Both the position numbers and the translations under genes were made by a program. A stretch of DNA of 57,729 nt from an uncultured SAR116 cluster alpha proteobacterium (GTDB taxonomy: Bacteria > Pseudomonadota > Alphaproteobacteria > Puniceispirillales > Marisalimonadaceae): positions 1 through 57,729 of the forward strand of contig CACBDG010000014.1 in NCBI GenBank assembly GCA_902537945.1. The letters are read 5' to 3'. Each line of letters starts with the position of its first letter. Position 1 is the first letter of the stretch. Below, one piece after another: positions 1 through 57,729 of this stretch. Under the pieces are notes generated by a model, which had not been told where the DNA came from, searched no databases, and worked only from the letters and a program-made list of their open reading frames with translations.

Positions 1-2
1 TT

Positions 3-1598
3 AATTTTCCTAAAATGTTGCATGCTAGAATAGTAAGACCTCCTTCTTACCATTGCAAATTAATAAAAATAAATGAAGACTTAAAAAAAAGACTTGTTGA
101 GAATGAGATTGAACTTTTTGTTAAAGGCTCTTTCGTTGCTATTCTGTCGCTTGATGAATTTTTGGTTATCAAATTCTTGGATATAGCTAAAAAAAATATT
201 TTTTGGGAAGAAAAACATCAATTATCCGATAGTAATGTATTTAGTTCCCTTGACAAACATGAAAAGAAATCATTGTTAGTTAAATCTGGAGGAGAGGCTT
301 TTTATGAAGAGATACCAGAAAGAAAAGCTTTTGATGATTCAAAAATTAAATCATTATCTACAATTTTTAAAAAAAGTTATTTAATGCATGGTCCTATAGG
401 GCCATCGGCAAGTTGTGCTATTTATAATGATAACAAATTTACTATATTTTCTCATAGCCAATCAATTTTTGCTCTAAAATACTCCATTAGCAAGTATTTT
501 GATATTGATCCAAGTCTTGTCACTTTGAAATTTATGCCTGGCTCTGGTTGCTATGGTCATAATGGAGCTGATGACGTAGCATTTGAAGCATCTGTGATTG
601 CAAAGGAATATCCTGATCGTCATATCTTATTAAAATGGACACGTGAAGATGAACATTCTTGGGAGCCTTACGGAAGTGCATCTTTAAATAAAGTTTTTGG
701 GGCTATTAATGATGATGGAGAAATTGTTTATTGGTCAAATGAGGCTTATTCGGATACATATTTGTCAAGGCCATCAGATTTAGAATTAAATAATTTCACA
801 AGTTATAAATTTTTAACTAATAATTTTGCAAAAACAAAATCAAAACCTAAAACGTCTGCTCATATGGGTATACATAGAAATTTAGATCCAATTTATAATT
901 TCAAAGAAACTAGGTTAGTAAAAAACTTAGTTCATGATTTGCCATTAAGGACATCTGCATTGCGGACTTTAGGTGCTTTCGCAAATGTAACAGCTTCTGA
1001 GAGTTTTTTAAATGATTTGGCATCAATTAAAAACATAGATCCTTTTGATATTAGAATTAATCATTTAGATGATAAGCGTGCCATTGATGTTCTTAATAAC
1101 CTAAAAGAGAAAATGGAAATTTTTAAACCTAAAAATGATAGCTTTAGAGGTATAGCGTTTTCAAGATATAAAAATTCTGCGGCATATTGCGCAGTTGGTG
1201 TGGAATTAAATGTTACCGATGATTTAGAAATTAAATTAAATCATGCTTGGATAACTGTAGATGCCGGAGAAATTGCTTATGAAGATGGTATAAAAGCACA
1301 GGTTGAAGGTGGATTCATTCAAGCAGCAAGTTGGGCTTTATACGAAGAAGTGATTTTCGATTCAAAAGAAATAATTTCTAAGGATTGGGATAGTTATAAA
1401 ATTATAGGTTTTGATAACATTCCTGTTTTTACTACAAGTGTAATTGACCAAAAAGGTTCTCCTTATTTAGGCGTAGGTGAAGTAGTTGCAGGACCAACTG
1501 GAGCCGCTATTTCAAACGCATTATGTAATGCCCTTGGTCAAAGAATAAAAAAATTGCCATTTACCAAGGATAATATTACGAAAGAATTATTATATTAA
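3..1598 (+). CDS. Molybdenum hydroxylase large subunit, 5'-truncated by window edge
   Basis: This is the C-terminal part (532 codons) of a xanthine dehydrogenase/aldehyde oxidase family subunit that binds molybdopterin. The frame is open to the window edge. The first ATG (base 15) lies inside the conserved stretch 'MLHARIVRPPSY', which in isoquinoline-1-oxidoreductase-like members follows an N-terminal segment of more than 150 residues, so the true start is upstream of the window. Visible family motifs are 'GSGCYGHNGADDVAFEA', 'LKWTREDEHSWEPYGSA' and, near the C-terminus, 'GVGEVVAGPTGAA', which contains the active-site Glu. The substrate cannot be told from sequence. The IlvD/Edd dehydratase downstream suggests oxidation of a sugar or other small carbonyl compound, but that is inference. 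Confidence 0.88.
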   Translation, partial: NFPKMLHARIVRPPSYHCKLIKINEDLKKRLVENEIELFVKGSFVAILSLDEFLVIKFLDIAKKNIFWEEKHQLSDSNVFSSLDKHEKKSLLVKSGGEAFYEEIPERKAFDDSKIKSLSTIFKKSYLMHGPIGPSASCAIYNDNKFTIFSHSQSIFALKYSISKYFDIDPSLVTLKFMPGSGCYGHNGADDVAFEASVIAKEYPDRHILLKWTREDEHSWEPYGSASLNKVFGAINDDGEIVYWSNEAYSDTYLSRPSDLELNNFTSYKFLTNNFAKTKSKPKTSAHMGIHRNLDPIYNFKETRLVKNLVHDLPLRTSALRTLGAFANVTASESFLNDLASIKNIDPFDIRINHLDDKRAIDVLNNLKEKMEIFKPKNDSFRGIAFSRYKNSAAYCAVGVELNVTDDLEIKLNHAWITVDAGEIAYEDGIKAQVEGGFIQAASWALYEEVIFDSKEIISKDWDSYKIIGFDNIPVFTTSVIDQKGSPYLGVGEVVAGPTGAAISNALCNALGQRIKKLPFTKDNITKELLY

Positions 1599-1641
1599 TT
1601 TATCTGCAAATTTATCAAAAAATAATTAGGGATCTATTGAG

Positions 1642-3342
1642 ATGACAAAAAAAAAATCAGGTATGTATAAAAATCTTACCAGCTATGGGGATAGTGAGTT
1701 TTCGATTTTTTTGAGAAAGGCTTTCATCAAAGGTATGGGTTATTCAGAGGAGATGCTTAATAAACCTATTATTGGAATTACTAACACTTACAGCGACTAT
1801 AATCCGTGCCATGGAAATGTACCTGATTTAATTAAAAGTGTGAAGGCTGGGATATTATCTTCAGGCGCTATACCATTAGAGTTTCCTACAATAAGTATTC
1901 ATGAATCTTTTGCTTATCCAACTTCTATGTATTTAAGAAACTTAATGTCAATTGATACAGAAGAAATGATGAAAGCCCAGCCAATGGATTCATGTATTTT
2001 AATAGGCGGTTGTGATAAAACAGTGCCTGCCCAATTAATGGGTGCGTTTAGTGCAAATATTCCTTCAATACAATTAGTTACTGGACCCATGCTTACTGGA
2101 TCTCATAGAGGAGAGAGAGTAGGGGCTTGTACAGATTGTAGAGGTTATTGGGCAAAATTCAGAGCAGAAGAAATAGATCTTGCTGAAATTAATGAAGTTA
2201 ATAATCAGTTAGTTCCCTCTGTTGGAACATGTGGTGTAATGGGTACTGCCAGTACAATGGCACTAATTACTGAAGCTCTTGGCATGATGATATCAAATGG
2301 TGCTTCAGCACCAGCCGTTTCTGCAGAAAGAAGAAGAATTGCAGAGGAAACTGGTAAAGTGGCTGTTGAAATTGCCAATAAATCATTTAACCCAAAAAGT
2401 TTCTTAACTCTAAAAAATTTCAAAAATGCATTGACTGTTTTGTCTGCAATTGGCGGTTCAACTAATGGAATAGTTCATTTGACAGCTATGGCTGGTAGAC
2501 TAGATATAGATATTGACCTTAATGAATTTGATAAAATGACAAAAGACACACCCATGATTGTTGACTTAAAGCCGTCTGGTTCTGGTTATATGGAAGATTT
2601 GTTTAAATCAGGAGGGCTACCAAGAATTTTAAATGAATTAAAAAATTACCTTTATTTAGATGCTATTTCAGTCACAGGCGAAACTATCAAAGAAATTATT
2701 GAGAAAAATAAGTATAATTGGAAGCAAGAAGTTATAAGAAATGTTGAAAATCCTATTTTTGATAAGGGAAGTATAGCAGTATTAAAAGGAAATCTTGCTA
2801 CAGGATCGGCTATAATTAAACAATCAGCAGCAAGCAAAGAACTGTTAGCTCATGAAGGTGTAGTTGAGGTATTTGAGAATCTTGAAGATTTAGCGAATAG
2901 AATTGATAGTGATGATTTAAACGTTACTAAGGATAGTATTCTTCTTCTTAAAAATATTGGTCCAATAGGTGCACCAGGTATGCCTGAGGCTGGCTTAATA
3001 CCTATTCCTAAAAAATTAGCCAAGCAAGGCGTTAAGGACATGGTAAGAATTTCTGATGGAAGAATGAGTGGTACTGCAGCAGGCACAATTATTTTACATG
3101 TTTGTCCAGAGGCTGCCGCTGGAGGTACTTTAGACATCGTAAAGAGTGGGGATATTATAAAATTAGATGTTAAAAAAAGATTATTAGAACTTAAGTTATC
3201 TGATCAAGAGATAGCTTCAAGAAAAAAGAGTAAAAAAAGTGATAAAATAATTAAAAGAAGAGGGTATGATAAAATATTTCACGAAAGTGTGCTTCAAGCA
3301 GATAAAGGGGCCGATTTTGATTTCTTAAGGCCTGTAAAATAA
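1642..3342 (+). CDS. IlvD/Edd family dehydratase, probably sugar-acid (aldonate) dehydratase
   Basis: The 566-residue protein belongs to the Fe-S dihydroxy-acid/aldonate dehydratase family, which removes water from a 2,3-dihydroxy acid to give a 2-keto acid. Three cysteines expected to hold the Fe-S cluster are visible: Cys56 (NPCHGN), Cys124 (GGCDKT) and Cys197 (GTCGVMGTAS). The 'CTDCRGYW' segment and the catabolic neighbours fit the arabonate/xylonate dehydratase branch better than biosynthetic IlvD. An AGGGA ribosome-binding site precedes the ATG. The gene lies 43 bases behind the molybdenum hydroxylase on the same strand, so the two are probably co-transcribed in one oxidative catabolic pathway. 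The exact substrate is not determined. Confidence 0.87.
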   Translation: MTKKKSGMYKNLTSYGDSEFSIFLRKAFIKGMGYSEEMLNKPIIGITNTYSDYNPCHGNVPDLIKSVKAGILSSGAIPLEFPTISIHESFAYPTSMYLRNLMSIDTEEMMKAQPMDSCILIGGCDKTVPAQLMGAFSANIPSIQLVTGPMLTGSHRGERVGACTDCRGYWAKFRAEEIDLAEINEVNNQLVPSVGTCGVMGTASTMALITEALGMMISNGASAPAVSAERRRIAEETGKVAVEIANKSFNPKSFLTLKNFKNALTVLSAIGGSTNGIVHLTAMAGRLDIDIDLNEFDKMTKDTPMIVDLKPSGSGYMEDLFKSGGLPRILNELKNYLYLDAISVTGETIKEIIEKNKYNWKQEVIRNVENPIFDKGSIAVLKGNLATGSAIIKQSAASKELLAHEGVVEVFENLEDLANRIDSDDLNVTKDSILLLKNIGPIGAPGMPEAGLIPIPKKLAKQGVKDMVRISDGRMSGTAAGTIILHVCPEAAAGGTLDIVKSGDIIKLDVKKRLLELKLSDQEIASRKKSKKSDKIIKRRGYDKIFHESVLQADKGADFDFLRPVK

Positions 3343-3347
3343 ATTAT

Positions 3348-4250
3348 TTATTCCGTTTTAATATATTGTTTCATATCAGGGTAAGTTTGAAAGTAACTGT
3401 CGTGAAAAACATTAGTTACACTTTTAAAGTCCTTTAAGCTTTTTTTATTAATAGTTTGTATTTTAATATTTTTTAACTTTAATTTTTTAATTAAAATATC
3501 ATCTTCATCAATGGCTAATTTTCTTTGATAATCAGTTACTTTTTTTGATTTTTTAATTAAGAATTTTTTATTTAAATTTGTTAAGTTATCAAAATAATCA
3601 TTATTGATAACAAATAAACAAAATCCAAAAATATGAGATGTTAAAGTAACGAATTTCTGTTTTTTATATACCCCAAAATTCCAGTAATTAGTTAGAGGAT
3701 TTTCTTGTGCGTCTATATCATTCTTTTCGATAGCTATTTTAAAATCCCTTACGTCTAGAGGTTTAGGTACAAATCCTAAATTTTTAAAAATTTCTTTATG
3801 AAGTAGGCTAGGGGTAGTCCGAATTACCTGTCCTTTACAATCAGAGAGAGTTTTGATTAATTTTATTTTAGAACTTATGTGTCTAATGCCATTGTCCCAA
3901 AAACCTAATAGTTTTAAATTTTTATCTTTTAATTTACCATCTATATAATTAAAAAAATCTGATTTTAAGAAATTGTATGCTTCATTTCTGTTATTAAACA
4001 GATAAGGTAAATCTAAAATTTTGATTTATGGTAATATTTTCTCAAAATAGCTTGATAACAAGTAAGAAACATGTATTTTTTCATGTTGTGTTTTCTCAAT
4101 TAAACTTGAAGCTTTATCTCCATCAGTAGTGACATCCATTTTAAAATCAAAAACAAAATTATTGCTTATTTCACTAATGAAATATTCAATAGATTTGGTA
4201 TGCAGTGATGCAGAGCCTTGATAACCACCAATAATTATATTTTGTTTCAA
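3348..4250 (-). pseudogene. TRAP transporter substrate-binding protein (DctP-like), broken
   Basis: Reading the reverse strand in one frame from 4250 to the TAA at 3348-3350 gives about 300 codons of a periplasmic DctP-type solute-binding protein, interrupted by a TAA at 4026-4028. Before that stop the protein reads 'IIIGGYQGSASLHTKSIEYF'. After it come 'LDLPYLFNNRNEAYNFL', 'GFWDNGIRHISS' and 'NDIDAQENPLTNYWNFG', all hallmark DctP blocks in correct order. The signal peptide is also missing: only a TTG start is available and a stop lies three codons upstream. So there are at least two lesions. The fragment directly follows the broken amidohydrolase gene, ten bases after its stop. No DctQ or DctM membrane gene is in the window. 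A sequencing error could explain the stop but not the lost export signal. Confidence 0.85.
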
Positions 4251-4260
4251 AGAAGACTAC

Positions 4261-5328
4261 TTATTTAATTTTAAATAATGAACATGCATTACCACCAGTC
4301 ATCATCTCAATTTGATCTTTTGAGAGTCCTTCAGTTCCCATAACATGTTCTATGGGGTCATCTTCAGCCATATCATATGGGTAGTCAGTTCCCATAATAA
4401 TATGATCAGCACCATATTTATCAATAAGATACTTTAGTTGGTCAAATGAAAACACTACAGTATCAAAATACATTCTTTTAAGGTAATCGGACGGCTTGTG
4501 CTTGAGATTATTACCTCTACAATCAGGTCTGGCACCCCATGCATGATCAATCCTTGCAGAATATGCCGGAAGATAACCACCACCATGAGCAACAAAAATT
4601 TTTAAATTTGGATTTTTTTCCATTGTTCCATCAAAAATTAAATGATGAAGGGCTGCGATAGTATCCATTGGATTACCAATTATATTAATAAAATAATGAT
4701 CTTTTAATCTTTCTCCTTCAGGATAACCATTTGGATGAAGAAAAATAGGAATATCTAACTTTGTAGCTGTTTCCCATATGCCATCATAAGAGGGATGTGA
4801 TAACTCTTTTCCATCTTGAAATGTAATAATCTGAAAACCCCTAATATCAAGTTCATTTACACATCTTTCCATTTCTTTGACTGCAATATCACCGTTCTGC
4901 ATTGGAAGAGTTCCTAATGAAACAAACCTATCTTTACGATTGTTAGCTGTTTCTGAAATTTTGTCATTTATAGTTTTTATAGCTTTAAATGCAGCTTCAC
5001 TTTTTACATTACAATAATGTTGAAAGGGAACAGGTATCAGAGCTTGTAAATCAATACCTTGTGAATCCATTTTTTTTAATCTAATTTCAATATTAGTTAA
5101 ATCTATAAATCTATCTTTAACCTGTTGAATATTTTGATTTGTGGTAATTTGATTGGCATGTCTAAAAGCAGGTATGTCATGTTGGTCAAATAACCCTTGG
5201 ACGAGGTCTGCTGCTTCTTGAACATGAAGATGGCAATGAGCGTCTACTGTTTTACTTTTAGGCCTGATTTTATAACCTGGTTTACCATGCTTTCTTGCAG
5301 CAGTAGTTCAATAAGGATTAATATTCAT
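4261..5328 (-). pseudogene. Amidohydrolase (ACMSD-like), interrupted by an early TGA
   Basis: The frame from an ATG at 5326-5328 (good ribosome-binding site, GAGGAG) to 4261 encodes about 355 codons of an amidohydrolase_2 protein, the family of aminocarboxymuconate-semialdehyde decarboxylase and related (de)carboxylases. Codon 7 is TGA (5308-5310), in a place where a Trp would fit ('MNINPY' stop 'TTAARKHGKPGYK'). Downstream everything is intact: metal-binding 'DAHCHLH', 'FVAHGGGYLPAYSARIDHAW' and 'IIMGTDYPYDM'. No ATG, GTG or TTG lies between the TGA and the internal ATG at 5068-5070. A start there would lose the HxH metal site, so no functional enzyme is expected. The alternatives are readthrough or a sequencing error. 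Confidence 0.83.
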
Positions 5329-5465
5329 AAATACTCCTCAATAATGAATAGTGTAAAGTTAAAACAAAAAAAGTTTACTTTCTTAACTAAATTGATCTAT
5401 CATTTATTAAACATGTTTAAGTATATTTTTAAACATTTAAATTTATTTTTGAAAAGGGGAATAAA

Positions 5466-5636
5466 ATGAGAAAAAAAATCTTCGTTTTATTAATAGCTTC
5501 ATTTATGATTTTTGGTTCTGGTTGCGCAACCTACAATTCAATAGTTCCAGATTGGGCAACTATAGGATCTACTGATACAAATACCCAGAATAAAAATGAA
5601 TCTGTCGTTTGGTGGAATCCATTTACATGGTTTTAA
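5466..5636 (+). CDS. Small lipoprotein, 56 residues
   Basis: A short gene encoding a 56-residue protein with a lipoprotein signal: two Lys after the start, a hydrophobic stretch 'IFVLLIASFMIFGSGC' and a lipidation Cys at position 20. The mature part of 37 residues ends in the aromatic 'VVWWNPFTWF'. An AAGGGG ribosome-binding site lies just upstream of the ATG. It is transcribed away from the broken amidohydrolase and followed by a likely intrinsic terminator, so it is probably a single-gene unit. I do not recognise the family. It may belong to the very small envelope lipoproteins common in compact proteobacterial genomes. Confidence 0.7.
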   Translation: MRKKIFVLLIASFMIFGSGCATYNSIVPDWATIGSTDTNTQNKNESVVWWNPFTWF

Positions 5637-5681
5637 GTATATAATTCAATAGCTTACACTATTAAATTAATTTTTTTCATT

Positions 5682-5734
5682 ATATAACTTTAAGTTTGAA
5701 TTTTCGGTTACAGACTTAAAGTTATATTTTTTTT
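5682..5734 (+). terminator. Probable rho-independent terminator after the small lipoprotein
   Basis: A 14-bp perfect inverted repeat (ATATAACTTTAAGT at 5682-5695 and its complement at 5714-5727) is followed by a run of eight T (5727-5734). It begins 46 bases after the lipoprotein stop. The stem is AT-rich, as usual in such genomes, and the loop is long (18 bases). The rest of 5637-5860 shows no other feature that I can identify. Confidence 0.6.
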
Positions 5735-5860
5735 AAAATAAATATAAATTCTATCACAGGGCTATTATTTTTTCTTTTAAATATTTAAACACAAATACTG
5801 AGTGAAAGAGATAATTTCTATTTGAAATTTATATTTGTCGCATAATATATATTATGTAAT

Positions 5861-6649
5861 TTATATATTAAGTACTAAGCCGTCATAAGCTGGATATGTG
5901 TTTGGTGGACATAACCTAGTTACTACATCATGATCAGATTCAGGGCTTAAATGTGTCAGATAAGCTACTTCTGGATTTAATTTTGCTATCCAGTCAAATG
6001 ATAAATCAAAATGTGCGTGTGCAGTATGAGGTGTTTGACGTAAACCAGTAATTATTAAAACTTTCATATTATGTAAATAATTAAAACTTTTTTTAGGAAA
6101 TCCTACTACGTCAGTACAATAAGCAAATACATCATTGAATATAAACCCTAATGTATGAACTACACCGTGATTTTGTTTAATAGTATTAATTTTAATATCA
6201 TTCACAAATATTTCTTGAAAATAACTTATTTCATGCATTTCCAATGGCGGTTGAAAATAAGATTGAGATGATTCAGATTTATTGAACAAGTAATTAAATC
6301 TTTCAAGTAAAAAAATTGATGTTTCTTTATTAGTAAAAATTTTTATTTTTTCTCTATTATAAAAATAAAAAGGCCTTAATTCATCTAAACCTGATACATG
6401 GTCAGAATGACTATGTGTAATAAAAACTGCATCTAATTTCTGAATATTATGTTCAATAAGTTGGTTTTTTATATCAGGACCAGCATCAACTAATATAGTT
6501 GTATTTTGACTTTGAATAAGAACAGCACATCTTTGTCTTTTATTTTTGGGATTGCATGGATCACATTTACCCCAACCTAATTGACCTAAAGCAGGAATAC
6601 CAACAGACGTACCTGTTCCTAACACAGTAATTTTTATATTATTTATCAT
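5861..6649 (-). CDS. MBL-fold metal hydrolase, PhnP-like
   Basis: The 262-residue metallo-beta-lactamase-fold protein carries the metal-binding motif 'THSHSDHVSGLDELRP' and the N-terminal 'VLGTGTSVGIP' followed by a 'CDPC' and 'RQRCAVLI' region, as in the phosphoribosyl cyclic phosphate phosphodiesterase (PhnP) group. No phn genes are nearby. In many Alphaproteobacteria such a gene sits directly after metG-tatD, as here, so it is more likely a housekeeping phosphodiesterase than part of phosphonate use. Its ATG overlaps the tatD stop by one base, which indicates translational coupling. The substrate is unknown. Confidence 0.85.
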   Translation of the reverse strand: MINNIKITVLGTGTSVGIPALGQLGWGKCDPCNPKNKRQRCAVLIQSQNTTILVDAGPDIKNQLIEHNIQKLDAVFITHSHSDHVSGLDELRPFYFYNREKIKIFTNKETSIFLLERFNYLFNKSESSQSYFQPPLEMHEISYFQEIFVNDIKINTIKQNHGVVHTLGFIFNDVFAYCTDVVGFPKKSFNYLHNMKVLIITGLRQTPHTAHAHFDLSFDWIAKLNPEVAYLTHLSPESDHDVVTRLCPPNTYPAYDGLVLNI

Positions 6650-7434
6650 TAATTAATCTTATCAAAAATTTTAACTGAATTCATGTATAATTGATCAATA
6701 AATGTAGAAAATTCACATTTTCTAATATCAGCCAAAAATTTTGCAGTTATTAGACAATTTTTTGGTTCATTTACAGATCCTCTTAATGGCGTTGGTGACA
6801 AGTAAGGTGCGTCAGTTTCTACAAGAATTTTGTCATCTGGTACCAAAGCAGCAATTTCTTGAATTTTTTTTGCAGATTTAAAAGTCACAATACCAGAAAA
6901 GGATATATAAAAACCTAAATTAAGACCACATAAAGCTAAATCTTTTCCTGAACTAAAACAATGAAGGATTGCCTTAAAAGCCCCATATTTGTATTCACTT
7001 TCTATAATATTAATCATATCTCTATCTGCATCTCTAGCATGAATAATTAATGGTAAGTTCGTTGCTCTAGCTACTTTTATTTGAGTAATAAAAGACTTTT
7101 TTTGTTCTTCTTTACTATTGTTTCCATAATGATAATCTAAACCACACTCCCCTATCCCCACACATTTTTCATTTTTGGATAAATCAAGTATCATTTCATA
7201 ATTAGATCTATTTTTATCTTTTAAAACCTCATTTGGATGCACACCAACAGTATGAAAAACTTCTTTATAATTTTCAGATATTTCAATTATTTTATTAATT
7301 TTATTAAGGTTTGTTGATATAGTAACAATTCTTTTAACATTATTTTCCATGGCGTTTTTTAAAACTTCATCTAATCTATTATGTAACTCTGGAAAATCCA
7401 AATGTGCATGTGTATCAATTAAATAATTTTTCAT
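6649..7434 (-). CDS. tatD: TatD family deoxyribonuclease/metal-dependent hydrolase
   Basis: The 261-residue TIM-barrel hydrolase has the TatD signature series: 'DTHAHLDFPEL' (HxH metal ligands), 'GIGECGLDYHY', 'IHARDAD', 'LHCFSSG' and 'VETDAPYLSPTPLRG'. Members are Mg-dependent 3'-5' exonucleases involved in DNA repair and turnover. The length is normal for the family. The gene lies between metG, 15 bases upstream, and the MBL hydrolase, in one reverse-strand operon that also seems to include holB and tmk. Confidence 0.95.
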   Translation of the reverse strand: MKNYLIDTHAHLDFPELHNRLDEVLKNAMENNVKRIVTISTNLNKINKIIEISENYKEVFHTVGVHPNEVLKDKNRSNYEMILDLSKNEKCVGIGECGLDYHYGNNSKEEQKKSFITQIKVARATNLPLIIHARDADRDMINIIESEYKYGAFKAILHCFSSGKDLALCGLNLGFYISFSGIVTFKSAKKIQEIAALVPDDKILVETDAPYLSPTPLRGSVNEPKNCLITAKFLADIRKCEFSTFIDQLYMNSVKIFDKIN

Positions 7435-7449
7435 TTTTCAAAAACAATG

Positions 7450-8961
7450 TTAAATTCTTGGAAATAGTTGGTTAGGAGATGAGATTTTAAAATCTCCATT
7501 TAAAATAATATCTACAGATTGTAATTTGCGTTGATCATGTGGTATTTTTAAATGATCTAGTATTTTTTTAGCAGTATCTGGAATAAATGGTTGAAGTAAA
7601 ATAGATATTTGTCTTATGGTTTCGACTAAGGTAAATAATACTACTTCCATACGTTCTAAGTTGTTTTTCTTTAGCGTCCAAGGTGCTTGTTCATCAACAT
7701 ATTTGTTTGCATTAGAAATAACTATCCAAATATTTTTCAAATAAAGATCAAATTTTTGTTCGTCGATTAAGTCTCTATAATTATTTAGGCTATTTTTAAT
7801 GGAATTAATTAATGTTAAATCCTCTTGAATAAATTTATTTGGTTTTAAAGGTATTGTTTCATTACAATTTTTAAAAATCATAGAAATAACTCTTTGAAAC
7901 AAATTTCCATAATTATTAGCAAGGTCACTATTTATTCTATTTACAAGTTGAGCATTTGAAAAGTCACCATCATTTCCAAATGGTACTTCTCTTAACAAAA
8001 AATACCTAATTTGATCTATGCCATATTTATCAACTAATTGGAACGGATCAATTACATTTCCTAAAGATTTAGAAATTTTATTACCTTCATTAGTCCACCA
8101 ACCATGAGCAAATATTTTTTTTGGCAAAGGCAGATCTGCTGCCATTAGAAATGCAGGCCAATAAACTGCATGAAATCTAATAATGTCTTTTCCAACCATA
8201 TGAATATCAGCAGGCCAAAATTTTTTAAAAAATTTATCATCTTCCTTTGAATATTCGCAAGCTGATAAATAATTTGTTAGAGCATCCAGCCAAACATACA
8301 TTATGTGATTTTCATCATTTGGTACTTTTACTCCCCAGGAAAAACTAGTTCTACTAATTGATAGATCTTTTAAGCCACTTTTTACAAAGCTTATAACTTC
8401 ATTTCTTCTCGATTTAGGAAAAATAAAATCTTTATTACTTTCATAAAATTCAAGAAGTTTTTGTTCCCATTTTGAAAGATTAAAAAAATAAGATGGCTCT
8501 TCAACCCATTCAACTGGTGCGCCTGATGGAGCCTTTCCATCTACAATTTCATTTTCTGAAAAAAAAGCTTCATCACGTACTGCATACCAACCAGAATATT
8601 TATCTAAGTAGATATTTCCATTACTGAGAAGCTTTTCCCAAATTTTTTGACATGATTTGATGTGTTTTTCTTCAGTAGTTCGTATAAATGAATCGTTTGA
8701 AAAATTCATGCAATTAAGTAAATTTTTAAAATTTTTAGAAACTTTATCTACAAATTCTATGGGTTTTAAACCATTATTTTTTGCTGCTGTTTCAACTTTT
8801 TGACCATGTTCATCTGTTCCGGTTAAGAAGAAAACATCATATTCATCAAGGCGTTTAAATCGGGCAATTACATCACAAGCTAATGTAGTATATGCATGAC
8901 CAATGTGAGGCACATCGTTTACATAATAAATTGGAGTAGTAATATAAAATCTTGGTTTCAT
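7450..8961 (-). CDS. metG: Methionyl-tRNA synthetase
   Basis: This 503-residue class I synthetase joins methionine to tRNA-Met. The ATP-binding HIGH motif is in 'YVNDVPHIGHAYTTLACD' near the N-terminus, and the KMSKS loop appears as 'KISKSLGN'. 'FFLTGTDEHGQKVE' and 'HMVGKDIIRFHAVYWPAFL' are also typical. It is the short form without the C-terminal tRNA-binding (EMAP-like) domain and without an obvious four-cysteine zinc knuckle, as is common in Alphaproteobacteria. It is followed by tatD and preceded by holB. Confidence 0.97.
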   Translation of the reverse strand: MKPRFYITTPIYYVNDVPHIGHAYTTLACDVIARFKRLDEYDVFFLTGTDEHGQKVETAAKNNGLKPIEFVDKVSKNFKNLLNCMNFSNDSFIRTTEEKHIKSCQKIWEKLLSNGNIYLDKYSGWYAVRDEAFFSENEIVDGKAPSGAPVEWVEEPSYFFNLSKWEQKLLEFYESNKDFIFPKSRRNEVISFVKSGLKDLSISRTSFSWGVKVPNDENHIMYVWLDALTNYLSACEYSKEDDKFFKKFWPADIHMVGKDIIRFHAVYWPAFLMAADLPLPKKIFAHGWWTNEGNKISKSLGNVIDPFQLVDKYGIDQIRYFLLREVPFGNDGDFSNAQLVNRINSDLANNYGNLFQRVISMIFKNCNETIPLKPNKFIQEDLTLINSIKNSLNNYRDLIDEQKFDLYLKNIWIVISNANKYVDEQAPWTLKKNNLERMEVVLFTLVETIRQISILLQPFIPDTAKKILDHLKIPHDQRKLQSVDIILNGDFKISSPNQLFPRI

Positions 8962-8981
8962 TTGATACCTTTTGATTAAAA

Positions 8982-10034
8982 CTACATACCAGATAATTCT
9001 TTTAACGAGGCAATTAAAATATCTGACTTCTTTAGATTTACTAAATGAGCTAACTGCATGTTTTTATAAATTTGAGATTGTAAATCTATTAAATGTTTTG
9101 TATTTTGATTATCTGAAATTTTTTGTATTAATATTTTCTCCTTATCAAGGGTATAATCAATGTAATTTTTATGTTCAATATAAAAAATAGTTTTTTTAAT
9201 TAAATCATTAATTATCAAGTTTATAATATTATTAAAAAAAACATTGTCTTTTCTTTTAAACATCTCACTCACATTTTCACTGAGATGAAGATGTTCAAGA
9301 GAATTAATAAGGTCTTCTAATAAATTTTGATAAAAAACAAAAATATCACTCTTTATAATATCCAAAACCATTCCAGGAGATCCAAAAGATATATTATTTA
9401 TAAATTGAAATTCTTCTTCTGACATGTCTGGATAATTTTCATAAAGAAATTTATTAAAGTCAGATTTACCTAACGAATTTACATAGAAAAAAGCACATCT
9501 TGATTTTATTGTTTCTAATATATTAGCTGGCTCATTTGAAATTATAAATAAATACGAGTTTTGAGGTAATTCTTCGATAGTTTTCAAAAGTAAATTCTGA
9601 GAATTTACACTTAAATCCTCTATAGTATCTATGATTCCAATTTTTATTCTTGAAATTGAAACTGTTTTATAAAAAAAATTTTTAAACTTTCTAACATTTT
9701 CAATTGGTATGTTTTTTCTATCTATTTTTTCATCATCGTTTAAATAAAAAAAATCTGGATGTGAATTATTGTCAAATAAATAAAAAGATTTTGTTGTTTT
9801 TAGTTCTTTAAAAATAAACTTATTTTCTTCAAAATTGTCTAAATTTATTTCTTTTTTACATTCTAAGTTGCACAAAATAAACTTTGCTAATTTGAGGACA
9901 AAATTTCTTTTACCTAATCCTTTTGGGCCTCCAATTATAATAGCATTTATTTTTTTAGTACAAATAATTGAAAAAATATCTTTTTGTAATTTTTGACTTA
10001 AAAAAGATTTTTGATTTATCAGTGAGTTATTCAT
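8982..10034 (-). CDS. holB: DNA polymerase III delta' subunit
   Basis: The 350-residue AAA+ clamp-loader subunit has a Walker A-like 'GGPKGLGKRNFVLKLAKF', then 'LLKTIEELPQNSYLFIISN' and the 'ETIKSRC' sensor region. Delta' acts as the stator of the clamp loader and usually does not hydrolyse ATP. Sequence identity outside the core is low, as usual for this subunit, but the position directly after tmk (8-bp overlap) and before metG is the standard proteobacterial tmk-holB-metG order and supports the call. Confidence 0.9.
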   Translation of the reverse strand: MNNSLINQKSFLSQKLQKDIFSIICTKKINAIIIGGPKGLGKRNFVLKLAKFILCNLECKKEINLDNFEENKFIFKELKTTKSFYLFDNNSHPDFFYLNDDEKIDRKNIPIENVRKFKNFFYKTVSISRIKIGIIDTIEDLSVNSQNLLLKTIEELPQNSYLFIISNEPANILETIKSRCAFFYVNSLGKSDFNKFLYENYPDMSEEEFQFINNISFGSPGMVLDIIKSDIFVFYQNLLEDLINSLEHLHLSENVSEMFKRKDNVFFNNIINLIINDLIKKTIFYIEHKNYIDYTLDKEKILIQKISDNQNTKHLIDLQSQIYKNMQLAHLVNLKKSDILIASLKELSGM

Positions 10035-10701
10035 CTATATTTAAAATTTTTTTTATGGAAGAGCTAATTTTACTTGAGATATTTTCTTTGCTATTATCTG
10101 CGTTAATCTTAATGATACGTCTTGGATTTCTTTTTTGTAAAGTATAATACCCATTTAAAATTTTTTGATGATAGTTTATTCCTAAATTCTCAAATCTGTT
10201 TTCAATTGTGTTTTGTCTTTTTAGGGCTCTACTTAGGCCTTTTTTGGGAGATAAATCCAAAAAAAAAGTTAAATCAGGAAACAAATCATAACAATAATTT
10301 TTATGTAATTCCAATAAATTTTTTTCACTTACTTCCCCTACTAATCCTTGATACACAATTGTAGAGTCTATAAATCTATCGCATAACACTACAGCACCAT
10401 CTTCAATTGCAGGCAAAATAATTTTATTTATATGTTCTCGCCTTATGGCATTAAAAATTAATGACTCTGAATATGGATCCCATGCTTTTTTATCACCTGT
10501 AACTAGAAATTTTCTAATTTCTTCTGCTTCTTTGGTGCCCCCAGGCTCTCTTGTACATACAACATTAAATTGTTTATTTATAAGATCTTTTTTTAATAAA
10601 TCTATTTGTGTACTTTTTCCAACTCCCTCACCACCTTCAAATGAAATAAAAACACCTTTTCTTAAATTTACAGTTTGTTTAATCTGCAACAATGTCTCCA
10701 T
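10027..10701 (-). CDS. tmk: Thymidylate kinase
   Basis: The 224-residue kinase phosphorylates dTMP to dTDP. Motifs are the P-loop 'FEGGEGVGKSTQIDLL', the 'TREPGGTKEAEEIR' block and 'DRFIDSTIVYQG' of the nucleotide-binding core. The chosen ATG gives about 15 residues before the conserved core. It overlaps the end of the upstream carboxypeptidase gene by 23 bases. A later start is not needed for the fold but cannot be excluded. Confidence 0.95.
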   Translation of the reverse strand: METLLQIKQTVNLRKGVFISFEGGEGVGKSTQIDLLKKDLINKQFNVVCTREPGGTKEAEEIRKFLVTGDKKAWDPYSESLIFNAIRREHINKIILPAIEDGAVVLCDRFIDSTIVYQGLVGEVSEKNLLELHKNYCYDLFPDLTFFLDLSPKKGLSRALKRQNTIENRFENLGINYHQKILNGYYTLQKRNPRRIIKINADNSKENISSKISSSIKKILNIDE

Positions 10702-11857
10702 ACAATAAATACTTTAAAATAGATTTTACTCTAACTAAAGATGACATTTTACTTATGTTTTCAGAAGAAATTAAGTCTTCTTGAAAAATTTGTTGTCCAG
10801 GAATGTTAATGTGAATCTTTCCAAGTATAGAACCTCTTGTGATAGGTGCAGAAATAGGATCCATCCATTCTAACTTAATTTTAGTTTTATTTAATTCAAA
10901 AGGTGAAATAATTTTTTTGAAAGGTTTGCTTGCAACTAAACTAACATTAGGCTTTTTTCCTAACCACACATTAGCCTCTACAAGACTTTTTTGATTACTA
11001 AATAATGATAATAAAGTTGTTTCTCTAAATACTATATTAAATAGTCTTTTACTTTCAAATCTTCTCTTTTTTTTACTATTTAATCCGTTTATAACAATTG
11101 TAACTCTTCTATCATTTCTTTTAACTGAGCCTATTAATCCATATCCAGATTCATTTGTATGACCAGTTTTAAGGCCGTCTGCTCCATTCATAGTATAAAG
11201 TAAAGGGTTTCTATTCGACTGTTTGATTTTATTGTATGTAAATATTTTTTTTTCAAATAGTTTGTATAATTCAGGAAAATCATCAATTATTCGTTTCGTA
11301 AGAATAATTAGATCTCTAGAAGTTGTTTGTAAATCAGGATGAGGCCAGCCTGTTGAATTGGTAAAATATGTGTCTTTCATACCTAATGTTTTAGCATATC
11401 TGTTCATTTCTCTTGAAAAAGCTTCTTCATCACCAGAGACGCCCTCAGCTAAAACAACAGCCGCATCATTTCCTGATTGAACAATCAAACCTAGCAATAG
11501 ATCTTTTATAGTAACGTTACTATTTAGTTCTAAAAAAGATCTCGATCCACCCATCCTCCAAGCTTTGTCAGACACTAAGAAAGTATCTGACATATTTAAA
11601 GATTTATCTTTAAGTCTATCAAATACTATATAAGAAGTCATAACTTTGGCCATTGAAGCAGGTTTCATAAGTTGATCTGCATTTTTTTCAAATAATACTT
11701 CGTCTACTTCATGATCATATATAATTACCTGTTTTGCGGGAGTTTTAATATCTAAAATTTTAGAAAAACTTTGATTAATATTTATAAAAAAAATAATAAG
11801 AAAGGTAAAAATTACTATTGTTTGTTTTTTATAAATATTTGACATACATAACCTCAA
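10679..11857 (-). CDS. D-alanyl-D-alanine carboxypeptidase (PBP5/6-type, S11 family)
   Basis: This is a penicillin-binding protein that trims the terminal D-Ala from peptidoglycan side chains. It has a signal peptide (hydrophobic 'TIVIFTFLIIFFININ' near the N-terminus) and the three active-site motifs: SxxK in 'KPASMAKVMTS', SGN in 'QSGNDAAVVLAEG' and KTG in 'DGLKTGHTNESGYG'. The C-terminal third resembles the PBP5 beta-rich domain. An alternative ATG four codons in (11845) would give a shorter signal. The gene follows rlpA after five bases, in a cell-envelope run with mltB. Confidence 0.94.
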   Translation of the reverse strand: MRLCMSNIYKKQTIVIFTFLIIFFININQSFSKILDIKTPAKQVIIYDHEVDEVLFEKNADQLMKPASMAKVMTSYIVFDRLKDKSLNMSDTFLVSDKAWRMGGSRSFLELNSNVTIKDLLLGLIVQSGNDAAVVLAEGVSGDEEAFSREMNRYAKTLGMKDTYFTNSTGWPHPDLQTTSRDLIILTKRIIDDFPELYKLFEKKIFTYNKIKQSNRNPLLYTMNGADGLKTGHTNESGYGLIGSVKRNDRRVTIVINGLNSKKKRRFESKRLFNIVFRETTLLSLFSNQKSLVEANVWLGKKPNVSLVASKPFKKIISPFELNKTKIKLEWMDPISAPITRGSILGKIHINIPGQQIFQEDLISSENISKMSSLVRVKSILKYLLYGDIVAD

Positions 11858-11862
11858 AAGAC

Positions 11863-12801
11863 TTATTCAATAATTATTTTTGCACCCTGCATTCCTTTTT
11901 TTAGCAATAATGAATGTAATTTATCAACTTTTTCTACACTTAAAAAAGGACCAGCCTTAACTTGATAAAGCGTCTTATTCATTTTATAGATTTTATAAAT
12001 TTTTACTTTATCAATATAAGATACTTTTTTTTTCATTATTTCTGCATTTTTGTTGGAACTAAAAGAAGCTAATTTAATATAGATTTTATATTCTTTATTA
12101 AAATTTTTAAGATTATAATTTATTTTTTTTGATATAATTTTATTATTTTTAGTGTCTTTAATTCTTACTTCCACTTTATTAGGTGTTTTAATAATAGGTA
12201 ACTCTGCTTCTTTTAAATCAGCTATTTCAGGAAAAGATCCTTGTTTGGCAAGTTTTTCTAAATAAAGACTCTTATCTCTTAAAATTTGTACCCTTACAAG
12301 ACCTGTACCTTCTCTTTTTAAATCTAATATATCAGCTGCTTTTGATGATAAATCTATAATTCTGTCATTAACAAAAGGACCTCTGTCATTTATTCTAAGC
12401 ACTATCGATTTATTATTTTTTAAATTCGTTACTTTTACGGCACTGGGTAGAGGTAAAGTTTTGTGAGCAGCTGTGAGAGCATATTGATTATAAATTTCAC
12501 CATTAGCTGTTAATTTACCATGGAACTTTGGTCCATACCATGATGCTATACCTGTTTTATTGTAATTAAGGTCTTTTTTTGGATAATAATATTTTCCCCC
12601 TACATTATATTTGTTACCTATTTTATAAATTGGTTTTTGTTTTCTTTTCTGTTCTTCTTTGGGAATTAAATATTTTTTTCCTAAGTTGGCAGCAACTTCT
12701 ATACTTGAAGTGCAACCCTGGATTAAAATTAGAAAAATAATTAAGAATATATTTTTAAATTTTATACAATTGTAAAATAATTTAATTATTATTGAATACA
12801 T
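11863..12801 (-). CDS. rlpA: RlpA-like septal/cell-wall lipoprotein with SPOR domain
   Basis: The 312-residue protein starts with a lipoprotein signal ('[13 protein letters not shown]', lipidated Cys near residue 30). The double-psi beta-barrel follows: '[19 protein letters not shown]', '[19 protein letters not shown]', 'LRINDRGPF' and '[13 protein letters not shown]'. The C-terminal 80 residues look like a SPOR domain ('[16 protein letters not shown]', '[10 protein letters not shown]'), which binds denuded glycan at the division site. RlpA homologues are lytic transglycosylases or their relatives. It directly abuts mltB upstream. Confidence 0.92.
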
Positions 12802-13776
12802 TTAATTATTTTCTTTTATAGAATCTGATAGTTTTCCAACTGCAATAGCAAAATAATTAGATCGATTCCAATTTAAAAGGGAATCAAAATTTTTATAAGC
12901 TAAATAACCATAATTTTTATATCCATCAGGTATAATAAGCCTAGCTTTTAATTTAACATTAGGTAATTTGTCTTTATTTGCTCTCAATATTCCTTTTGAT
13001 GACCAATAACTTAACAAATTATATTTTTTTTCATTTATATTTCCTTTGTAATTTCCAATGAAAACTTTTCTTCCCCAAGTTATTTTGTTGGACCACCCTA
13101 CTCTTTTTAAATAATTTGCTGCTGATGCAAAGACGTCTGGCTTTGATGTCCATATATTTTTAGATCCATCTTTATCCCAATCAGTAGCGTAATTTATGAA
13201 ACTAGATGGCATAAATTGACACTGCCCCATTGCACCAGCCCAAGAGCCTGTCATTTTATTAATTGTAATATGGCCTCCATTTACAATTTTTAATGCATTT
13301 ATTAATTCTTTTTTGAAATAATCATATCTTCTTCCATCATAAACTAAAGTAGTTAAAGCTGAAATAACTGAGAACCCTCCAGTTAATCTACCAAAATCAG
13401 TTTCAATACCCCATAATGCTACTATAAACCGAGATTGAACACCATAATGTTTGGATATTTGGTTAAGTAAATATTTATTTTCCTTGTATTTTTGATTTGC
13501 TTTTTTTATTCTAATTGGTGTTACAACTCTATTTAGATACTGATCAATAGTTAATTTAAATTCTGGTTGTGATTTATCAAGTTCGACAACTCTTTCGATA
13601 AATTTAGTTTTATTTTTAAATTCATTAATTACTTTGCTAGATATTCCTTTTTGTTCAGCTTCTCTCGACACTTGTTGAACAATTTCATTAAAATTAGCTT
13701 TTGCAAAACTTGAAACAGGGAACAAGAGAATAAAAATTATGAATAGAAAGAATTTAAAAAGATTTAAAAAATTCAT
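12802..13776 (-). CDS. mltB: Lytic murein transglycosylase B family protein
   Basis: The protein cleaves the glycan strand of peptidoglycan. The catalytic Glu is in 'ALWGIETDFGRLTGGFSV', and 'GSWAGAMGQCQFMPSSF' and 'DWDKDGSKNIW' are family signatures. The start at 13776 is chosen because AAGGA lies seven bases upstream. In-frame ATGs at 13782 and 13794 have worse spacing. The N-terminal hydrophobic stretch followed by 'SSFAKA' looks like a cleavable signal peptide, not a lipobox, which points to the soluble periplasmic form. Confidence 0.93.
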   Translation of the reverse strand: MNFLNLFKFFLFIIFILLFPVSSFAKANFNEIVQQVSREAEQKGISSKVINEFKNKTKFIERVVELDKSQPEFKLTIDQYLNRVVTPIRIKKANQKYKENKYLLNQISKHYGVQSRFIVALWGIETDFGRLTGGFSVISALTTLVYDGRRYDYFKKELINALKIVNGGHITINKMTGSWAGAMGQCQFMPSSFINYATDWDKDGSKNIWTSKPDVFASAANYLKRVGWSNKITWGRKVFIGNYKGNINEKKYNLLSYWSSKGILRANKDKLPNVKLKARLIIPDGYKNYGYLAYKNFDSLLNWNRSNYFAIAVGKLSDSIKENN

Positions 13777-13928
13777 AATCATATCCTTAAACAAAACATT
13801 TAATTAATAACGTATATTTCACAAAGTTAAAAACTAATTATTAAAAATCTGAATATAAATTTTAATAACTATTATAAGGAAATTATAACTTGCTATCATT
13901 TATAACCTAGTTTAAAAAACAAAATTGT

Positions 13929-14018
13929 GGATGGGTGACTGAGCGGTTGAAAGTACCGGTCTTGAAAACCGGCGAAGGTGAAAGCCTTCCGTGGGTTCGA
14001 ATCCCACCCCATCCGCCA
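13929..14018 (+). tRNA. tRNA-Ser (anticodon UGA), with encoded CCA
   Basis: The acceptor stem GGATGGG (13929-13935) pairs with CCCATCC (14008-14014), followed by discriminator G and an encoded CCA. The anticodon arm CCGGT-CTTGAAA-ACCGG exposes TGA, which reads UCA codons. A long variable arm (GAAGGTGAAAGCCTTC) and the T arm GTGGG-TTCGAAT-CCCAC identify a class II serine tRNA. Its 3' end is the integration site of the mobile element that follows. Confidence 0.97.
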
Positions 14019-14021
14019 TAT
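14005..14021 (+). other. attL-type site at the tRNA-Ser 3' end
   Basis: The 17 bases CACCCCATCCGCCATAT, covering the last part of the T stem, the acceptor 3' strand and the CCA, recur exactly at 23741-23757. The integrase gene begins about 95 bases further on. This is the classic arrangement for a tyrosine integrase that uses a tRNA 3' end as attB. Near-identity continues beyond the 17 bases into the integrase gene in both copies. Confidence 0.9.
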
Positions 14022-14114
14022 TCCTAAATTCTTATATAGTTAATTAGTAAAAAATTGTAATAAATTGTCTATTAATTACAATAACTTACAACTATTTTAC
14101 TTCTAAATTGTTCC

Positions 14115-15374
14115 TTGCTGTCCGATTCAACCTGCGGTAAAATTGTGGGACAAATTGTGGGACAGAAATTGCGAACTAAAAATAAGCTAACTCCATTAGC
14201 TTTAAAAAAATTAAAAGCGCCTGGTAAATACAGTGATGGTAATAACCTTTATCTTAAAATAGAAGATACAGGTTCACGTCGATGGATACTCAGATTAAGT
14301 GTTAATGGTAAAAGAAGAGATATGGGTCTTGGAAGTCTTTCTTTTGTGAATCTAAGTGATGCTAGAGATTTAGCATATCAATATAATAAACTCGCAAAAT
14401 CAGGAATTGACCCAATCCAGGAAAGATTAAAAGAAAAAGGATTATTAATTACCTTTAAAGAATGTGTATACAAAGTTTATGCACTTAATAAACCTACATG
14501 GAAAACTGAATTAATTGGAAGACAATGGATTAACTCTTTCGAGCATCACGTATTCCCATGTATAGGGCATTTGTCCATATCGCAAATTCGTTCAGTCGAT
14601 ATTATGAATGTGCTTACACCTTTATGGAATATTAAACATGATACTGCAAAGAAATTAAAACAACGATTAAGAGTCGTTTTTAAGTGGTGTAGAGCTAAAG
14701 GGTACTTTTATGGTGATGATCCAGTAGAACTTGCTGAAATGGCTCTGCCAAGGGTAAAAATAAGTAAAAAACACTTTAACTCCCTTCCCTATGATCAATT
14801 ACCAGATTTTATAAATAAACTTAGAAACTCATATATTAGCTTAAGAAATCAACTAGCAATAGAATTTACAATATTAACAGCTTGTAGAACAAGTGAAGTA
14901 TTAAAATCAAAATGGAATGAGATAGATTTTAATAATAAAATATGGATTATTCCTGAAGACCGTATGAAAGCACACAGAGAACATCATGTTCCTCTTTCAG
15001 ATAGATCTATCTTGATACTTCAAGAAATGTTTAAAATTAAGTCTGATAGTGATTTAATTTTTCCAAGTGAAGTAAATAATCACAAACCTTTATCAAATAA
15101 TACAATGTTATTTGCTATTCAAAAGAACATGAACCTCAAGGCTACAATACATGGCATGAGAGCGTCATTTAAGAATTGGGCATCAGAAACAACTAATTTT
15201 CCAAATGAGGTATCAGAAATGGCTCTTGCTCATTCTATACATAATAAAGTAGAAGCAGCTTATAGAAGAGGTAATTTATTGGAAAAAAGAAGATTACTTA
15301 TGCAATGTTGGTCAGATTATCTCAACAAAGCAAAACCAGAAATTATTAAACTGTATCAGAGTATGGATAGATAA
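14115..15374 (+). CDS. int: Tyrosine-type site-specific integrase (P4-like, DUF4102 N-terminus)
   Basis: This is a recombinase of the P4/DUF4102 group that inserts elements into tRNA genes. The N-terminal arm-binding domain reads 'LKAPGKYSDGNNLYLKIED'. The catalytic set is complete: Arg258 (TACRTSEVL), His346-x-x-Arg349 (IHGMR), His373 and the nucleophile Tyr383 (numbering from the TTG at 14115). The start is uncertain: TTG 14115, GTG 14145, GTG 14157 and TTG 14169 are all in frame, and the first codons overlap the repeated 12-bp sites. It is directly downstream of the tRNA att site and just ahead of the AlpA-like gene. Confidence 0.95.
   Translation: MLSDSTCGKIVGQIVGQKLRTKNKLTPLALKKLKAPGKYSDGNNLYLKIEDTGSRRWILRLSVNGKRRDMGLGSLSFVNLSDARDLAYQYNKLAKSGIDPIQERLKEKGLLITFKECVYKVYALNKPTWKTELIGRQWINSFEHHVFPCIGHLSISQIRSVDIMNVLTPLWNIKHDTAKKLKQRLRVVFKWCRAKGYFYGDDPVELAEMALPRVKISKKHFNSLPYDQLPDFINKLRNSYISLRNQLAIEFTILTACRTSEVLKSKWNEIDFNNKIWIIPEDRMKAHREHHVPLSDRSILILQEMFKIKSDSDLIFPSEVNNHKPLSNNTMLFAIQKNMNLKATIHGMRASFKNWASETTNFPNEVSEMALAHSIHNKVEAAYRRGNLLEKRRLLMQCWSDYLNKAKPEIIKLYQSMDR
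14143..14162 (+). repeat. Direct repeats, possible integrase arm-type sites (left end)
   Basis: TTGTGGGACAAATTGTGGGA is a 12-base unit repeated in tandem, at the start of the integrase gene. The same 20 bases occur exactly at 23659-23678, near the right end of element 1, and a three-unit variant lies at 23880-23913. Presence at both ends of the element suggests recombinase accessory (arm) sites. The alternative is that the left copies are only codons for an 'IVGQ' repeat. Confidence 0.6.
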
Positions 15375-15375
15375 A

Positions 15376-15606
15376 ATGAAACATAATATATCTCCTAGAT
15401 TTTTAAGGTTAAAACATATTATTGGAGACTATAAAGTTACCCCACCTATTCAAGCTATTATACCTATTTCAAAAACAACTTGGTGGGATGGGGTTAAAAA
15501 AGGTAAATATCCAAAACCTTTTAAAATAGGAAGTAACACCACTGTATGGAGATCTGATGAAATCCAGAAGTTAGTAGATAAACTTTGTAATGATAATAAC
15601 AATTAA
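15376..15606 (+). CDS. AlpA-like DNA-binding regulator/excisionase
   Basis: The 76-residue protein fits the AlpA/MerR-like helix-turn-helix family: 'IPISKTTWWDGVKKGKYPKPFKIGSNTTVWRSDEIQ' is the family pattern, in which a short helix pair reads DNA and the 'VWRSDEI' end closes the fold. AlpA proteins act as regulators or directionality factors for P4-like integrases. It begins one base after the integrase stop, so both are likely made from one mRNA and both serve insertion and excision of this element. Confidence 0.85.
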   Translation: MKHNISPRFLRLKHIIGDYKVTPPIQAIIPISKTTWWDGVKKGKYPKPFKIGSNTTVWRSDEIQKLVDKLCNDNNN

Positions 15607-16051
15607 ATTACTTATATAGTCTTTTTCACAACGAAAATTAATTTGAAAATATTTTTGAATATAGGTGTGCCAAGTGTGGTAAATGTGCCACCCATTGATT
15701 TTAAAGAGTTTTTTTAAATATTTTGTCCACACTTTGTCCACACTTACCACACTTGAAATAACACAAGCACATGTACGAGTTTTTATTTTTTCCAAATTGA
15801 TTTGGTTGTGGAAATCCCTTATTAAGGTTTTTATTAATCTATTTTAATTAAAGACAACCTCAAATGAAAATACAGATCACTTAAAACCCATGTAACCTAG
15901 ATAAATTAATAGATACAGTTAGTTATATCTATATTTTAAAGTATTAAATAAGTTGTCTTTTGTTGTGTTTAATGGCCAATGGTCAGTTGATAATTAAAAT
16001 TTGTTCGCTTAAGACTATTTAAATTTTTCTAAAATAATTCAATAATAAATT
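15607..16051. other. 445-bp non-coding region with inverted and direct repeats
   Basis: No credible gene lies here; the reverse-strand open frame at 15571-15795 has no family features. CAAGTGTGGTAAATGTG (15671-15687) and CACACTTACCACACTTG (15739-15755) form a 17-bp inverted repeat with one mismatch. Inside the right arm region TTTGTCCACAC occurs twice in tandem (15722-15732 and 15733-15743). A weaker pair, AAAGACAAC and GTTGTCTTT, is found further on. The region probably holds regulatory or recombination sites for the AlpA-like protein and the promoter of the following module. Confidence 0.55.
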
Positions 16052-16765
16052 ATGTTTAAAATAAATTATTGCGATTTGATCCTCGATGGTATTAAGGAAG
16101 GAGATCAAATTGGAGGCCCGTACCAATTAGCAAAAATATTTTCCAATAGCTTAGAGCTTAATAATGGATACATTGAAGATGATTTGAGAAAAAGATATTT
16201 AGATTGGTGGAAAGCAGATGCCTTTGATACTGGACCAACTTATGCAAGTGTTTTTAACAAAATTGAAAAAGGAATGGAACCTCAAGTAGCTGTAAAAAAA
16301 GTCCATGAAGAATTTGGATTTAATACAGCAGGTTGTGGACCTGCTCATAGAGCCACTCCATTAGCTGGAATGTTTAATATACCAACAGATCAACTTATTA
16401 CCTTAGCTAAAAAAGAGGCTAGAATTACACATTATGATGTAGATGCAGGAAATGGCTCAGCAATTGTAATCATGCTTTGCAGATATTTGTTGGAAGGTAA
16501 AAGTTATTACGATGCTCAAAATTTAGTATCTAACGATAAAGACTTAAAAGATAGTTGGATTAAATTACAGAAGGCTGAGTTAAAACCAGACGGATATATA
16601 TATAATGTTATATTTTCTGCATTACATTTTGTAAAAGAAGAAAAAACACTTGCAGATGCAATAAAGTTCTCTGGAAAAGCCAATTACTGTTCTATAATTT
16701 TTAGTGTACTCAAAAAGTGTATGACAATTAATTCTTATGAAAGGATGCAAGATGGCTATATCTAG
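16052..16765 (+). CDS. Divergent ADP-ribosylglycohydrolase-like protein, copy 1
   Basis: The 237-residue protein has the overall pattern of the ADP-ribosylglycohydrolase (DraG/ARH) fold: N-terminal 'GIKEGDQIGGPYQLAKI', 'RYLDWWKADAFDTGPTYASV', 'TAGCGPAHRATPLAGMF' and 'RITHYDVDAGNGSAIVIMLC'. It is shorter than most members. The usual metal-binding Asp motifs are absent: there is no T-D-D-T near the N-terminus, and the usual C-terminal G-G-D-T-D-T is replaced by 'FSGKANYC'. The same replacement is seen in copy 2 (24252-24919), so it is a property of the subfamily and not decay. It may bind ADP-ribose or a modified nucleotide without standard catalysis. The last 14 bases overlap the next gene. 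Confidence 0.72.
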   Translation: MFKINYCDLILDGIKEGDQIGGPYQLAKIFSNSLELNNGYIEDDLRKRYLDWWKADAFDTGPTYASVFNKIEKGMEPQVAVKKVHEEFGFNTAGCGPAHRATPLAGMFNIPTDQLITLAKKEARITHYDVDAGNGSAIVIMLCRYLLEGKSYYDAQNLVSNDKDLKDSWIKLQKAELKPDGYIYNVIFSALHFVKEEKTLADAIKFSGKANYCSIIFSVLKKCMTINSYERMQDGYI

Positions 16766-16940
16766 AATAAAAGACAATAATGGTTATGATTATGTCATTA
16801 CAAATATTGAGACTTTTTATCAACATATTCAAGATTATCACTCATCTGGCACATCCATTCATGAAGAAAACGGTCATTATTTTACAGTAGATGATGCTTT
16901 TCGATCTAAAATAAAAACCTTATACCAAAATCAAAGTTAA
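16752..16940 (+). CDS. Conserved 62-residue protein of unknown function, copy 1
   Basis: The start at 16752 is chosen because AAGG lies eight bases upstream and the length then equals that of the second copy (26121-26309). The conserved core of both is 'SGTSxHEENGHYFTVxDxFRSxI', with 'DYVI' near the start and 'FYQHIxDYH' in between. It is hydrophilic, without cysteines, signal or membrane segment. It is translationally coupled to the ADP-ribosylglycohydrolase-like gene by a 14-base overlap. Its stop shares the bases TTAA with the stop of the convergent 125-residue gene. No family recognised. Confidence 0.72.
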   Translation: MAISRIKDNNGYDYVITNIETFYQHIQDYHSSGTSIHEENGHYFTVDDAFRSKIKTLYQNQS

Positions 16941-17314
16941 TCTTTGCTTAACTTAATTATCTCTGCATTTTGATTTATTTTTCCGTTCCATCCAAACATC
17001 CGTAAATCGTCAATACTTATATGTTCTCCAATAAAGTATTGAGACAACATTTTAGGTACGTCATCTTCTTGACAATTATCTAATTCAATAGAGTATTCCC
17101 TTTGATCGAACTCATCATATTTTTCATATGTAATAAGCGACCATTTACGGGTTCCATTTTTTTTACCATGTCGTTTTAAGTAAAGTCTTGTGACTTCCTG
17201 GCACATAGCTGGACCTGTATATACAATTCCAAGATAAAATACTCTTTGCCTTGGTAAGGGAGATTCATATTCTAATGGAATACATACATTTCTTGGAAAT
17301 TCAATTATTGTCAT
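16937..17314 (-). CDS. Conserved 125-residue protein of unknown function, copy 1
   Basis: I take the ATG at 17314 because both copies align from 'MTIIEFPRN'/'MTVINFPRN', and it lies inside the end of the upstream 82-residue gene. Strongly shared segments are 'LPRQRxFYLGIVYTGP', 'LYLKRHGKK', 'RKWSLITYxKYDEF' and 'FGWNG'. The two copies are roughly two thirds identical by eye, with changes mostly conservative, which suggests selection on the protein. No signal peptide or known motif. It converges on the 62-residue gene with a 4-base overlap, an arrangement kept in copy 2. Confidence 0.75.
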   Translation of the reverse strand: MTIIEFPRNVCIPLEYESPLPRQRVFYLGIVYTGPAMCQEVTRLYLKRHGKKNGTRKWSLITYEKYDEFDQREYSIELDNCQEDDVPKMLSQYFIGEHISIDDLRMFGWNGKINQNAEIIKLSKD

Positions 17315-17549
17315 GTTCATCACCTTTAATTTTCCAACCATTTTTGACGAGAATATTTACCAGTCTTTGATAAATTTCCTCCGTAGATGAATTTTGATTT
17401 GCTATAGGTTCTAAAAATAAATTTTTTTTATTCTCTGTTTTTTCTCTATGTTTGATATAATCTTGAAGGTTTTTTTTAGGTGAAGAAACGACAAATCCTT
17501 CTTTGAAGATAGGATCATCTTTTTTAGGTTTTTTTATAGTATATTTCAT
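17301..17549 (-). CDS. Conserved 82-residue protein of unknown function, copy 1
   Basis: A charged small protein starting 'MKYTIKKPKKDDPIF' and ending 'YQRLVNILVKNGWKIKGDE'. A GCGGAGG ribosome-binding site sits just upstream, at the end of a conserved leader. It is the first gene of a two-gene reverse-strand unit with the 125-residue protein (overlap about 14 bases). The second copy (26661-26912) is broken by a stop and frameshifts although its DNA is still very similar. The Lys-rich N-terminus could bind nucleic acid, but that is a guess. No family recognised. Confidence 0.68.
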   Translation of the reverse strand: MKYTIKKPKKDDPIFKEGFVVSSPKKNLQDYIKHREKTENKKNLFLEPIANQNSSTEEIYQRLVNILVKNGWKIKGDEHDNN

Positions 17550-17612
17550 TGAATCCTCCGCTTTAGTACTTTAGGCGGGATGCCAAGGCGTACAAGTTGG
17601 TAATTAAATGCC
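17550..17612 (-). promoter_or_regulatory. Conserved leader upstream of the 82-residue gene, copy 1
   Basis: About 63 bases directly upstream of the start are almost the same as 26913-26975 in element 2, with two differences by eye. On the transcribed strand the leader is locally GC-rich and contains CCGC...GCGGAGG, so a short hairpin could mask the ribosome-binding site. CCAA/UUGG and GGC/GCC pairs further up could form others. A TATATATA stretch just beyond could be the promoter -10 region. It may be a regulatory RNA leader or a DNA site of the element. Confidence 0.55.
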
Positions 17613-17677
17613 TTTTATATATATAATAGTTTTAGATCGTTATTTCAATAATCTGATTTTTGGAAAGCATAATTTTA

Positions 17678-18334
17678 TTAGATCAAAACTGATTTATTAG
17701 TTTTAATTTCATGTCTTTGTGCAGAATAAAAAGGAGGTAAAATAACAGACATTTTGGCTTGAGTTCTTATACAGCCAATTACTTGATCAGAGTAATAGGT
17801 TTGTTTATGACATTCACTACAATGATCCATCAATCCATCTATAAAACCTCTTTTAGTGTCAGACGCTCCATGAGACCACAAATCTTGGATTATTATACCT
17901 GTAACTTCCCAGAATAATTCATTATATAGCTTTTTTTCTTTTTCATCTTCAAAATCTCTTTGATGAATTAAGTTAATATTACCTATTTCTCCTTTACGTT
18001 TAAGAGATTCCATCCTTGGAAGTGGAAAGATAGATCTAAACTCATCATAATGATGATTTAATAAATGAAAAAAAGTTTCGTCTACAATGTTTGAAACAAT
18101 TAAAAACATTCTCATTAAATATGGATCATCAGACTCATTAATTACTTTTTCAAAATTATTTTCAGAATAATGAAATCCCTCAGAACAACTTCTTTTTTTA
18201 TTTTTTTCGTTTTTTTTGAAGAAATCTATTAGGTGAAATGTATTGCAGCATATAGGTTTTCCATCTTCACTTGTCGACCAATGAATTAACCAATATGGAT
18301 TTCTATCTTTTAAATTTTTTAAATTATTAACCAT
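17678..18334 (-). CDS. Hypothetical protein, 218 residues (island cargo)
   Basis: I do not recognise this protein. It is soluble, without signal peptide or membrane segment, rich in aromatic residues, Cys and His: 'PICCNTFHLIDFF', 'FHLLNHHYDEF' and 'HCSECHKQTYYSD'. The last could be a metal site. A 'LWSHGASDTKRGFIDGLMD' stretch looks like a helical active or binding region. It lies in the cargo between the small-gene module and the glycosylase/restriction genes and is followed, upstream on the same strand, by the exported 84-residue protein 11 bases away. A role in defence is possible only by neighbourhood. Confidence 0.65.
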   Translation of the reverse strand: MVNNLKNLKDRNPYWLIHWSTSEDGKPICCNTFHLIDFFKKNEKNKKRSCSEGFHYSENNFEKVINESDDPYLMRMFLIVSNIVDETFFHLLNHHYDEFRSIFPLPRMESLKRKGEIGNINLIHQRDFEDEKEKKLYNELFWEVTGIIIQDLWSHGASDTKRGFIDGLMDHCSECHKQTYYSDQVIGCIRTQAKMSVILPPFYSAQRHEIKTNKSVLI

Positions 18335-18345
18335 TTACTCATGCA

Positions 18346-18600
18346 TTAATTGAAAATGCATTTAATATAATCCTTATCATCAACAATTAACTGATATTTT
18401 TTTTCTTTGTGGTTTATCAAGACTGCGTACATTAAGGAACTGTTATCTAAACCCTTAAAAGGAATATACTTAATTACTGGTTCAGCAGAACAGTCAATAG
18501 TATTTTTATTCTGTAAGTGTTTATTTTTATTATCTTCAGCAAAAACTGAATTATAACTCATTAGAATAAAGGATATTATAACGGTAAAAAGTAATTTCAT
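18346..18600 (-). CDS. Small exported protein, 84 residues
   Basis: The N-terminus 'MKLLFTVIISFILMSYNSVFA' is a clear Sec signal peptide with an Ala-x-Ala-like cleavage site (VFA-ED). The mature part of about 63 residues has two cysteines (in 'TIDCSAEP' and 'YIKCIFN') that could form a disulphide in the periplasm. No family recognised. It precedes the 218-residue cargo gene on the same strand, so the pair may be co-transcribed. Confidence 0.65.
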   Translation of the reverse strand: MKLLFTVIISFILMSYNSVFAEDNKNKHLQNKNTIDCSAEPVIKYIPFKGLDNSSLMYAVLINHKEKKYQLIVDDKDYIKCIFN

Positions 18601-18701
18601 ATTATCACACTAATCCTCATTATGATTAAGCTTAAATTATCAACGCTATATTTTAACATACATTTAATTTATATTTAATTCATAAATTACAGGAGAATTT
18701 A

Positions 18702-19142
18702 ATGTCTGATGAAATTGAAATTCAAGAAGAAGTACTGTCCACACCTTATGAAGATAATGAGCACCCAAATATAAGATTTGACATAAAAGAAAATGAAGAC
18801 GTGACTAAACACTTACTATTTTACAAAACTGATAAAAAGAATAGTTTTTCAGAAGGACGAATGCCATCCGACCTTTTATTTGATGTGTTTAAAGAAATTC
18901 AAACATTTCCAAAGATAAAAAACAAAAATAATAAAAACGATATTGAGACATTTAATAAATTCATTAATTTTATAAATATTTTTATTCCACATCTAGTAAT
19001 TAATTCAAATTCTAAAACAAATGTAATTGAAGTTGATGACAGTAAAAAAGACATAACCATTGAAGAACTTCATGAAATATTCAAAGTTGCATCAAAAGGT
19101 AAAAGAAAAGCAATGATTGAAAGATCTGATGACAAAGTTTAA
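18702..19142 (+). CDS. Hypothetical acidic protein, 146 residues, coupled to DNA glycosylase
   Basis: A good ribosome-binding site (CAGGAG) precedes the ATG. The product is acidic at the N-terminus ('MSDEIEIQEEVLSTPYEDNE'), Lys/Asn-rich in the middle and ends 'KGKRKAMIERSDDKV'. I see no known domain. Its final 14 bases overlap the start of the DNA glycosylase gene, so the two are likely translated together and may work together. Confidence 0.6.
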   Translation: MSDEIEIQEEVLSTPYEDNEHPNIRFDIKENEDVTKHLLFYKTDKKNSFSEGRMPSDLLFDVFKEIQTFPKIKNKNNKNDIETFNKFINFINIFIPHLVINSNSKTNVIEVDDSKKDITIEELHEIFKVASKGKRKAMIERSDDKV

Positions 19143-19740
19143 TGGCGCTTTAAGACATTTATCGTCGAAAGATGCTAATTTAGATAAAATAATTTCAATA
19201 ATAAACCCTCAAATAAACAGAAAATATGAGGATGATTTTTCATCATTGGTAAAGATAATTATCAGTCAGCAGTTATCTGGTTCTGCAGCTAAAACTATTA
19301 TTGGTAAATTAGAAAATCAATTAGATAACAATGTTTATGACCCTAGAAAAATTAGTAAAATTTCTACTAAAGATCTTCGCTTATGTGGAATTTCAAATGC
19401 TAAAATTACTTACATAAAGGGTCTATCCGATGTTCTACTAAACAATCCTCTTTATTTTAAAAAATTAAGGAATTCCAGTAAAAATGAAGCTATTAACGAA
19501 TTATCTAAAATTAAAGGGATAGGGATTTGGACGGCATCGATTTTTGCTATGGGCCCTCTTGGATTTGAAGATATATTTCCATATGGAGATGTAACTCTTA
19601 TTAAAGCGATTAAACTAATTTATGGAGAAGATTTTTTAATAGAAGACGTAATATCCAAATGGTCGCCTTATAAAACTTATGCTTGTAGAGTTCTATGGCA
19701 ATGGGTTGATAAAGGTATGATAGACATTAATAAAAATTAG
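19129..19740 (+). CDS. DNA-3-methyladenine glycosylase II-like (HhH-GPD)
   Basis: A base-excision glycosylase of the AlkA/HhH-GPD superfamily: 'FSSLVKIIISQQLSGSAAKTI' is the start of the helical domain, 'LSKIKGIGIWTASIFAMG' is the helix-hairpin-helix plus Gly-rich loop, and the catalytic Asp is in 'FPYGDVTLIKAI'. Such enzymes remove alkylated bases from DNA. I prefer the ATG at 19129 to an in-frame TTG at 19117. The gene sits in the cargo of a mobile element directly ahead of two cytosine methyltransferases, an unusual neighbour for a housekeeping repair enzyme. Confidence 0.88.
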   Translation: MTKFNGALRHLSSKDANLDKIISIINPQINRKYEDDFSSLVKIIISQQLSGSAAKTIIGKLENQLDNNVYDPRKISKISTKDLRLCGISNAKITYIKGLSDVLLNNPLYFKKLRNSSKNEAINELSKIKGIGIWTASIFAMGPLGFEDIFPYGDVTLIKAIKLIYGEDFLIEDVISKWSPYKTYACRVLWQWVDKGMIDINKN

Positions 19741-19880
19741 AAAATATCTAAAAAATTATAATGTAATTAAGGGATAAATTATCACTAAAATATTGTAAAT
19801 TTTGAACAATGTTTCTTTAAATTTTTATGTATAAGTTGTATTCTATTAACTAATATAAAACTATTTCTAAGGTAAATTCG

Positions 19881-20789
19881 TTGAATGTTTTAAGTCTTTT
19901 TGATGGAATAAGTGGTGCAATGTTATCACTTAAGGCTGCAGGTATAAAAGTTAACAATTATTATGCATCTGAGATTGATAGACATTGTTTAAAAGTTTCT
20001 CAACACAATTTTCCAAATATAATTCAGCTTGGAGATATAAAAGAAATTCGTAAAAACAAACTTCCTAAAATAGACTTATTAATTGGTGGTAGCCCATGTC
20101 AGGATTTAAGTAATGCCTTTAAAGGTAAAGGTTTACTTGGTGATAGATCTTCTCTTTTTTTTGAATTTATGAGACTCAAAAAAGAACTTAAACCACAGTA
20201 TTTTCTTTTAGAGAATGTTAAAAATAAATGGAAAAAGGAAATAGACAACCACATTGGTGAAGAGGGTGTAATAATAAATTCTGAATTCTTTACTGCGCAA
20301 TCGCGACCTAGATGCTATTGGTCAAATATACCAATAGAAATTCCAGATAAAATAAGTGACGTGAACATTAGAGACATTATGCAAGAGACTGAAGTAGATC
20401 AAAAATACTACTTCAAAGATAAACTAATGAGTGGGGTTGAGCACGCTAATTTAAGTAATTCTAAATCTGGGATAATAAAAGTTTTTGATATATCACGTGA
20501 TTTTTTAAAAGATAATGAGAGACAAAGAAGAGTATATTCTCCTAATGGTAAATCACCAACCCTGCTTGCAAGAAGTGACACTACAAAAATATTTTATAAA
20601 AATAAATTAAGAAAATTAACACCACTTGAATGTGAAAGACTTCAGGGTATTCCAGATCATTACACTTCAATAATTAGTGACACGCAGCGTTATAAATCAA
20701 TTGGAAATAGTTTCACAGTTCCGGTCATCTCTCATATATTAAGTGGAATAGGTAAAGTTAAAAAGAAACAACTAGGTTTGTTTGGATGA
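19881..20789 (+). CDS. DNA (cytosine-5) methyltransferase M1 of a restriction-modification system
   Basis: The 302-residue C5 methyltransferase has motif I 'VLSLFDGISGAMLSLKAAG', motif IV with the catalytic Cys73 in 'GGSPCQDLSNAF', motif VI 'LLENVKNKW', motif VIII 'AQSRPRCYWSNI' and motif X 'SIGNSFTVPVISHIL'. The short spacing and the 'SPCQDLS' form resemble phage-type enzymes. The start is a TTG preceded by AAGGT. It overlaps the second methyltransferase by ATGA. Two different C5 enzymes in a row usually mean a non-palindromic recognition site, one enzyme per strand. Confidence 0.93.
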   Translation: MNVLSLFDGISGAMLSLKAAGIKVNNYYASEIDRHCLKVSQHNFPNIIQLGDIKEIRKNKLPKIDLLIGGSPCQDLSNAFKGKGLLGDRSSLFFEFMRLKKELKPQYFLLENVKNKWKKEIDNHIGEEGVIINSEFFTAQSRPRCYWSNIPIEIPDKISDVNIRDIMQETEVDQKYYFKDKLMSGVEHANLSNSKSGIIKVFDISRDFLKDNERQRRVYSPNGKSPTLLARSDTTKIFYKNKLRKLTPLECERLQGIPDHYTSIISDTQRYKSIGNSFTVPVISHILSGIGKVKKKQLGLFG

Positions 20790-21751
20790 GATTTATTGAT
20801 CTTTTTTCTGGTATGGGTGGTTTTAGGCTAGCCTTAGAAAATGAAAATCTCGAATGTGTATTTAGTGCAGACAATGATAAGTATGCTTGTGAAACTTATA
20901 AATTAAATTTTAATGAATATCCTTTAATTGATATTACTAATATTGAAACAAAAGATATACCAGATCACGAAATACTCTGTGCGGGTTTCCCCTGTCAGCC
21001 ATTTAGTATAGGAGGATATAGAAAAGGTTTCGAAGATATTAGGGGTACTTTATTTTTTGAGATTGTTAAAATCTTAAAAGATAAAAGCCCAGAAATTTTT
21101 ATCTTGGAAAATGTTCAAGGATTAATAAATCATAATAAAGGAAAAACTTTTTCTACAATATTAGATTTTCTAGCAAATAGGTTGAATGGTCTAGAACATC
21201 CTAGCACTAACAAACATAACTTGGGGTATAATGTTTTTTGGAAAGTTCTCAATACTAAAGACTTTAATGTTCCACAAAACAGACCAAGAGTTTTTATTAT
21301 TGGTTTTAAAGATCCTGAAGTAAATTACGATTTTCCAACTGGTATTGAAAGAACATCAGGACTTGAAGATATATTAGATAAAGATCCTGAAATAAAAAGA
21401 ATTTCAGACCAATCATATGGATATATCCATGCTTTTCTTAAAGAACATAAAAAAAATAATTTAATTTCTCAGCTAAACTACTTAATAGCTTATGAGATAA
21501 GAAAATCAAGAGTTGCTTTTAGATTTGATAATAACTCTCCTTGCCTAACAACAAAGATGGGCACTGGTGGGAATAATGTTCCATATTTAGTCAATCAAAA
21601 TAGATTTTTCACACTTAAAGAAGGTTTAAAACTTCAAGGTTTCCCTGAAAATTTCAAACTGACAAATAATTATAGTGCCTCATTAAGGCAGATTGGTAAC
21701 TCTGTATCAGTGCCTGTGGTTAGGTCAATTGTTAGAAATATTTTAAATTAA
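20786..21751 (+). CDS. DNA (cytosine-5) methyltransferase M2 of a restriction-modification system
   Basis: The 321-residue C5 methyltransferase has motif I 'MRFIDLFSGMGGFRLALEN', catalytic Cys70 in 'AGFPCQPFSIGGYRKGF', motif VI 'FILENVQGL', motif VIII 'VPQNRPRVFIIGF' and motif X 'RQIGNSVSVPVVRSIV'. It is clearly of a different branch from M1, so the pair did not arise by a recent duplication. Its TAA shares the bases TTAA (21748-21751) with the stop of the convergent nuclease gene, so the four genes are tightly packed. Confidence 0.94.
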   Translation: MRFIDLFSGMGGFRLALENENLECVFSADNDKYACETYKLNFNEYPLIDITNIETKDIPDHEILCAGFPCQPFSIGGYRKGFEDIRGTLFFEIVKILKDKSPEIFILENVQGLINHNKGKTFSTILDFLANRLNGLEHPSTNKHNLGYNVFWKVLNTKDFNVPQNRPRVFIIGFKDPEVNYDFPTGIERTSGLEDILDKDPEIKRISDQSYGYIHAFLKEHKKNNLISQLNYLIAYEIRKSRVAFRFDNNSPCLTTKMGTGGNNVPYLVNQNRFFTLKEGLKLQGFPENFKLTNNYSASLRQIGNSVSVPVVRSIVRNILN

Positions 21752-22539
21752 ATTTTTGGCTTAATAACGAGTGCGTGTGTTTTTAATCTTCCACTACCTT
21801 GTGAAACATAAAAATTAGAATATTTAAATTTTTCAAGTTTATTATTTATAAAACTTAAAGAAGCACCAAAAGGTTCTTCAAAGTCGTTTTTACCAGTAAA
21901 AACAGTTTCTCTTATATTTTCATTTTCTAATATCATTCTTTTAACTTCCAATAAACTGTATTTACTTATCATTTCATATTTTTGTTTTTGAGATAGATCG
22001 TAATTAAACTCACCTAGAATTTTATTAAAATAGGAAAAGAAATTCTCCTCATTTATTTTCCAGAAATTTTCAATAATCTTTTTATTTTTAAAAAAATCAC
22101 TTTCTTTTTGAGTGTAGATCATCGCACCTGCACCAATATATTTATTATTAAACACTTTTAAGAATGATTTAGGCGTAAATTTATGTATTTGGTAATTTTT
22201 AGAGTCTGGTCTTTTAACTGAAATACCAGAGTTGTTAATTGTAAGAAAACTGTTGGTTAAATCAGACTTTATTTTTTTAATATCTTCTTCACTAAGATAA
22301 AAATCATTTGTTTGTAAAAAAGAATTAATATTATTTTTATATTCAACTAAAAAAGCATCTGATTTTGGTTTTACACTCAATTCTGAAATTTTTGAGAATT
22401 TGTTTTGTGTTACATGTACACAATAAATATTACCTCTTTTAGGAAAATTTTCCTGAATAAATTCATTATAAAAACCTCTATTAATATTTTTGACTAAATT
22501 AATTTCTTCTTCAGTACCTTGCTTTGTACCTTTATTCAT
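21748..22539 (-). CDS. Putative restriction endonuclease subunit B
   Basis: A 263-residue protein without clear overall family signature, placed directly against the two methyltransferases. It contains 'KPKSDAFLVEY' (Asp61) and later 'NNSGISVKRPDSKNYQIHKF' (Lys109), a spacing and sequence that fit the D...xVK core of a PD-(D/E)xK nuclease. Its ATG overlaps the TGA of the upstream subunit A gene (ATGA), so both are made together. With two partners of nearly equal length it could be half of a heterodimeric nuclease of the BbvCI type, each subunit cutting one strand. This is context-based. Confidence 0.65.
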   Translation of the reverse strand: MNKGTKQGTEEEINLVKNINRGFYNEFIQENFPKRGNIYCVHVTQNKFSKISELSVKPKSDAFLVEYKNNINSFLQTNDFYLSEEDIKKIKSDLTNSFLTINNSGISVKRPDSKNYQIHKFTPKSFLKVFNNKYIGAGAMIYTQKESDFFKNKKIIENFWKINEENFFSYFNKILGEFNYDLSQKQKYEMISKYSLLEVKRMILENENIRETVFTGKNDFEEPFGASLSFINNKLEKFKYSNFYVSQGSGRLKTHALVIKPKI

Positions 22540-23321
22540 AGAATGAATTCCTTTATATCTTTTGATTTAAACTGAATATCAAGTCTATGTTTTATAGTCT
22601 TATGAGTTATTTTTGGACAGGAAAAATCACATTTGTGAGATTCATGTCCATGATCTTGTCCTTTCAAACATGCCCAACAGTTTTGAAAAGTAAGTAGTCC
22701 TATACTATCTCCAGTTTCATTAAACTTTAAATGTTTAGTCAAAATATCATCAAATTTTATTAGATTCGGTATATTATTTTTGCCATCAAAATATATAAGA
22801 AATTCTGGTATATTCACCGAACCTACCCAAACTCTAAAAAAGATCTCTTTTTTAAAGGCACGTAATATTTCTAAATATTCATCATAATCTTTTATAAACA
22901 TTTTTTTGAATTGAGATTTGGGCATTCTGTCTTTAACTAATCCAGAATTATCTATCGTTCCGTCACACCAGTGAAACTTATTTATTAGATCTTTTTCTCG
23001 TTGATCAAGAATTCTTATACTATTTAAAAAAACTAAGAATGTTGATAATTTTTCTTGATGTACTGAATTTTGACTACCCCTTTTTACACTGGTATTTATA
23101 GTAAGATTATTTGTTTCAAATGTAAGATCATTTTTTTTTTCTATGCCGCTGCCTTCATTCTTATAGCAATATATAATTGAAGAAGATGTTAATTTTTCTC
23201 CAAACATTTTTTTAATTAGGTTTTGATAATCATTATTGAGTTGATTTAATTGTTTGTTATTTACAATATTTCTAACTACATCTTCTTGATCAAAACCCTT
23301 ATTTTGTCCAATTATTCTCAT
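22536..23321 (-). CDS. Putative restriction endonuclease subunit A
   Basis: A 261-residue protein with a likely PD-(D/E)xK-type core: 'NDLTFETNNLTINTSVKRG' (Asp65 and Lys80) followed by 'SQNSVHQEKL', a pattern I associate with restriction enzymes next to C5 methyltransferases. The C-terminal part has a probable zinc site: Cys215-x2-Cys218, His224/226 and Cys231-x3-Cys235 within 'CWACLKGQDHGHESHKC'. It is the first gene of the reverse-strand nuclease pair, convergent with the methyltransferases, which are transcribed from the opposite side. Whether it cuts DNA has not been shown. Confidence 0.7.
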   Translation of the reverse strand: MRIIGQNKGFDQEDVVRNIVNNKQLNQLNNDYQNLIKKMFGEKLTSSSIIYCYKNEGSGIEKKNDLTFETNNLTINTSVKRGSQNSVHQEKLSTFLVFLNSIRILDQREKDLINKFHWCDGTIDNSGLVKDRMPKSQFKKMFIKDYDEYLEILRAFKKEIFFRVWVGSVNIPEFLIYFDGKNNIPNLIKFDDILTKHLKFNETGDSIGLLTFQNCWACLKGQDHGHESHKCDFSCPKITHKTIKHRLDIQFKSKDIKEFIL

Positions 23322-23519
23322 AATAAAAAGTTACCATAAACTTTTTTATATGAAAGAAAATTGATTTAAGAGGTTATTTTAACTTGAACATACCTAAACA
23401 ACTGACTAGCTGTCTTATAAACAATGATAGATACAACTTCTGGCAGATTTAATCATTTTTAAAATCTTTGATTTTGCCTCATGTCTTGGATCATAGAATT
23501 TAAATTACAAACAAATTTA

Positions 23520-23623
23520 CCTAATCCCAATTCCAACAACCCATCATTGAGCCCTTGTCAGGGTTCCATGGACTACGGTCAATGTGAGGGCTACCCCCTG
23601 AACATTGATCATTGTTGATTAGG
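23520..23623. other. Structure-prone non-coding segment
   Basis: CCTAATC (23520-23526) pairs with GATTAGG (23617-23623), and inside it AACAA (23535-23539) pairs with TTGTT (23612-23616). Within this outer stem GAGCCCT (23549-23555) and AGGGTTC (23560-23566) form a 7-bp hairpin with a TGTC loop (one G-T pair), and AGGG...CCCT near 23587-23599 can form another. It is much more GC-rich than its surroundings. It could be a folded RNA or a recombination site; strand not known. Confidence 0.5.
23567..23586 (+). repeat. Right-end motif, copy 1
   Basis: CATGGACTACGGTCAATGTG differs in one base from 27034-27053, near the end of element 2. As it lies close to the right boundary of both elements, it is probably a terminal cis-acting site or the remains of a shared end region. 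Confidence 0.55.
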
Positions 23624-23658
23624 AAAAGTGTGCAGTAACCCCCTACTTTAGAAATTTT

Positions 23659-23678
23659 TTGTGGGACAAATTGTGGGA
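23659..23678 (+). repeat. Direct repeats, possible arm-type sites (right end of element 1)
   Basis: The 20 bases are identical to 14143-14162 at the left end: two 12-base units TTGTGGGACAAA. Here they are not in a gene, so their conservation is not explained by coding. This supports a role as DNA sites for the integrase or a partner. Confidence 0.6.
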
Positions 23679-23740
23679 TAAAATTAACAGTCGCCTATTT
23701 TATTGATTCAAATCAATTACTTATAGATCACTTTGGCTGA

Positions 23741-23757
23741 CACCCCATCCGCCATAT
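23741..23757 (+). other. Second att core (junction of elements 1 and 2)
   Basis: CACCCCATCCGCCATAT is the same as the 3' end of tRNA-Ser at 14005-14021, but the rest of the tRNA is absent upstream. It is therefore the right end of element 1 and at the same time the left end of element 2. Similarity to the first copy continues for about 450 bases into the integrase gene. Confidence 0.9.
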
Positions 23758-23851
23758 CCCTTAATTCTTATATAGATAATAAGTAAAAAATTGTAATAAA
23801 TTATTTTTTTAATTACAATAACTTACAACTATTTTGCTTCTAAATTGTTCC

Positions 23852-24233
23852 TTGCTGTCCGATTCAACCTGCGGTAAAATTGTGGAACAAATTGTGGAAC
23901 AAATTGTGGGACAGAAATTGCTAACTAAAAATAAGCTAACGCCATTAGCTTTAAAAAAAATTAAAAGTGCCTGGTAGATATAGTGATGGAAATAACCTTT
24001 ATCTTAAAATAGAAGATACAGGTTCACGTCTCTGGATACTCAGATTAAGTGTTAATGGTAAAAGAAGAGATATGGGCTTTGGAAGTCTTTCTTCTGTGAA
24101 TCCAAGTGATGCTATAGATTTAGTATATCAATATAATAAACTTGCCAAATCGAGAATTGACCCAATCCAGGAAAGATTAAGAGAAAATGACGTAAAATAT
24201 TATTTTAAACTTAATCTTCAAATAAGAATATAA
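23852..24233 (+). pseudogene. Integrase remnant (element 2)
   Basis: This matches the first ~115 codons of the intact integrase at 14115 almost base for base. An A-run that has 7 A in the intact gene has 8 A here (23953 region), which shifts the frame before 'SDGNNLYLKIEDTGSRLWIL'. After 'PIQERLRE' similarity ends abruptly and the frame closes, so the catalytic domain is deleted. The element cannot move by its own integrase, but the integrase of element 1 could act on its att site. Confidence 0.9.
23880..23913 (+). repeat. Three 12-base direct repeats (left end of element 2)
   Basis: Three tandem units, TTGTGGAACAAA, TTGTGGAACAAA and TTGTGGGACA, start at 23880, 23892 and 23904. The equivalent place in element 1 has two units. 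Change in unit number with constant 12-base period is typical of repeated protein-binding sites, and it also keeps the reading frame of the integrase. Confidence 0.6.
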
Positions 24234-24251
24234 GTAGGAAGAAATAATTTT

Positions 24252-24919
24252 ATGCATTATACCAAAATTTTAAATGGGATTAATGAAGGTGATCAAATTG
24301 GAGGACCATTTGATTTAGCATCTGTCTTGATAGATTCTATAAAAAAAATAACAATTTTAATAAATTAGATACCAGTAAGATGTACCTTCAGTGGTGGAAA
24401 AATGGAGCCTTTGATACTGGGCCCACTTACGCCAGTGTATTTACCAAAATTGAAAACGGAATGGAGTATGATGATGCTGTATTTGAAACTCATAAACAAT
24501 TTGACGGAAATACAGCAGGATGTGGCCCTGCTCACCGTGCATCCCCAATTGCAGGCTTTATGAACATTAAAACTAACAATTTAATTAAAGTGGCAAGGGA
24601 TGAAGCCAAAATTACTCATTATCATGATGATGCTGGTAATGGATCAGCTATTGTAATTATGTTGTGTAGATTTCTCTTGGAAGGCAAAAGCCTTGTTGAG
24701 GCTAAAGAACTTATATCTAAAGAAAACGAATTAAAAGAAAGTTGGGATAAAGTACAAAATGCCGAATTAAAGCCAGATGGTTATGTATTTAATGTTATTT
24801 ATTCAGCACTATATTTTATTAGAGCAAATAAATCTCTGAAAGATGCAATAAAATTTTCTGGCTCTGCTAATTATTGCTCTGTATTAGTTGGTGCTATATT
24901 AGCCTGTCTAACTAAATAA
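24252..24919 (+). pseudogene. Divergent ADP-ribosylglycohydrolase-like protein, copy 2, frameshifted
   Basis: Read from ATG 24252 the protein begins 'MHYTKILNGINEGDQIGG', matching copy 1, but the frame closes at 24366. Adding one A to the eight-A run at 24341-24348 restores 'KLDTSKMYLQWWKNGAFDTG' and an open frame to 24919. The rest keeps all subfamily blocks: 'TAGCGPAHRASPIAGFM', 'ITHYHDDAGNGSAIVIMLC' and 'FSGSANYCSVL'. The conserved remainder suggests a recent lesion, slippage in the A-run that may be reversible, or a read error. The 179-residue frame from ATG 24380 could also be translated alone but would lack the N-terminal GDQIGG block. Confidence 0.78.
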
Positions 24920-25020
24920 TTAATTTTAACATTCAATTATAAACTTATTTAACATTGTCTTTATTTAATCCTAAAGATAAAAAAACACATTATTGTAAAA
25001 GTTATTGTTATATTAAACTT

Positions 25021-25932
25021 ATGACAAAGATTATATTTAGTAGAAAAGGTTTTGACAGTAGTACTGGCGGAATGCCAAGTATGAAAAGAGGAGAAAACCT
25101 CATTAGCTTTCCTATACCTTCAAATAAGAATACCCTAACAACCTACAATAATCTTGGATTGGGTAAATATATAAAAGAGTTGTCAAATGGAAAAATTAGC
25201 CCAACAGATACTTGTCATTTTGATCCAAACTTAAATTACGGAGAGTTTGGACAGGTTGGAGCAGCCCAAACACATTTAGAAAATAATGAAGTAAATATTG
25301 GTGATCTTTTTTTATTTTGGGGGTGGTTTAGAGAGACAGTTATAATTGACAAAAAGACAGTTTTCTCAAAAGAGGATCCTGGACATTATAGATTTTTTGG
25401 ATGGCTTCAAATTGGTGAGATTATTCGTCTTGAAAAAGATCCAAGTTGGTATTTAAAAACAAAACCAAATTCCATGTCTCATCCTCATACTATTGGATAT
25501 TGGAAAGAAAATAACACTCTTTATTTGGCGAATGAAAAGTTAAATATTTTTGGTATAGATGGCTATTATGGTTTTGGTAAATTTAACGCATCTGATAAAA
25601 CAAATTTAAGTATTAATCCATCAATTAAAAAATCTCTTTGGAAGTGTCCTAAATGGTTAAATCCTGTTCATGGTGGATGTGGTATGACCTATCATAAAGA
25701 TAAAAAAAGATGGGGTAAAGATAGTGTTAACGTCGTTGGAAGAGGACAGGAATTTATTGCAAAACCAAAAAAAATAGAGGATTGTAAGAAATGGTTAAAA
25801 AATATTTTTAAAGATGCTAAAACAATTGAGGAAGTTAAAGAAGCTAAAAAACTTGCAGAGCAGATAAATAAAGAGGCTTTAAGAAGAGCGTATTTTAACA
25901 AAGACCAATGGATAAAAGACACATTTCATTAG
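25021..25932 (+). CDS. Nmad3 (nucleotide modification associated domain 3) protein
   Basis: With the ATG at 25021 the 303-residue protein begins 'MTKIIFSRKGFDSSTGGMPS', the typical Nmad3 start. Other family blocks follow in order: 'LISFPIPS', 'CHFDPNL', 'FGQVGAAQTHLENN', 'GDLFLFWGWFRETV', 'RFFGWLQIGEI' and 'VVGRGQEFIAKP'. A longer frame from 24955 adds a Cys-rich extension not expected in the family. Nmad domains were defined by computational analysis as associated with systems that modify bases in DNA or nucleotides; the biochemical activity is unknown. Here it lies between the ADP-ribosylglycohydrolase-like and 62-residue genes of element 2 and has no counterpart in element 1. Confidence 0.85.
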   Translation: MTKIIFSRKGFDSSTGGMPSMKRGENLISFPIPSNKNTLTTYNNLGLGKYIKELSNGKISPTDTCHFDPNLNYGEFGQVGAAQTHLENNEVNIGDLFLFWGWFRETVIIDKKTVFSKEDPGHYRFFGWLQIGEIIRLEKDPSWYLKTKPNSMSHPHTIGYWKENNTLYLANEKLNIFGIDGYYGFGKFNASDKTNLSINPSIKKSLWKCPKWLNPVHGGCGMTYHKDKKRWGKDSVNVVGRGQEFIAKPKKIEDCKKWLKNIFKDAKTIEEVKEAKKLAEQINKEALRRAYFNKDQWIKDTFH

Positions 25933-26120
25933 TAAAATTTTAATAAGGGCAAAAAGGAATAATTTAATTAAAATTTCTAATTCGTTTTTATATAAATTTT
26001 ACATTCTAATATCAACAAAGTGGGATAATTTTATAGATGATATGTTTGGAATGGGAAGTGGTGAAGAAAAAAAATAAATTTCAATCTTACTTTGAGTATG
26101 TCTAAGAAAGATTAATTCCA

Positions 26121-26309
26121 ATGAATACTGTATCAATTAAAGATGATAATAATGATGATTATGTTATCAAAGATCTAAAATCATTTTATCAGCATATATT
26201 AGATTATCATGCCTCTGGGACTTCCCTTCATGAGGAAAACGGTCATTATTTTACTGTAAATGATGAATTTAGATCTATGATTAATAATTTATATAAAGAC
26301 ATTAACTAA
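26121..26309 (+). CDS. Conserved 62-residue protein of unknown function, copy 2
   Basis: It aligns over its whole length with the protein at 16752-16940, with the core 'SGTSLHEENGHYFTVNDEFRS' changed at only a few positions. Unlike copy 1 it is not overlapped by the glycohydrolase-like gene; the Nmad3 gene and a 188-base spacer (25933-26120, no gene seen) lie upstream. Its stop overlaps the stop of the convergent 125-residue gene by four bases, as in copy 1. Confidence 0.72.
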   Translation: MNTVSIKDDNNDDYVIKDLKSFYQHILDYHASGTSLHEENGHYFTVNDEFRSMINNLYKDIN

Positions 26310-26683
26310 TCTTTTTTTAACTCAATGATTTTAGCGTTATTGAAAACATTTCCGTTCCAGCCAAATTTTCTTAAATCATTAAAAGTTATATGATTACCAA
26401 TATGATATTGACAATGCATATCTGGAACATCATCATCGTCAAAAATATCTAATTCTAGAGAATAGTTACGTTTAACAAACTCATCATACTTTCCATAGGT
26501 TATGAGCGACCACTTTCTAACGTTATTTTTCTTACCATGTCTTTTTAAATATAGATCTGTTAAGTCCTGACATAAAGGTGGACCTGTGTAAACTATACCT
26601 AAATAAAAAATACGCTGCCTTGGCAAGACTTCTTCATATTTGAAAGGAATACATAAATTTCTAGGAAAATTTATAACTGTCAT
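26306..26683 (-). CDS. Conserved 125-residue protein of unknown function, copy 2
   Basis: Homologue of 16937-17314, of equal length from 'MTVINFPRN', sharing 'LPRQRIFYLGIVYTGP', 'LYLKRHGKK', 'RKWSLITY' and 'FGWNG'. It remains open although the 82-residue gene before it is broken, so it may still be expressed and under selection. It begins inside the end of that broken gene. Confidence 0.75.
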   Translation of the reverse strand: MTVINFPRNLCIPFKYEEVLPRQRIFYLGIVYTGPPLCQDLTDLYLKRHGKKNNVRKWSLITYGKYDEFVKRNYSLELDIFDDDDVPDMHCQYHIGNHITFNDLRKFGWNGNVFNNAKIIELKKD

Positions 26684-26912
26684 TTTTATCACCCTTAATT
26701 TTCCAACCATTTTTGATAAGAATATTTATAAGCCTTTGATAAATTTCTTCTGTAGATGTATTTTGATCTGCAATAGGTTCTAAAAATAATTTTATTCTCT
26801 GTTTTTTCTCTATGTTTGATATAATCTTGAAGGTTTTTTTACGGGGAAAAACGACAAATCCTTCTTAGAAGATAGGATCATCTTTTTTAAGTTTTTTTAT
26901 GGTATATTTCAT
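26661..26912 (-). pseudogene. Remnant of the 82-residue gene, copy 2
   Basis: The DNA is very close to 17301-17549, but codon 16 is TAA where copy 1 has AAA, and a base is lost before a later four-base loss restores the frame ('FLEPIADQNTSTEEIYQRL'). The normal stop is also changed and the frame runs on to a TAG at 26661. So the protein is lost here, although the leader upstream is almost unchanged. Confidence 0.82.
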
Positions 26913-26975
26913 TGAAGCCTCCGCTTTACTACTTTAGGCGGGATGCCAAGGCGTACAAGTTGGTAATTAAATGCC
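26913..26975 (-). promoter_or_regulatory. Conserved leader, copy 2
   Basis: Nearly the same as 17550-17612, with two base differences by eye, including the CCGC...GCGGAGG arms that could hide the ribosome-binding site. It is kept although the gene behind it is broken, which suggests a function of its own, recent gene conversion, or service to the downstream 125-residue gene. Confidence 0.55.
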
Positions 26976-27033
26976 ACTGTTATACAAGATAATTTTAGAT
27001 CGTTATTTTAAGTATTTGCACTAGCTCATTCAT

Positions 27034-27053
27034 CATGGACTATGGTCAATGTG
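27034..27053 (+). repeat. Right-end motif, copy 2
   Basis: CATGGACTATGGTCAATGTG differs by one base from 23567-23586. It is only about 60 bases after the leader here, while in element 1 about 5.9 kb of cargo separates leader and motif. The outer hairpins seen around copy 1 are not preserved. Confidence 0.55.
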
Positions 27054-27123
27054 CATGCCAGTTGAAGACTCTGAATGTTTAGCTTTGTTATTTTTTTATG
27101 TGATTTTGATATAAGTAATTTTA

Positions 27124-28017
27124 TTATTTCATTAATTCTCTACAAAACTTTCCTATACATGTTATTGCATCTTTTGCATCTTTTAATATATGAGCACAAT
27201 TGTGCCATCCATGAAACATATCTTCCCAGACTTAAAGTTTTACATTAACATTTGCTTTTTTTGCTTTCTCGTAAAAAAGCTTACTATCATCTAACATAGT
27301 CTCAGCAGAGCCAACTTGAATTAAAATATTAGGTAATCCTGATAATTCACCAATTATTGGTGATGCTAAATGAGACATCTTTTGCAAGTCAGAAACATAT
27401 AACTTTGCAAATCTATCAAGATATCTTTTACTTATTATAGGATCAATTTGTTCATTTGTTACCATTGTTTTTCCTGACTGAAAAAGATCAGTCCAAGGGC
27501 TTAGAGCCACAGCTCCTAATGGTTGAGAAATATTGTTCTCTTTAATTTTTAGTAATAACGCCAAGCATAATCCACCTCCAGCAGATTGACCGCTAACAAT
27601 TATGTCTTTGGATCTTATTCCTTCATTAATAAGCCATTCATAAGCTGAATAAGTATCATCAATAGCTGCCGGGAAAGGATGTTCAGGAGCTAATCTATAA
27701 TCTATTGATAAACATTTAACTTTTGCTTCTACAGATATTCTAGCAACTGTTGCTCTTGTCGCAACTACTGATCCCCTATAATAACCACCACCATGCATGA
27801 ACATGAATATTTTATTTTCATTAACATCTCCACATGTAATCCATTCTGCATTAACATTTCCTGCAAAGACACTTTTGTATTTTATGTTTTTAGGAAGTGG
27901 AATAAAAGATCCAGCAGTTTCTGTTTCTTTTCGAAGTTCATCAATTGTTTTGTTTTCTGTATAAGGATTTTTTCTTTTTGCTTCTAGAATATTTTTTAGT
28001 ATTTTTTTGTTATCCAT
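27124..28017 (-). pseudogene. Alpha/beta-hydrolase (HSL-type esterase), stop before the catalytic His
   Basis: The frame from ATG 28017 encodes a hormone-sensitive-lipase-type esterase: oxyanion motif 'HGGGYYRGS', nucleophile 'SGQSAGGGL', 'APEHPFPAAIDD' and the acid in 'ETMLDDS'. It meets a TAA at 27232-27234 after 'NVNVKL'. The same frame goes on with 'VWEDMFHGWHNCAHIL' to a natural stop at 27124; this part has the catalytic His. A one-base change (for example GAA to TAA) explains the lesion. The 261-residue product would lack the His and should be inactive. The gene directly borders the presumed end of element 2. Confidence 0.86.
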
Positions 28018-28062
28018 TTTGGAAACACACCATTATAACTATCTAATTACTTAATTCATAAA

Positions 28063-29200
28063 TTAAAAACTTAACCCTCTTGCAGAAACGGGCCATAAAT
28101 CTATCACTTTTGATTCTTTAATAACCACATACCAGTCATGTAAATTACAAGTTGGGTCGCAATGTCCAGGAATTAAAAGAATTTTATCATTAATTTTAAG
28201 AATATTGTAAGGATCAGCTATTATACCATGCTCATCAGAGCATTTTATATATTCTGTTTCAGTGTTTATTGTTTTTGGCATGCCACTGTCAACTGCTATT
28301 GATTTTAACCCTGCATCTACTACAGCATGATTTTTTAATGCTTTTGACATTACGCCAGTAAGAATGAATAGAGAATTCTCAAAATTATTAGAGTTATTTA
28401 ATTTTCTGTCATGTTTTAAAGATGAATAATGAGCATCCATAAAAGCATATGATCCTACTTGTATTTCATCATATACTTCTTCATTTACTTCTAAATCAAA
28501 ACAACCAGTACCTACACCAGTAATAAAAGGTGAATATTTTATAAAATTACCTTTCAATTTTCTAATTCTATCACAAGTATTTTTAACTTCTTTTAGTCTT
28601 ATTTGATAATCTTCAATATGCTGAATAGAACCATTATATGCTTGAAAACCAACAAAATTTAAGTTGACCATTTTTTTTTGTTAATTTAATAAGTTCATTT
28701 ATTTCATTAAATGATTTAACACCACACCTATTTGCTCCACAATCATACTCAATATAGATATCAATTATGGAATTATAATTTTTAGCTGCTTCTTGAATAT
28801 TAATAATATTATCTTTATTATCTACACAACAACCTATCTTTATTTTTTTAGATGCTATTTTAGCTAATCTCTTTAACTTAAAGGGATCAGTTATTTGATT
28901 AGTTATTAAAATATTATTTATCCCAGCTCTAACAAATATTTCTGCTTCGCTTACTTTTTGACAGCAAATCCCATGCGCTCCACCATTATCAATTTGATAT
29001 TTAGCGATATCAATTGATTTGTGCATTTTGGCATGAGGTCTCAATTTTATATTATTATTGAAAACAAATTCTTTCATTTTTTTAATGTTATTCTCAAATA
29101 TCTTATAATCAACAATCAGTGAAGGTGTTTGAATCTCATTTAAGTTCATTCCTATTTTAGCAGGAATGTTAAATCCTACCTCATATGCCTCTAAATTCAT
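28063..29200 (-). pseudogene. D-threonine aldolase/D-serine dehydratase-like PLP enzyme, frameshifted
   Basis: Two overlapping frames make one protein of the alanine racemase-like fold. The first, from ATG 29200, has 'QTPSLIVDYKIFENNI' and the PLP-lysine block 'LRPHAKMHKS'. The second has 'FVGFQAYNGSIQH', 'DAGLKSIAVDSGMP' and the metal-site 'GHCDPTCNLHDW'. Removal of one base in the four-base run at 28654-28657 joins them as 'NGQLK-FVGFQAYNGS'. Family members split or epimerise D-3-hydroxyamino acids. The start at 29200 is preferred to 29281 because the extra N-terminus is not family-like. The gene lies behind the broken esterase in the same orientation. Confidence 0.85.
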
Positions 29201-29295
29201 TAAAAAACCTATATTAAAAAATTTTAAAGTTAGTATAGTTGAAATATTAATATTATGTATATAGTATATTTTTTTTAACAAAGTTTGGATTGATA

Positions 29296-29736
29296 ATGAA
29301 ATTTCTACACACCATGATTAGAGTAACAAATATTGAAGAATCTCTAGACTTTTATTGCAACAAACTGGGTCTTGTTGAGATTAGAAGAAAAGACGTTCCA
29401 GAAGGAAAATTTACACTAATCTTTCTTGCCGCACCAGAAGACGAGGAAAATGCTATAAAAACTAGATCACCGGAAATAGAATTAACATATAATTGGGATC
29501 CAGAAGAATATGGAAGTGGAAGAAATTTTGGGCATCTTGCTCTTTCCGTTAAAAACATCTATGATACATGCCAGAAGTTAATTGATTCTGGAGTTACTAT
29601 CAATAGACCTCCTCGAGAAGGAAGAATGGCTTTTATAAAATCACCTGATAATATTTCAATAGAATTGCTTCAGCAAGGTGAAAATCTTCAAATTAAAGAA
29701 CCCTGGTCAAGTATGAAAAATATTGGAACATGGTAA
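29296..29736 (+). CDS. gloA: Lactoylglutathione lyase (glyoxalase I)
   Basis: The 146-residue metal enzyme turns the methylglyoxal-glutathione hemithioacetal into lactoylglutathione. The four metal ligands of the two beta-alpha-beta modules are visible: His in 'FLHTMIRV', Glu in 'IELTYNWDP', His in 'FGHLALSV' and Glu in 'SIELLQQ'. The ATG at 29296 is chosen over an in-frame TTG at 29290. It is divergent from the broken PLP enzyme gene and appears to be a single transcription unit of the core genome. Confidence 0.94.
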
Positions 29737-29814
29737 TTTTACTATTTAAAAATTTAATTCTTCTCGTTCTAAAAAAAATACTTTAATAATTAATAATAAT
29801 TGTTTGGATTTTTT

Positions 29815-30099
29815 ATGTATAAAAATATAATTTTAATTTTCAGTTTATTATTTATACTTAGTTGTAATAAGCATTCAAATGTAAACCAACTAAAATCAAA
29901 TAATATTGACAATTTTGTATATCAAGAAAAACCATTTGAGCTAAAATGGAAAATTGAAAAAAATTCCATCACAAATCTTCCCTTAGAAATTCGAAAAAAA
30001 ATTAAAAATACCTGCAAGAATCATAATAGGTTTGTCTTAATTAAAATAAAAACTTTTAAAGATGATACGGCCTTAGGTACTTTTGATTGTAGAATTTAA
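29815..30099 (+). CDS. Small predicted lipoprotein, 94 residues
   Basis: From the ATG at 29815 the protein starts 'MYKNIILIFSLLFILSCNKH', a lipoprotein signal with lipidation Cys at position 17. The mature part is basic, contains two further cysteines ('NTCKNHN' and 'TFDCRI') and shows no known domain. Its stop directly abuts the mfd stop on the other strand. No family recognised. Confidence 0.65.
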   Translation: MYKNIILIFSLLFILSCNKHSNVNQLKSNNIDNFVYQEKPFELKWKIEKNSITNLPLEIRKKIKNTCKNHNRFVLIKIKTFKDDTALGTFDCRI

Positions 30100-33000
30100 T
30101 TAAGATCTTAAATCCTCTAACTCATCTATAAACCTTAAAACATTTTCAATTTTTTCTTCTCGGCTTTTTAATTGTTTTTCCATAAAAAGTTTTTGATCTG
30201 GTCTAACTTTTATTTGCCCAGATGATTTGCTGATCCAATCTAATAGACTGTCTGTATTTTTGAAAAAATTATTTTTAAATCCTAATAAAATACCTTTAGG
30301 TCCTGCATCTATAAAACTAATATTATTTTTTAAACACTTGTTTTTAATTATTAATGTTTGAAGCAGATTATTAACTTCTTCAGGAGGAGGTCCAAACCTA
30401 TCAAATAATTCTTCATTAAACTCATTTATCTCATCACTGTTTCTTAAGTCCCCTGCTTTTCTGTATAGTGCCATTCTAGTTGAAAGATCATATACATAAG
30501 TATCTGGAATGAGGACTGCCAAGCCTAATGAAATTGAAGGAGACCAAACTTCTTTTAATGGTGATTTTTTATTTTTATAAGAGTATACAGCATCCTTAAG
30601 CATATCTTGGTATAACTCAACTCCTACTTCTTTAATTTGACCTGATTGTTCATTGCCGAGCAAATTTCCAGCTCCTCTTATATCCATATCATAGCTAGCA
30701 AGTGAAAAACCAGCTCCTAGATTATCAAGAGTTTTAATTACATCTAGTCTTTGTTGAGAGTTTTTATTTAAAACCTTACCTGCCTCGACTGTGAAATAAG
30801 CATATGCTCTTTTTTTTCCTCGTCCAATACGTCCTCTTAATTGGTAAAGTTGAGAAAGTCCAAACATGTCAGATTTATAAATTATCATTGTATTTGCGTT
30901 AGGAATATCTATTCCTGATTCAATTATATTAGTGGAAATTAATACATCTGATTTACCATCTGCAAATGAATTAATTGAACTATCTAATTCATCTATCTTC
31001 ATTTGACCATGAGCAACTTTTATCGATAGATTAGGTGCCATTTTTTTAACTTTTTCATACAAACCATCTATATCTTTTATCCTTGGGCAAACAATAAAAG
31101 ATTGCCCTCCTCTATTTTTTTCACGGTTTAAAGCATCTAATAAAACAACTTTATCCCATTCAAACACAAAAGTACGAATTGATAACCTGTCAACGGGTGG
31201 AGTGCTAATCAAACTCAATTGTTTTAATCCAGATAAAGATAATTGAAGTGTTCTTGGAATTGGTGTTGCAGTCAGGGTTAACACATGAATATTGCCTTGT
31301 AATTCTTTTATTTTTTCTTTTTGAACAACTCCAAAATGTTGCTCCTCATCAACAATTAATAGTCCTAAATTGTTGAAATCAATATCATTAGAAAGTAAAG
31401 CATGTGTTCCAACTACAATATTTATTTCACCAGATTTGAGATTATTTTTAATAATCTTTCTTTTGCTTGCTATAGTCATTCTGGATAATGATGAAACTAT
31501 TAGTGATGAATTTTTGAATCTTCTATAAAAACTTTTATAATGTTGTTTTACTAAAATTGTAGTTGGAGCTACTAATGCAACCTGATAACCAGCGTTTGCT
31601 ACAATAAAAGAAGCTCTTAATGCTACTTCAGTTTTTCCAAAACCAACATCACCACAAATAAGCCTATCCATAAGTTTTCCTGCCTCAAGATCAGATATTA
31701 CGTCTTTGATTGCCGTATCTTGGTCATCAGTAAGTTGAAAAGGAAAATCATTAGAAAATTTATCGTAATCGTCTGTAATTGATAATTTTTCTGTATTAAT
31801 AATTTCTCTTTGTGCAGCAACTCTTATTAATTTTTCAGCCATATCTTTAATTCTTTTTTTGACATTTGCTTTTCTATTCTGCCAATTGGATGCGCCCAAC
31901 TTGTCTAAGTTTCTAATAATACCTGAATCACCAACTCGGCTTAATAAATTCATATTCTCTACAGGAAGAAATAACTTATCACCATCTTGGTATAATAATT
32001 TCAAACAATCATGATCTATTCCATTTGTTGATATTTTCAATAATCCATCATACAAACCAATCCCATGATCAATATGAGCCACCAAGTCACCAACATTTAT
32101 TGAATTTACATCTTTAAGAAAATTTTCAGTTTTTCTTCTCCATGATTTTCTTTTATTTTCTGGAAAGCCAAAAATATCTCTCGTGAATATAATAATATGA
32201 TTATTTAATTCAAAACTCTCCAAATATGGAGAATATGAAAAATTAAAATTTGACAAATTGTCACTGTTAACAAGCTTTTTAATCTCAATTAATTCAAATA
32301 TAATTTTATTTTTATTTAAATCTTCTTCAAAAAAACTGACTAAATTATTTATCTTAGTTTCATCTTCTGTAATAATTGTAATTATTTTATTATTATTATT
32401 AAATTCATTTATACAAAATTGTACAAAGTTACTGATTTTATTTATTTTTTCTGAGTTTATAAAATTAGGAATTATTAAAGGTTTAGAAGAAATATTTATT
32501 TCATTTTGATTAGTACTATTAGGTTTGTCATATTCATTTAATTGAATAACATTAAATTTTTTAATATTATCTAAAATATTATTTTTTGTAATATATAATT
32601 CTTCAATCTCGAAAGCATTATAATCAGTATTTTCATCTTTTCTTTCATTACCAAAATTATTAATTTCTAATTCTCGTTCTTGAATTAGATTTTCAAAATT
32701 TTTTGTAAGCAAACATATAATTCCTTGCTCAAGTGGTAAAAAATCAAAAATCGAATTTAATTGTTTTTCATGAAATAAAGGTAAAAAATGTTCTATACCA
32801 TTAAACTTCATACCAGCAGATATGTTTTCATAAATTAAACTATTTACACTAGTAGCCCCGTTTTTACTCCTAAATCTTTTTCTGAAATTCTCTATGTTTT
32901 TTTCATTCAATATAAATTCATTTGATGTATAAATATTAAAATCATTTATTTTATCCTTAGATCTTTGTGTAAGAGGATCCATTGTTTTGATTGTTTCAAT

Positions 33001-33570
33001 ATTATCACCTATAAAATCAATTCTAAATGCACTTTGGTTTCCAACAGGAAAAACGTCTAATATACTTCCTCGTATACTAAATTCACCATACTCTCTTACT
33101 GTTTGCACCCTTTTATATCCTGAGTTATTTAAGAACTCGATAAGTAATTGAAATTTATAATCTGAAGATAAATTTAAATTTATAAAATGTTTTAAAAAAA
33201 AATCTTTAGGTGCTGTTTTGTTAAATAAACCATTAATAGTAGTTAAAATAACGTTTTTGCTTTTATTCTCATTTTTATTTTTTTTAAAAAAACAAAGATC
33301 CGTATATGATTTTACGCGCTCTCCAATTAAATTGAGATTTGGTGATGAGATATCATAAGGCAAACAATCCCATGCTGGAATTTTATATATGTTTATTTCT
33401 TTGAAATTCAAATTTAAAAAATTATAAATATTCGAGAGTTCTAAATCATTTTTTGCTACGTAAAATATATTTTGATTTTGAGATAGAGAAGAAATTAAGA
33501 AAGGTATTAAGCTATCTCTAATTCCATTTATATCTCTTATTTTATTTAAATCTTTTTTAAAATTAAACAA
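30100..33570 (-). CDS. mfd: Transcription-repair coupling factor
   Basis: The 1156-residue SF2 translocase removes RNA polymerase stalled at lesions and brings in UvrA. The N-terminal UvrB-like region has 'GEFSIRGSILDVFPVG'. The RNA-polymerase-interacting domain follows the 'GDLVAHIDHGIGLYDG' block. The motor has Walker A 'ICGDVGFGKTEVALRASF', DEEQ box 'VDEEQHFG', 'TLTATPIPRTLQLSL' and 'QLRGRIGRGKKRAYAY'. The C-terminal TRCF domain is complete ('MALYRKAGDL'). Full length for the family. It follows sdhE by one base, the usual alphaproteobacterial order. Confidence 0.97.
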   Translation of the reverse strand: MFNFKKDLNKIRDINGIRDSLIPFLISSLSQNQNIFYVAKNDLELSNIYNFLNLNFKEINIYKIPAWDCLPYDISSPNLNLIGERVKSYTDLCFFKKNKNENKSKNVILTTINGLFNKTAPKDFFLKHFINLNLSSDYKFQLLIEFLNNSGYKRVQTVREYGEFSIRGSILDVFPVGNQSAFRIDFIGDNIETIKTMDPLTQRSKDKINDFNIYTSNEFILNEKNIENFRKRFRSKNGATSVNSLIYENISAGMKFNGIEHFLPLFHEKQLNSIFDFLPLEQGIICLLTKNFENLIQERELEINNFGNERKDENTDYNAFEIEELYITKNNILDNIKKFNVIQLNEYDKPNSTNQNEINISSKPLIIPNFINSEKINKISNFVQFCINEFNNNNKIITIITEDETKINNLVSFFEEDLNKNKIIFELIEIKKLVNSDNLSNFNFSYSPYLESFELNNHIIIFTRDIFGFPENKRKSWRRKTENFLKDVNSINVGDLVAHIDHGIGLYDGLLKISTNGIDHDCLKLLYQDGDKLFLPVENMNLLSRVGDSGIIRNLDKLGASNWQNRKANVKKRIKDMAEKLIRVAAQREIINTEKLSITDDYDKFSNDFPFQLTDDQDTAIKDVISDLEAGKLMDRLICGDVGFGKTEVALRASFIVANAGYQVALVAPTTILVKQHYKSFYRRFKNSSLIVSSLSRMTIASKRKIIKNNLKSGEINIVVGTHALLSNDIDFNNLGLLIVDEEQHFGVVQKEKIKELQGNIHVLTLTATPIPRTLQLSLSGLKQLSLISTPPVDRLSIRTFVFEWDKVVLLDALNREKNRGGQSFIVCPRIKDIDGLYEKVKKMAPNLSIKVAHGQMKIDELDSSINSFADGKSDVLISTNIIESGIDIPNANTMIIYKSDMFGLSQLYQLRGRIGRGKKRAYAYFTVEAGKVLNKNSQQRLDVIKTLDNLGAGFSLASYDMDIRGAGNLLGNEQSGQIKEVGVELYQDMLKDAVYSYKNKKSPLKEVWSPSISLGLAVLIPDTYVYDLSTRMALYRKAGDLRNSDEINEFNEELFDRFGPPPEEVNNLLQTLIIKNKCLKNNISFIDAGPKGILLGFKNNFFKNTDSLLDWISKSSGQIKVRPDQKLFMEKQLKSREEKIENVLRFIDELEDLRS

Positions 33571-33571
33571 T

Positions 33572-33829
33572 TTAATGACCTTTAAATTCTTTTATAAGGT
33601 CAATTAGAAAGTTTTCTTTAGAAGATTTTGATTTTTCAATATCTATAGATAAACGCCAAATTCTAGGATCTCCTGAATTTAGAAGATCTTGGTATGCTAA
33701 CAAATCATCATCATCAAGATTTTTTAAATGGTTATCTGCAAAATTACCTAACAAAATATCAGTTTCACGAGTGCCAGTATATTTAGATCTATAAATTAAT
33801 TTTTTTATAAAAACATTTCTATTATTCAA
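33572..33829 (-). CDS. sdhE: Succinate dehydrogenase flavin assembly factor SdhE
   Basis: The 85-residue DUF339 protein helps attach FAD to the flavoprotein of succinate dehydrogenase. The family signature R-G-x-x-E is present in the form 'YTGTRETDILLGNFA', in which Gly-Thr-Arg-Glu keeps the Glu, and 'DDLLAYQDLLNSGDPRIWRL' is a typical C-terminal part. It precedes mfd on the same strand and is divergent from recG; sdhE-mfd next to recG is common in Alphaproteobacteria. Confidence 0.92.
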   Translation of the reverse strand: MNNRNVFIKKLIYRSKYTGTRETDILLGNFADNHLKNLDDDDLLAYQDLLNSGDPRIWRLSIDIEKSKSSKENFLIDLIKEFKGH

Positions 33830-33891
33830 TTTTTTCTCGTTTTATTAATATTTTTTGTTATTGTTTATTATAAATAAAGGTTTTTGATTTC
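33830..33891. promoter_or_regulatory. Short divergent promoter region, sdhE-mfd / recG
   Basis: Only 62 bases separate the two divergent starts, so promoters for both directions must lie here and probably overlap. It is almost pure A and T; no operator is recognisable. recG begins with TTG, preceded by no strong ribosome-binding site. Confidence 0.4.
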
Positions 33892-36018
33892 TTGTCTAAT
33901 GTAATTATTAAAAGACCAAAAGAGATTTTTGAATTATTCTCATCACTTGGAAATTTAAGTGGTGTTGGTGAAAAAAAAATTAACCTTTTAGAAAAAAAAA
34001 TTGGTCCATATTTAATAAATCTTTTATTTTATTTGCCTCACAAGTCTATTAATAGATTCCAAAATATATCTTTAAAAGAAGTAAATCATGGTGACATATT
34101 AACTTGTGAGGTAGAGGTTGTGGAAATAAATATACCTCCCTTTAATTTTAGAAAAAAAAATAATATGTCTAGGATAATAACCTTTGGTCTCAATAACGAA
34201 AAAAATGTTAGATTAGACATTGTTTACTTTGGGCAAAATACACAATATTTAAAAAATATTTACAAAGTTGGAAATAGAGTTTTTGTAAGTGGAAAATTTG
34301 AGAACTTTAATGGTCTTGGACAGATTGCTCATCCTGAATATGTTGTAAAAGCAACCGAGAAAAAATTAATACCATTCTTTCAACCTATTTATCCTTTATT
34401 TTTTGGAATAAACCAAAAATTCATATCAAAAATTATCAATCAAGGTATAAAGAAAATACCAATAATACCAGAATGGTTAAATAAAGATATACTGATAAAA
34501 TACAAATTTCCAAATTGGCATACTTGTATATCTAGAATACATAATCCAGAAAACAATGATGACTTAAACTTAAATAGTATTTTTAGAAAACGACTTGCTC
34601 TAGATGAATTAATAGCAAATCAGATTTCTATGTTACTAATAAAAAATAAAATTTCTAAAATTAAAGAAATTAAAAAATGTTATAGCAACTCAGAATTAAT
34701 TGAAAATTTTTATTCAAATTTACCATTTGAGTTAACTGGTAATCAAATAAAAGTTATAAATGAGATAAAAGAGGACATTCATAGCAATAAAACTATGGTT
34801 AGAATGCTTCAGGGTGATGTTGGGTCCGGTAAAACAATTGTTGCTGTAATTTCTATGCTCAACGCAATATTAGATGGATCTCAAGCAGTATTGATGGTTC
34901 CAACGGAAATTCTTGCAATTCAACATTTTAATACAGTTAAAGACTTACTTATGCCACTAAAAATTGAACCAACTCTTCTATTAGGAGAAAGTAGATCTGT
35001 TTATGATAACAAAACTAGATCTAATATAATTAAACAAATAGAAGATGGTGAAATTAAAATTATAATTGGAACTCACGCATTAATTTCAAAAAAAGTAATT
35101 TATAATAACCTATCTTTAGCTGTTATTGACGAGCAGCATAGGTTTGGAGTTAAACAAAGAGTTGAAATAACAGAAAAAGGTAATAACGTTAATGTACTAG
35201 TTATGACAGCAACGCCTATACCTAGATCTCTCGCACTGACTGCTTATGGTGATATGGATATTTCTGTTTTAAGTGAAAAACCGATTGGTAGAAAATTAAT
35301 TAATACATATGTTTTATCACAAACTAAAATAGCAGAAGTATTATCTTCTATTGATAGAGCAATTAAAGCCGGAGCATTAGTATATTGGGTTTGTCCTTTA
35401 ATTGAAGATTCTGAGAATTCAGATCTAATTGCTGTTAACGAAAGATATAATTTTTTAAAAAATAATTTTAAAAACATTAATGTTTCATTAATTCATGGAA
35501 AACAAAATCAGATTGAGAGAGAAAAATCAATGAATGAGTTTAAATCTGGTGAAAGTAAAATTCTAGTTGCAACTACGGTAATTGAAGTTGGAGTAGATGT
35601 TCCTGAAGCTACTATAATGGTAATTGAATGCGCAGAAAGATTTGGGTTAGCTCAAATACATCAATTAAGAGGAAGAGTCGGAAGAAGTAATAAAGAATCC
35701 TCATGCATATTATTATATAATTCTAATTTAAGCTCAATTGCTCATTCAAGGTTAAAAATCCTAAAGGAAAATGATGATGGATTTAAAATTTCTGAACATG
35801 ATTTAGAATTACGTGGACCAGGAGAAATTCTTGGAAGCAAACAATCTGGCAATCTTGAATTTAAGTTTGTAGATTTGCATATCCACAACCATATGATTCC
35901 TGTTGCAAGAGACGAAGCGAGGAAAATGCTGGAAAATGAAGATGATAAAGAAAAAATTAATGTTCTTTTGTCTATTTTCGAAAATAATGACGCTATCAGA
36001 TTATTAAAAGGTGGTTGA
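33892..36018 (+). CDS. recG: ATP-dependent DNA helicase RecG
   Basis: The 708-residue helicase reverses stalled forks and branch-migrates junctions. An N-terminal wedge (OB) domain is followed by Walker A 'LQGDVGSGKTIVAVISML', DEQH box 'VIDEQHRFGVKQR', 'VMTATPIPRSLALTAYGD' and 'QIHQLRGRVGRSNKESSCIL'. 'DLELRGPGEILGSKQSG' is a RecG signature. The start codon is TTG. It ends with TGA, which is a check that UGA means stop in this genome. The gene converges on the DUF502 gene four bases later. Confidence 0.97.
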   Translation: MSNVIIKRPKEIFELFSSLGNLSGVGEKKINLLEKKIGPYLINLLFYLPHKSINRFQNISLKEVNHGDILTCEVEVVEINIPPFNFRKKNNMSRIITFGLNNEKNVRLDIVYFGQNTQYLKNIYKVGNRVFVSGKFENFNGLGQIAHPEYVVKATEKKLIPFFQPIYPLFFGINQKFISKIINQGIKKIPIIPEWLNKDILIKYKFPNWHTCISRIHNPENNDDLNLNSIFRKRLALDELIANQISMLLIKNKISKIKEIKKCYSNSELIENFYSNLPFELTGNQIKVINEIKEDIHSNKTMVRMLQGDVGSGKTIVAVISMLNAILDGSQAVLMVPTEILAIQHFNTVKDLLMPLKIEPTLLLGESRSVYDNKTRSNIIKQIEDGEIKIIIGTHALISKKVIYNNLSLAVIDEQHRFGVKQRVEITEKGNNVNVLVMTATPIPRSLALTAYGDMDISVLSEKPIGRKLINTYVLSQTKIAEVLSSIDRAIKAGALVYWVCPLIEDSENSDLIAVNERYNFLKNNFKNINVSLIHGKQNQIEREKSMNEFKSGESKILVATTVIEVGVDVPEATIMVIECAERFGLAQIHQLRGRVGRSNKESSCILLYNSNLSSIAHSRLKILKENDDGFKISEHDLELRGPGEILGSKQSGNLEFKFVDLHIHNHMIPVARDEARKMLENEDDKEKINVLLSIFENNDAIRLLKGG

Positions 36019-36021
36019 TCA

Positions 36022-36666
36022 TTATTTTATTTTATTAGTTTTCATTTTTGGAGTAACTATGCCTCCAGAAATTACCATTTTTACAGCATCTTCAACTTTC
36101 ATTTTCATATATATTAAATCCTTCTTGGGGACAAATAAAAGAAATCCACTTGTAGGGTTAGGAGTGGTAGGTATAAAAACATTAATTAAGGTTTCATCGT
36201 TTAAGGTCTGAACTTCTCCTTTTGTCTCTCCCGTAACAAACCCAATAACCCAAATTTCTTTCCTTGGATATTCAACTAAAACAACCTCTCTAAAACTATC
36301 AGAGTTAGTAGACATGACTGTTTCCATAATTTGCTTAATTGCACCGTATATACTTCTAACAACAGGCATTTTATCAAGCACTCTTTCCCCAGCTTTAAGC
36401 AAAGTTCTGCCAATAAATCCAGGAGTTATTGCTCCGATAAAAGTAATAACCACAATACTTATAATTAACCCTATTCCAGGTATTTGGTGTGGTAACTGTT
36501 TAGTGAAATCCAAACTATCAGGCAATAAACCGGCAACTTGAGAGTCTATAAAAGTAATAATGATCCAAGTAACGTAGATTGTTATTAAAATCGGAGATGT
36601 GACTAAAATGCCCGCAAGAAAATATCTTCTAAATCTTGCAAACAAACCAATTTTTTCTTCAGACAA
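36022..36666 (-). CDS. DUF502 family membrane protein
   Basis: I choose the TTG at 36666 because AGGAG lies seven bases upstream; the longer frame from 36723 has an unlikely extension. The protein, about 214 residues, has two N-terminal membrane helices ('YFLAGILVTSPILITIYVTW', 'GLIISIVVITFIGAI') and then the typical DUF502 soluble part: 'GERVLDKMPVVRSIYGAIKQ', 'VLVEYPRKEIWVIGFVTGE' and 'VFIPTTPNPTSGFLLFVPKK'. Inner-membrane location is likely. The function in bacteria is unknown. Convergent with recG, as seen in other Alphaproteobacteria. Confidence 0.9.
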   Translation of the reverse strand: MSEEKIGLFARFRRYFLAGILVTSPILITIYVTWIIITFIDSQVAGLLPDSLDFTKQLPHQIPGIGLIISIVVITFIGAITPGFIGRTLLKAGERVLDKMPVVRSIYGAIKQIMETVMSTNSDSFREVVLVEYPRKEIWVIGFVTGETKGEVQTLNDETLINVFIPTTPNPTSGFLLFVPKKDLIYMKMKVEDAVKMVISGGIVTPKMKTNKIK

Positions 36667-36740
36667 TTTTAACTCCTGATGGTATAAGTATAATAGATTA
36701 TATAAATAGATACTTAAAACCAATAAGAAAAGATTTAAAA

Positions 36741-37574
36741 ATGAAAAAATTATCTGATAAAAAATTAAGTGAGTTAAACAAGCTAGAATCTATTTCAAAA
36801 ATAAGAAAAGTAATTAAGATATTAAGAGATCCAATTAACGGTTGTCCTTGGGACTTAAAACAAGATTACAATTCATTAGCTCCCTATTCTATTGAAGAAG
36901 CTTACGAACTTGTAGATGCCATAGAAAACAATGATATCGAAGAGATAAAAAAAGAGTTGGGAGATTTATTATTACAAGTTATTTTAATTTCACAAGTGGC
37001 CGATGATAAAGGAGATTTTGATTTCGATGATGTAGCGAATGAGATATCTAAAAAAATAATTAGAAGACATCCGCAAATATTTGATAAAAATTACAATGAA
37101 AATGATTTTCCTCATGAATCATGGGAAAAAATCAAAAAATTAGAAAAAAATAAAATTACAAATACCAAAAATACATTAGACCAAGTTGAAAAAAATATTC
37201 CAACGTTACTAAGATCTCTTAAAATACAAAAAAAAGCTGCATCATTGAATTTTGATTGGGAAAATGAAACTCAAGTTTTGAATAAAATTGATGAAGAAAT
37301 TCATGAATTGAAAAATGCACTCAAGGTGAATAACAAAAAAATGATTGAAGAAGAATTAGGAGATTTATTTTTTACTATTATTAATTTTTCACGACATTTA
37401 AATTTAGATCCAGAGCAAATCATAAGAAAAGCTAATAAAAAATTTACTACCAGATTTAATGAAATGGAAAACTTTATTGTAGACAATAAACTAAAATGGC
37501 ATAATTTAAAAAAACATGATTTTAAAAATCTTTGGAATAAAGTAAAAAATAATCAAAGAGGAATTAATGAGTAA
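36741..37574 (+). CDS. mazG: Nucleoside triphosphate pyrophosphohydrolase MazG
   Basis: The protein, about 277 residues, hydrolyses NTPs to NMP and pyrophosphate and cleans the nucleotide pool. Two MazG repeats are visible, the first with 'DPINGCPWDLKQ' and the metal-binding 'IEEAYELVDAIE' and 'IKKELGDLLLQVI', the second with 'EIHELKNALK' and 'IEEELGDLFFTIINF'. The start at 36741 is preferred to 36636, as the extension is not part of the family. The gene overlaps the following SDR gene by eight bases. Confidence 0.95.
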   Translation: MKKLSDKKLSELNKLESISKIRKVIKILRDPINGCPWDLKQDYNSLAPYSIEEAYELVDAIENNDIEEIKKELGDLLLQVILISQVADDKGDFDFDDVANEISKKIIRRHPQIFDKNYNENDFPHESWEKIKKLEKNKITNTKNTLDQVEKNIPTLLRSLKIQKKAASLNFDWENETQVLNKIDEEIHELKNALKVNNKKMIEEELGDLFFTIINFSRHLNLDPEQIIRKANKKFTTRFNEMENFIVDNKLKWHNLKKHDFKNLWNKVKNNQRGINE

Positions 37575-38331
37575 TAACATACCTAAAACTATTCTTATTA
37601 CTGGTGCCACTTCAGGCTTTGGTAAAGCAACGGCAAAGCTATTTAATAAAAAAGGCTGGCAAACAATAATTACAGGTCGAAGAGCTGATCGTTTAGAGGA
37701 GCTTGCAAAGGAATTAGGTGAAAAATCATTACCACTTGCTTTTGATATAAGTGACAGGCGTGCAGTTAAATCAGCCATACAAAATATATCACCAAATTTT
37801 AATAATATAAGTGTATTATGTAATAATGCAGGATTAGCTCTTGGATTAGAAGGCGCTGATAATGCCAACCTTGATGACTGGGATCAAATGATTGATACTA
37901 ATATAAAAGGCTTAGTATATGCTACTCGAGTTATTTTACCATTGATGGTTGAAAACGGAGAAGGTCATATAATTAATTTAGGATCAGTCGCTGGCTCATA
38001 CCCTTATCCTGGAGGAAATGTTTATGGAGGAACCAAAGCGTTCGTAAGTCAATTTTCTTTAAATTTAAGAGCTGATTTAGTCGGTAAAAGGATTAATGTA
38101 ACATCAGTAGAACCGGGTTTAGCTGAAACTGAATTTTCTATTGTTAGGTTTAAAGGTGATAAAGAAAAGGCATCTCAAGTTTATCAAAATACAAGATCAA
38201 TAAAAGCAGAAGATATTGCAGAAACAATTTATTGGGTGGCTACAAGACCTAAAAATATAAATATTAATAAAATTGAAATTATGGCTGGTGACCAAGCTTT
38301 TAACCCTTTTAATATTGTAAAAAATGGCTAA
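37567..38331 (+). CDS. Short-chain dehydrogenase/reductase, YdfG-like
   Basis: The 254-residue SDR has the NADP-binding 'ITGATSGFGKATAKLF', an Arg-rich 'ITGRRADRLEEL' that suggests NADP over NAD, 'CNNAGLALG', Ser in 'NLGSVAGSYPYPG' and the catalytic 'YGGTKAFV'. 'VTSVEPGLAETEFS' is typical of the YdfG/3-hydroxy acid dehydrogenase group, which oxidises serine, threonine and 3-hydroxypropionate analogues. It is coupled to mazG by an overlap. Its stop overlaps the stop of the convergent phosphatase gene. Confidence 0.9.
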   Translation: MSNNIPKTILITGATSGFGKATAKLFNKKGWQTIITGRRADRLEELAKELGEKSLPLAFDISDRRAVKSAIQNISPNFNNISVLCNNAGLALGLEGADNANLDDWDQMIDTNIKGLVYATRVILPLMVENGEGHIINLGSVAGSYPYPGGNVYGGTKAFVSQFSLNLRADLVGKRINVTSVEPGLAETEFSIVRFKGDKEKASQVYQNTRSIKAEDIAETIYWVATRPKNININKIEIMAGDQAFNPFNIVKNG

Positions 38332-39203
38332 TTTTTATATTTCCTGTAAGGATTATCATATGGAATGATCAAATCTCTAAAATTATTCCAAGTTTGAACA
38401 TTACTTGCAGCTAGGATTGATCCTTTAGATTTTATATTAAATTCACTTTTATTGGTTGCCATATAAACACAACCGCCAGCTTCTTTTGTTATCAAGTCCA
38501 TAGGAGCATGGTCCCAGGGAGTAACTCTTCCATGAAAAATAAATTGAATTTCGTTTGTGGCCAACATAATTGTTTCGATACCTGCACTCCCAACAAATAA
38601 TCTATCTGTGCTAGTTTTTAAATTATGGAGAATAGATTGTCTGTAATTTTCAGGTATCCCTTTAGTTCCGCCAGATCCTATTATTTTCAATATGTTAGAT
38701 TGATTTATTGAAAGTCTAGTTGATGTTTTGTTATTTGTATCAACTAAAAAAGTACCATAGTTTTTAAATGCATATACAAATATATTTTTTAAAGGGTAAT
38801 AAACAAATGTTGCTATAGGAATCATATAACTAACCAGTGAAATCATAGAACAAAAATTTTCTTTCCCATTAATATAATTCTTTGTTCCGTCTATTGGATC
38901 AACAACCCACAAAAGAGATTTATCCAAATATTTATCATATTGTTTGTCTAAAAAAGCAGTTTCTTCACCTAATACATACCTAACATCTAAAAAACCTTTT
39001 AATTTCTTTGAAATAATTTCTTCACTTTCTTTATCTGCAATACTTACAAAATCATCATTTGATGTTTTTGTACTTATATCTTCAGATTTCAAATTTTTAT
39101 GATAACGTAAAATGATATTTTTATTAACGTTAATTAATAAATTCATAATGTATTCTACAATCTTATTCCTTGTTGTATTATTCTGAATTAAAATATTTTT
39201 CAT
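38328..39203 (-). CDS. Inositol monophosphatase family phosphatase (CysQ/SuhB-like)
   Basis: The 291-residue Mg-dependent phosphatase has the family metal site: 'YVLGEET', 'WVVDPIDGTKNYINGKENF' and 'TPWDHAPMDLITKEAGG'. This family includes inositol-1-phosphatase, 3'-phosphoadenosine 5'-phosphate phosphatase (CysQ) and histidinol phosphatase (HisN). The exact substrate cannot be chosen from sequence; the SDR and hflX neighbours give no clue. It lies five bases behind hflX. Confidence 0.87.
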   Translation of the reverse strand: MKNILIQNNTTRNKIVEYIMNLLINVNKNIILRYHKNLKSEDISTKTSNDDFVSIADKESEEIISKKLKGFLDVRYVLGEETAFLDKQYDKYLDKSLLWVVDPIDGTKNYINGKENFCSMISLVSYMIPIATFVYYPLKNIFVYAFKNYGTFLVDTNNKTSTRLSINQSNILKIIGSGGTKGIPENYRQSILHNLKTSTDRLFVGSAGIETIMLATNEIQFIFHGRVTPWDHAPMDLITKEAGGCVYMATNKSEFNIKSKGSILAASNVQTWNNFRDLIIPYDNPYRKYKN

Positions 39204-39208
39204 AATTA

Positions 39209-40519
39209 TTAGATAGTATACAACTCAATTTCAGGAAAATGTGATTTGAATGAATTTAATTTGTCATTAGATATTTTGGCCTTAACTTTGTTGCCTACAA
39301 AATCTATATCACAAAATGTTTCATTATATACATGTGAATTTTTATACAACCAAGAAGAAATTTTGTAAGAATTAATAGGTATATGAAAAAGCACCTTCGT
39401 GAATTTTTTTTCAGCTAAATTTTCGATGTAATTTTTTAAATCTTTAATGCCCTTGCGTGTCAAAGCAGAAGTTTTAACTAAATTTTTCTTGTATTTCATT
39501 TTTATATTACTCAAATCTGAATTTAAATCGCATTTATTAAAAACATTTATTATTTTCTTTTCTAATTCTTCTTCAGTAAAACCAATAGAAATTAATGTAT
39601 CAAAAACTAATTTTGCCTGATTTTCTATATTAGGGTTTGATAAATCATGAACTAACAGTAAGTAATCGGCAGTAAAGAGTTCTTCTAAAGAAGATTTAAA
39701 TGAATCAATTAACTCTGTAGGTAACGCTGATATGAAACCTACAGTGTCTGAAATTATAATCTTTTTATTATCAGACATTTTTATAGACCCCATTTTTGTA
39801 TCTAATGTAGCAAATACCATATCTTTAACTAATATATCAGAAGATGTAAGATTATTAAAAATTGTTGATTTACCACTGTTGGTATAACCAACTAAAGAAA
39901 AAATCAAAGAAGAAACATTTTTTCTAAGTTTTCTTTGAACTTCTCTTGTTTGTGTCACCTTTGTAAGTGATTTTTTTAATTGTTTTATTTTTGAATTAAT
40001 CATTCTTTTATCTAATTCTATTTGACTTTCACCAGGACCACCTATTTTACTTAAACCACCTCTTTGTCTTTCTAGATGTGTCCAAGATCTAACAAGTCTT
40101 GTTTTTTCAAAACTTAAATTAGCGAGTTCTACTTGTAATTTACCTTCTTTAGTTTTCGCTCTTAGACCAAAAATTTCTATAATAAGTTGAGTTCTATCAA
40201 TGATTTTTTTTTGTAAAATTCTCTCTAGATTTCTCTGTTGAATAGGCGATAAAGAACAATCAAAAATTATTAAATCAACGAGGCTTAGGTCAAAATTATT
40301 TTTAATTTCATTAGCAACATTATTATTTATTAATAATGAGGATTTTGGGATACTAATATTAATTATTTTTTCAAAAATAATGGATGCATCTAATGCTGAC
40401 ACTAGACTTCTTGTTTCAGAGGAACGAGAAATAAAGTTTTTTTGTTTAAAAATATCGTTTTGAGAAAATTTATTATTCTTAAAAATTGGAAGAATTAAAA
40501 ATATTTTATAATTAACCAT
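39209..40519 (-). CDS. hflX: Ribosome-associated GTPase HflX
   Basis: The 436-residue GTPase splits stalled 70S ribosomes. The HflX N-terminal region ends in the family signature 'LERQRGGLSKIGGPGESQIE', and the GTPase domain has G1 'GYTNSGKST', G3 'ISDTVGFISALP' and G4 'NKCD'. In most Alphaproteobacteria the gene before hflX is hfq; here it is the aminotransferase gene, only nine bases away, and there is no room for hfq. Confidence 0.95.
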   Translation of the reverse strand: MVNYKIFLILPIFKNNKFSQNDIFKQKNFISRSSETRSLVSALDASIIFEKIINISIPKSSLLINNNVANEIKNNFDLSLVDLIIFDCSLSPIQQRNLERILQKKIIDRTQLIIEIFGLRAKTKEGKLQVELANLSFEKTRLVRSWTHLERQRGGLSKIGGPGESQIELDKRMINSKIKQLKKSLTKVTQTREVQRKLRKNVSSLIFSLVGYTNSGKSTIFNNLTSSDILVKDMVFATLDTKMGSIKMSDNKKIIISDTVGFISALPTELIDSFKSSLEELFTADYLLLVHDLSNPNIENQAKLVFDTLISIGFTEEELEKKIINVFNKCDLNSDLSNIKMKYKKNLVKTSALTRKGIKDLKNYIENLAEKKFTKVLFHIPINSYKISSWLYKNSHVYNETFCDIDFVGNKVKAKISNDKLNSFKSHFPEIELYTI

Positions 40520-40528
40520 AAGATATTA

Positions 40529-41374
40529 CTAATTAAAATTCTTGAAATACAAATTTCTTAATTCAATTGATGTTTTACCAATTATACCATTACCGATTTT
40601 AATATTGTCAATTTCAATTATTGGCGTAACAAATGAAGAAGCGCTTGTTAAAAACACTTCCCGAGAATTTAGCATTTCCTCTTTTGTGAATTTTTTTTCT
40701 AACATTTTAAAATTATTATTTTTAGCAAATTGAGAAATAGTCTTCCTTGTAATGCCAGACAAAATTTTTCCATCAATTTCACGAGTTAAAATTTCATTAT
40801 TCTTATTTATAATCCAAATATTTGAACTAGATCCTTCAGTTACATAACCTTCATGATCAATAAATATTCCTTCATATGCATTTTTTTCATTAGCATAGGT
40901 TTTAGCCAAAACATTTGGTAACAATTGAGTTGTCTTAATATCTGGCCTAGACCACCTATTATCGACTATAGTAATTGCTTTTACACCTTTTATATTGTCA
41001 TTAATGTTATTTATCTTCTTTGAAATAGTCATCGTTAATATAGGTTTAGAATTCAGTTTGAAATAACTATGATTTCTCTCAGCAATTCCTCGGGAAACCT
41101 GTATGTAAATGCTACCAAATTCAACTCTATTAATTCGAATGAGGTTTTTGATAATTATTTTAAGTTGTTGCTTTGATATATGAAACTTTATGTCAATCAT
41201 TTTTAATGATTTATATAGTCGGGTAATATGACCTTCATAATCATAAAAAACACCATTATTATAAAATATTACTTCATAAACAGCATCTCCAAAATGATAA
41301 CCTCTATCATTTATACTTACCTTTGCATTTTGATGATTACAATAAACACCATTTATATACGAAATATTTGACAT
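40529..41374 (-). CDS. Class IV PLP aminotransferase (D-amino acid/branched-chain type)
   Basis: The 281-residue fold-type IV aminotransferase has the N-terminal 'INDRGYHFGDAVYEVI', the PLP lysine in 'LLPNVLAKTYANEKNAYEG' and 'VTEGSSSNIWI'. Length and motifs fit D-amino acid transaminase, which makes D-Ala and D-Glu. The family also contains branched-chain aminotransferase and aminodeoxychorismate lyase, so the substrate is open. It is coupled to trkA (shared base 41374) in the ntr-trkA-hflX run, a usual place for a D-amino acid aminotransferase. Confidence 0.88.
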   Translation of the reverse strand: MSNISYINGVYCNHQNAKVSINDRGYHFGDAVYEVIFYNNGVFYDYEGHITRLYKSLKMIDIKFHISKQQLKIIIKNLIRINRVEFGSIYIQVSRGIAERNHSYFKLNSKPILTMTISKKINNINDNIKGVKAITIVDNRWSRPDIKTTQLLPNVLAKTYANEKNAYEGIFIDHEGYVTEGSSSNIWIINKNNEILTREIDGKILSGITRKTISQFAKNNNFKMLEKKFTKEEMLNSREVFLTSASSFVTPIIEIDNIKIGNGIIGKTSIELRNLYFKNFN

Positions 41375-42759
41375 TAAAAAAAATCCAAATTAACTGATAA
41401 TAACTCTTCTACTTTTTTCATTGATTTTACTGGGACGAACATTATTACAATATCCCCTGCTTCAATGATTGTATCTCCTCTTGGGGAAACTATGCTCTCA
41501 TCTTCTTTAACGATTGCTCCTAATGAAACGTCTTTAGGTAATTTTATATTTTTGAGTGGCTTTCCAATAATTAGTGACGATTTTAATGCTTCAAAAGATA
41601 TGACTTCTCCAAATTCTTCGATAATTGAATGAACATGCTCTATTTGGCCACTTCTTACTTCTTGTAGTATTGAAGATGCTGTTAAATTGGGAGGACTAAC
41701 TACACCTTCAAGATCTAAAGAATTAAAAAGCGGGATAAAGACAGGCAAATTAATTAGAGCTACAGTGTGAGAAGCACCAGATCTTTTTGATAATAACGAA
41801 GAAAGTATATTAACTTCGTCATTATTAGTTGCTGCAATATATGTTTCACCTTGACCTAATCTTGCTTCTAAAATTATTTCTGGATCTAAAGAATCTCCTG
41901 AAATAATGGATGCATATTCCAACATTTCTGCTGCGTATCTTGCTTTTTCTTTATCTATTTCTAAAATTGTTAAATTTGTATCAGGAGATAACTTATGGAT
42001 TTCTTCAGCCACCCTTATACCAATTGCTCCAGCGCCAGAAATTGTAACTTTTTCAGCTGTAGTTTCTATATGTCCAAAGGCATTTAAGGTTCTATTTATC
42101 TGATTTGTTGGACAAGCTAAGTATACTCTATCACCTGCCAAAATAATATCATCTCCACCCCTTGGAACTATTAATTTAGTACCCCTAATAATCGCCATAA
42201 CAGTAACAGTTAAATCGGGAAATAAATCTACTAAATTTCTTAATGGTGTATCAAGAATTGGACAATCTTTTTTGCAAGAAACTCCTAGCATGGTCACAAG
42301 AGATCTTGCAAATTCTGCAACATCAAATGCTCCAGGAGTTCTCCATTGGTTCACTATTGCCGTTGCAACTTCATCTTCTGGTGATATTATTTTATTTACA
42401 CCAACATCTTTTAATAAATAGTCAGAATATTTAGGATCAAGATATTCTCTAGACCTGATTCGTATAATCATTGTAGGTGTTGCAAAAATTGACTTTGCAA
42501 CATGGCAAGCAGCAATATTAATCTCATCAGATTGAGTAACAGCAATTATCATATCTGCATCTTTAATTCCTGCATCTTCAAGAACATTTGGATAAGAAGC
42601 TAATCCTAAAACTCCTTGAACATCATACAATTCTGTAACTCGTTGTATTGCTTCTGAATTAGAATCAATCACTGTTATATCAAATCCTTCATTAGAAAGG
42701 TGTTCAGTAATAGAAGTTCCCACTCTACCAGCACCACAAATAATAACTTTTTGTTTCAT
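41374..42759 (-). CDS. trkA: Trk potassium uptake regulatory protein TrkA
   Basis: The 461-residue protein has two tandem RCK units, each a Rossmann NAD-binding domain plus a TrkA-C domain. The first begins 'VIICGAGRVGTSITEHL', the second 'VTISGAGAIGIRVAEEI'. It gates the TrkH/TrkG potassium channel from the cytoplasm. The channel gene is not in the window. It lies directly after ntrX, its conserved place in Alphaproteobacteria. Confidence 0.95.
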   Translation of the reverse strand: MKQKVIICGAGRVGTSITEHLSNEGFDITVIDSNSEAIQRVTELYDVQGVLGLASYPNVLEDAGIKDADMIIAVTQSDEINIAACHVAKSIFATPTMIIRIRSREYLDPKYSDYLLKDVGVNKIISPEDEVATAIVNQWRTPGAFDVAEFARSLVTMLGVSCKKDCPILDTPLRNLVDLFPDLTVTVMAIIRGTKLIVPRGGDDIILAGDRVYLACPTNQINRTLNAFGHIETTAEKVTISGAGAIGIRVAEEIHKLSPDTNLTILEIDKEKARYAAEMLEYASIISGDSLDPEIILEARLGQGETYIAATNNDEVNILSSLLSKRSGASHTVALINLPVFIPLFNSLDLEGVVSPPNLTASSILQEVRSGQIEHVHSIIEEFGEVISFEALKSSLIIGKPLKNIKLPKDVSLGAIVKEDESIVSPRGDTIIEAGDIVIMFVPVKSMKKVEELLSVNLDFF

Positions 42760-42781
42760 ATAATTTTTAAATTTTGTTTAG

Positions 42782-44194
42782 TTAATCATGTTTATTAATG
42801 TAAATTTCTAATTCTTTCAACTTTCTATGTAATGCAGATCTATCCATACCAATAAATGTTGAGGTTTTTGCAATATTTCCCTTAAATCTTTTTAATTGTT
42901 CTTTTAAGTAATTTTCTTCAAAATTTTTTCTTGCATCTTTTAATGGTAAACTCAGATGATTTGAGAAACTATTCGTGTTTTTTTCATTATTATACCCTAA
43001 TATTTCTGGTGGTAAATGTGAAGGTGAGATTAGTATATTTTTTTGATTACCATACATAATAATTAACCATTCAATAATATTTTTAAGTTGCCTAACATTA
43101 CCAGGCCATTCATAATTTTTTAAAATAACAATTGTATCACTAGAAAAATCTAAAATATTACTTCCTAAATCCTTTGCTAAAAGATTTGAATAATGATCTA
43201 CTAATACACTTATATCCTCGCCCCTTTTATTTAATGGAGGCACATCAATTGGCGCAACTGAAAGTCTATAAAATAGATCTTCTCTAAGTACCCCTTCTTT
43301 CATTGATTGTCTTAAGTTTTTATTACTAGCTGAAATAATTCTTACATCAACATTTATTTTTTTATTAGAACCAATTTTATAGAAGCTTTGATCTTGGATG
43401 GCTTGAACTAATTTACCCTGTGTTTGTAGTGGCAAATCACAAATTTCATCAAAAAAAAGAGTTCCATAATTAGCTTGTTCAAATAAACCTATGTTAGACT
43501 GATTTCTTTCTTTATCTAAATTTGTTTCATTCCAACCAAACAAAACTTGCTCAACTCTCTCAGGTGATAATGTTGCACAAGAGGCAACAATAAATGGAAA
43601 AGCTTCTCTATTTGATTTTTTATGTATCCATCGAGCAATTAATTCTTTTCCAGATCCGGACGGACCAGAAATTAACACTCTACTGTTAGTTAAAGCAATT
43701 TTATCAATTTTTTGCTTTATATTTTTAAATATTACTGATTTTCCTATTAATTCCATACGTTTATTTTCTTTTGTTTCAAAGTCTAAAACCTTTTGTTTTA
43801 ACTTTCTATCTTGAATAGCCTTCTCTACTAATAATATCAAACGCTCAGCTTTAAATGGTTTTTCAATAAAATCGTAGGCGCCATTTTTTGCTGCTTTCAT
43901 AGCTGTTTCAATATTTCCATGACCAGACATCATTAAAACTGGAATAAGTGGATCATAATTTTGACTGAAAGTTAAGAGTTCTAGTCCAGCATTTGTATCA
44001 TTATTCATCCATATATCTGTTATTAAAAGTGTGATATTTTCATTTTTGAGAATATTAATTGCGATATCATAACTAGTAGCAATAATTGCATTGTAATCTT
44101 CTTCTTTAAGTATTTCAGCAACCATTTCACAAATATCAATTTCATCATCAACAATAAGAATAGAAATTTTATTTTTTTGCATAATTTTTCTCAT
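42782..44194 (-). CDS. ntrX: Nitrogen-regulation response regulator NtrX
   Basis: About 470 residues: receiver domain ('ILIVDDEIDICEM', phospho-Asp in 'LLITDIWM', 'FIEKPFK'), AAA+ domain with Walker A 'ISGPSGSGKELIARWIH' and Walker B 'GTLFFDEICDLPLQTQ', and a Fis-type helix-turn-helix ('NIAKTSTFIGMDRSALHRKL'). The GAFTGA loop for sigma-54 contact is not present, as is common in alphaproteobacterial NtrX. An ATG four codons in (44182) is also possible. It overlaps ntrY, its cognate kinase. NtrYX controls nitrogen, redox or envelope functions in this class. Confidence 0.94.
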   Translation of the reverse strand: MRKIMQKNKISILIVDDEIDICEMVAEILKEEDYNAIIATSYDIAINILKNENITLLITDIWMNNDTNAGLELLTFSQNYDPLIPVLMMSGHGNIETAMKAAKNGAYDFIEKPFKAERLILLVEKAIQDRKLKQKVLDFETKENKRMELIGKSVIFKNIKQKIDKIALTNSRVLISGPSGSGKELIARWIHKKSNREAFPFIVASCATLSPERVEQVLFGWNETNLDKERNQSNIGLFEQANYGTLFFDEICDLPLQTQGKLVQAIQDQSFYKIGSNKKINVDVRIISASNKNLRQSMKEGVLREDLFYRLSVAPIDVPPLNKRGEDISVLVDHYSNLLAKDLGSNILDFSSDTIVILKNYEWPGNVRQLKNIIEWLIIMYGNQKNILISPSHLPPEILGYNNEKNTNSFSNHLSLPLKDARKNFEENYLKEQLKRFKGNIAKTSTFIGMDRSALHRKLKELEIYINKHD

Positions 44195-46358
44195 TTTGTT
44201 TTTTTGATACTAGTGGAAATTTTAAAATAATTGATGTACCCCTAGATCCTTTTAATGATTTTATTAATATCGAACCATTATGGTCATCAATAATTTTTTT
44301 TGTAATGGCTAATCCAAGCCCAGAATTTCCAGCTTTAGTAGTAAAGTATGGTTCTATAATCATAGAAATCATTGATTTTTCAATTCCAGTTCCATTATCA
44401 TTAATTATAATAGATACAAAATCTTCTTCAATCCCAAAGCCAATTGAAATAATTCCATTATTAATATTATTTAAAGAAATATTTTCATACGAGTTTTTAA
44501 TTAAATTACTACATGCTTGTCTAATTTGTTTTTCATCTGCCATTATAAAAGCATTTTTAATTACACTATCAATTTTGATTACTACATTGTCGAAAGATGA
44601 AACCATTGGTTTTATATAATCTGTGATAACTGAGCTTATATTTAATAATTTTAACTTAGGTGATGGCATTCTCGCAAACGAAGAGAATTCATTAACTAAA
44701 TGGTGAATGTCATCTACTTGGCGCACAATCATATTTAAAGATTGTTCAAACATTTGTTTGTCCATTTTTTTTGTACTATTAAGTCTATTTATTAAACGCT
44801 CTGCACCTAACCTTATTGGAGTTAAAGGGTTCTTTATTTCATGAGCTATTCTTCTTGCTACATCAGACCATGCACCCATTTTTTGAGCTTCAATTAAACT
44901 AGTTATATCATCAAAAGTCAAAACATAACCTAACACTTTATTGTCAGACTTTTGTATTACTATCCGGGTAATTAAATTTAAAATTTTATCATTACGTACA
45001 ATTTGTATTTTGTCTTCAGCAATATTTCTTTCACTTTTTAGTAATCTTTCAACTAAATTTGTGAATTCAGGAACAATTTCTAAGATTGACTTACCAAAAT
45101 TTTTACTTATTGATATGTTTAATAATCTTGTTGCTGTAATGTTTGGAAGATTAATGTTAAGGTCTTTATCCAAACCAATAACACCAGAATAAACTCCAGA
45201 AAGAACTGACTCAGAAAATTTTCTTCTTTTATCTAACTGATCATTAGCGTGCTCTAAATCAACTCTGTTTGATTTTAAGTCTGCAATCATAAGATTAAAA
45301 GCTTGAGCTAACCTTTTAATTTCATTGATGTTAATTTTAGAGAGAACATTATTTGATATTTTGTAATCTAAATTACCGCCACCGACTTCTTCTGCTCCTT
45401 TTATAAGAGAACTTATAGGTTCTAGCAACTTATTTGCAATGTTTAGTCCAATTATTAAAGATGAAAATAAAAGAATAATTGTGATTAATATAAAAATGAA
45501 TATGAAAGATATTTTAATATCAAATTGTTTAAGCTCTATAGATTGGTAATCAGAAACAGCAATAGAAGTTCTTTCTATGGCATTAAGAACTCTTTCATCC
45601 ACAAATCTTGTAATAAGTAAATAAGCGTCAATATATTGTGATAACTTTATAAATGCACGAATTTTATTAGAGTCATCTTCCTTAACTATAAAAATTTCTT
45701 CGTTGTTTGCAATATCATAATATTTTTGAGGTATTTGAGTATATGTATATTCAAACACAAATTCAGAAAAGGCTAATACATTACCAATTGAATCAATTAT
45801 AACAGCTTCTGATAAATTATGTTGCCTTGTATATTTATTTAGAAATTTGTTAAATTTCTTTTTGTCAGATGATAAGAAAGTGGAATTTACATTAATTAAA
45901 TTTACAAGTTCTAAAATTTCTCCCCTAATTGCACTTTGATGTTCATTTAAATATTGATTAGCTACTTTAACAGATTGTGAAATAGCAGTAGATATTTTTT
46001 TATTAAACCAACCACTTAGGGCGGTATCGAAAATAAAAATGGAAAAAAAAGCAATGAATAGTGTTGGTGTAAGTGTTATTACAGAAAAAATTATTAATAT
46101 TTTTTTTTGTAACTCTTGGCCTGCTTTTTTTAGTTTAATTTGATCTAAAATTTTTAGAAAACTTTTAAAAAGTATCGAAAATAAAATTGCAATAAGATGA
46201 ACGAGCAAAAATAATGAGATTACAAATAAATTTTTATTTTCATTAAAAATTTTAAATTGAAATAAGGAATTGTAAATAAATACACAAAATACTATTGATA
46301 TGAATAAAGATATAAAAAAAAATTTCTCTTTAAAGATATTCAAAAAATTTTGGTTCAT
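44169..46358 (-). CDS. ntrY: Nitrogen-regulation sensor kinase NtrY
   Basis: The 729-residue membrane kinase has three N-terminal hydrophobic segments, a large periplasmic loop, another membrane helix ('FIFIFILITIILLFSSLIIG'), a HAMP region, a PAS domain ('LSGVYSGVIGLDKDLNI'), and the kinase core with phospho-acceptor His in 'ARRIAHEIKNPLTPIRLGAE' and 'GNSGLGLAITKKI'. It phosphorylates NtrX, whose gene overlaps its end. A 57-base gap separates it from ntrC upstream, so a separate promoter may exist there. Confidence 0.95.
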   Translation of the reverse strand: MNQNFLNIFKEKFFFISLFISIVFCVFIYNSLFQFKIFNENKNLFVISLFLLVHLIAILFSILFKSFLKILDQIKLKKAGQELQKKILIIFSVITLTPTLFIAFFSIFIFDTALSGWFNKKISTAISQSVKVANQYLNEHQSAIRGEILELVNLINVNSTFLSSDKKKFNKFLNKYTRQHNLSEAVIIDSIGNVLAFSEFVFEYTYTQIPQKYYDIANNEEIFIVKEDDSNKIRAFIKLSQYIDAYLLITRFVDERVLNAIERTSIAVSDYQSIELKQFDIKISFIFIFILITIILLFSSLIIGLNIANKLLEPISSLIKGAEEVGGGNLDYKISNNVLSKININEIKRLAQAFNLMIADLKSNRVDLEHANDQLDKRRKFSESVLSGVYSGVIGLDKDLNINLPNITATRLLNISISKNFGKSILEIVPEFTNLVERLLKSERNIAEDKIQIVRNDKILNLITRIVIQKSDNKVLGYVLTFDDITSLIEAQKMGAWSDVARRIAHEIKNPLTPIRLGAERLINRLNSTKKMDKQMFEQSLNMIVRQVDDIHHLVNEFSSFARMPSPKLKLLNISSVITDYIKPMVSSFDNVVIKIDSVIKNAFIMADEKQIRQACSNLIKNSYENISLNNINNGIISIGFGIEEDFVSIIINDNGTGIEKSMISMIIEPYFTTKAGNSGLGLAITKKIIDDHNGSILIKSLKGSRGTSIILKFPLVSKKQNEKNYAKK

Positions 46359-46415
46359 ATTATAGCCTACTATTAAAGAATTATTATAAACTATAATATT
46401 ATTTTAATATATAGA

Positions 46416-47852
46416 TTAGGTCTTTCTTTTTTTTACAACTTCAATTCCATACATATTTATTTTAGATCTTAAAGTGTTTCTATTAAAGCCAAGGCATTTG
46501 GAAGCTTTAATTTGATTTCCCCTAAATAAGTTTAAAGTTGTTTCAATTAAAGGTTTCTCAATTTTAGATATAAAATTGTTGTGTAAATTATTAAGAGATA
46601 GATTCTCATCAAAATCTTTAAAATATTTTTTAAGGTAATTTTTAAAATATGATTCTAAGCTTTCTTCATATATATTTTCATCATCAAACCTATCTTCTGA
46701 CAAAACTTCTTTAACAAGATTTAAAGATATATCCTCTGTGGAAGACAATAAGCATAATCTATCTATTACATTTTTTAATTCTCTTATATTTCCTGGCCAA
46801 GAGTACTCTTTTAAAAAATTCATACATTCAAAAGAAATAGATCTTTTTATGGATTTGTTTTGATAGTTTTTTTCTAAGAAGGATAAGGTTAAATCTGGAA
46901 TATCTTCAAAACGATCTTTTAATGATGGCAATTTTATTGGTACAATATTAAGTCTATAATAAAGGTCTTCCCTAAATAATCCTTTTTCAACAAAACTTAA
47001 AATATTTTTTTTTGTTGAAACAAATATTCTGGTTTTATCTAAATTTGAATTCTCTTGAAATAACTGGGGCAAACCATTTTCAATAAAATTTAACAAATTT
47101 TTTTGTTGAATATTAGATAGTTCAGTAACATCTTTTATGTAAAAAGAACTACCACTCAAATCATTAATGTTATTTATAATACTAGATGTGTGATTATTAA
47201 TTTTATCGATTAATCCGTCAAATGAATAATCATCAAAAAACCTAACGTCTAAATTAATAAATAAATTATTTGTCTTTGAACTAAGGTCATGAATTGACTT
47301 TGATATAAGTTTCTTTCCTGTTCCACTCTCACCTGAAATTAAAATAGGGTAATTTGTATTTACTATGCGAGAAATTATTTTATAAATTTCTTGCATTGCC
47401 ATAGATTTTCCTACAACCGGACCAGAATCATAAATATTTTTAGTTATATTTTTTAAATCGATATTTTTTTCAGTCTTTGGAGGAAAAAATGTACTTGAAA
47501 CTAAATTTAAAAGATCATCTAAATCAAAAGGTTTAGGTAAATATTCAAATGCTCCTTTTTTTTCAGCTCTAACAGCAGTTAATAATGTTGTTCTAGCTGA
47601 CATAACAATAATTTTTAAATTTGGGTTATTTCTTTGCAATTTAGGTAAAATATCTAAAGCGTCTCCATCTGGCAAACCAACATCCGTAATTAAAACATCT
47701 GCAAAATCTGACTCAACTAATCTCCACATACCTGCAGCAGTACCACTAGACTTTACATTGTATCCTGCCCGAGTTAATGCAGTTGATATAACAACACGAA
47801 TGCTTCTATCATCGTCTACGACAATTATGTTTTTAACAGTTTTGTTTTCCAT
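46416..47852 (-). CDS. ntrC: NtrC-type response regulator with degenerate AAA+ domain
   Basis: The receiver domain is normal ('IIVVDDDRSIRVVI', phospho-Asp in 'VLITDVGLPDGD', 'YLPKPF') and the Fis-like DNA-binding end is intact ('NQIKASKCLGFNRNTLRSKI'). The AAA+ domain keeps Walker A ('ISGESGTGKKLISKSIH') and 'WPGNIRELKNVID' but lacks the ELFGHEKGAFTGA segment; the corresponding stretch is 'FDGLIDKINNHTSSIIN'. Walker B reads 'SSFYIKDVTEL' instead of TLFLDEIGD. So it should neither contact sigma-54 nor hydrolyse ATP well, and may act as a sigma-70-type regulator, as known for Rhodobacter capsulatus NtrC. It lies behind ntrB. Confidence 0.93.
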   Translation of the reverse strand: MENKTVKNIIVVDDDRSIRVVISTALTRAGYNVKSSGTAAGMWRLVESDFADVLITDVGLPDGDALDILPKLQRNNPNLKIIVMSARTTLLTAVRAEKKGAFEYLPKPFDLDDLLNLVSSTFFPPKTEKNIDLKNITKNIYDSGPVVGKSMAMQEIYKIISRIVNTNYPILISGESGTGKKLISKSIHDLSSKTNNLFINLDVRFFDDYSFDGLIDKINNHTSSIINNINDLSGSSFYIKDVTELSNIQQKNLLNFIENGLPQLFQENSNLDKTRIFVSTKKNILSFVEKGLFREDLYYRLNIVPIKLPSLKDRFEDIPDLTLSFLEKNYQNKSIKRSISFECMNFLKEYSWPGNIRELKNVIDRLCLLSSTEDISLNLVKEVLSEDRFDDENIYEESLESYFKNYLKKYFKDFDENLSLNNLHNNFISKIEKPLIETTLNLFRGNQIKASKCLGFNRNTLRSKINMYGIEVVKKRKT

Positions 47853-47871
47853 AAATAAAAAACTCCTTTAA

Positions 47872-48933
47872 TTAAGATTTCTTTAGAGGAAAATTGATAC
47901 AAAAATTTGTAAATCCTGTATCTGAAGAAACATCAATTACTGCGCCCATTTCTTCTAAACCACTTGCTACAACAGATAAACCAAGACCTTTTCCATCTTT
48001 TTTAGATGATACAAAAGGATCAAATATATTAGGCAATAATTTGTTAGGTATACCATTACCATAATCAATAATTTCAATTTGTAGTGGTAATGTTGTTGGA
48101 ATATTTTCTAGACCGAAAGAAGTAATTTTGTTAGAATTAAAACTAGTTTTAATTTTTACTTTACCATTTTCAGGACTTGCTTCAGTAGCATTTTTAAGAA
48201 GATTAATTATTATCTGTATTAATAAGTTTTTATTAGCAAACAATCTTGGAAGTGATGGATCATATTCATCTACATAATTCATATCTACTCCAAAACTATT
48301 TTTTGCCACACGAATACAATGATTTAAAATTTCATGAATATTTATATTTTCATATTCTAATTTTACATTGTTATTACTCAATTGTTCCATTCTATTTAAC
48401 AAAGCCTCAATACGATCGCATTCTATTGATATTAGTTGGGTTAATTCTAAGAAATGAGAGCTGTCATGAAGATCACTTTCGATTAATTGAGATGCTCCCT
48501 TAATTCCAGCTAATGGGTTTTTTAATTCATGCATTAACATATCTACCATTGATGAAAAAGATTTAGAAATCTTACTGTTTATTCTTTGTGATTGAAACAT
48601 TTCTGAAAGAGCTAGTTGACTTACTTGAATAACTATTTGACCACTATCAAATGATAAAGGGACAAGATGTACCCTTACCTTTCTATTTGGGTAATTTAAA
48701 TTACTAAAGTCCAAGCTTTCTTCTGTAATACCAATTTTATTTTTTCTAACTCTATTAATAAGATTTAATATTGGTGAATCATTAGGAATAATTTCACTAA
48801 TTTTTTTTCCAAGAAGAATACTTGAACTAAGACCAAAAAACTCTTCACCAATTTCATTTATATATGTTACTTCATTAAACTTATTTACTAAAAAAACTGG
48901 TGTTCTTAATTCATTTAAAATAATATTTTCCAT
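47872..48933 (-). CDS. ntrB: Nitrogen-regulation sensor kinase NtrB
   Basis: The 353-residue soluble kinase has an N-terminal PAS domain ('VTYINEIGEEFFGLSSSIL'), phospho-acceptor His in 'MLMHELKNPLAGIKGASQLI', N-box 'NLLKNATEASPENG' and G-box 'KKDGKGLGLSVVASGLEEMG'. No membrane segment. It answers to PII protein in model organisms and phosphorylates NtrC. dusB, which usually stands before ntrB in Alphaproteobacteria, is absent; the gene before it is the divergent ispDF. Confidence 0.95.
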   Translation of the reverse strand: MENIILNELRTPVFLVNKFNEVTYINEIGEEFFGLSSSILLGKKISEIIPNDSPILNLINRVRKNKIGITEESLDFSNLNYPNRKVRVHLVPLSFDSGQIVIQVSQLALSEMFQSQRINSKISKSFSSMVDMLMHELKNPLAGIKGASQLIESDLHDSSHFLELTQLISIECDRIEALLNRMEQLSNNNVKLEYENINIHEILNHCIRVAKNSFGVDMNYVDEYDPSLPRLFANKNLLIQIIINLLKNATEASPENGKVKIKTSFNSNKITSFGLENIPTTLPLQIEIIDYGNGIPNKLLPNIFDPFVSSKKDGKGLGLSVVASGLEEMGAVIDVSSDTGFTNFCINFPLKKS

Positions 48934-49058
48934 TTGATTATAATAATAATTTAATTATTTAAATTAAAACTATTATTGATTATAAATTATACAATTATTA
49001 AGATTTACATTTAAATATACAATAACTGCCTAATTATATAGCAAATTTGAGGTTCAGT
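48934..49058. promoter_or_regulatory. Divergent promoter region ntrBC / ispDF
   Basis: These 125 bases separate two divergent operons and must hold both promoters. The sequence is nearly all A and T, with several TATAAT-like stretches, so no single promoter can be named. A GAGG ribosome-binding site is seen before the ispDF ATG at 49059. Confidence 0.4.
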
Positions 49059-50240
49059 ATGAATGATATGAATATAGGAATAATTCTATTAGCTGGTGGA
49101 TTAAGCAAAAGACTAAACAAAAAAATTACTAAACAAATGATTAGTTATAGTGGTATTACAATTTTAGAAATTAATATAATAAATTTTCAAAAAAATTTAA
49201 AAAATGTTCCTATTCAAATAGTTACAAATAAAAAAGACCTATCAAAAGTATCTGAAATATGTAAGAAATATAAATTATTAAATCCTGTTTTAGGTGGAAA
49301 TGAAAGACAATTAAGTGCTTATAATGGTCTTTTAGCGCTTGAACAAATAAATCCAAAATATGTTTTAATACATGACACAGCTAGACCTATTATTTCTTCT
49401 AAAGTTATAAAAAAATTAGTTAATTATAGTAAAAAAGATATTTATTGTGTGGTACCTGTAGTAAAACTATCTGACTCTGTAAGGACAATATCAAATAATA
49501 TACTTATAGATAATTTAAAAAAAGACAATAAAGTTTTAGTTCAAACACCACAATTAAGTAATTACAAAATTCTTAAAAATAGCCTAAATATAAGTGATAA
49601 GATATATGAAGATGAAAGTTCATTATTTATTGAAAACTCAATGAAAGTTATTGCCATTGACGGCGATCCACTTACATTAAAAATTACCTATGAAAGAGAC
49701 CTCAAATTATTGGAGCCATTTTTGTATAATTCTAGTAAACCATACGTAACTAAAATTGGAAATGGTTTTGATGTACATCGATATGATAATAGTAAAGATA
49801 ATGAGAATAACTTTATCATGCTCGGTGGCATAAAAATTAAATCATCAAAACCATTAATTGGTCATTCAGATGCTGATGTTTTACTTCATGCAATTACTGA
49901 TAGTATTTTAGGTGTAATTAATAAAGGTGATATAGGAAGCATATTTTCCCCTACAGATAAGAAATGGAAAAATGCAGATAGCTCTATTTTTTTAAAACAT
50001 GCCTCAAAAATGCTTCATAATGAAGAAGGAAAAATTAATAACATAGATGCTATAATTATCTGTGAAAAACCAAAAATATTGGATCATTCAATACAAATGC
50101 AAAAAAACATCGCAAAAATACTAAATATTAACGAGAAAAAAATTAGTATTAAAGGCAAAACATCTGAAAGTATCGGTTTTATTGGTAGACAAGAAGGAAT
50201 AGCAGCGATGGTTTCTACTTCTATTGAAATAAAAGATTAG
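49059..50240 (+). CDS. ispDF: Bifunctional IspD/IspF of isoprenoid (MEP) pathway
   Basis: About 393 residues with two enzymes fused. The N-terminal half is the MEP cytidylyltransferase ('GIILLAGGLSKRLNKK', 'YVLIHDTARPI', 'VVPVVKLSDSVR'). The C-terminal half is ME-cyclodiphosphate synthase ('IGNGFDVHRYDN', 'LIGHSDADVLLHAITDSILG', 'GKTSESIGFIGRQEGIAAM'). The fusion is typical of Alphaproteobacteria. The start at 49059 has GAGG seven bases ahead; TTG 49047 is less likely. pgpA follows six bases later. Confidence 0.96.
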   Translation: MNDMNIGIILLAGGLSKRLNKKITKQMISYSGITILEINIINFQKNLKNVPIQIVTNKKDLSKVSEICKKYKLLNPVLGGNERQLSAYNGLLALEQINPKYVLIHDTARPIISSKVIKKLVNYSKKDIYCVVPVVKLSDSVRTISNNILIDNLKKDNKVLVQTPQLSNYKILKNSLNISDKIYEDESSLFIENSMKVIAIDGDPLTLKITYERDLKLLEPFLYNSSKPYVTKIGNGFDVHRYDNSKDNENNFIMLGGIKIKSSKPLIGHSDADVLLHAITDSILGVINKGDIGSIFSPTDKKWKNADSSIFLKHASKMLHNEEGKINNIDAIIICEKPKILDHSIQMQKNIAKILNINEKKISIKGKTSESIGFIGRQEGIAAMVSTSIEIKD

Positions 50241-50246
50241 TTATAT

Positions 50247-50765
50247 ATGGTTTACAATCAAAAATTATTATTTTTTCTTTCAAGATTTGCTGAGGTATAT
50301 CCAATTGGATATACTAAACATGCTCCAGGAACTATGGCATCCTTTATAGCTATAATAATTGGTTACTTCCTGTTAATCAATTTAGATTTAAAATTTTATT
50401 TGATTTTTTTAATTTTTTTTATAGTTGTAAGTTTTATTCTTTGTGAAGCTCACATAAAATTATACAATAGAAAAGATCCAAAAGAAGTTGTGGTAGATGA
50501 GTTCTCAGGACAATTCATTGCTTTATTAGCATGTGTCCAATCAGAAAAAATTAATTATGTTTTTTTATCTCTTATATCATCATTTATATTATTCAGATTT
50601 TTTGATATTACTAAAATTGGCATAATAAAAAAAATTGAAAATTTACCCAATAGTGTAGGTATTATGGCTGATGACATTGTTGCAGGATTATTTGCTTTTC
50701 TAATACAAGCTGCAATTTTAACAAGCTTTAATCAACCTATAATTATTGATAAATTATGGAATTAA
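50247..50765 (+). CDS. pgpA: Phosphatidylglycerophosphatase A
   Basis: The 172-residue inner-membrane enzyme removes phosphate from phosphatidylglycerophosphate to form phosphatidylglycerol. The motifs 'YPIGYTKHAPGTMAS' and 'EVVVDEFSGQFIALLA' contain the acidic metal-binding residues, and four hydrophobic helices can be seen. The end overlaps the following cinA-like gene by ten bases. Confidence 0.93.
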   Translation: MVYNQKLLFFLSRFAEVYPIGYTKHAPGTMASFIAIIIGYFLLINLDLKFYLIFLIFFIVVSFILCEAHIKLYNRKDPKEVVVDEFSGQFIALLACVQSEKINYVFLSLISSFILFRFFDITKIGIIKKIENLPNSVGIMADDIVAGLFAFLIQAAILTSFNQPIIIDKLWN

Positions 50766-51256
50766 GGATGTGGAATTTAATAAATCAAGAATCTGAACAA
50801 CTTTATAAAAGTTGTATAAAAAAAGAGTTAATAGTAACTACCGCAGAAAGTTGTACTGGTGGCATGATTTCCTCTGCAATTGTTCATATTAATGGCTCTA
50901 GTAAAATTTTTAAATCTTCAGTAATTGTTTATTCTAACGAAATGAAGAGTAAGTTACTCAATATTTCTTATGATTTGATAAGAACTAATGGATCTGTAAG
51001 CAAAAAAGTAGCATTCAACATGGCTGATAAGTCATTAAAACTAAATAATGCAGATTTATCAATAGCTGTTACTGGAATTGCAGGCCCTACAGGAGGATCT
51101 GCAAACAAGCCTGTTGGACTTGTTTGGATTGCTATTGGAACAAAAGATGAGATTACTACAAAAAAATATCAATTTAATGGAAATAGACTCGAAGTTAGAA
51201 AAAAAACTACATATGAGGCATTGAAATTAGCTAATAAAATAATCTTTAAAATTTAA
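50756..51256 (+). CDS. CinA C-terminal domain protein (nicotinamide-nucleotide amidase)
   Basis: The protein is about 166 residues and consists only of the CinA C-terminal (PncC-type) domain, which deamidates nicotinamide mononucleotide for NAD recycling. 'TAESCTGGMISSAIVHINGS' with the Ser-Cys active site, 'VIVYSNEMKSKLL' and 'AVTGIAGPTGGSANKPVGLV' are family blocks. ATG 50756 overlaps pgpA; an ATG four codons later (50768) is also possible. It converges on the ratA gene with only three bases between. Confidence 0.92.
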   Translation: MELRMWNLINQESEQLYKSCIKKELIVTTAESCTGGMISSAIVHINGSSKIFKSSVIVYSNEMKSKLLNISYDLIRTNGSVSKKVAFNMADKSLKLNNADLSIAVTGIAGPTGGSANKPVGLVWIAIGTKDEITTKKYQFNGNRLEVRKKTTYEALKLANKIIFKI

Positions 51257-51259
51257 CGT

Positions 51260-51688
51260 TTAATTATATAATTCATTGGCTCTGTTCTCAAAAGCCTTAA
51301 CCATTTTTTTGACAGCCTCATTAAATAATGTTTCCATCAAAGTTTGTAAAAAGATAGATTTAAACTTAAAATCAACCATAAACTCTATTTCACAGCCATC
51401 TGGATTTTCTTTGAATAACCAGTAATTTTGAAGATATTCGAAAGGACCATCTTTATAATCGACTATTATTTTATTCTTTTTTTTATCTAGAGTTATTTTA
51501 GAAGAGTAAATTTCTTTATAAATTTTAAAACCAATAATTAAATCAGCTTCAAAAGATTTTAAAGTTGTGTTTTTAATTCTTGCACCTAAACACCAAGGCA
51601 AGAATTCGGGATATTTTTTTACATCCGCTACTAAATCAAATAAATCATTTGGAGTATGTTTTATTATTCTCCGTTCTTCATGCTTCAT
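51260..51688 (-). CDS. ratA: RatA/Coq10-like START-domain protein
   Basis: The 142-residue protein is of the polyketide cyclase/START family that includes the Coq10 ubiquinone-binding protein and E. coli RatA. 'LFDLVADVKKYPEFLPWCLG' at the N-terminus and 'CEIEFMVDFKFKSIFLQTLM' are typical. In Alphaproteobacteria it regularly follows lipA, as here (14 bases). A role in quinone function for respiration is more likely than the proposed toxin role of RatA. Confidence 0.9.
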   Translation of the reverse strand: MKHEERRIIKHTPNDLFDLVADVKKYPEFLPWCLGARIKNTTLKSFEADLIIGFKIYKEIYSSKITLDKKKNKIIVDYKDGPFEYLQNYWLFKENPDGCEIEFMVDFKFKSIFLQTLMETLFNEAVKKMVKAFENRANELYN

Positions 51689-51702
51689 CTAGGATTACTT
51701 TA

Positions 51703-52641
51703 CTAATTATTTAATTGATTAATTCTAATTTTTTTTAATTTTTCAAAATCTTCAGTTGCATGAAAACTGCTTCTTGTTAACGGAGAGGATGAAACTAATA
51801 AAAAACCTTTAGATAAAGCAACTTTTTTATATAGATCAAACTCATCAGGATTTACAAATTTCTCAACTTTATGATGTTTTATAGTCGGCTGTAGATATTG
51901 ACCAATAGTTAAAAAGTCAATGTTTGCTGACCTCATATCATCCATAACTTGATAAATTTCGTTTTGACTTTCACCTAAGCCAACCATTATTCCAGATTTT
52001 GTAAAAATATTTGGATCAACAACTTTAACTTTAGCTAACAAATTTAATGAATGAAAATATCTGGCACCAGGACGAACTGTTGGATATAATCTAGGAACTG
52101 TCTCAAGGTTATGATTAAATACATCTGGTTTTGCATTTATTACTTTTTCTAAAGCCCCTTTTTTTCTTAAGAAATCAGGTGTTAGAATTTCAATTGAAGT
52201 GTTTGGTGATAAATGTCGAATGTCATTAATTGTATTAACAAAATGGTTGGCTCCACCATCTATTAAATCATCTCTATCAACAGAGGTTATTACAACGTGA
52301 CTTAATTTCAGTCTTGCAACTGATTTAGCAACTCTTATTGGTTCAGATAAATCAAGTTTTTTTGGTTTACCAGTAGCAACATTGCAGAAAGCACATGCTC
52401 TAGTGCATGTGTCACCCATAATCATCATAGTAGCATGTTTTTTAGACCAACAGTTTCCTATATTAGGACAACTAGCTTCTTCGCAAACAGTTGTAATGTT
52501 TAGATCATCTAATAAAACTTTTGTTTCATCAAAGATTTTACCTAAAGGTGCTTTTACTCTTAACCAATTAGGTTTCGGTGGTGAGATATTATCTTGCTTA
52601 TTTATTTTTTCTGGATGTCTTATTTTTTTTATTTCGTTCAT
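51703..52641 (-). CDS. lipA: Lipoyl synthase
   Basis: The 312-residue radical SAM enzyme inserts two sulphur atoms into octanoyl groups on lipoyl domains. It has the auxiliary cluster motif C-x4-C-x5-C in '[13 protein letters not shown]', the radical SAM motif C-x3-C-x2-C in 'CTRACAFC', and the C-terminal R-S-S-F signature in '[10 protein letters not shown]'. It stands behind the pyruvate dehydrogenase genes, whose E1-beta and E2 lipoyl domains are its substrates. Confidence 0.97.
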
Positions 52642-52671
52642 GTTAATATTTTAAAAAGTTAATATCAAATT

Positions 52672-54081
52672 TTAATAATGAATAGCTTGATTATAAGCAT
52701 CTAAAACTGATTCATGCATGCTCTCTGATAGTGTTGGGTGAGGAAAAATAGTGTGCATTAGTTCATGTTCAGTAGTTTCAAGTTTTTTTGCTATAGAAAA
52801 GCCTTGAATTAATTCTGTAACTTCTGGGCCTACCATGTGAGCTCCTATGAGCTCTCCAGTGTCTTTGTCGAAAATTGTCTTAATTAAGCCTTCTGATTCA
52901 CCTAAAGCAATAGCTTTTCCATTACCTAAAAACGGAAATTTTCCAATTTTTAAATTTAAATTACTAGATCTTGCTTGCGCTTCTGTCATACCTATTGATG
53001 CAACTTGCGGTCTACAGTAAGTGCAACCAGGTATTGATGTTTTATCAATTGGTTTTAAGTTATCACGACCAGCAATATTTTCTACACACAAAATACCTTC
53101 GTGACTAGCCTTATGAGCCAACCAAGGACCTTCGGTAACATCTCCTATTGCATAAATCCCTTTTTCGTTTGTTTCTAAAAAATCATTAGTAACTATATGA
53201 CCTTTATCAATTTTGATATTAAAATTTTCCAATCCTAATTTTTCAGTATTTGCTATTATTCCAACAGCTAATATTATTATTTCAGACTTAATAACCTCAA
53301 CTTTTCCATTAGTAAATGTTTCAGCTGAAACTGAATTTGTTTTATTGTTAACTGATTTCAATGTTGTATTTGTTTTAATCTTAATACCTCTTTTTTCAAA
53401 ATTCGTTTTAACAATATTTGATATATCATTATCTTCATTAGGTAAGATTGAAGGCAAAGATTCAATTATAGTTACTTCAACTCCCAAATCATTATAAAAA
53501 GAGGCAAATTCCATTCCAATTGCTCCTGAACCAACAATTATAAGTGATGAAGGTAACTTTTGAGGAGTCATTGCTGTTTTGTAATCCCAAATATTTACTC
53601 CATCAGCTGAAACAAATGGTAAATTTCTAGATCTCGCGCCGGTTGCAAGAATAATATTTTTAGCTGATTTTATAATTACATTGTCATTTTTTTTAATACT
53701 TATTTTTTTTAATGTTGATTTATCTTTTATTAAACTGCCAAAACCCTCAAAAACTTTAACATTATTTTTTTTCAATAAATGATTTATACCTGATGATAGC
53801 TGTGCTGCGACTTTTCTAGAACGTTTAGTTATATTATTTATATCAATTTTTATATCAGATACTGAAAAACCAAATTCATTTAAATTGTCTAACATATGCC
53901 TAATTTCACTAGCCCTCAATAGCGCTTTAGTAGGAATACAACCCCAATTTAAACAAATACCACCTAAATGTTTATCCTCAACTAATGCAACTGACATACC
54001 TAATTGAGAAGCTCTAATAGCTGCTACATATCCGCCAGGACCACCACCAATAACAATAAGATCAAAATCGATATTTGTCAT
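52672..54081 (-). CDS. lpdA: Dihydrolipoyl dehydrogenase (E3)
   Basis: The 469-residue flavoprotein reoxidises dihydrolipoamide with NAD. FAD-binding 'VIGGGPGGYVAAIRASQLG', redox-active disulphide in 'GGICLNWGCIPTKALL', NAD-binding 'IVGSGAIGMEFASFYND' and the catalytic His-Glu pair in 'IFPHPTLSESMHE' are all intact. It is the last gene of the pdhA-pdhB-pdhC-lpd cluster, so it is the E3 of pyruvate dehydrogenase and may serve other complexes. Confidence 0.97.
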   Translation of the reverse strand: MTNIDFDLIVIGGGPGGYVAAIRASQLGMSVALVEDKHLGGICLNWGCIPTKALLRASEIRHMLDNLNEFGFSVSDIKIDINNITKRSRKVAAQLSSGINHLLKKNNVKVFEGFGSLIKDKSTLKKISIKKNDNVIIKSAKNIILATGARSRNLPFVSADGVNIWDYKTAMTPQKLPSSLIIVGSGAIGMEFASFYNDLGVEVTIIESLPSILPNEDNDISNIVKTNFEKRGIKIKTNTTLKSVNNKTNSVSAETFTNGKVEVIKSEIIILAVGIIANTEKLGLENFNIKIDKGHIVTNDFLETNEKGIYAIGDVTEGPWLAHKASHEGILCVENIAGRDNLKPIDKTSIPGCTYCRPQVASIGMTEAQARSSNLNLKIGKFPFLGNGKAIALGESEGLIKTIFDKDTGELIGAHMVGPEVTELIQGFSIAKKLETTEHELMHTIFPHPTLSESMHESVLDAYNQAIHY

Positions 54082-54090
54082 ATTTATTTC

Positions 54091-55356
54091 CTACAAGAGC
54101 ATTAAAGAGGGGTTTTCAATAAAATTTTTAAATTCTGATAAGAATTCTGCACCAACTGCACCATCAACAACTCTGTGATCACAGGATAAAGTAACAGTCA
54201 TAATTGTTGCAATTGAAATTTCATCATTAATTACAATAGGTCTTTTTTCACCTGATCCAACAGCAAGTATGCAACCTTGTGGTGGATTTATAACTGCAGA
54301 AAATTCTTTAATACCATACATTCCAAGATTAGAAATTGAAAAGGAACCTCCTACATATTCTTCAGGTTGAAGCTTACCATCTTTGGCCTTATTAACTAAA
54401 TTTTTCATATTAATTGAAATGTCTAACAAGCCTTTTGATTGAACATTTTTTATTATTGGCGTTATTAATCCACCTTCTATAGCTACTGCAACTGATATGT
54501 CTGTATTTTTAAAATATTTTGTATTTTCATTTTCCCAGCTTGCATTAGCTTTTGGAACTTTTATAAGAGCTGCACTTGAAGCTTTGATAATCATATCGTT
54601 AACAGAAATTTTATACTTATCGTTTGATTTAAAATTTAGTGATTTTCTTACTTTTAAAAGTTCATCTATATTACAATCTAATGATAAATAAAAATGTGGA
54701 GCTTCATTTTTGGACTTAACTAATCTATCTGCAATAGTCTTTCTCATTGCACTATTTTTTATAATTTCAAAGTTATCATGTTCTATTTTTTGAGCACTTA
54801 AATTATAAGAATTTTCAATAGCAACATTTTCAACATCTATTTTAAGTATTCTACCAAAAGGCCCAGAACCTTTAATTGAACTTAATTCTATATCTCTTTG
54901 TTTTGCAATTCTTTTTGCTAAAGGTGTTACGAAAATCCTATCTTGTTTTATTGGCTTATAATCAGATTTATTTGAGATCTCATTAATTATATTCGTTGCT
55001 TGAGCTTTGTCTTTAACATCGTTGATTTTAACAATGTTTTCATTATTATTTTGTACTTCTAATTTTATTTCTTTTTTAGCCTCGTTAGCACTTGTGCTCT
55101 CAGAAAGTTTTTCACCCTCAGATAATAAAATCGCTATTGGTGAGTTAACTTTAATAGATTCTTGACCTTCTAATACTAAAATTTTACCAATAATTCCATC
55201 TTCAATTGCTTCAACTTCCATTGTTGCTTTATCAGTTTCAATTTCAGCAATTAAATCACCAGATTCAACCTTGTCACCTTCTTTAACTAACCACTTTGAT
55301 AATGTACCTTCTTCCATGGTAGGACTTAGAGCAGGCATTAGAATATCAACACTCAT
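54091..55356 (-). CDS. pdhC: Pyruvate dehydrogenase E2, dihydrolipoamide acetyltransferase
   Basis: The 421-residue core subunit has one N-terminal lipoyl domain (lipoyl-Lys in '[16 protein letters not shown]'), a linker, a peripheral-subunit-binding domain ('[20 protein letters not shown]') and the catalytic domain with the active-site '[16 protein letters not shown]'. The lipoyl domain is nearly the same as that of the E1-beta subunit upstream, as usual in this class. Confidence 0.97.
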
Positions 55357-55367
55357 ATTATAAATTC

Positions 55368-56702
55368 CTAATCTTCATAACATACTTCTTTACATGCTTT
55401 CACGATATCTTCTATTTGCGGCAACGCTAATTTTTCTAAATTTGCAGCGTATGGCATTGGAACATCCTTACCTGTTACTCTTTTTACGGGAGCATCAAGC
55501 CAATCAAATGCTTTTTCAGTTATTAAAGCTGAAATTTCTGCACCAATTCCAGAAAAAGGAAATCCTTCTTCACAAGTAACAACCCTATTAGTCTTTTTTA
55601 CAGATTCAATTATTGTATCTATATCTAGAGGGCGTAATGTTCTAAGATTGATAACTTCTGCATTTATATTTTTTTCTTTAAGTAAATTCGAAGCTTCTAA
55701 TGATTTTCCTACCATTAAAGAAAAGGCTACAATTGTAACATCCTCTCCTTCTTTTTCAATATTAGCTTTGCCGATAGGCAAGGTAAAATCTTCATCATTA
55801 GGACAACTAAAACTTTGCCCATACATTACTTCATTTTCTAGAAAAATTACTGGATCAGGGTCTCTTATTGCTGACTTAAGAAGTCCTTTAGCATCTTTAC
55901 TTGACCATGGAGAAATTACTTTTAAACCTGGACAATGCGCATACCAACTTGCATAACATTGACTGTGTTGCGCTGCAACTCTAGATGCAGCACCATTAGG
56001 GCCTCTAAAAACAATTGGACAACCCATTTGGCCTCCAGACATATAAAGTGTTTTAGCAGCTGAGTTGATTATTTGATCCATTGCCTGCATAGCAAAATTA
56101 AAAGTCATAAATTCAACTATGGGTTTTAAATTTCCAAAAGCGGCACCTATACCTATTCCAGCAAATCCATGCTCTGTAATTGGTGTGTCATAAACTCTTT
56201 GATCTCCAAATTCATCTAGCAAGCCCTGGGTTACTTTATATGCACCTTGATATTCTGCAACTTCTTCTCCCATCACAAATACTCTTTTGTCAGCCCTCAT
56301 TTCTTCAGCCATTGCGTTTCTTAATGCTTCTCTAACTGTAATAAAACTAGAATTTTCTTCAATTAAAATTGGTTTTTCAGTTACAAGTGTTGCAGGAATT
56401 TTTTCTTTTTCAAGATAAGGTTTATCAGCAATTTTTTTAATAGTAGGGTGAGGTAATTCTTTAGAGTCAACTAATAAAGCTATGGGCGTGTTTACTTTTA
56501 CTCCTTCAGTACCTTCTTCAACCAACAATTGGCCAATTTTACCATCATCGACTGCCTCCACTTCCATAGTAGCTTTATCTGTTTCAATTTCAGCAATTAA
56601 GTCACCAGATGAAATTGAATCTCCTTCATTAACTAGCCATTTGGATAATGTACCCTCTTCCATGGTAGGACTAAGAGCTGGCATTAATATTTCAATAGTC
56701 AT
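55368..56702 (-). CDS. pdhB: Pyruvate dehydrogenase E1 beta subunit with N-terminal lipoyl domain
   Basis: The 444-residue subunit starts with a lipoyl domain (first ~80 residues, '[16 protein letters not shown]'), then a linker and the transketolase-like E1-beta ('[20 protein letters not shown]', '[19 protein letters not shown]', '[20 protein letters not shown]'). The lipoyl fusion on E1-beta is characteristic of Alphaproteobacteria and supports the taxonomic call. It forms the heterotetramer with PdhA. Confidence 0.97.
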
Positions 56703-56712
56703 TAAAACACCA

Positions 56713-57717
56713 TTAATTAATAGTTATATCAGTAAATAATTCATCTTCAGAAGGCTCAGGTGAAATTTGAGCAAATTTGGCTGCTTCTGCAATTACTGAC
56801 TTAATATCTGTATCAATATCTTTTAGTTTTTTTTCTTCTACACCCATTTTATTTAAAAGAGATTTTATATTTTCAATTGGATCAGATGTTTTTCTAATTT
56901 TATCAACTTCATCTCTAGTCCTGTATTTAGCAGGGTCAGACATAGAGTGTCCTCTATATCTGTAAGTTTTCATTTCTAATATATATGGACCTTTTCCTGA
57001 TCTGCAATAATCAATTGCCCTTATAGCAGCTTCCCTTACAGAAAGAATATCCATTCCATCTACCATTTCAGACATAATACCATACGCTTTGCCACGATCA
57101 GATAAATTTTCTCCTGCTGAAGATCTATTTACAGACGTACCCATACCATATTTATTATTTTCAATTACAAAAACCACTGGAAGTTTCCAAAGTGAGGCAA
57201 TGTTGTAGGACTCATAAACTTGACCTTGATTTGCTGCACCATCTCCAAAATAGGTAATCGAAACATTTTTATTTCCATTATATTTATGTGAAAATGCTAA
57301 ACCTGTACCAATTGGAACTTGAGCAGCTACAATACCATGACCACCAAAAAAACCCTTTTCACGACTGAACATATGCATGGAACCACCTTTACCTTTTGAA
57401 TAACCATCTTTTCTACCTGTGAGTTCAGACATAACCCCTTTAGGGTCCATATCGCATGCTAGCATATGACCATGATCTCTATAGGATGTGACAACACTAT
57501 CACCTTCTATTTGAACGGATTGAATACCAACAACGACGGCTTCTTGTCCAATGTATAAATGACAAAAACCGCCTATTTTACCCATACCATATAATTGACC
57601 TGCTTTTTCTTCAAATCTTCTAATAAGTAACATTTTTTTATACATATCTTGTAATAAATTTAAATCATAGTTCAACTTTGGTTCAGTTATTACTTTCTTA
57701 GCTGTATTTTTTTTCAT
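56713..57717 (-). CDS. pdhA: Pyruvate dehydrogenase E1 alpha subunit
   Basis: The 334-residue subunit binds thiamine diphosphate and decarboxylates pyruvate. TPP-binding motif '[19 protein letters not shown]' to '[14 protein letters not shown]', the activation loop '[16 protein letters not shown]', and '[12 protein letters not shown]' are visible. It is the first gene of the cluster in the window; the ATG lies 12 bases from the window edge, so its promoter is outside. Confidence 0.97.
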
Positions 57718-57729
57718 TTTATACCTATA

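Follow-up and report, generated by a model that had tools for sequence, protein, structure and literature searches.

Two adjacent integrated elements carry the gene set

A gene set that is repeated within one contig of an uncultured SAR116 cluster alphaproteobacterium raises the question of whether its members form a single functional system and, if not, what unites them. The window, i.e., the whole 57,729-nucleotide stretch of DNA that was analyzed, contains one intact copy of the set (copy 1, 16052–17612) and one damaged copy (copy 2). A first-pass annotation had proposed that the set is a compact four-gene defense, addiction or element-maintenance unit based on ADP-ribose chemistry. Copy 1 comprises a gene for a short ADP-ribosylglycohydrolase-like protein (ADPRGH) without canonical catalytic motifs (16052–16765, + strand), the small gene p62 (16752–16940, +) that is convergent to p125 (16937–17314, −), and the small gene p82 (17301–17549, −) which is the first behind a leader (17553–17622, −) and whose stop overlaps the p125 start. 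The p125 family has 125 residues, or 134 when counted from an upstream ATG at 17341. A candidate promoter, TTGAAA / TATTATA (17621–17649, −), was placed by eye and by the base bias upstream of leaders.

The genes are part of an integrated element, as the annotation had supposed. Element 1 (~9.7 kb) is bounded by exact 17-bp repeats on the + strand that act as putative att cores, the left one (14005–14021) inside a tRNA-Ser gene (13929–14018) and the other (23741–23757) between element 1 and element 2; the repeat has two matches in the window compared with 0.06 expected. The tyrosine integrase of element 1 (14115–15374, +) scored 182 bits with NF007246 (PRK09692.1), below the cut-off of 434, and is followed by an AlpA/excisionase-like protein (15376–15606, +) that matched PF05930 (E 8e-4, 19.6 bits, below the Pfam cut-off of 21) and phrog_9834 (E 8e-4). 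The element also encodes two DNA 5mC methyltransferases, which are SAM users (19881–21751, +; PF00145), adjoined by two REase_II-like open reading frames (ORFs; 21748–23321, −; PADLOC REase_II, E 1.7e-25 and 4e-9). Phage-inducible chromosomal islands carry an integrase, AlpA and a small terminase. Element 1 resembles these islands in possessing an integrase and an AlpA-like gene at a tRNA, but its cargo is a restriction-modification (R-M) system, and no small terminase was found among the subset of its ORFs whose proteins were searched. A small terminase gene (Terminase_2) is present at a related locus, L036.

Element 2 directly follows element 1 and is decaying, with its integrase reduced to a fragment. 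Here the ADPRGH-like gene is frame-broken near its start (24249–24919, +), p62 (26121–26309, +) and p125 (26306–26683, −) are open, p82 is frame-broken (26680–26911, −), and the leader (26909–26981, −) has lost one P2 pair. The earlier description of one four-gene set in the same layout in both elements thus holds in part: both copies are real and ADPRGH, p62, p125 and leader follow in the same order, but an Nmad3 gene (24955–25932, +; PF18754, 198.6 bits) splits ADPRGH from p62 in copy 2, where the ADPRGH and p82 frames are both broken. The convergent stops of p62 and p125 do overlap in both copies, by 4 nt (16937–16940 and 26306–26309). Moreover, p62 and p125 have remained open while diverging: dN/dS values between the copies (NG86) were 0.10 and 0.15, respectively, and 0.22 for the ADPRGH part, with dS of 1.3–2.3 being near saturation. 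These values are not near 1 and indicate that the proteins are under purifying selection. Identity between the copies is 89–90% in the promoter-leader-p82 segment and 71% in p125, and therefore parts of the copies differ in history. The P2 pair lost from the copy 2 leader, at columns 27:54, is now G-G, and its loss together with that of the p82 frame agrees with decay of leader and genes in concert.

The four genes are seldom found as a unit

Searches for p125 in 136 genomes of the order produced 30 rows, two of which were halves of one broken gene, leaving 29 places in 23 genomes. ADPRGH, p62, p82 and p125 are adjacent at six of these places (copy 1 of the window, L034, L036, L039, L041 and L042, the last of which is damaged) and occur with other genes between them at two more (copy 2 and L035). 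The genes are separate at most p125 places, which speaks against the compact conserved four-gene unit that had been envisaged. ADPRGH matches, when merged, fell into 25 short-type and 10 canonical places, a division that was our own judgement; 14 of the 25 short-type places have an element-type leader no more than 3.5 kb away, compared with none of the 10 canonical places. The p82–p125 pair often has the ADPRGH-like and p62 genes as neighbors, but these are optional.

The ADPRGH-like protein of copy 1 exceeds the Pfam cut-off for PF03747, the family of DraG (66.5 versus 26.2 bits, profile positions 53–215). TDDT and DxDT are the catalytic motifs of ADP-ribosylglycohydrolases. Both are present in the canonical ADPRGH from L036, whereas in all seven short ADPRGHs aligned to it the TDDT segment is missing and the DxDT columns contain no Asp. 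ADP-ribose chemistry is consequently doubtful and the earlier suggestion of it is unsupported. The other three proteins belong to no recognized family, in line with the initial impression: in profile searches none of p62, p82 and p125 reached a curated cut-off, and against the PADLOC models none matched a family at E values up to 1. The ADPRGH-like protein of the window likewise had no PADLOC match. A fair AlphaFold2 model of p125 (pLDDT 82.7, pTM 0.74) consists of a sheet of four long strands with two helices, and structure searches with p125 returned no significant match.

The original proposal of a four-gene defense or addiction system using ADP-ribose chemistry can draw on the proximity of short-type ADPRGH genes to leaders and on the purifying selection acting on the frames. 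Set against the scarcity of adjacent sets, the absence of canonical motifs in 7/7 proteins and the lack of any PADLOC match, it is very unlikely to be correct. Defense or addiction as such is a possible role of these genes.

The leader is a probable variant of the SAM-V riboswitch

The annotation had noted a conserved leader, which is indeed strongly conserved, and had not recognized its class. In a cmscan search the copy 1 leader (17553–17622, −) matched Rfam SAM_V (RF01826) over the whole model at 33.4 bits, which is under the gathering score of 41 bits; no other Rfam family overlapped it at E values up to 1. The copy 2 leader had no Rfam match. Covariance model R1, built from 27 leaders that were found by pattern at loci of p125 relatives, scored the two window leaders at 94 and 88.7 bits, respectively, with both being among the 27. 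From 110 leaders collected in the order, 91 (90 distinct) were aligned by MAFFT, an alignment not fitted to structure, after removal of those below 43 bits, those at a contig start and duplicates. Three more were dropped by hand: L052 as a misplaced stretch, L164 as atypical, and L166, a bhmT leader whose P3 is not clean.

The alignment supports a three-helix P1/P2/P3 pseudoknot in which 98.9% of 1169 cells are paired, compared with 27–57% when the partners are slid by 1–3 columns. Seven of the 13 pairs changed on both sides: one P1 pair is C-G in 51 leaders and U-A in 27, one P2 pair is A-U in 57 and G-C in 28, and one P3 pair occurs as GC, CG, UA and AU. The covariation score was 0.309 versus 0.137 for shuffled controls, which leave relatedness in, and none of 500 shuffles reached the observed value. 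Plain folding of single leaders revealed no excess stability (z −0.33 to 1.01). Chance similarity was rejected in view of the covariation. A DNA operator or integron-type attC site was also rejected, since the covariation of the three helices is that of an RNA and the leader continues into the ribosome site, as was recent spread of one identical element, given the 90 distinct leaders, several gene families and further orders.

The 3′ end of the aptamer in the window is the Shine-Dalgarno sequence GCGGAG just before the p82 ATG, and a start codon lies 4–8 nt after GGAG, GAGG or GGGG in 98/103 leaders. Upstream, 66 dereplicated stretches display a promoter-like base bias at −35/−12 relative to the aptamer, and TTGA-N15-19-TANNNT is present in eight of the 66 (shuffles: mean 1.5, maximum 5/66). 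The bias suggests that transcripts begin at the aptamer. By eye, inner leaders of arrays seem to be without a promoter.

Known SAM-V (RF01826) leads metY, bhmT and mmuM/metH in marine bacteria, and passages of one paper place it before methionine genes (PMC2704228). The leaders studied here share with it the H-type pseudoknot with P3, the U-rich third strand, the Shine-Dalgarno sequence at the 3′ end and the U20/U47/A48/A50 core. They differ in a score below gathering (33.4 versus 41 bits for the window leader), in C in place of A18, and in their targets, which are small island genes and not methionine genes; they also often stand in tandem, one leader per cistron. Overall, the island leader is a variant of a known RNA class.

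SAM is the likeliest ligand

In the SAM-V crystal structure (PMC6061858), U47 and A50 hold SAM and a U20:A48.U9 triple surrounds the SAM sulfonium. We mapped the published positions to leader columns via the Rfam alignment. U9, U10, U20, U47, A48 and A50 are present in 81/81 element-type and 10/10 metabolic (metY/bhmT) leaders that were aligned, and U8 is replaced by C or G in 8/81 element-type leaders. Position 18, where A18 is the partner of A50, is C in 76 of the 81 element-type leaders (A in four, U in one) and in all 10 aligned metabolic leaders. The canonical metY leader of G009 (L173), which is outside the alignment, has A at this position and scores 79.8 bits. Among the metY/bhmT leaders of the order, 13/15 have Rfam SAM_V scores of 27–44 bits, the same range as island leaders; the two exceptions are L173 and L170, the latter (23.2 bits) lying at the end of a contig. 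Thus, the low score is typical of most SAR116 SAM-V leaders and is not specific to islands.

At the amino-acid end of the published pocket there is a cluster of changes (A18 to C, G11 to A, and G/C at 51/52), which could signify that the SAR116 leaders have the SAM-V fold and sense a SAM relative or another metabolite. Ligand switches of this sort occur in other riboswitch classes. However, 10/10 aligned metY/bhmT leaders share C18 and the invariant core, and the methionine genes point to SAM. A different ligand is accordingly a distinctly unlikely explanation, and SAM is the likeliest ligand of the island leaders as judged by these comparisons.

Leaders precede several families of small genes

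Model R1 detected leaders in 63/136 genomes of the order, whereas Rfam SAM_V matches over gathering were confined to 11/136, so the Rfam threshold misses many of these switches. The 110 leaders collected in fetched loci comprise 82 before eight families of mostly small genes, 15 before metY or bhmT, six before other genes and seven without an ORF of at least 30 amino acids. Families, which bear our own names, were assigned by BLAST at E 1e-3. The first gene is p82 in 26 cases, MTSN81 in 13, p125 and HHVSL79 in 12 each, HLKYC90 and LEPI52 in six each, VEWMW165 in five and an Mrr-like nuclease in two. The 15 leaders before methionine genes, of which the window leader is not one, precede chromosomal genes named by sequence as O-acetylhomoserine sulfhydrylase (metY, 11) and a bhmT-like homocysteine methyltransferase (four). 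Tandem leader-gene cassettes are common, with 12 leader pairs spaced 329–334 nt apart and each leader having its own gene.

A leader is situated within 550 nt upstream at 28/29 p125 places, the exception being a gene fragment; because p125 loci were the source of both R1 and the first leader pattern, this count is not independent. A distant p125 relative in G239, a genome of another order, was found at E 3e-15; it too is preceded by a leader and, overlapping it, a short ORF, and provides a less dependent test of the leader-p125 link than counts within the order. In the order of G239, leaders occur in 5/27 genomes; arrays are present there, as is an N-terminus resembling that of p82. G254 has two leaders, one of them before a relative of VEWMW165 (61% identity). 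Leaders thus stand ahead of relatives of these island genes in two other orders, and in a sample of the class 16/385 genomes matched the leader, 12 of them outside the order.

These patterns argue that the leader is probably a SAM-V-type riboswitch and that such switches control several cassettes of small genes on mobile islands, p82–p125 among them. Alternatively, the leader might be bound by an island protein, p125 for instance, and not sense a metabolite. That the same RNA serves chromosomal metY and bhmT, and that p125 is present in 23/136 genomes compared with 63/136 for the leader, renders a protein site extremely improbable.

Island setting and possible roles of the switch

A tyrosine integrase is located no more than 6 kb from 22/64 element-type loci compared with 0/15 metabolic loci (Fisher p 0.008), a count that left out element-type leaders below 39 bits and includes some loci cut by contig ends; the stretch examined at the other 42/64 loci holds no integrase. 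Linkage to 5mC methylases was assessed with one family (PF00145), for which 40 rows in the 136 genomes merged into 31 places, and with 87 element-type leaders in 47 genomes, the 15 metY/bhmT and ~10 weak or unclear leaders being excluded. Nine of the 31 places are within 6.5 kb of an element-type leader and 22 are unlinked; ~0.09 linked places are expected, a rough figure because the genome size was assumed as 136 × 1.9 Mb. Co-residence on islands explains this linkage as well as functional coupling does. Individual loci vary in their company: L034 has neither an integrase nor a 5mC methylase nearby, an NgoPII-type enzyme adjoins the module in L035/L036, BREX genes are beside the module in L152, an Mrr-like nuclease gene is directly behind the leader in L125 and L148, and a SNF2 helicase like ZorD/DrmD/DpdE comes after the leader in L186.

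By analogy with the published SAM-V mechanism, ample SAM would fold the aptamer and make the ribosome site inaccessible (OFF). A fall in SAM would let translation of p82 begin, and p125 would probably follow by coupling through its overlapping start. Every cistron of a tandem array would have a switch of its own. The proteins might then act at SAM shortage, in conflicts involving R-M systems, phages or the islands themselves, although confidence in this step is low. They could, for instance, serve as a backup that does not need SAM, or put a brake on a restriction enzyme while its methylase is starved.

The brake can be framed as a low-SAM safety valve in which p82 and p125 restrain the restriction enzyme once its methylase lacks SAM. 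Leader modules do adjoin type II R-M genes, both in the window (19881–23321) and, with the NgoPII-type enzyme, in L035/L036, but most leader loci are without a PF00145 methylase, the one family searched, within 6.5 kb, and the modules adjoin differing types of defense, with BREX in L152. A valve of this kind is thus an unlikely role. The backup role would have SAM loss caused by phage turn on SAM-independent island defenses. The nuclease genes in L125 and L148 and the helicase gene in L186 fit this arrangement, whereas the Mrr-like nuclease is behind only 2/110 leaders of the order and one phage contig itself has a leader; a phage trigger has a similarly small chance of being right. A third idea that would fit is use of SAM by the islands as a general stress signal. 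A broader proposal is a SAM-sensing regulon common to mobile islands and one or more phages of marine alphaproteobacteria. In it, one SAM-V per cistron would keep a varied set of small conflict proteins off until SAM drops through phage attack, methylase overload or sulfur starvation, SAM depletion being the danger signal. This proposal is tentative and, as a whole, rather unlikely.

Phages and mobile elements can carry riboswitches, for example c-di-GMP-I in prophages. The resemblance lies in a metabolite switch on mobile genes; the differences are the ligand class and, in the present case, a regulon of many small island gene families. In literature with partial coverage, no match for SAM-V on mobile elements was found at the level of titles and the starts of abstracts, and absence from print is not claimed; the passages searched, likewise a partial coverage, did not mention SAM-V as a switch shared by diverse small genes of islands. 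If the leaders respond to SAM, mobile islands would have taken over a riboswitch class to control their genes, and the switch would mark gene families whose function could be looked for among the needs of a cell low in SAM. Some island leader genes adjoin enzymes that spend SAM, and the sequence comparisons suggest that islands may sense the methyl-donor supply of the cell via these switches. The leader on the viral contig, L176, is placed before a 74-aa ORF, and the contig also carries a terminase-like gene.

Distribution of the SAM-V-type leader

Among the 136 genomes of the order, matches to the Rfam SAM_V model (RF01826) above the gathering score were confined to 11, whereas R1, the model built from 27 leaders at p125 loci, detected leaders in 63. 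In a different family of the class, outer-membrane-protein-like genes that we take to be OmpW-like lie behind such leaders (loci L185, L187, L188, L194 and L198), as does, at L194, a 427-residue open reading frame. At L204 and L210 (genome G523) and at L186 (genome G195), a presumed MoxR-like AAA ATPase gene and an SNF2 helicase gene follow SAM-V-type leaders; the helicase of L186 is near the ZorD, DrmD and DpdE models. In two genomes (L147 and L149), a gene that is presumably fasciclin-like lies ~40 nt downstream of a leader that is degenerate and carries mutations in its ribosome site. The viral contig IMGVR_UViG_3300045135_001836 bears, at L176:5907-6190, a SAM-V-type leader followed by a 74-aa open reading frame that runs antisense to the adjoining phage-contig genes; the contig also encodes what we assume to be a terminase-like protein.

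Divergence of p125 and its neighborhood

The promoter-leader-p82 segments at 26834-27018 and 17471-17655, one from each window element, share 89-90% identity, whereas p125 is 71% identical. Judged by these sequence identities, the two elements are a mosaic, which perhaps originated by recombination. Certain p125 proteins (L043, L046, L050 and L052) possess an additional C-terminal domain of ~80-90 residues, which in L052 forms a separate open reading frame. The distant p125 of genome G239, from another order, adjoins a 165-aa protein (L202:1639-2136) that may resemble type IV CRISPR Csf3, and also adjoins a presumed RepA-like ATPase fragment.
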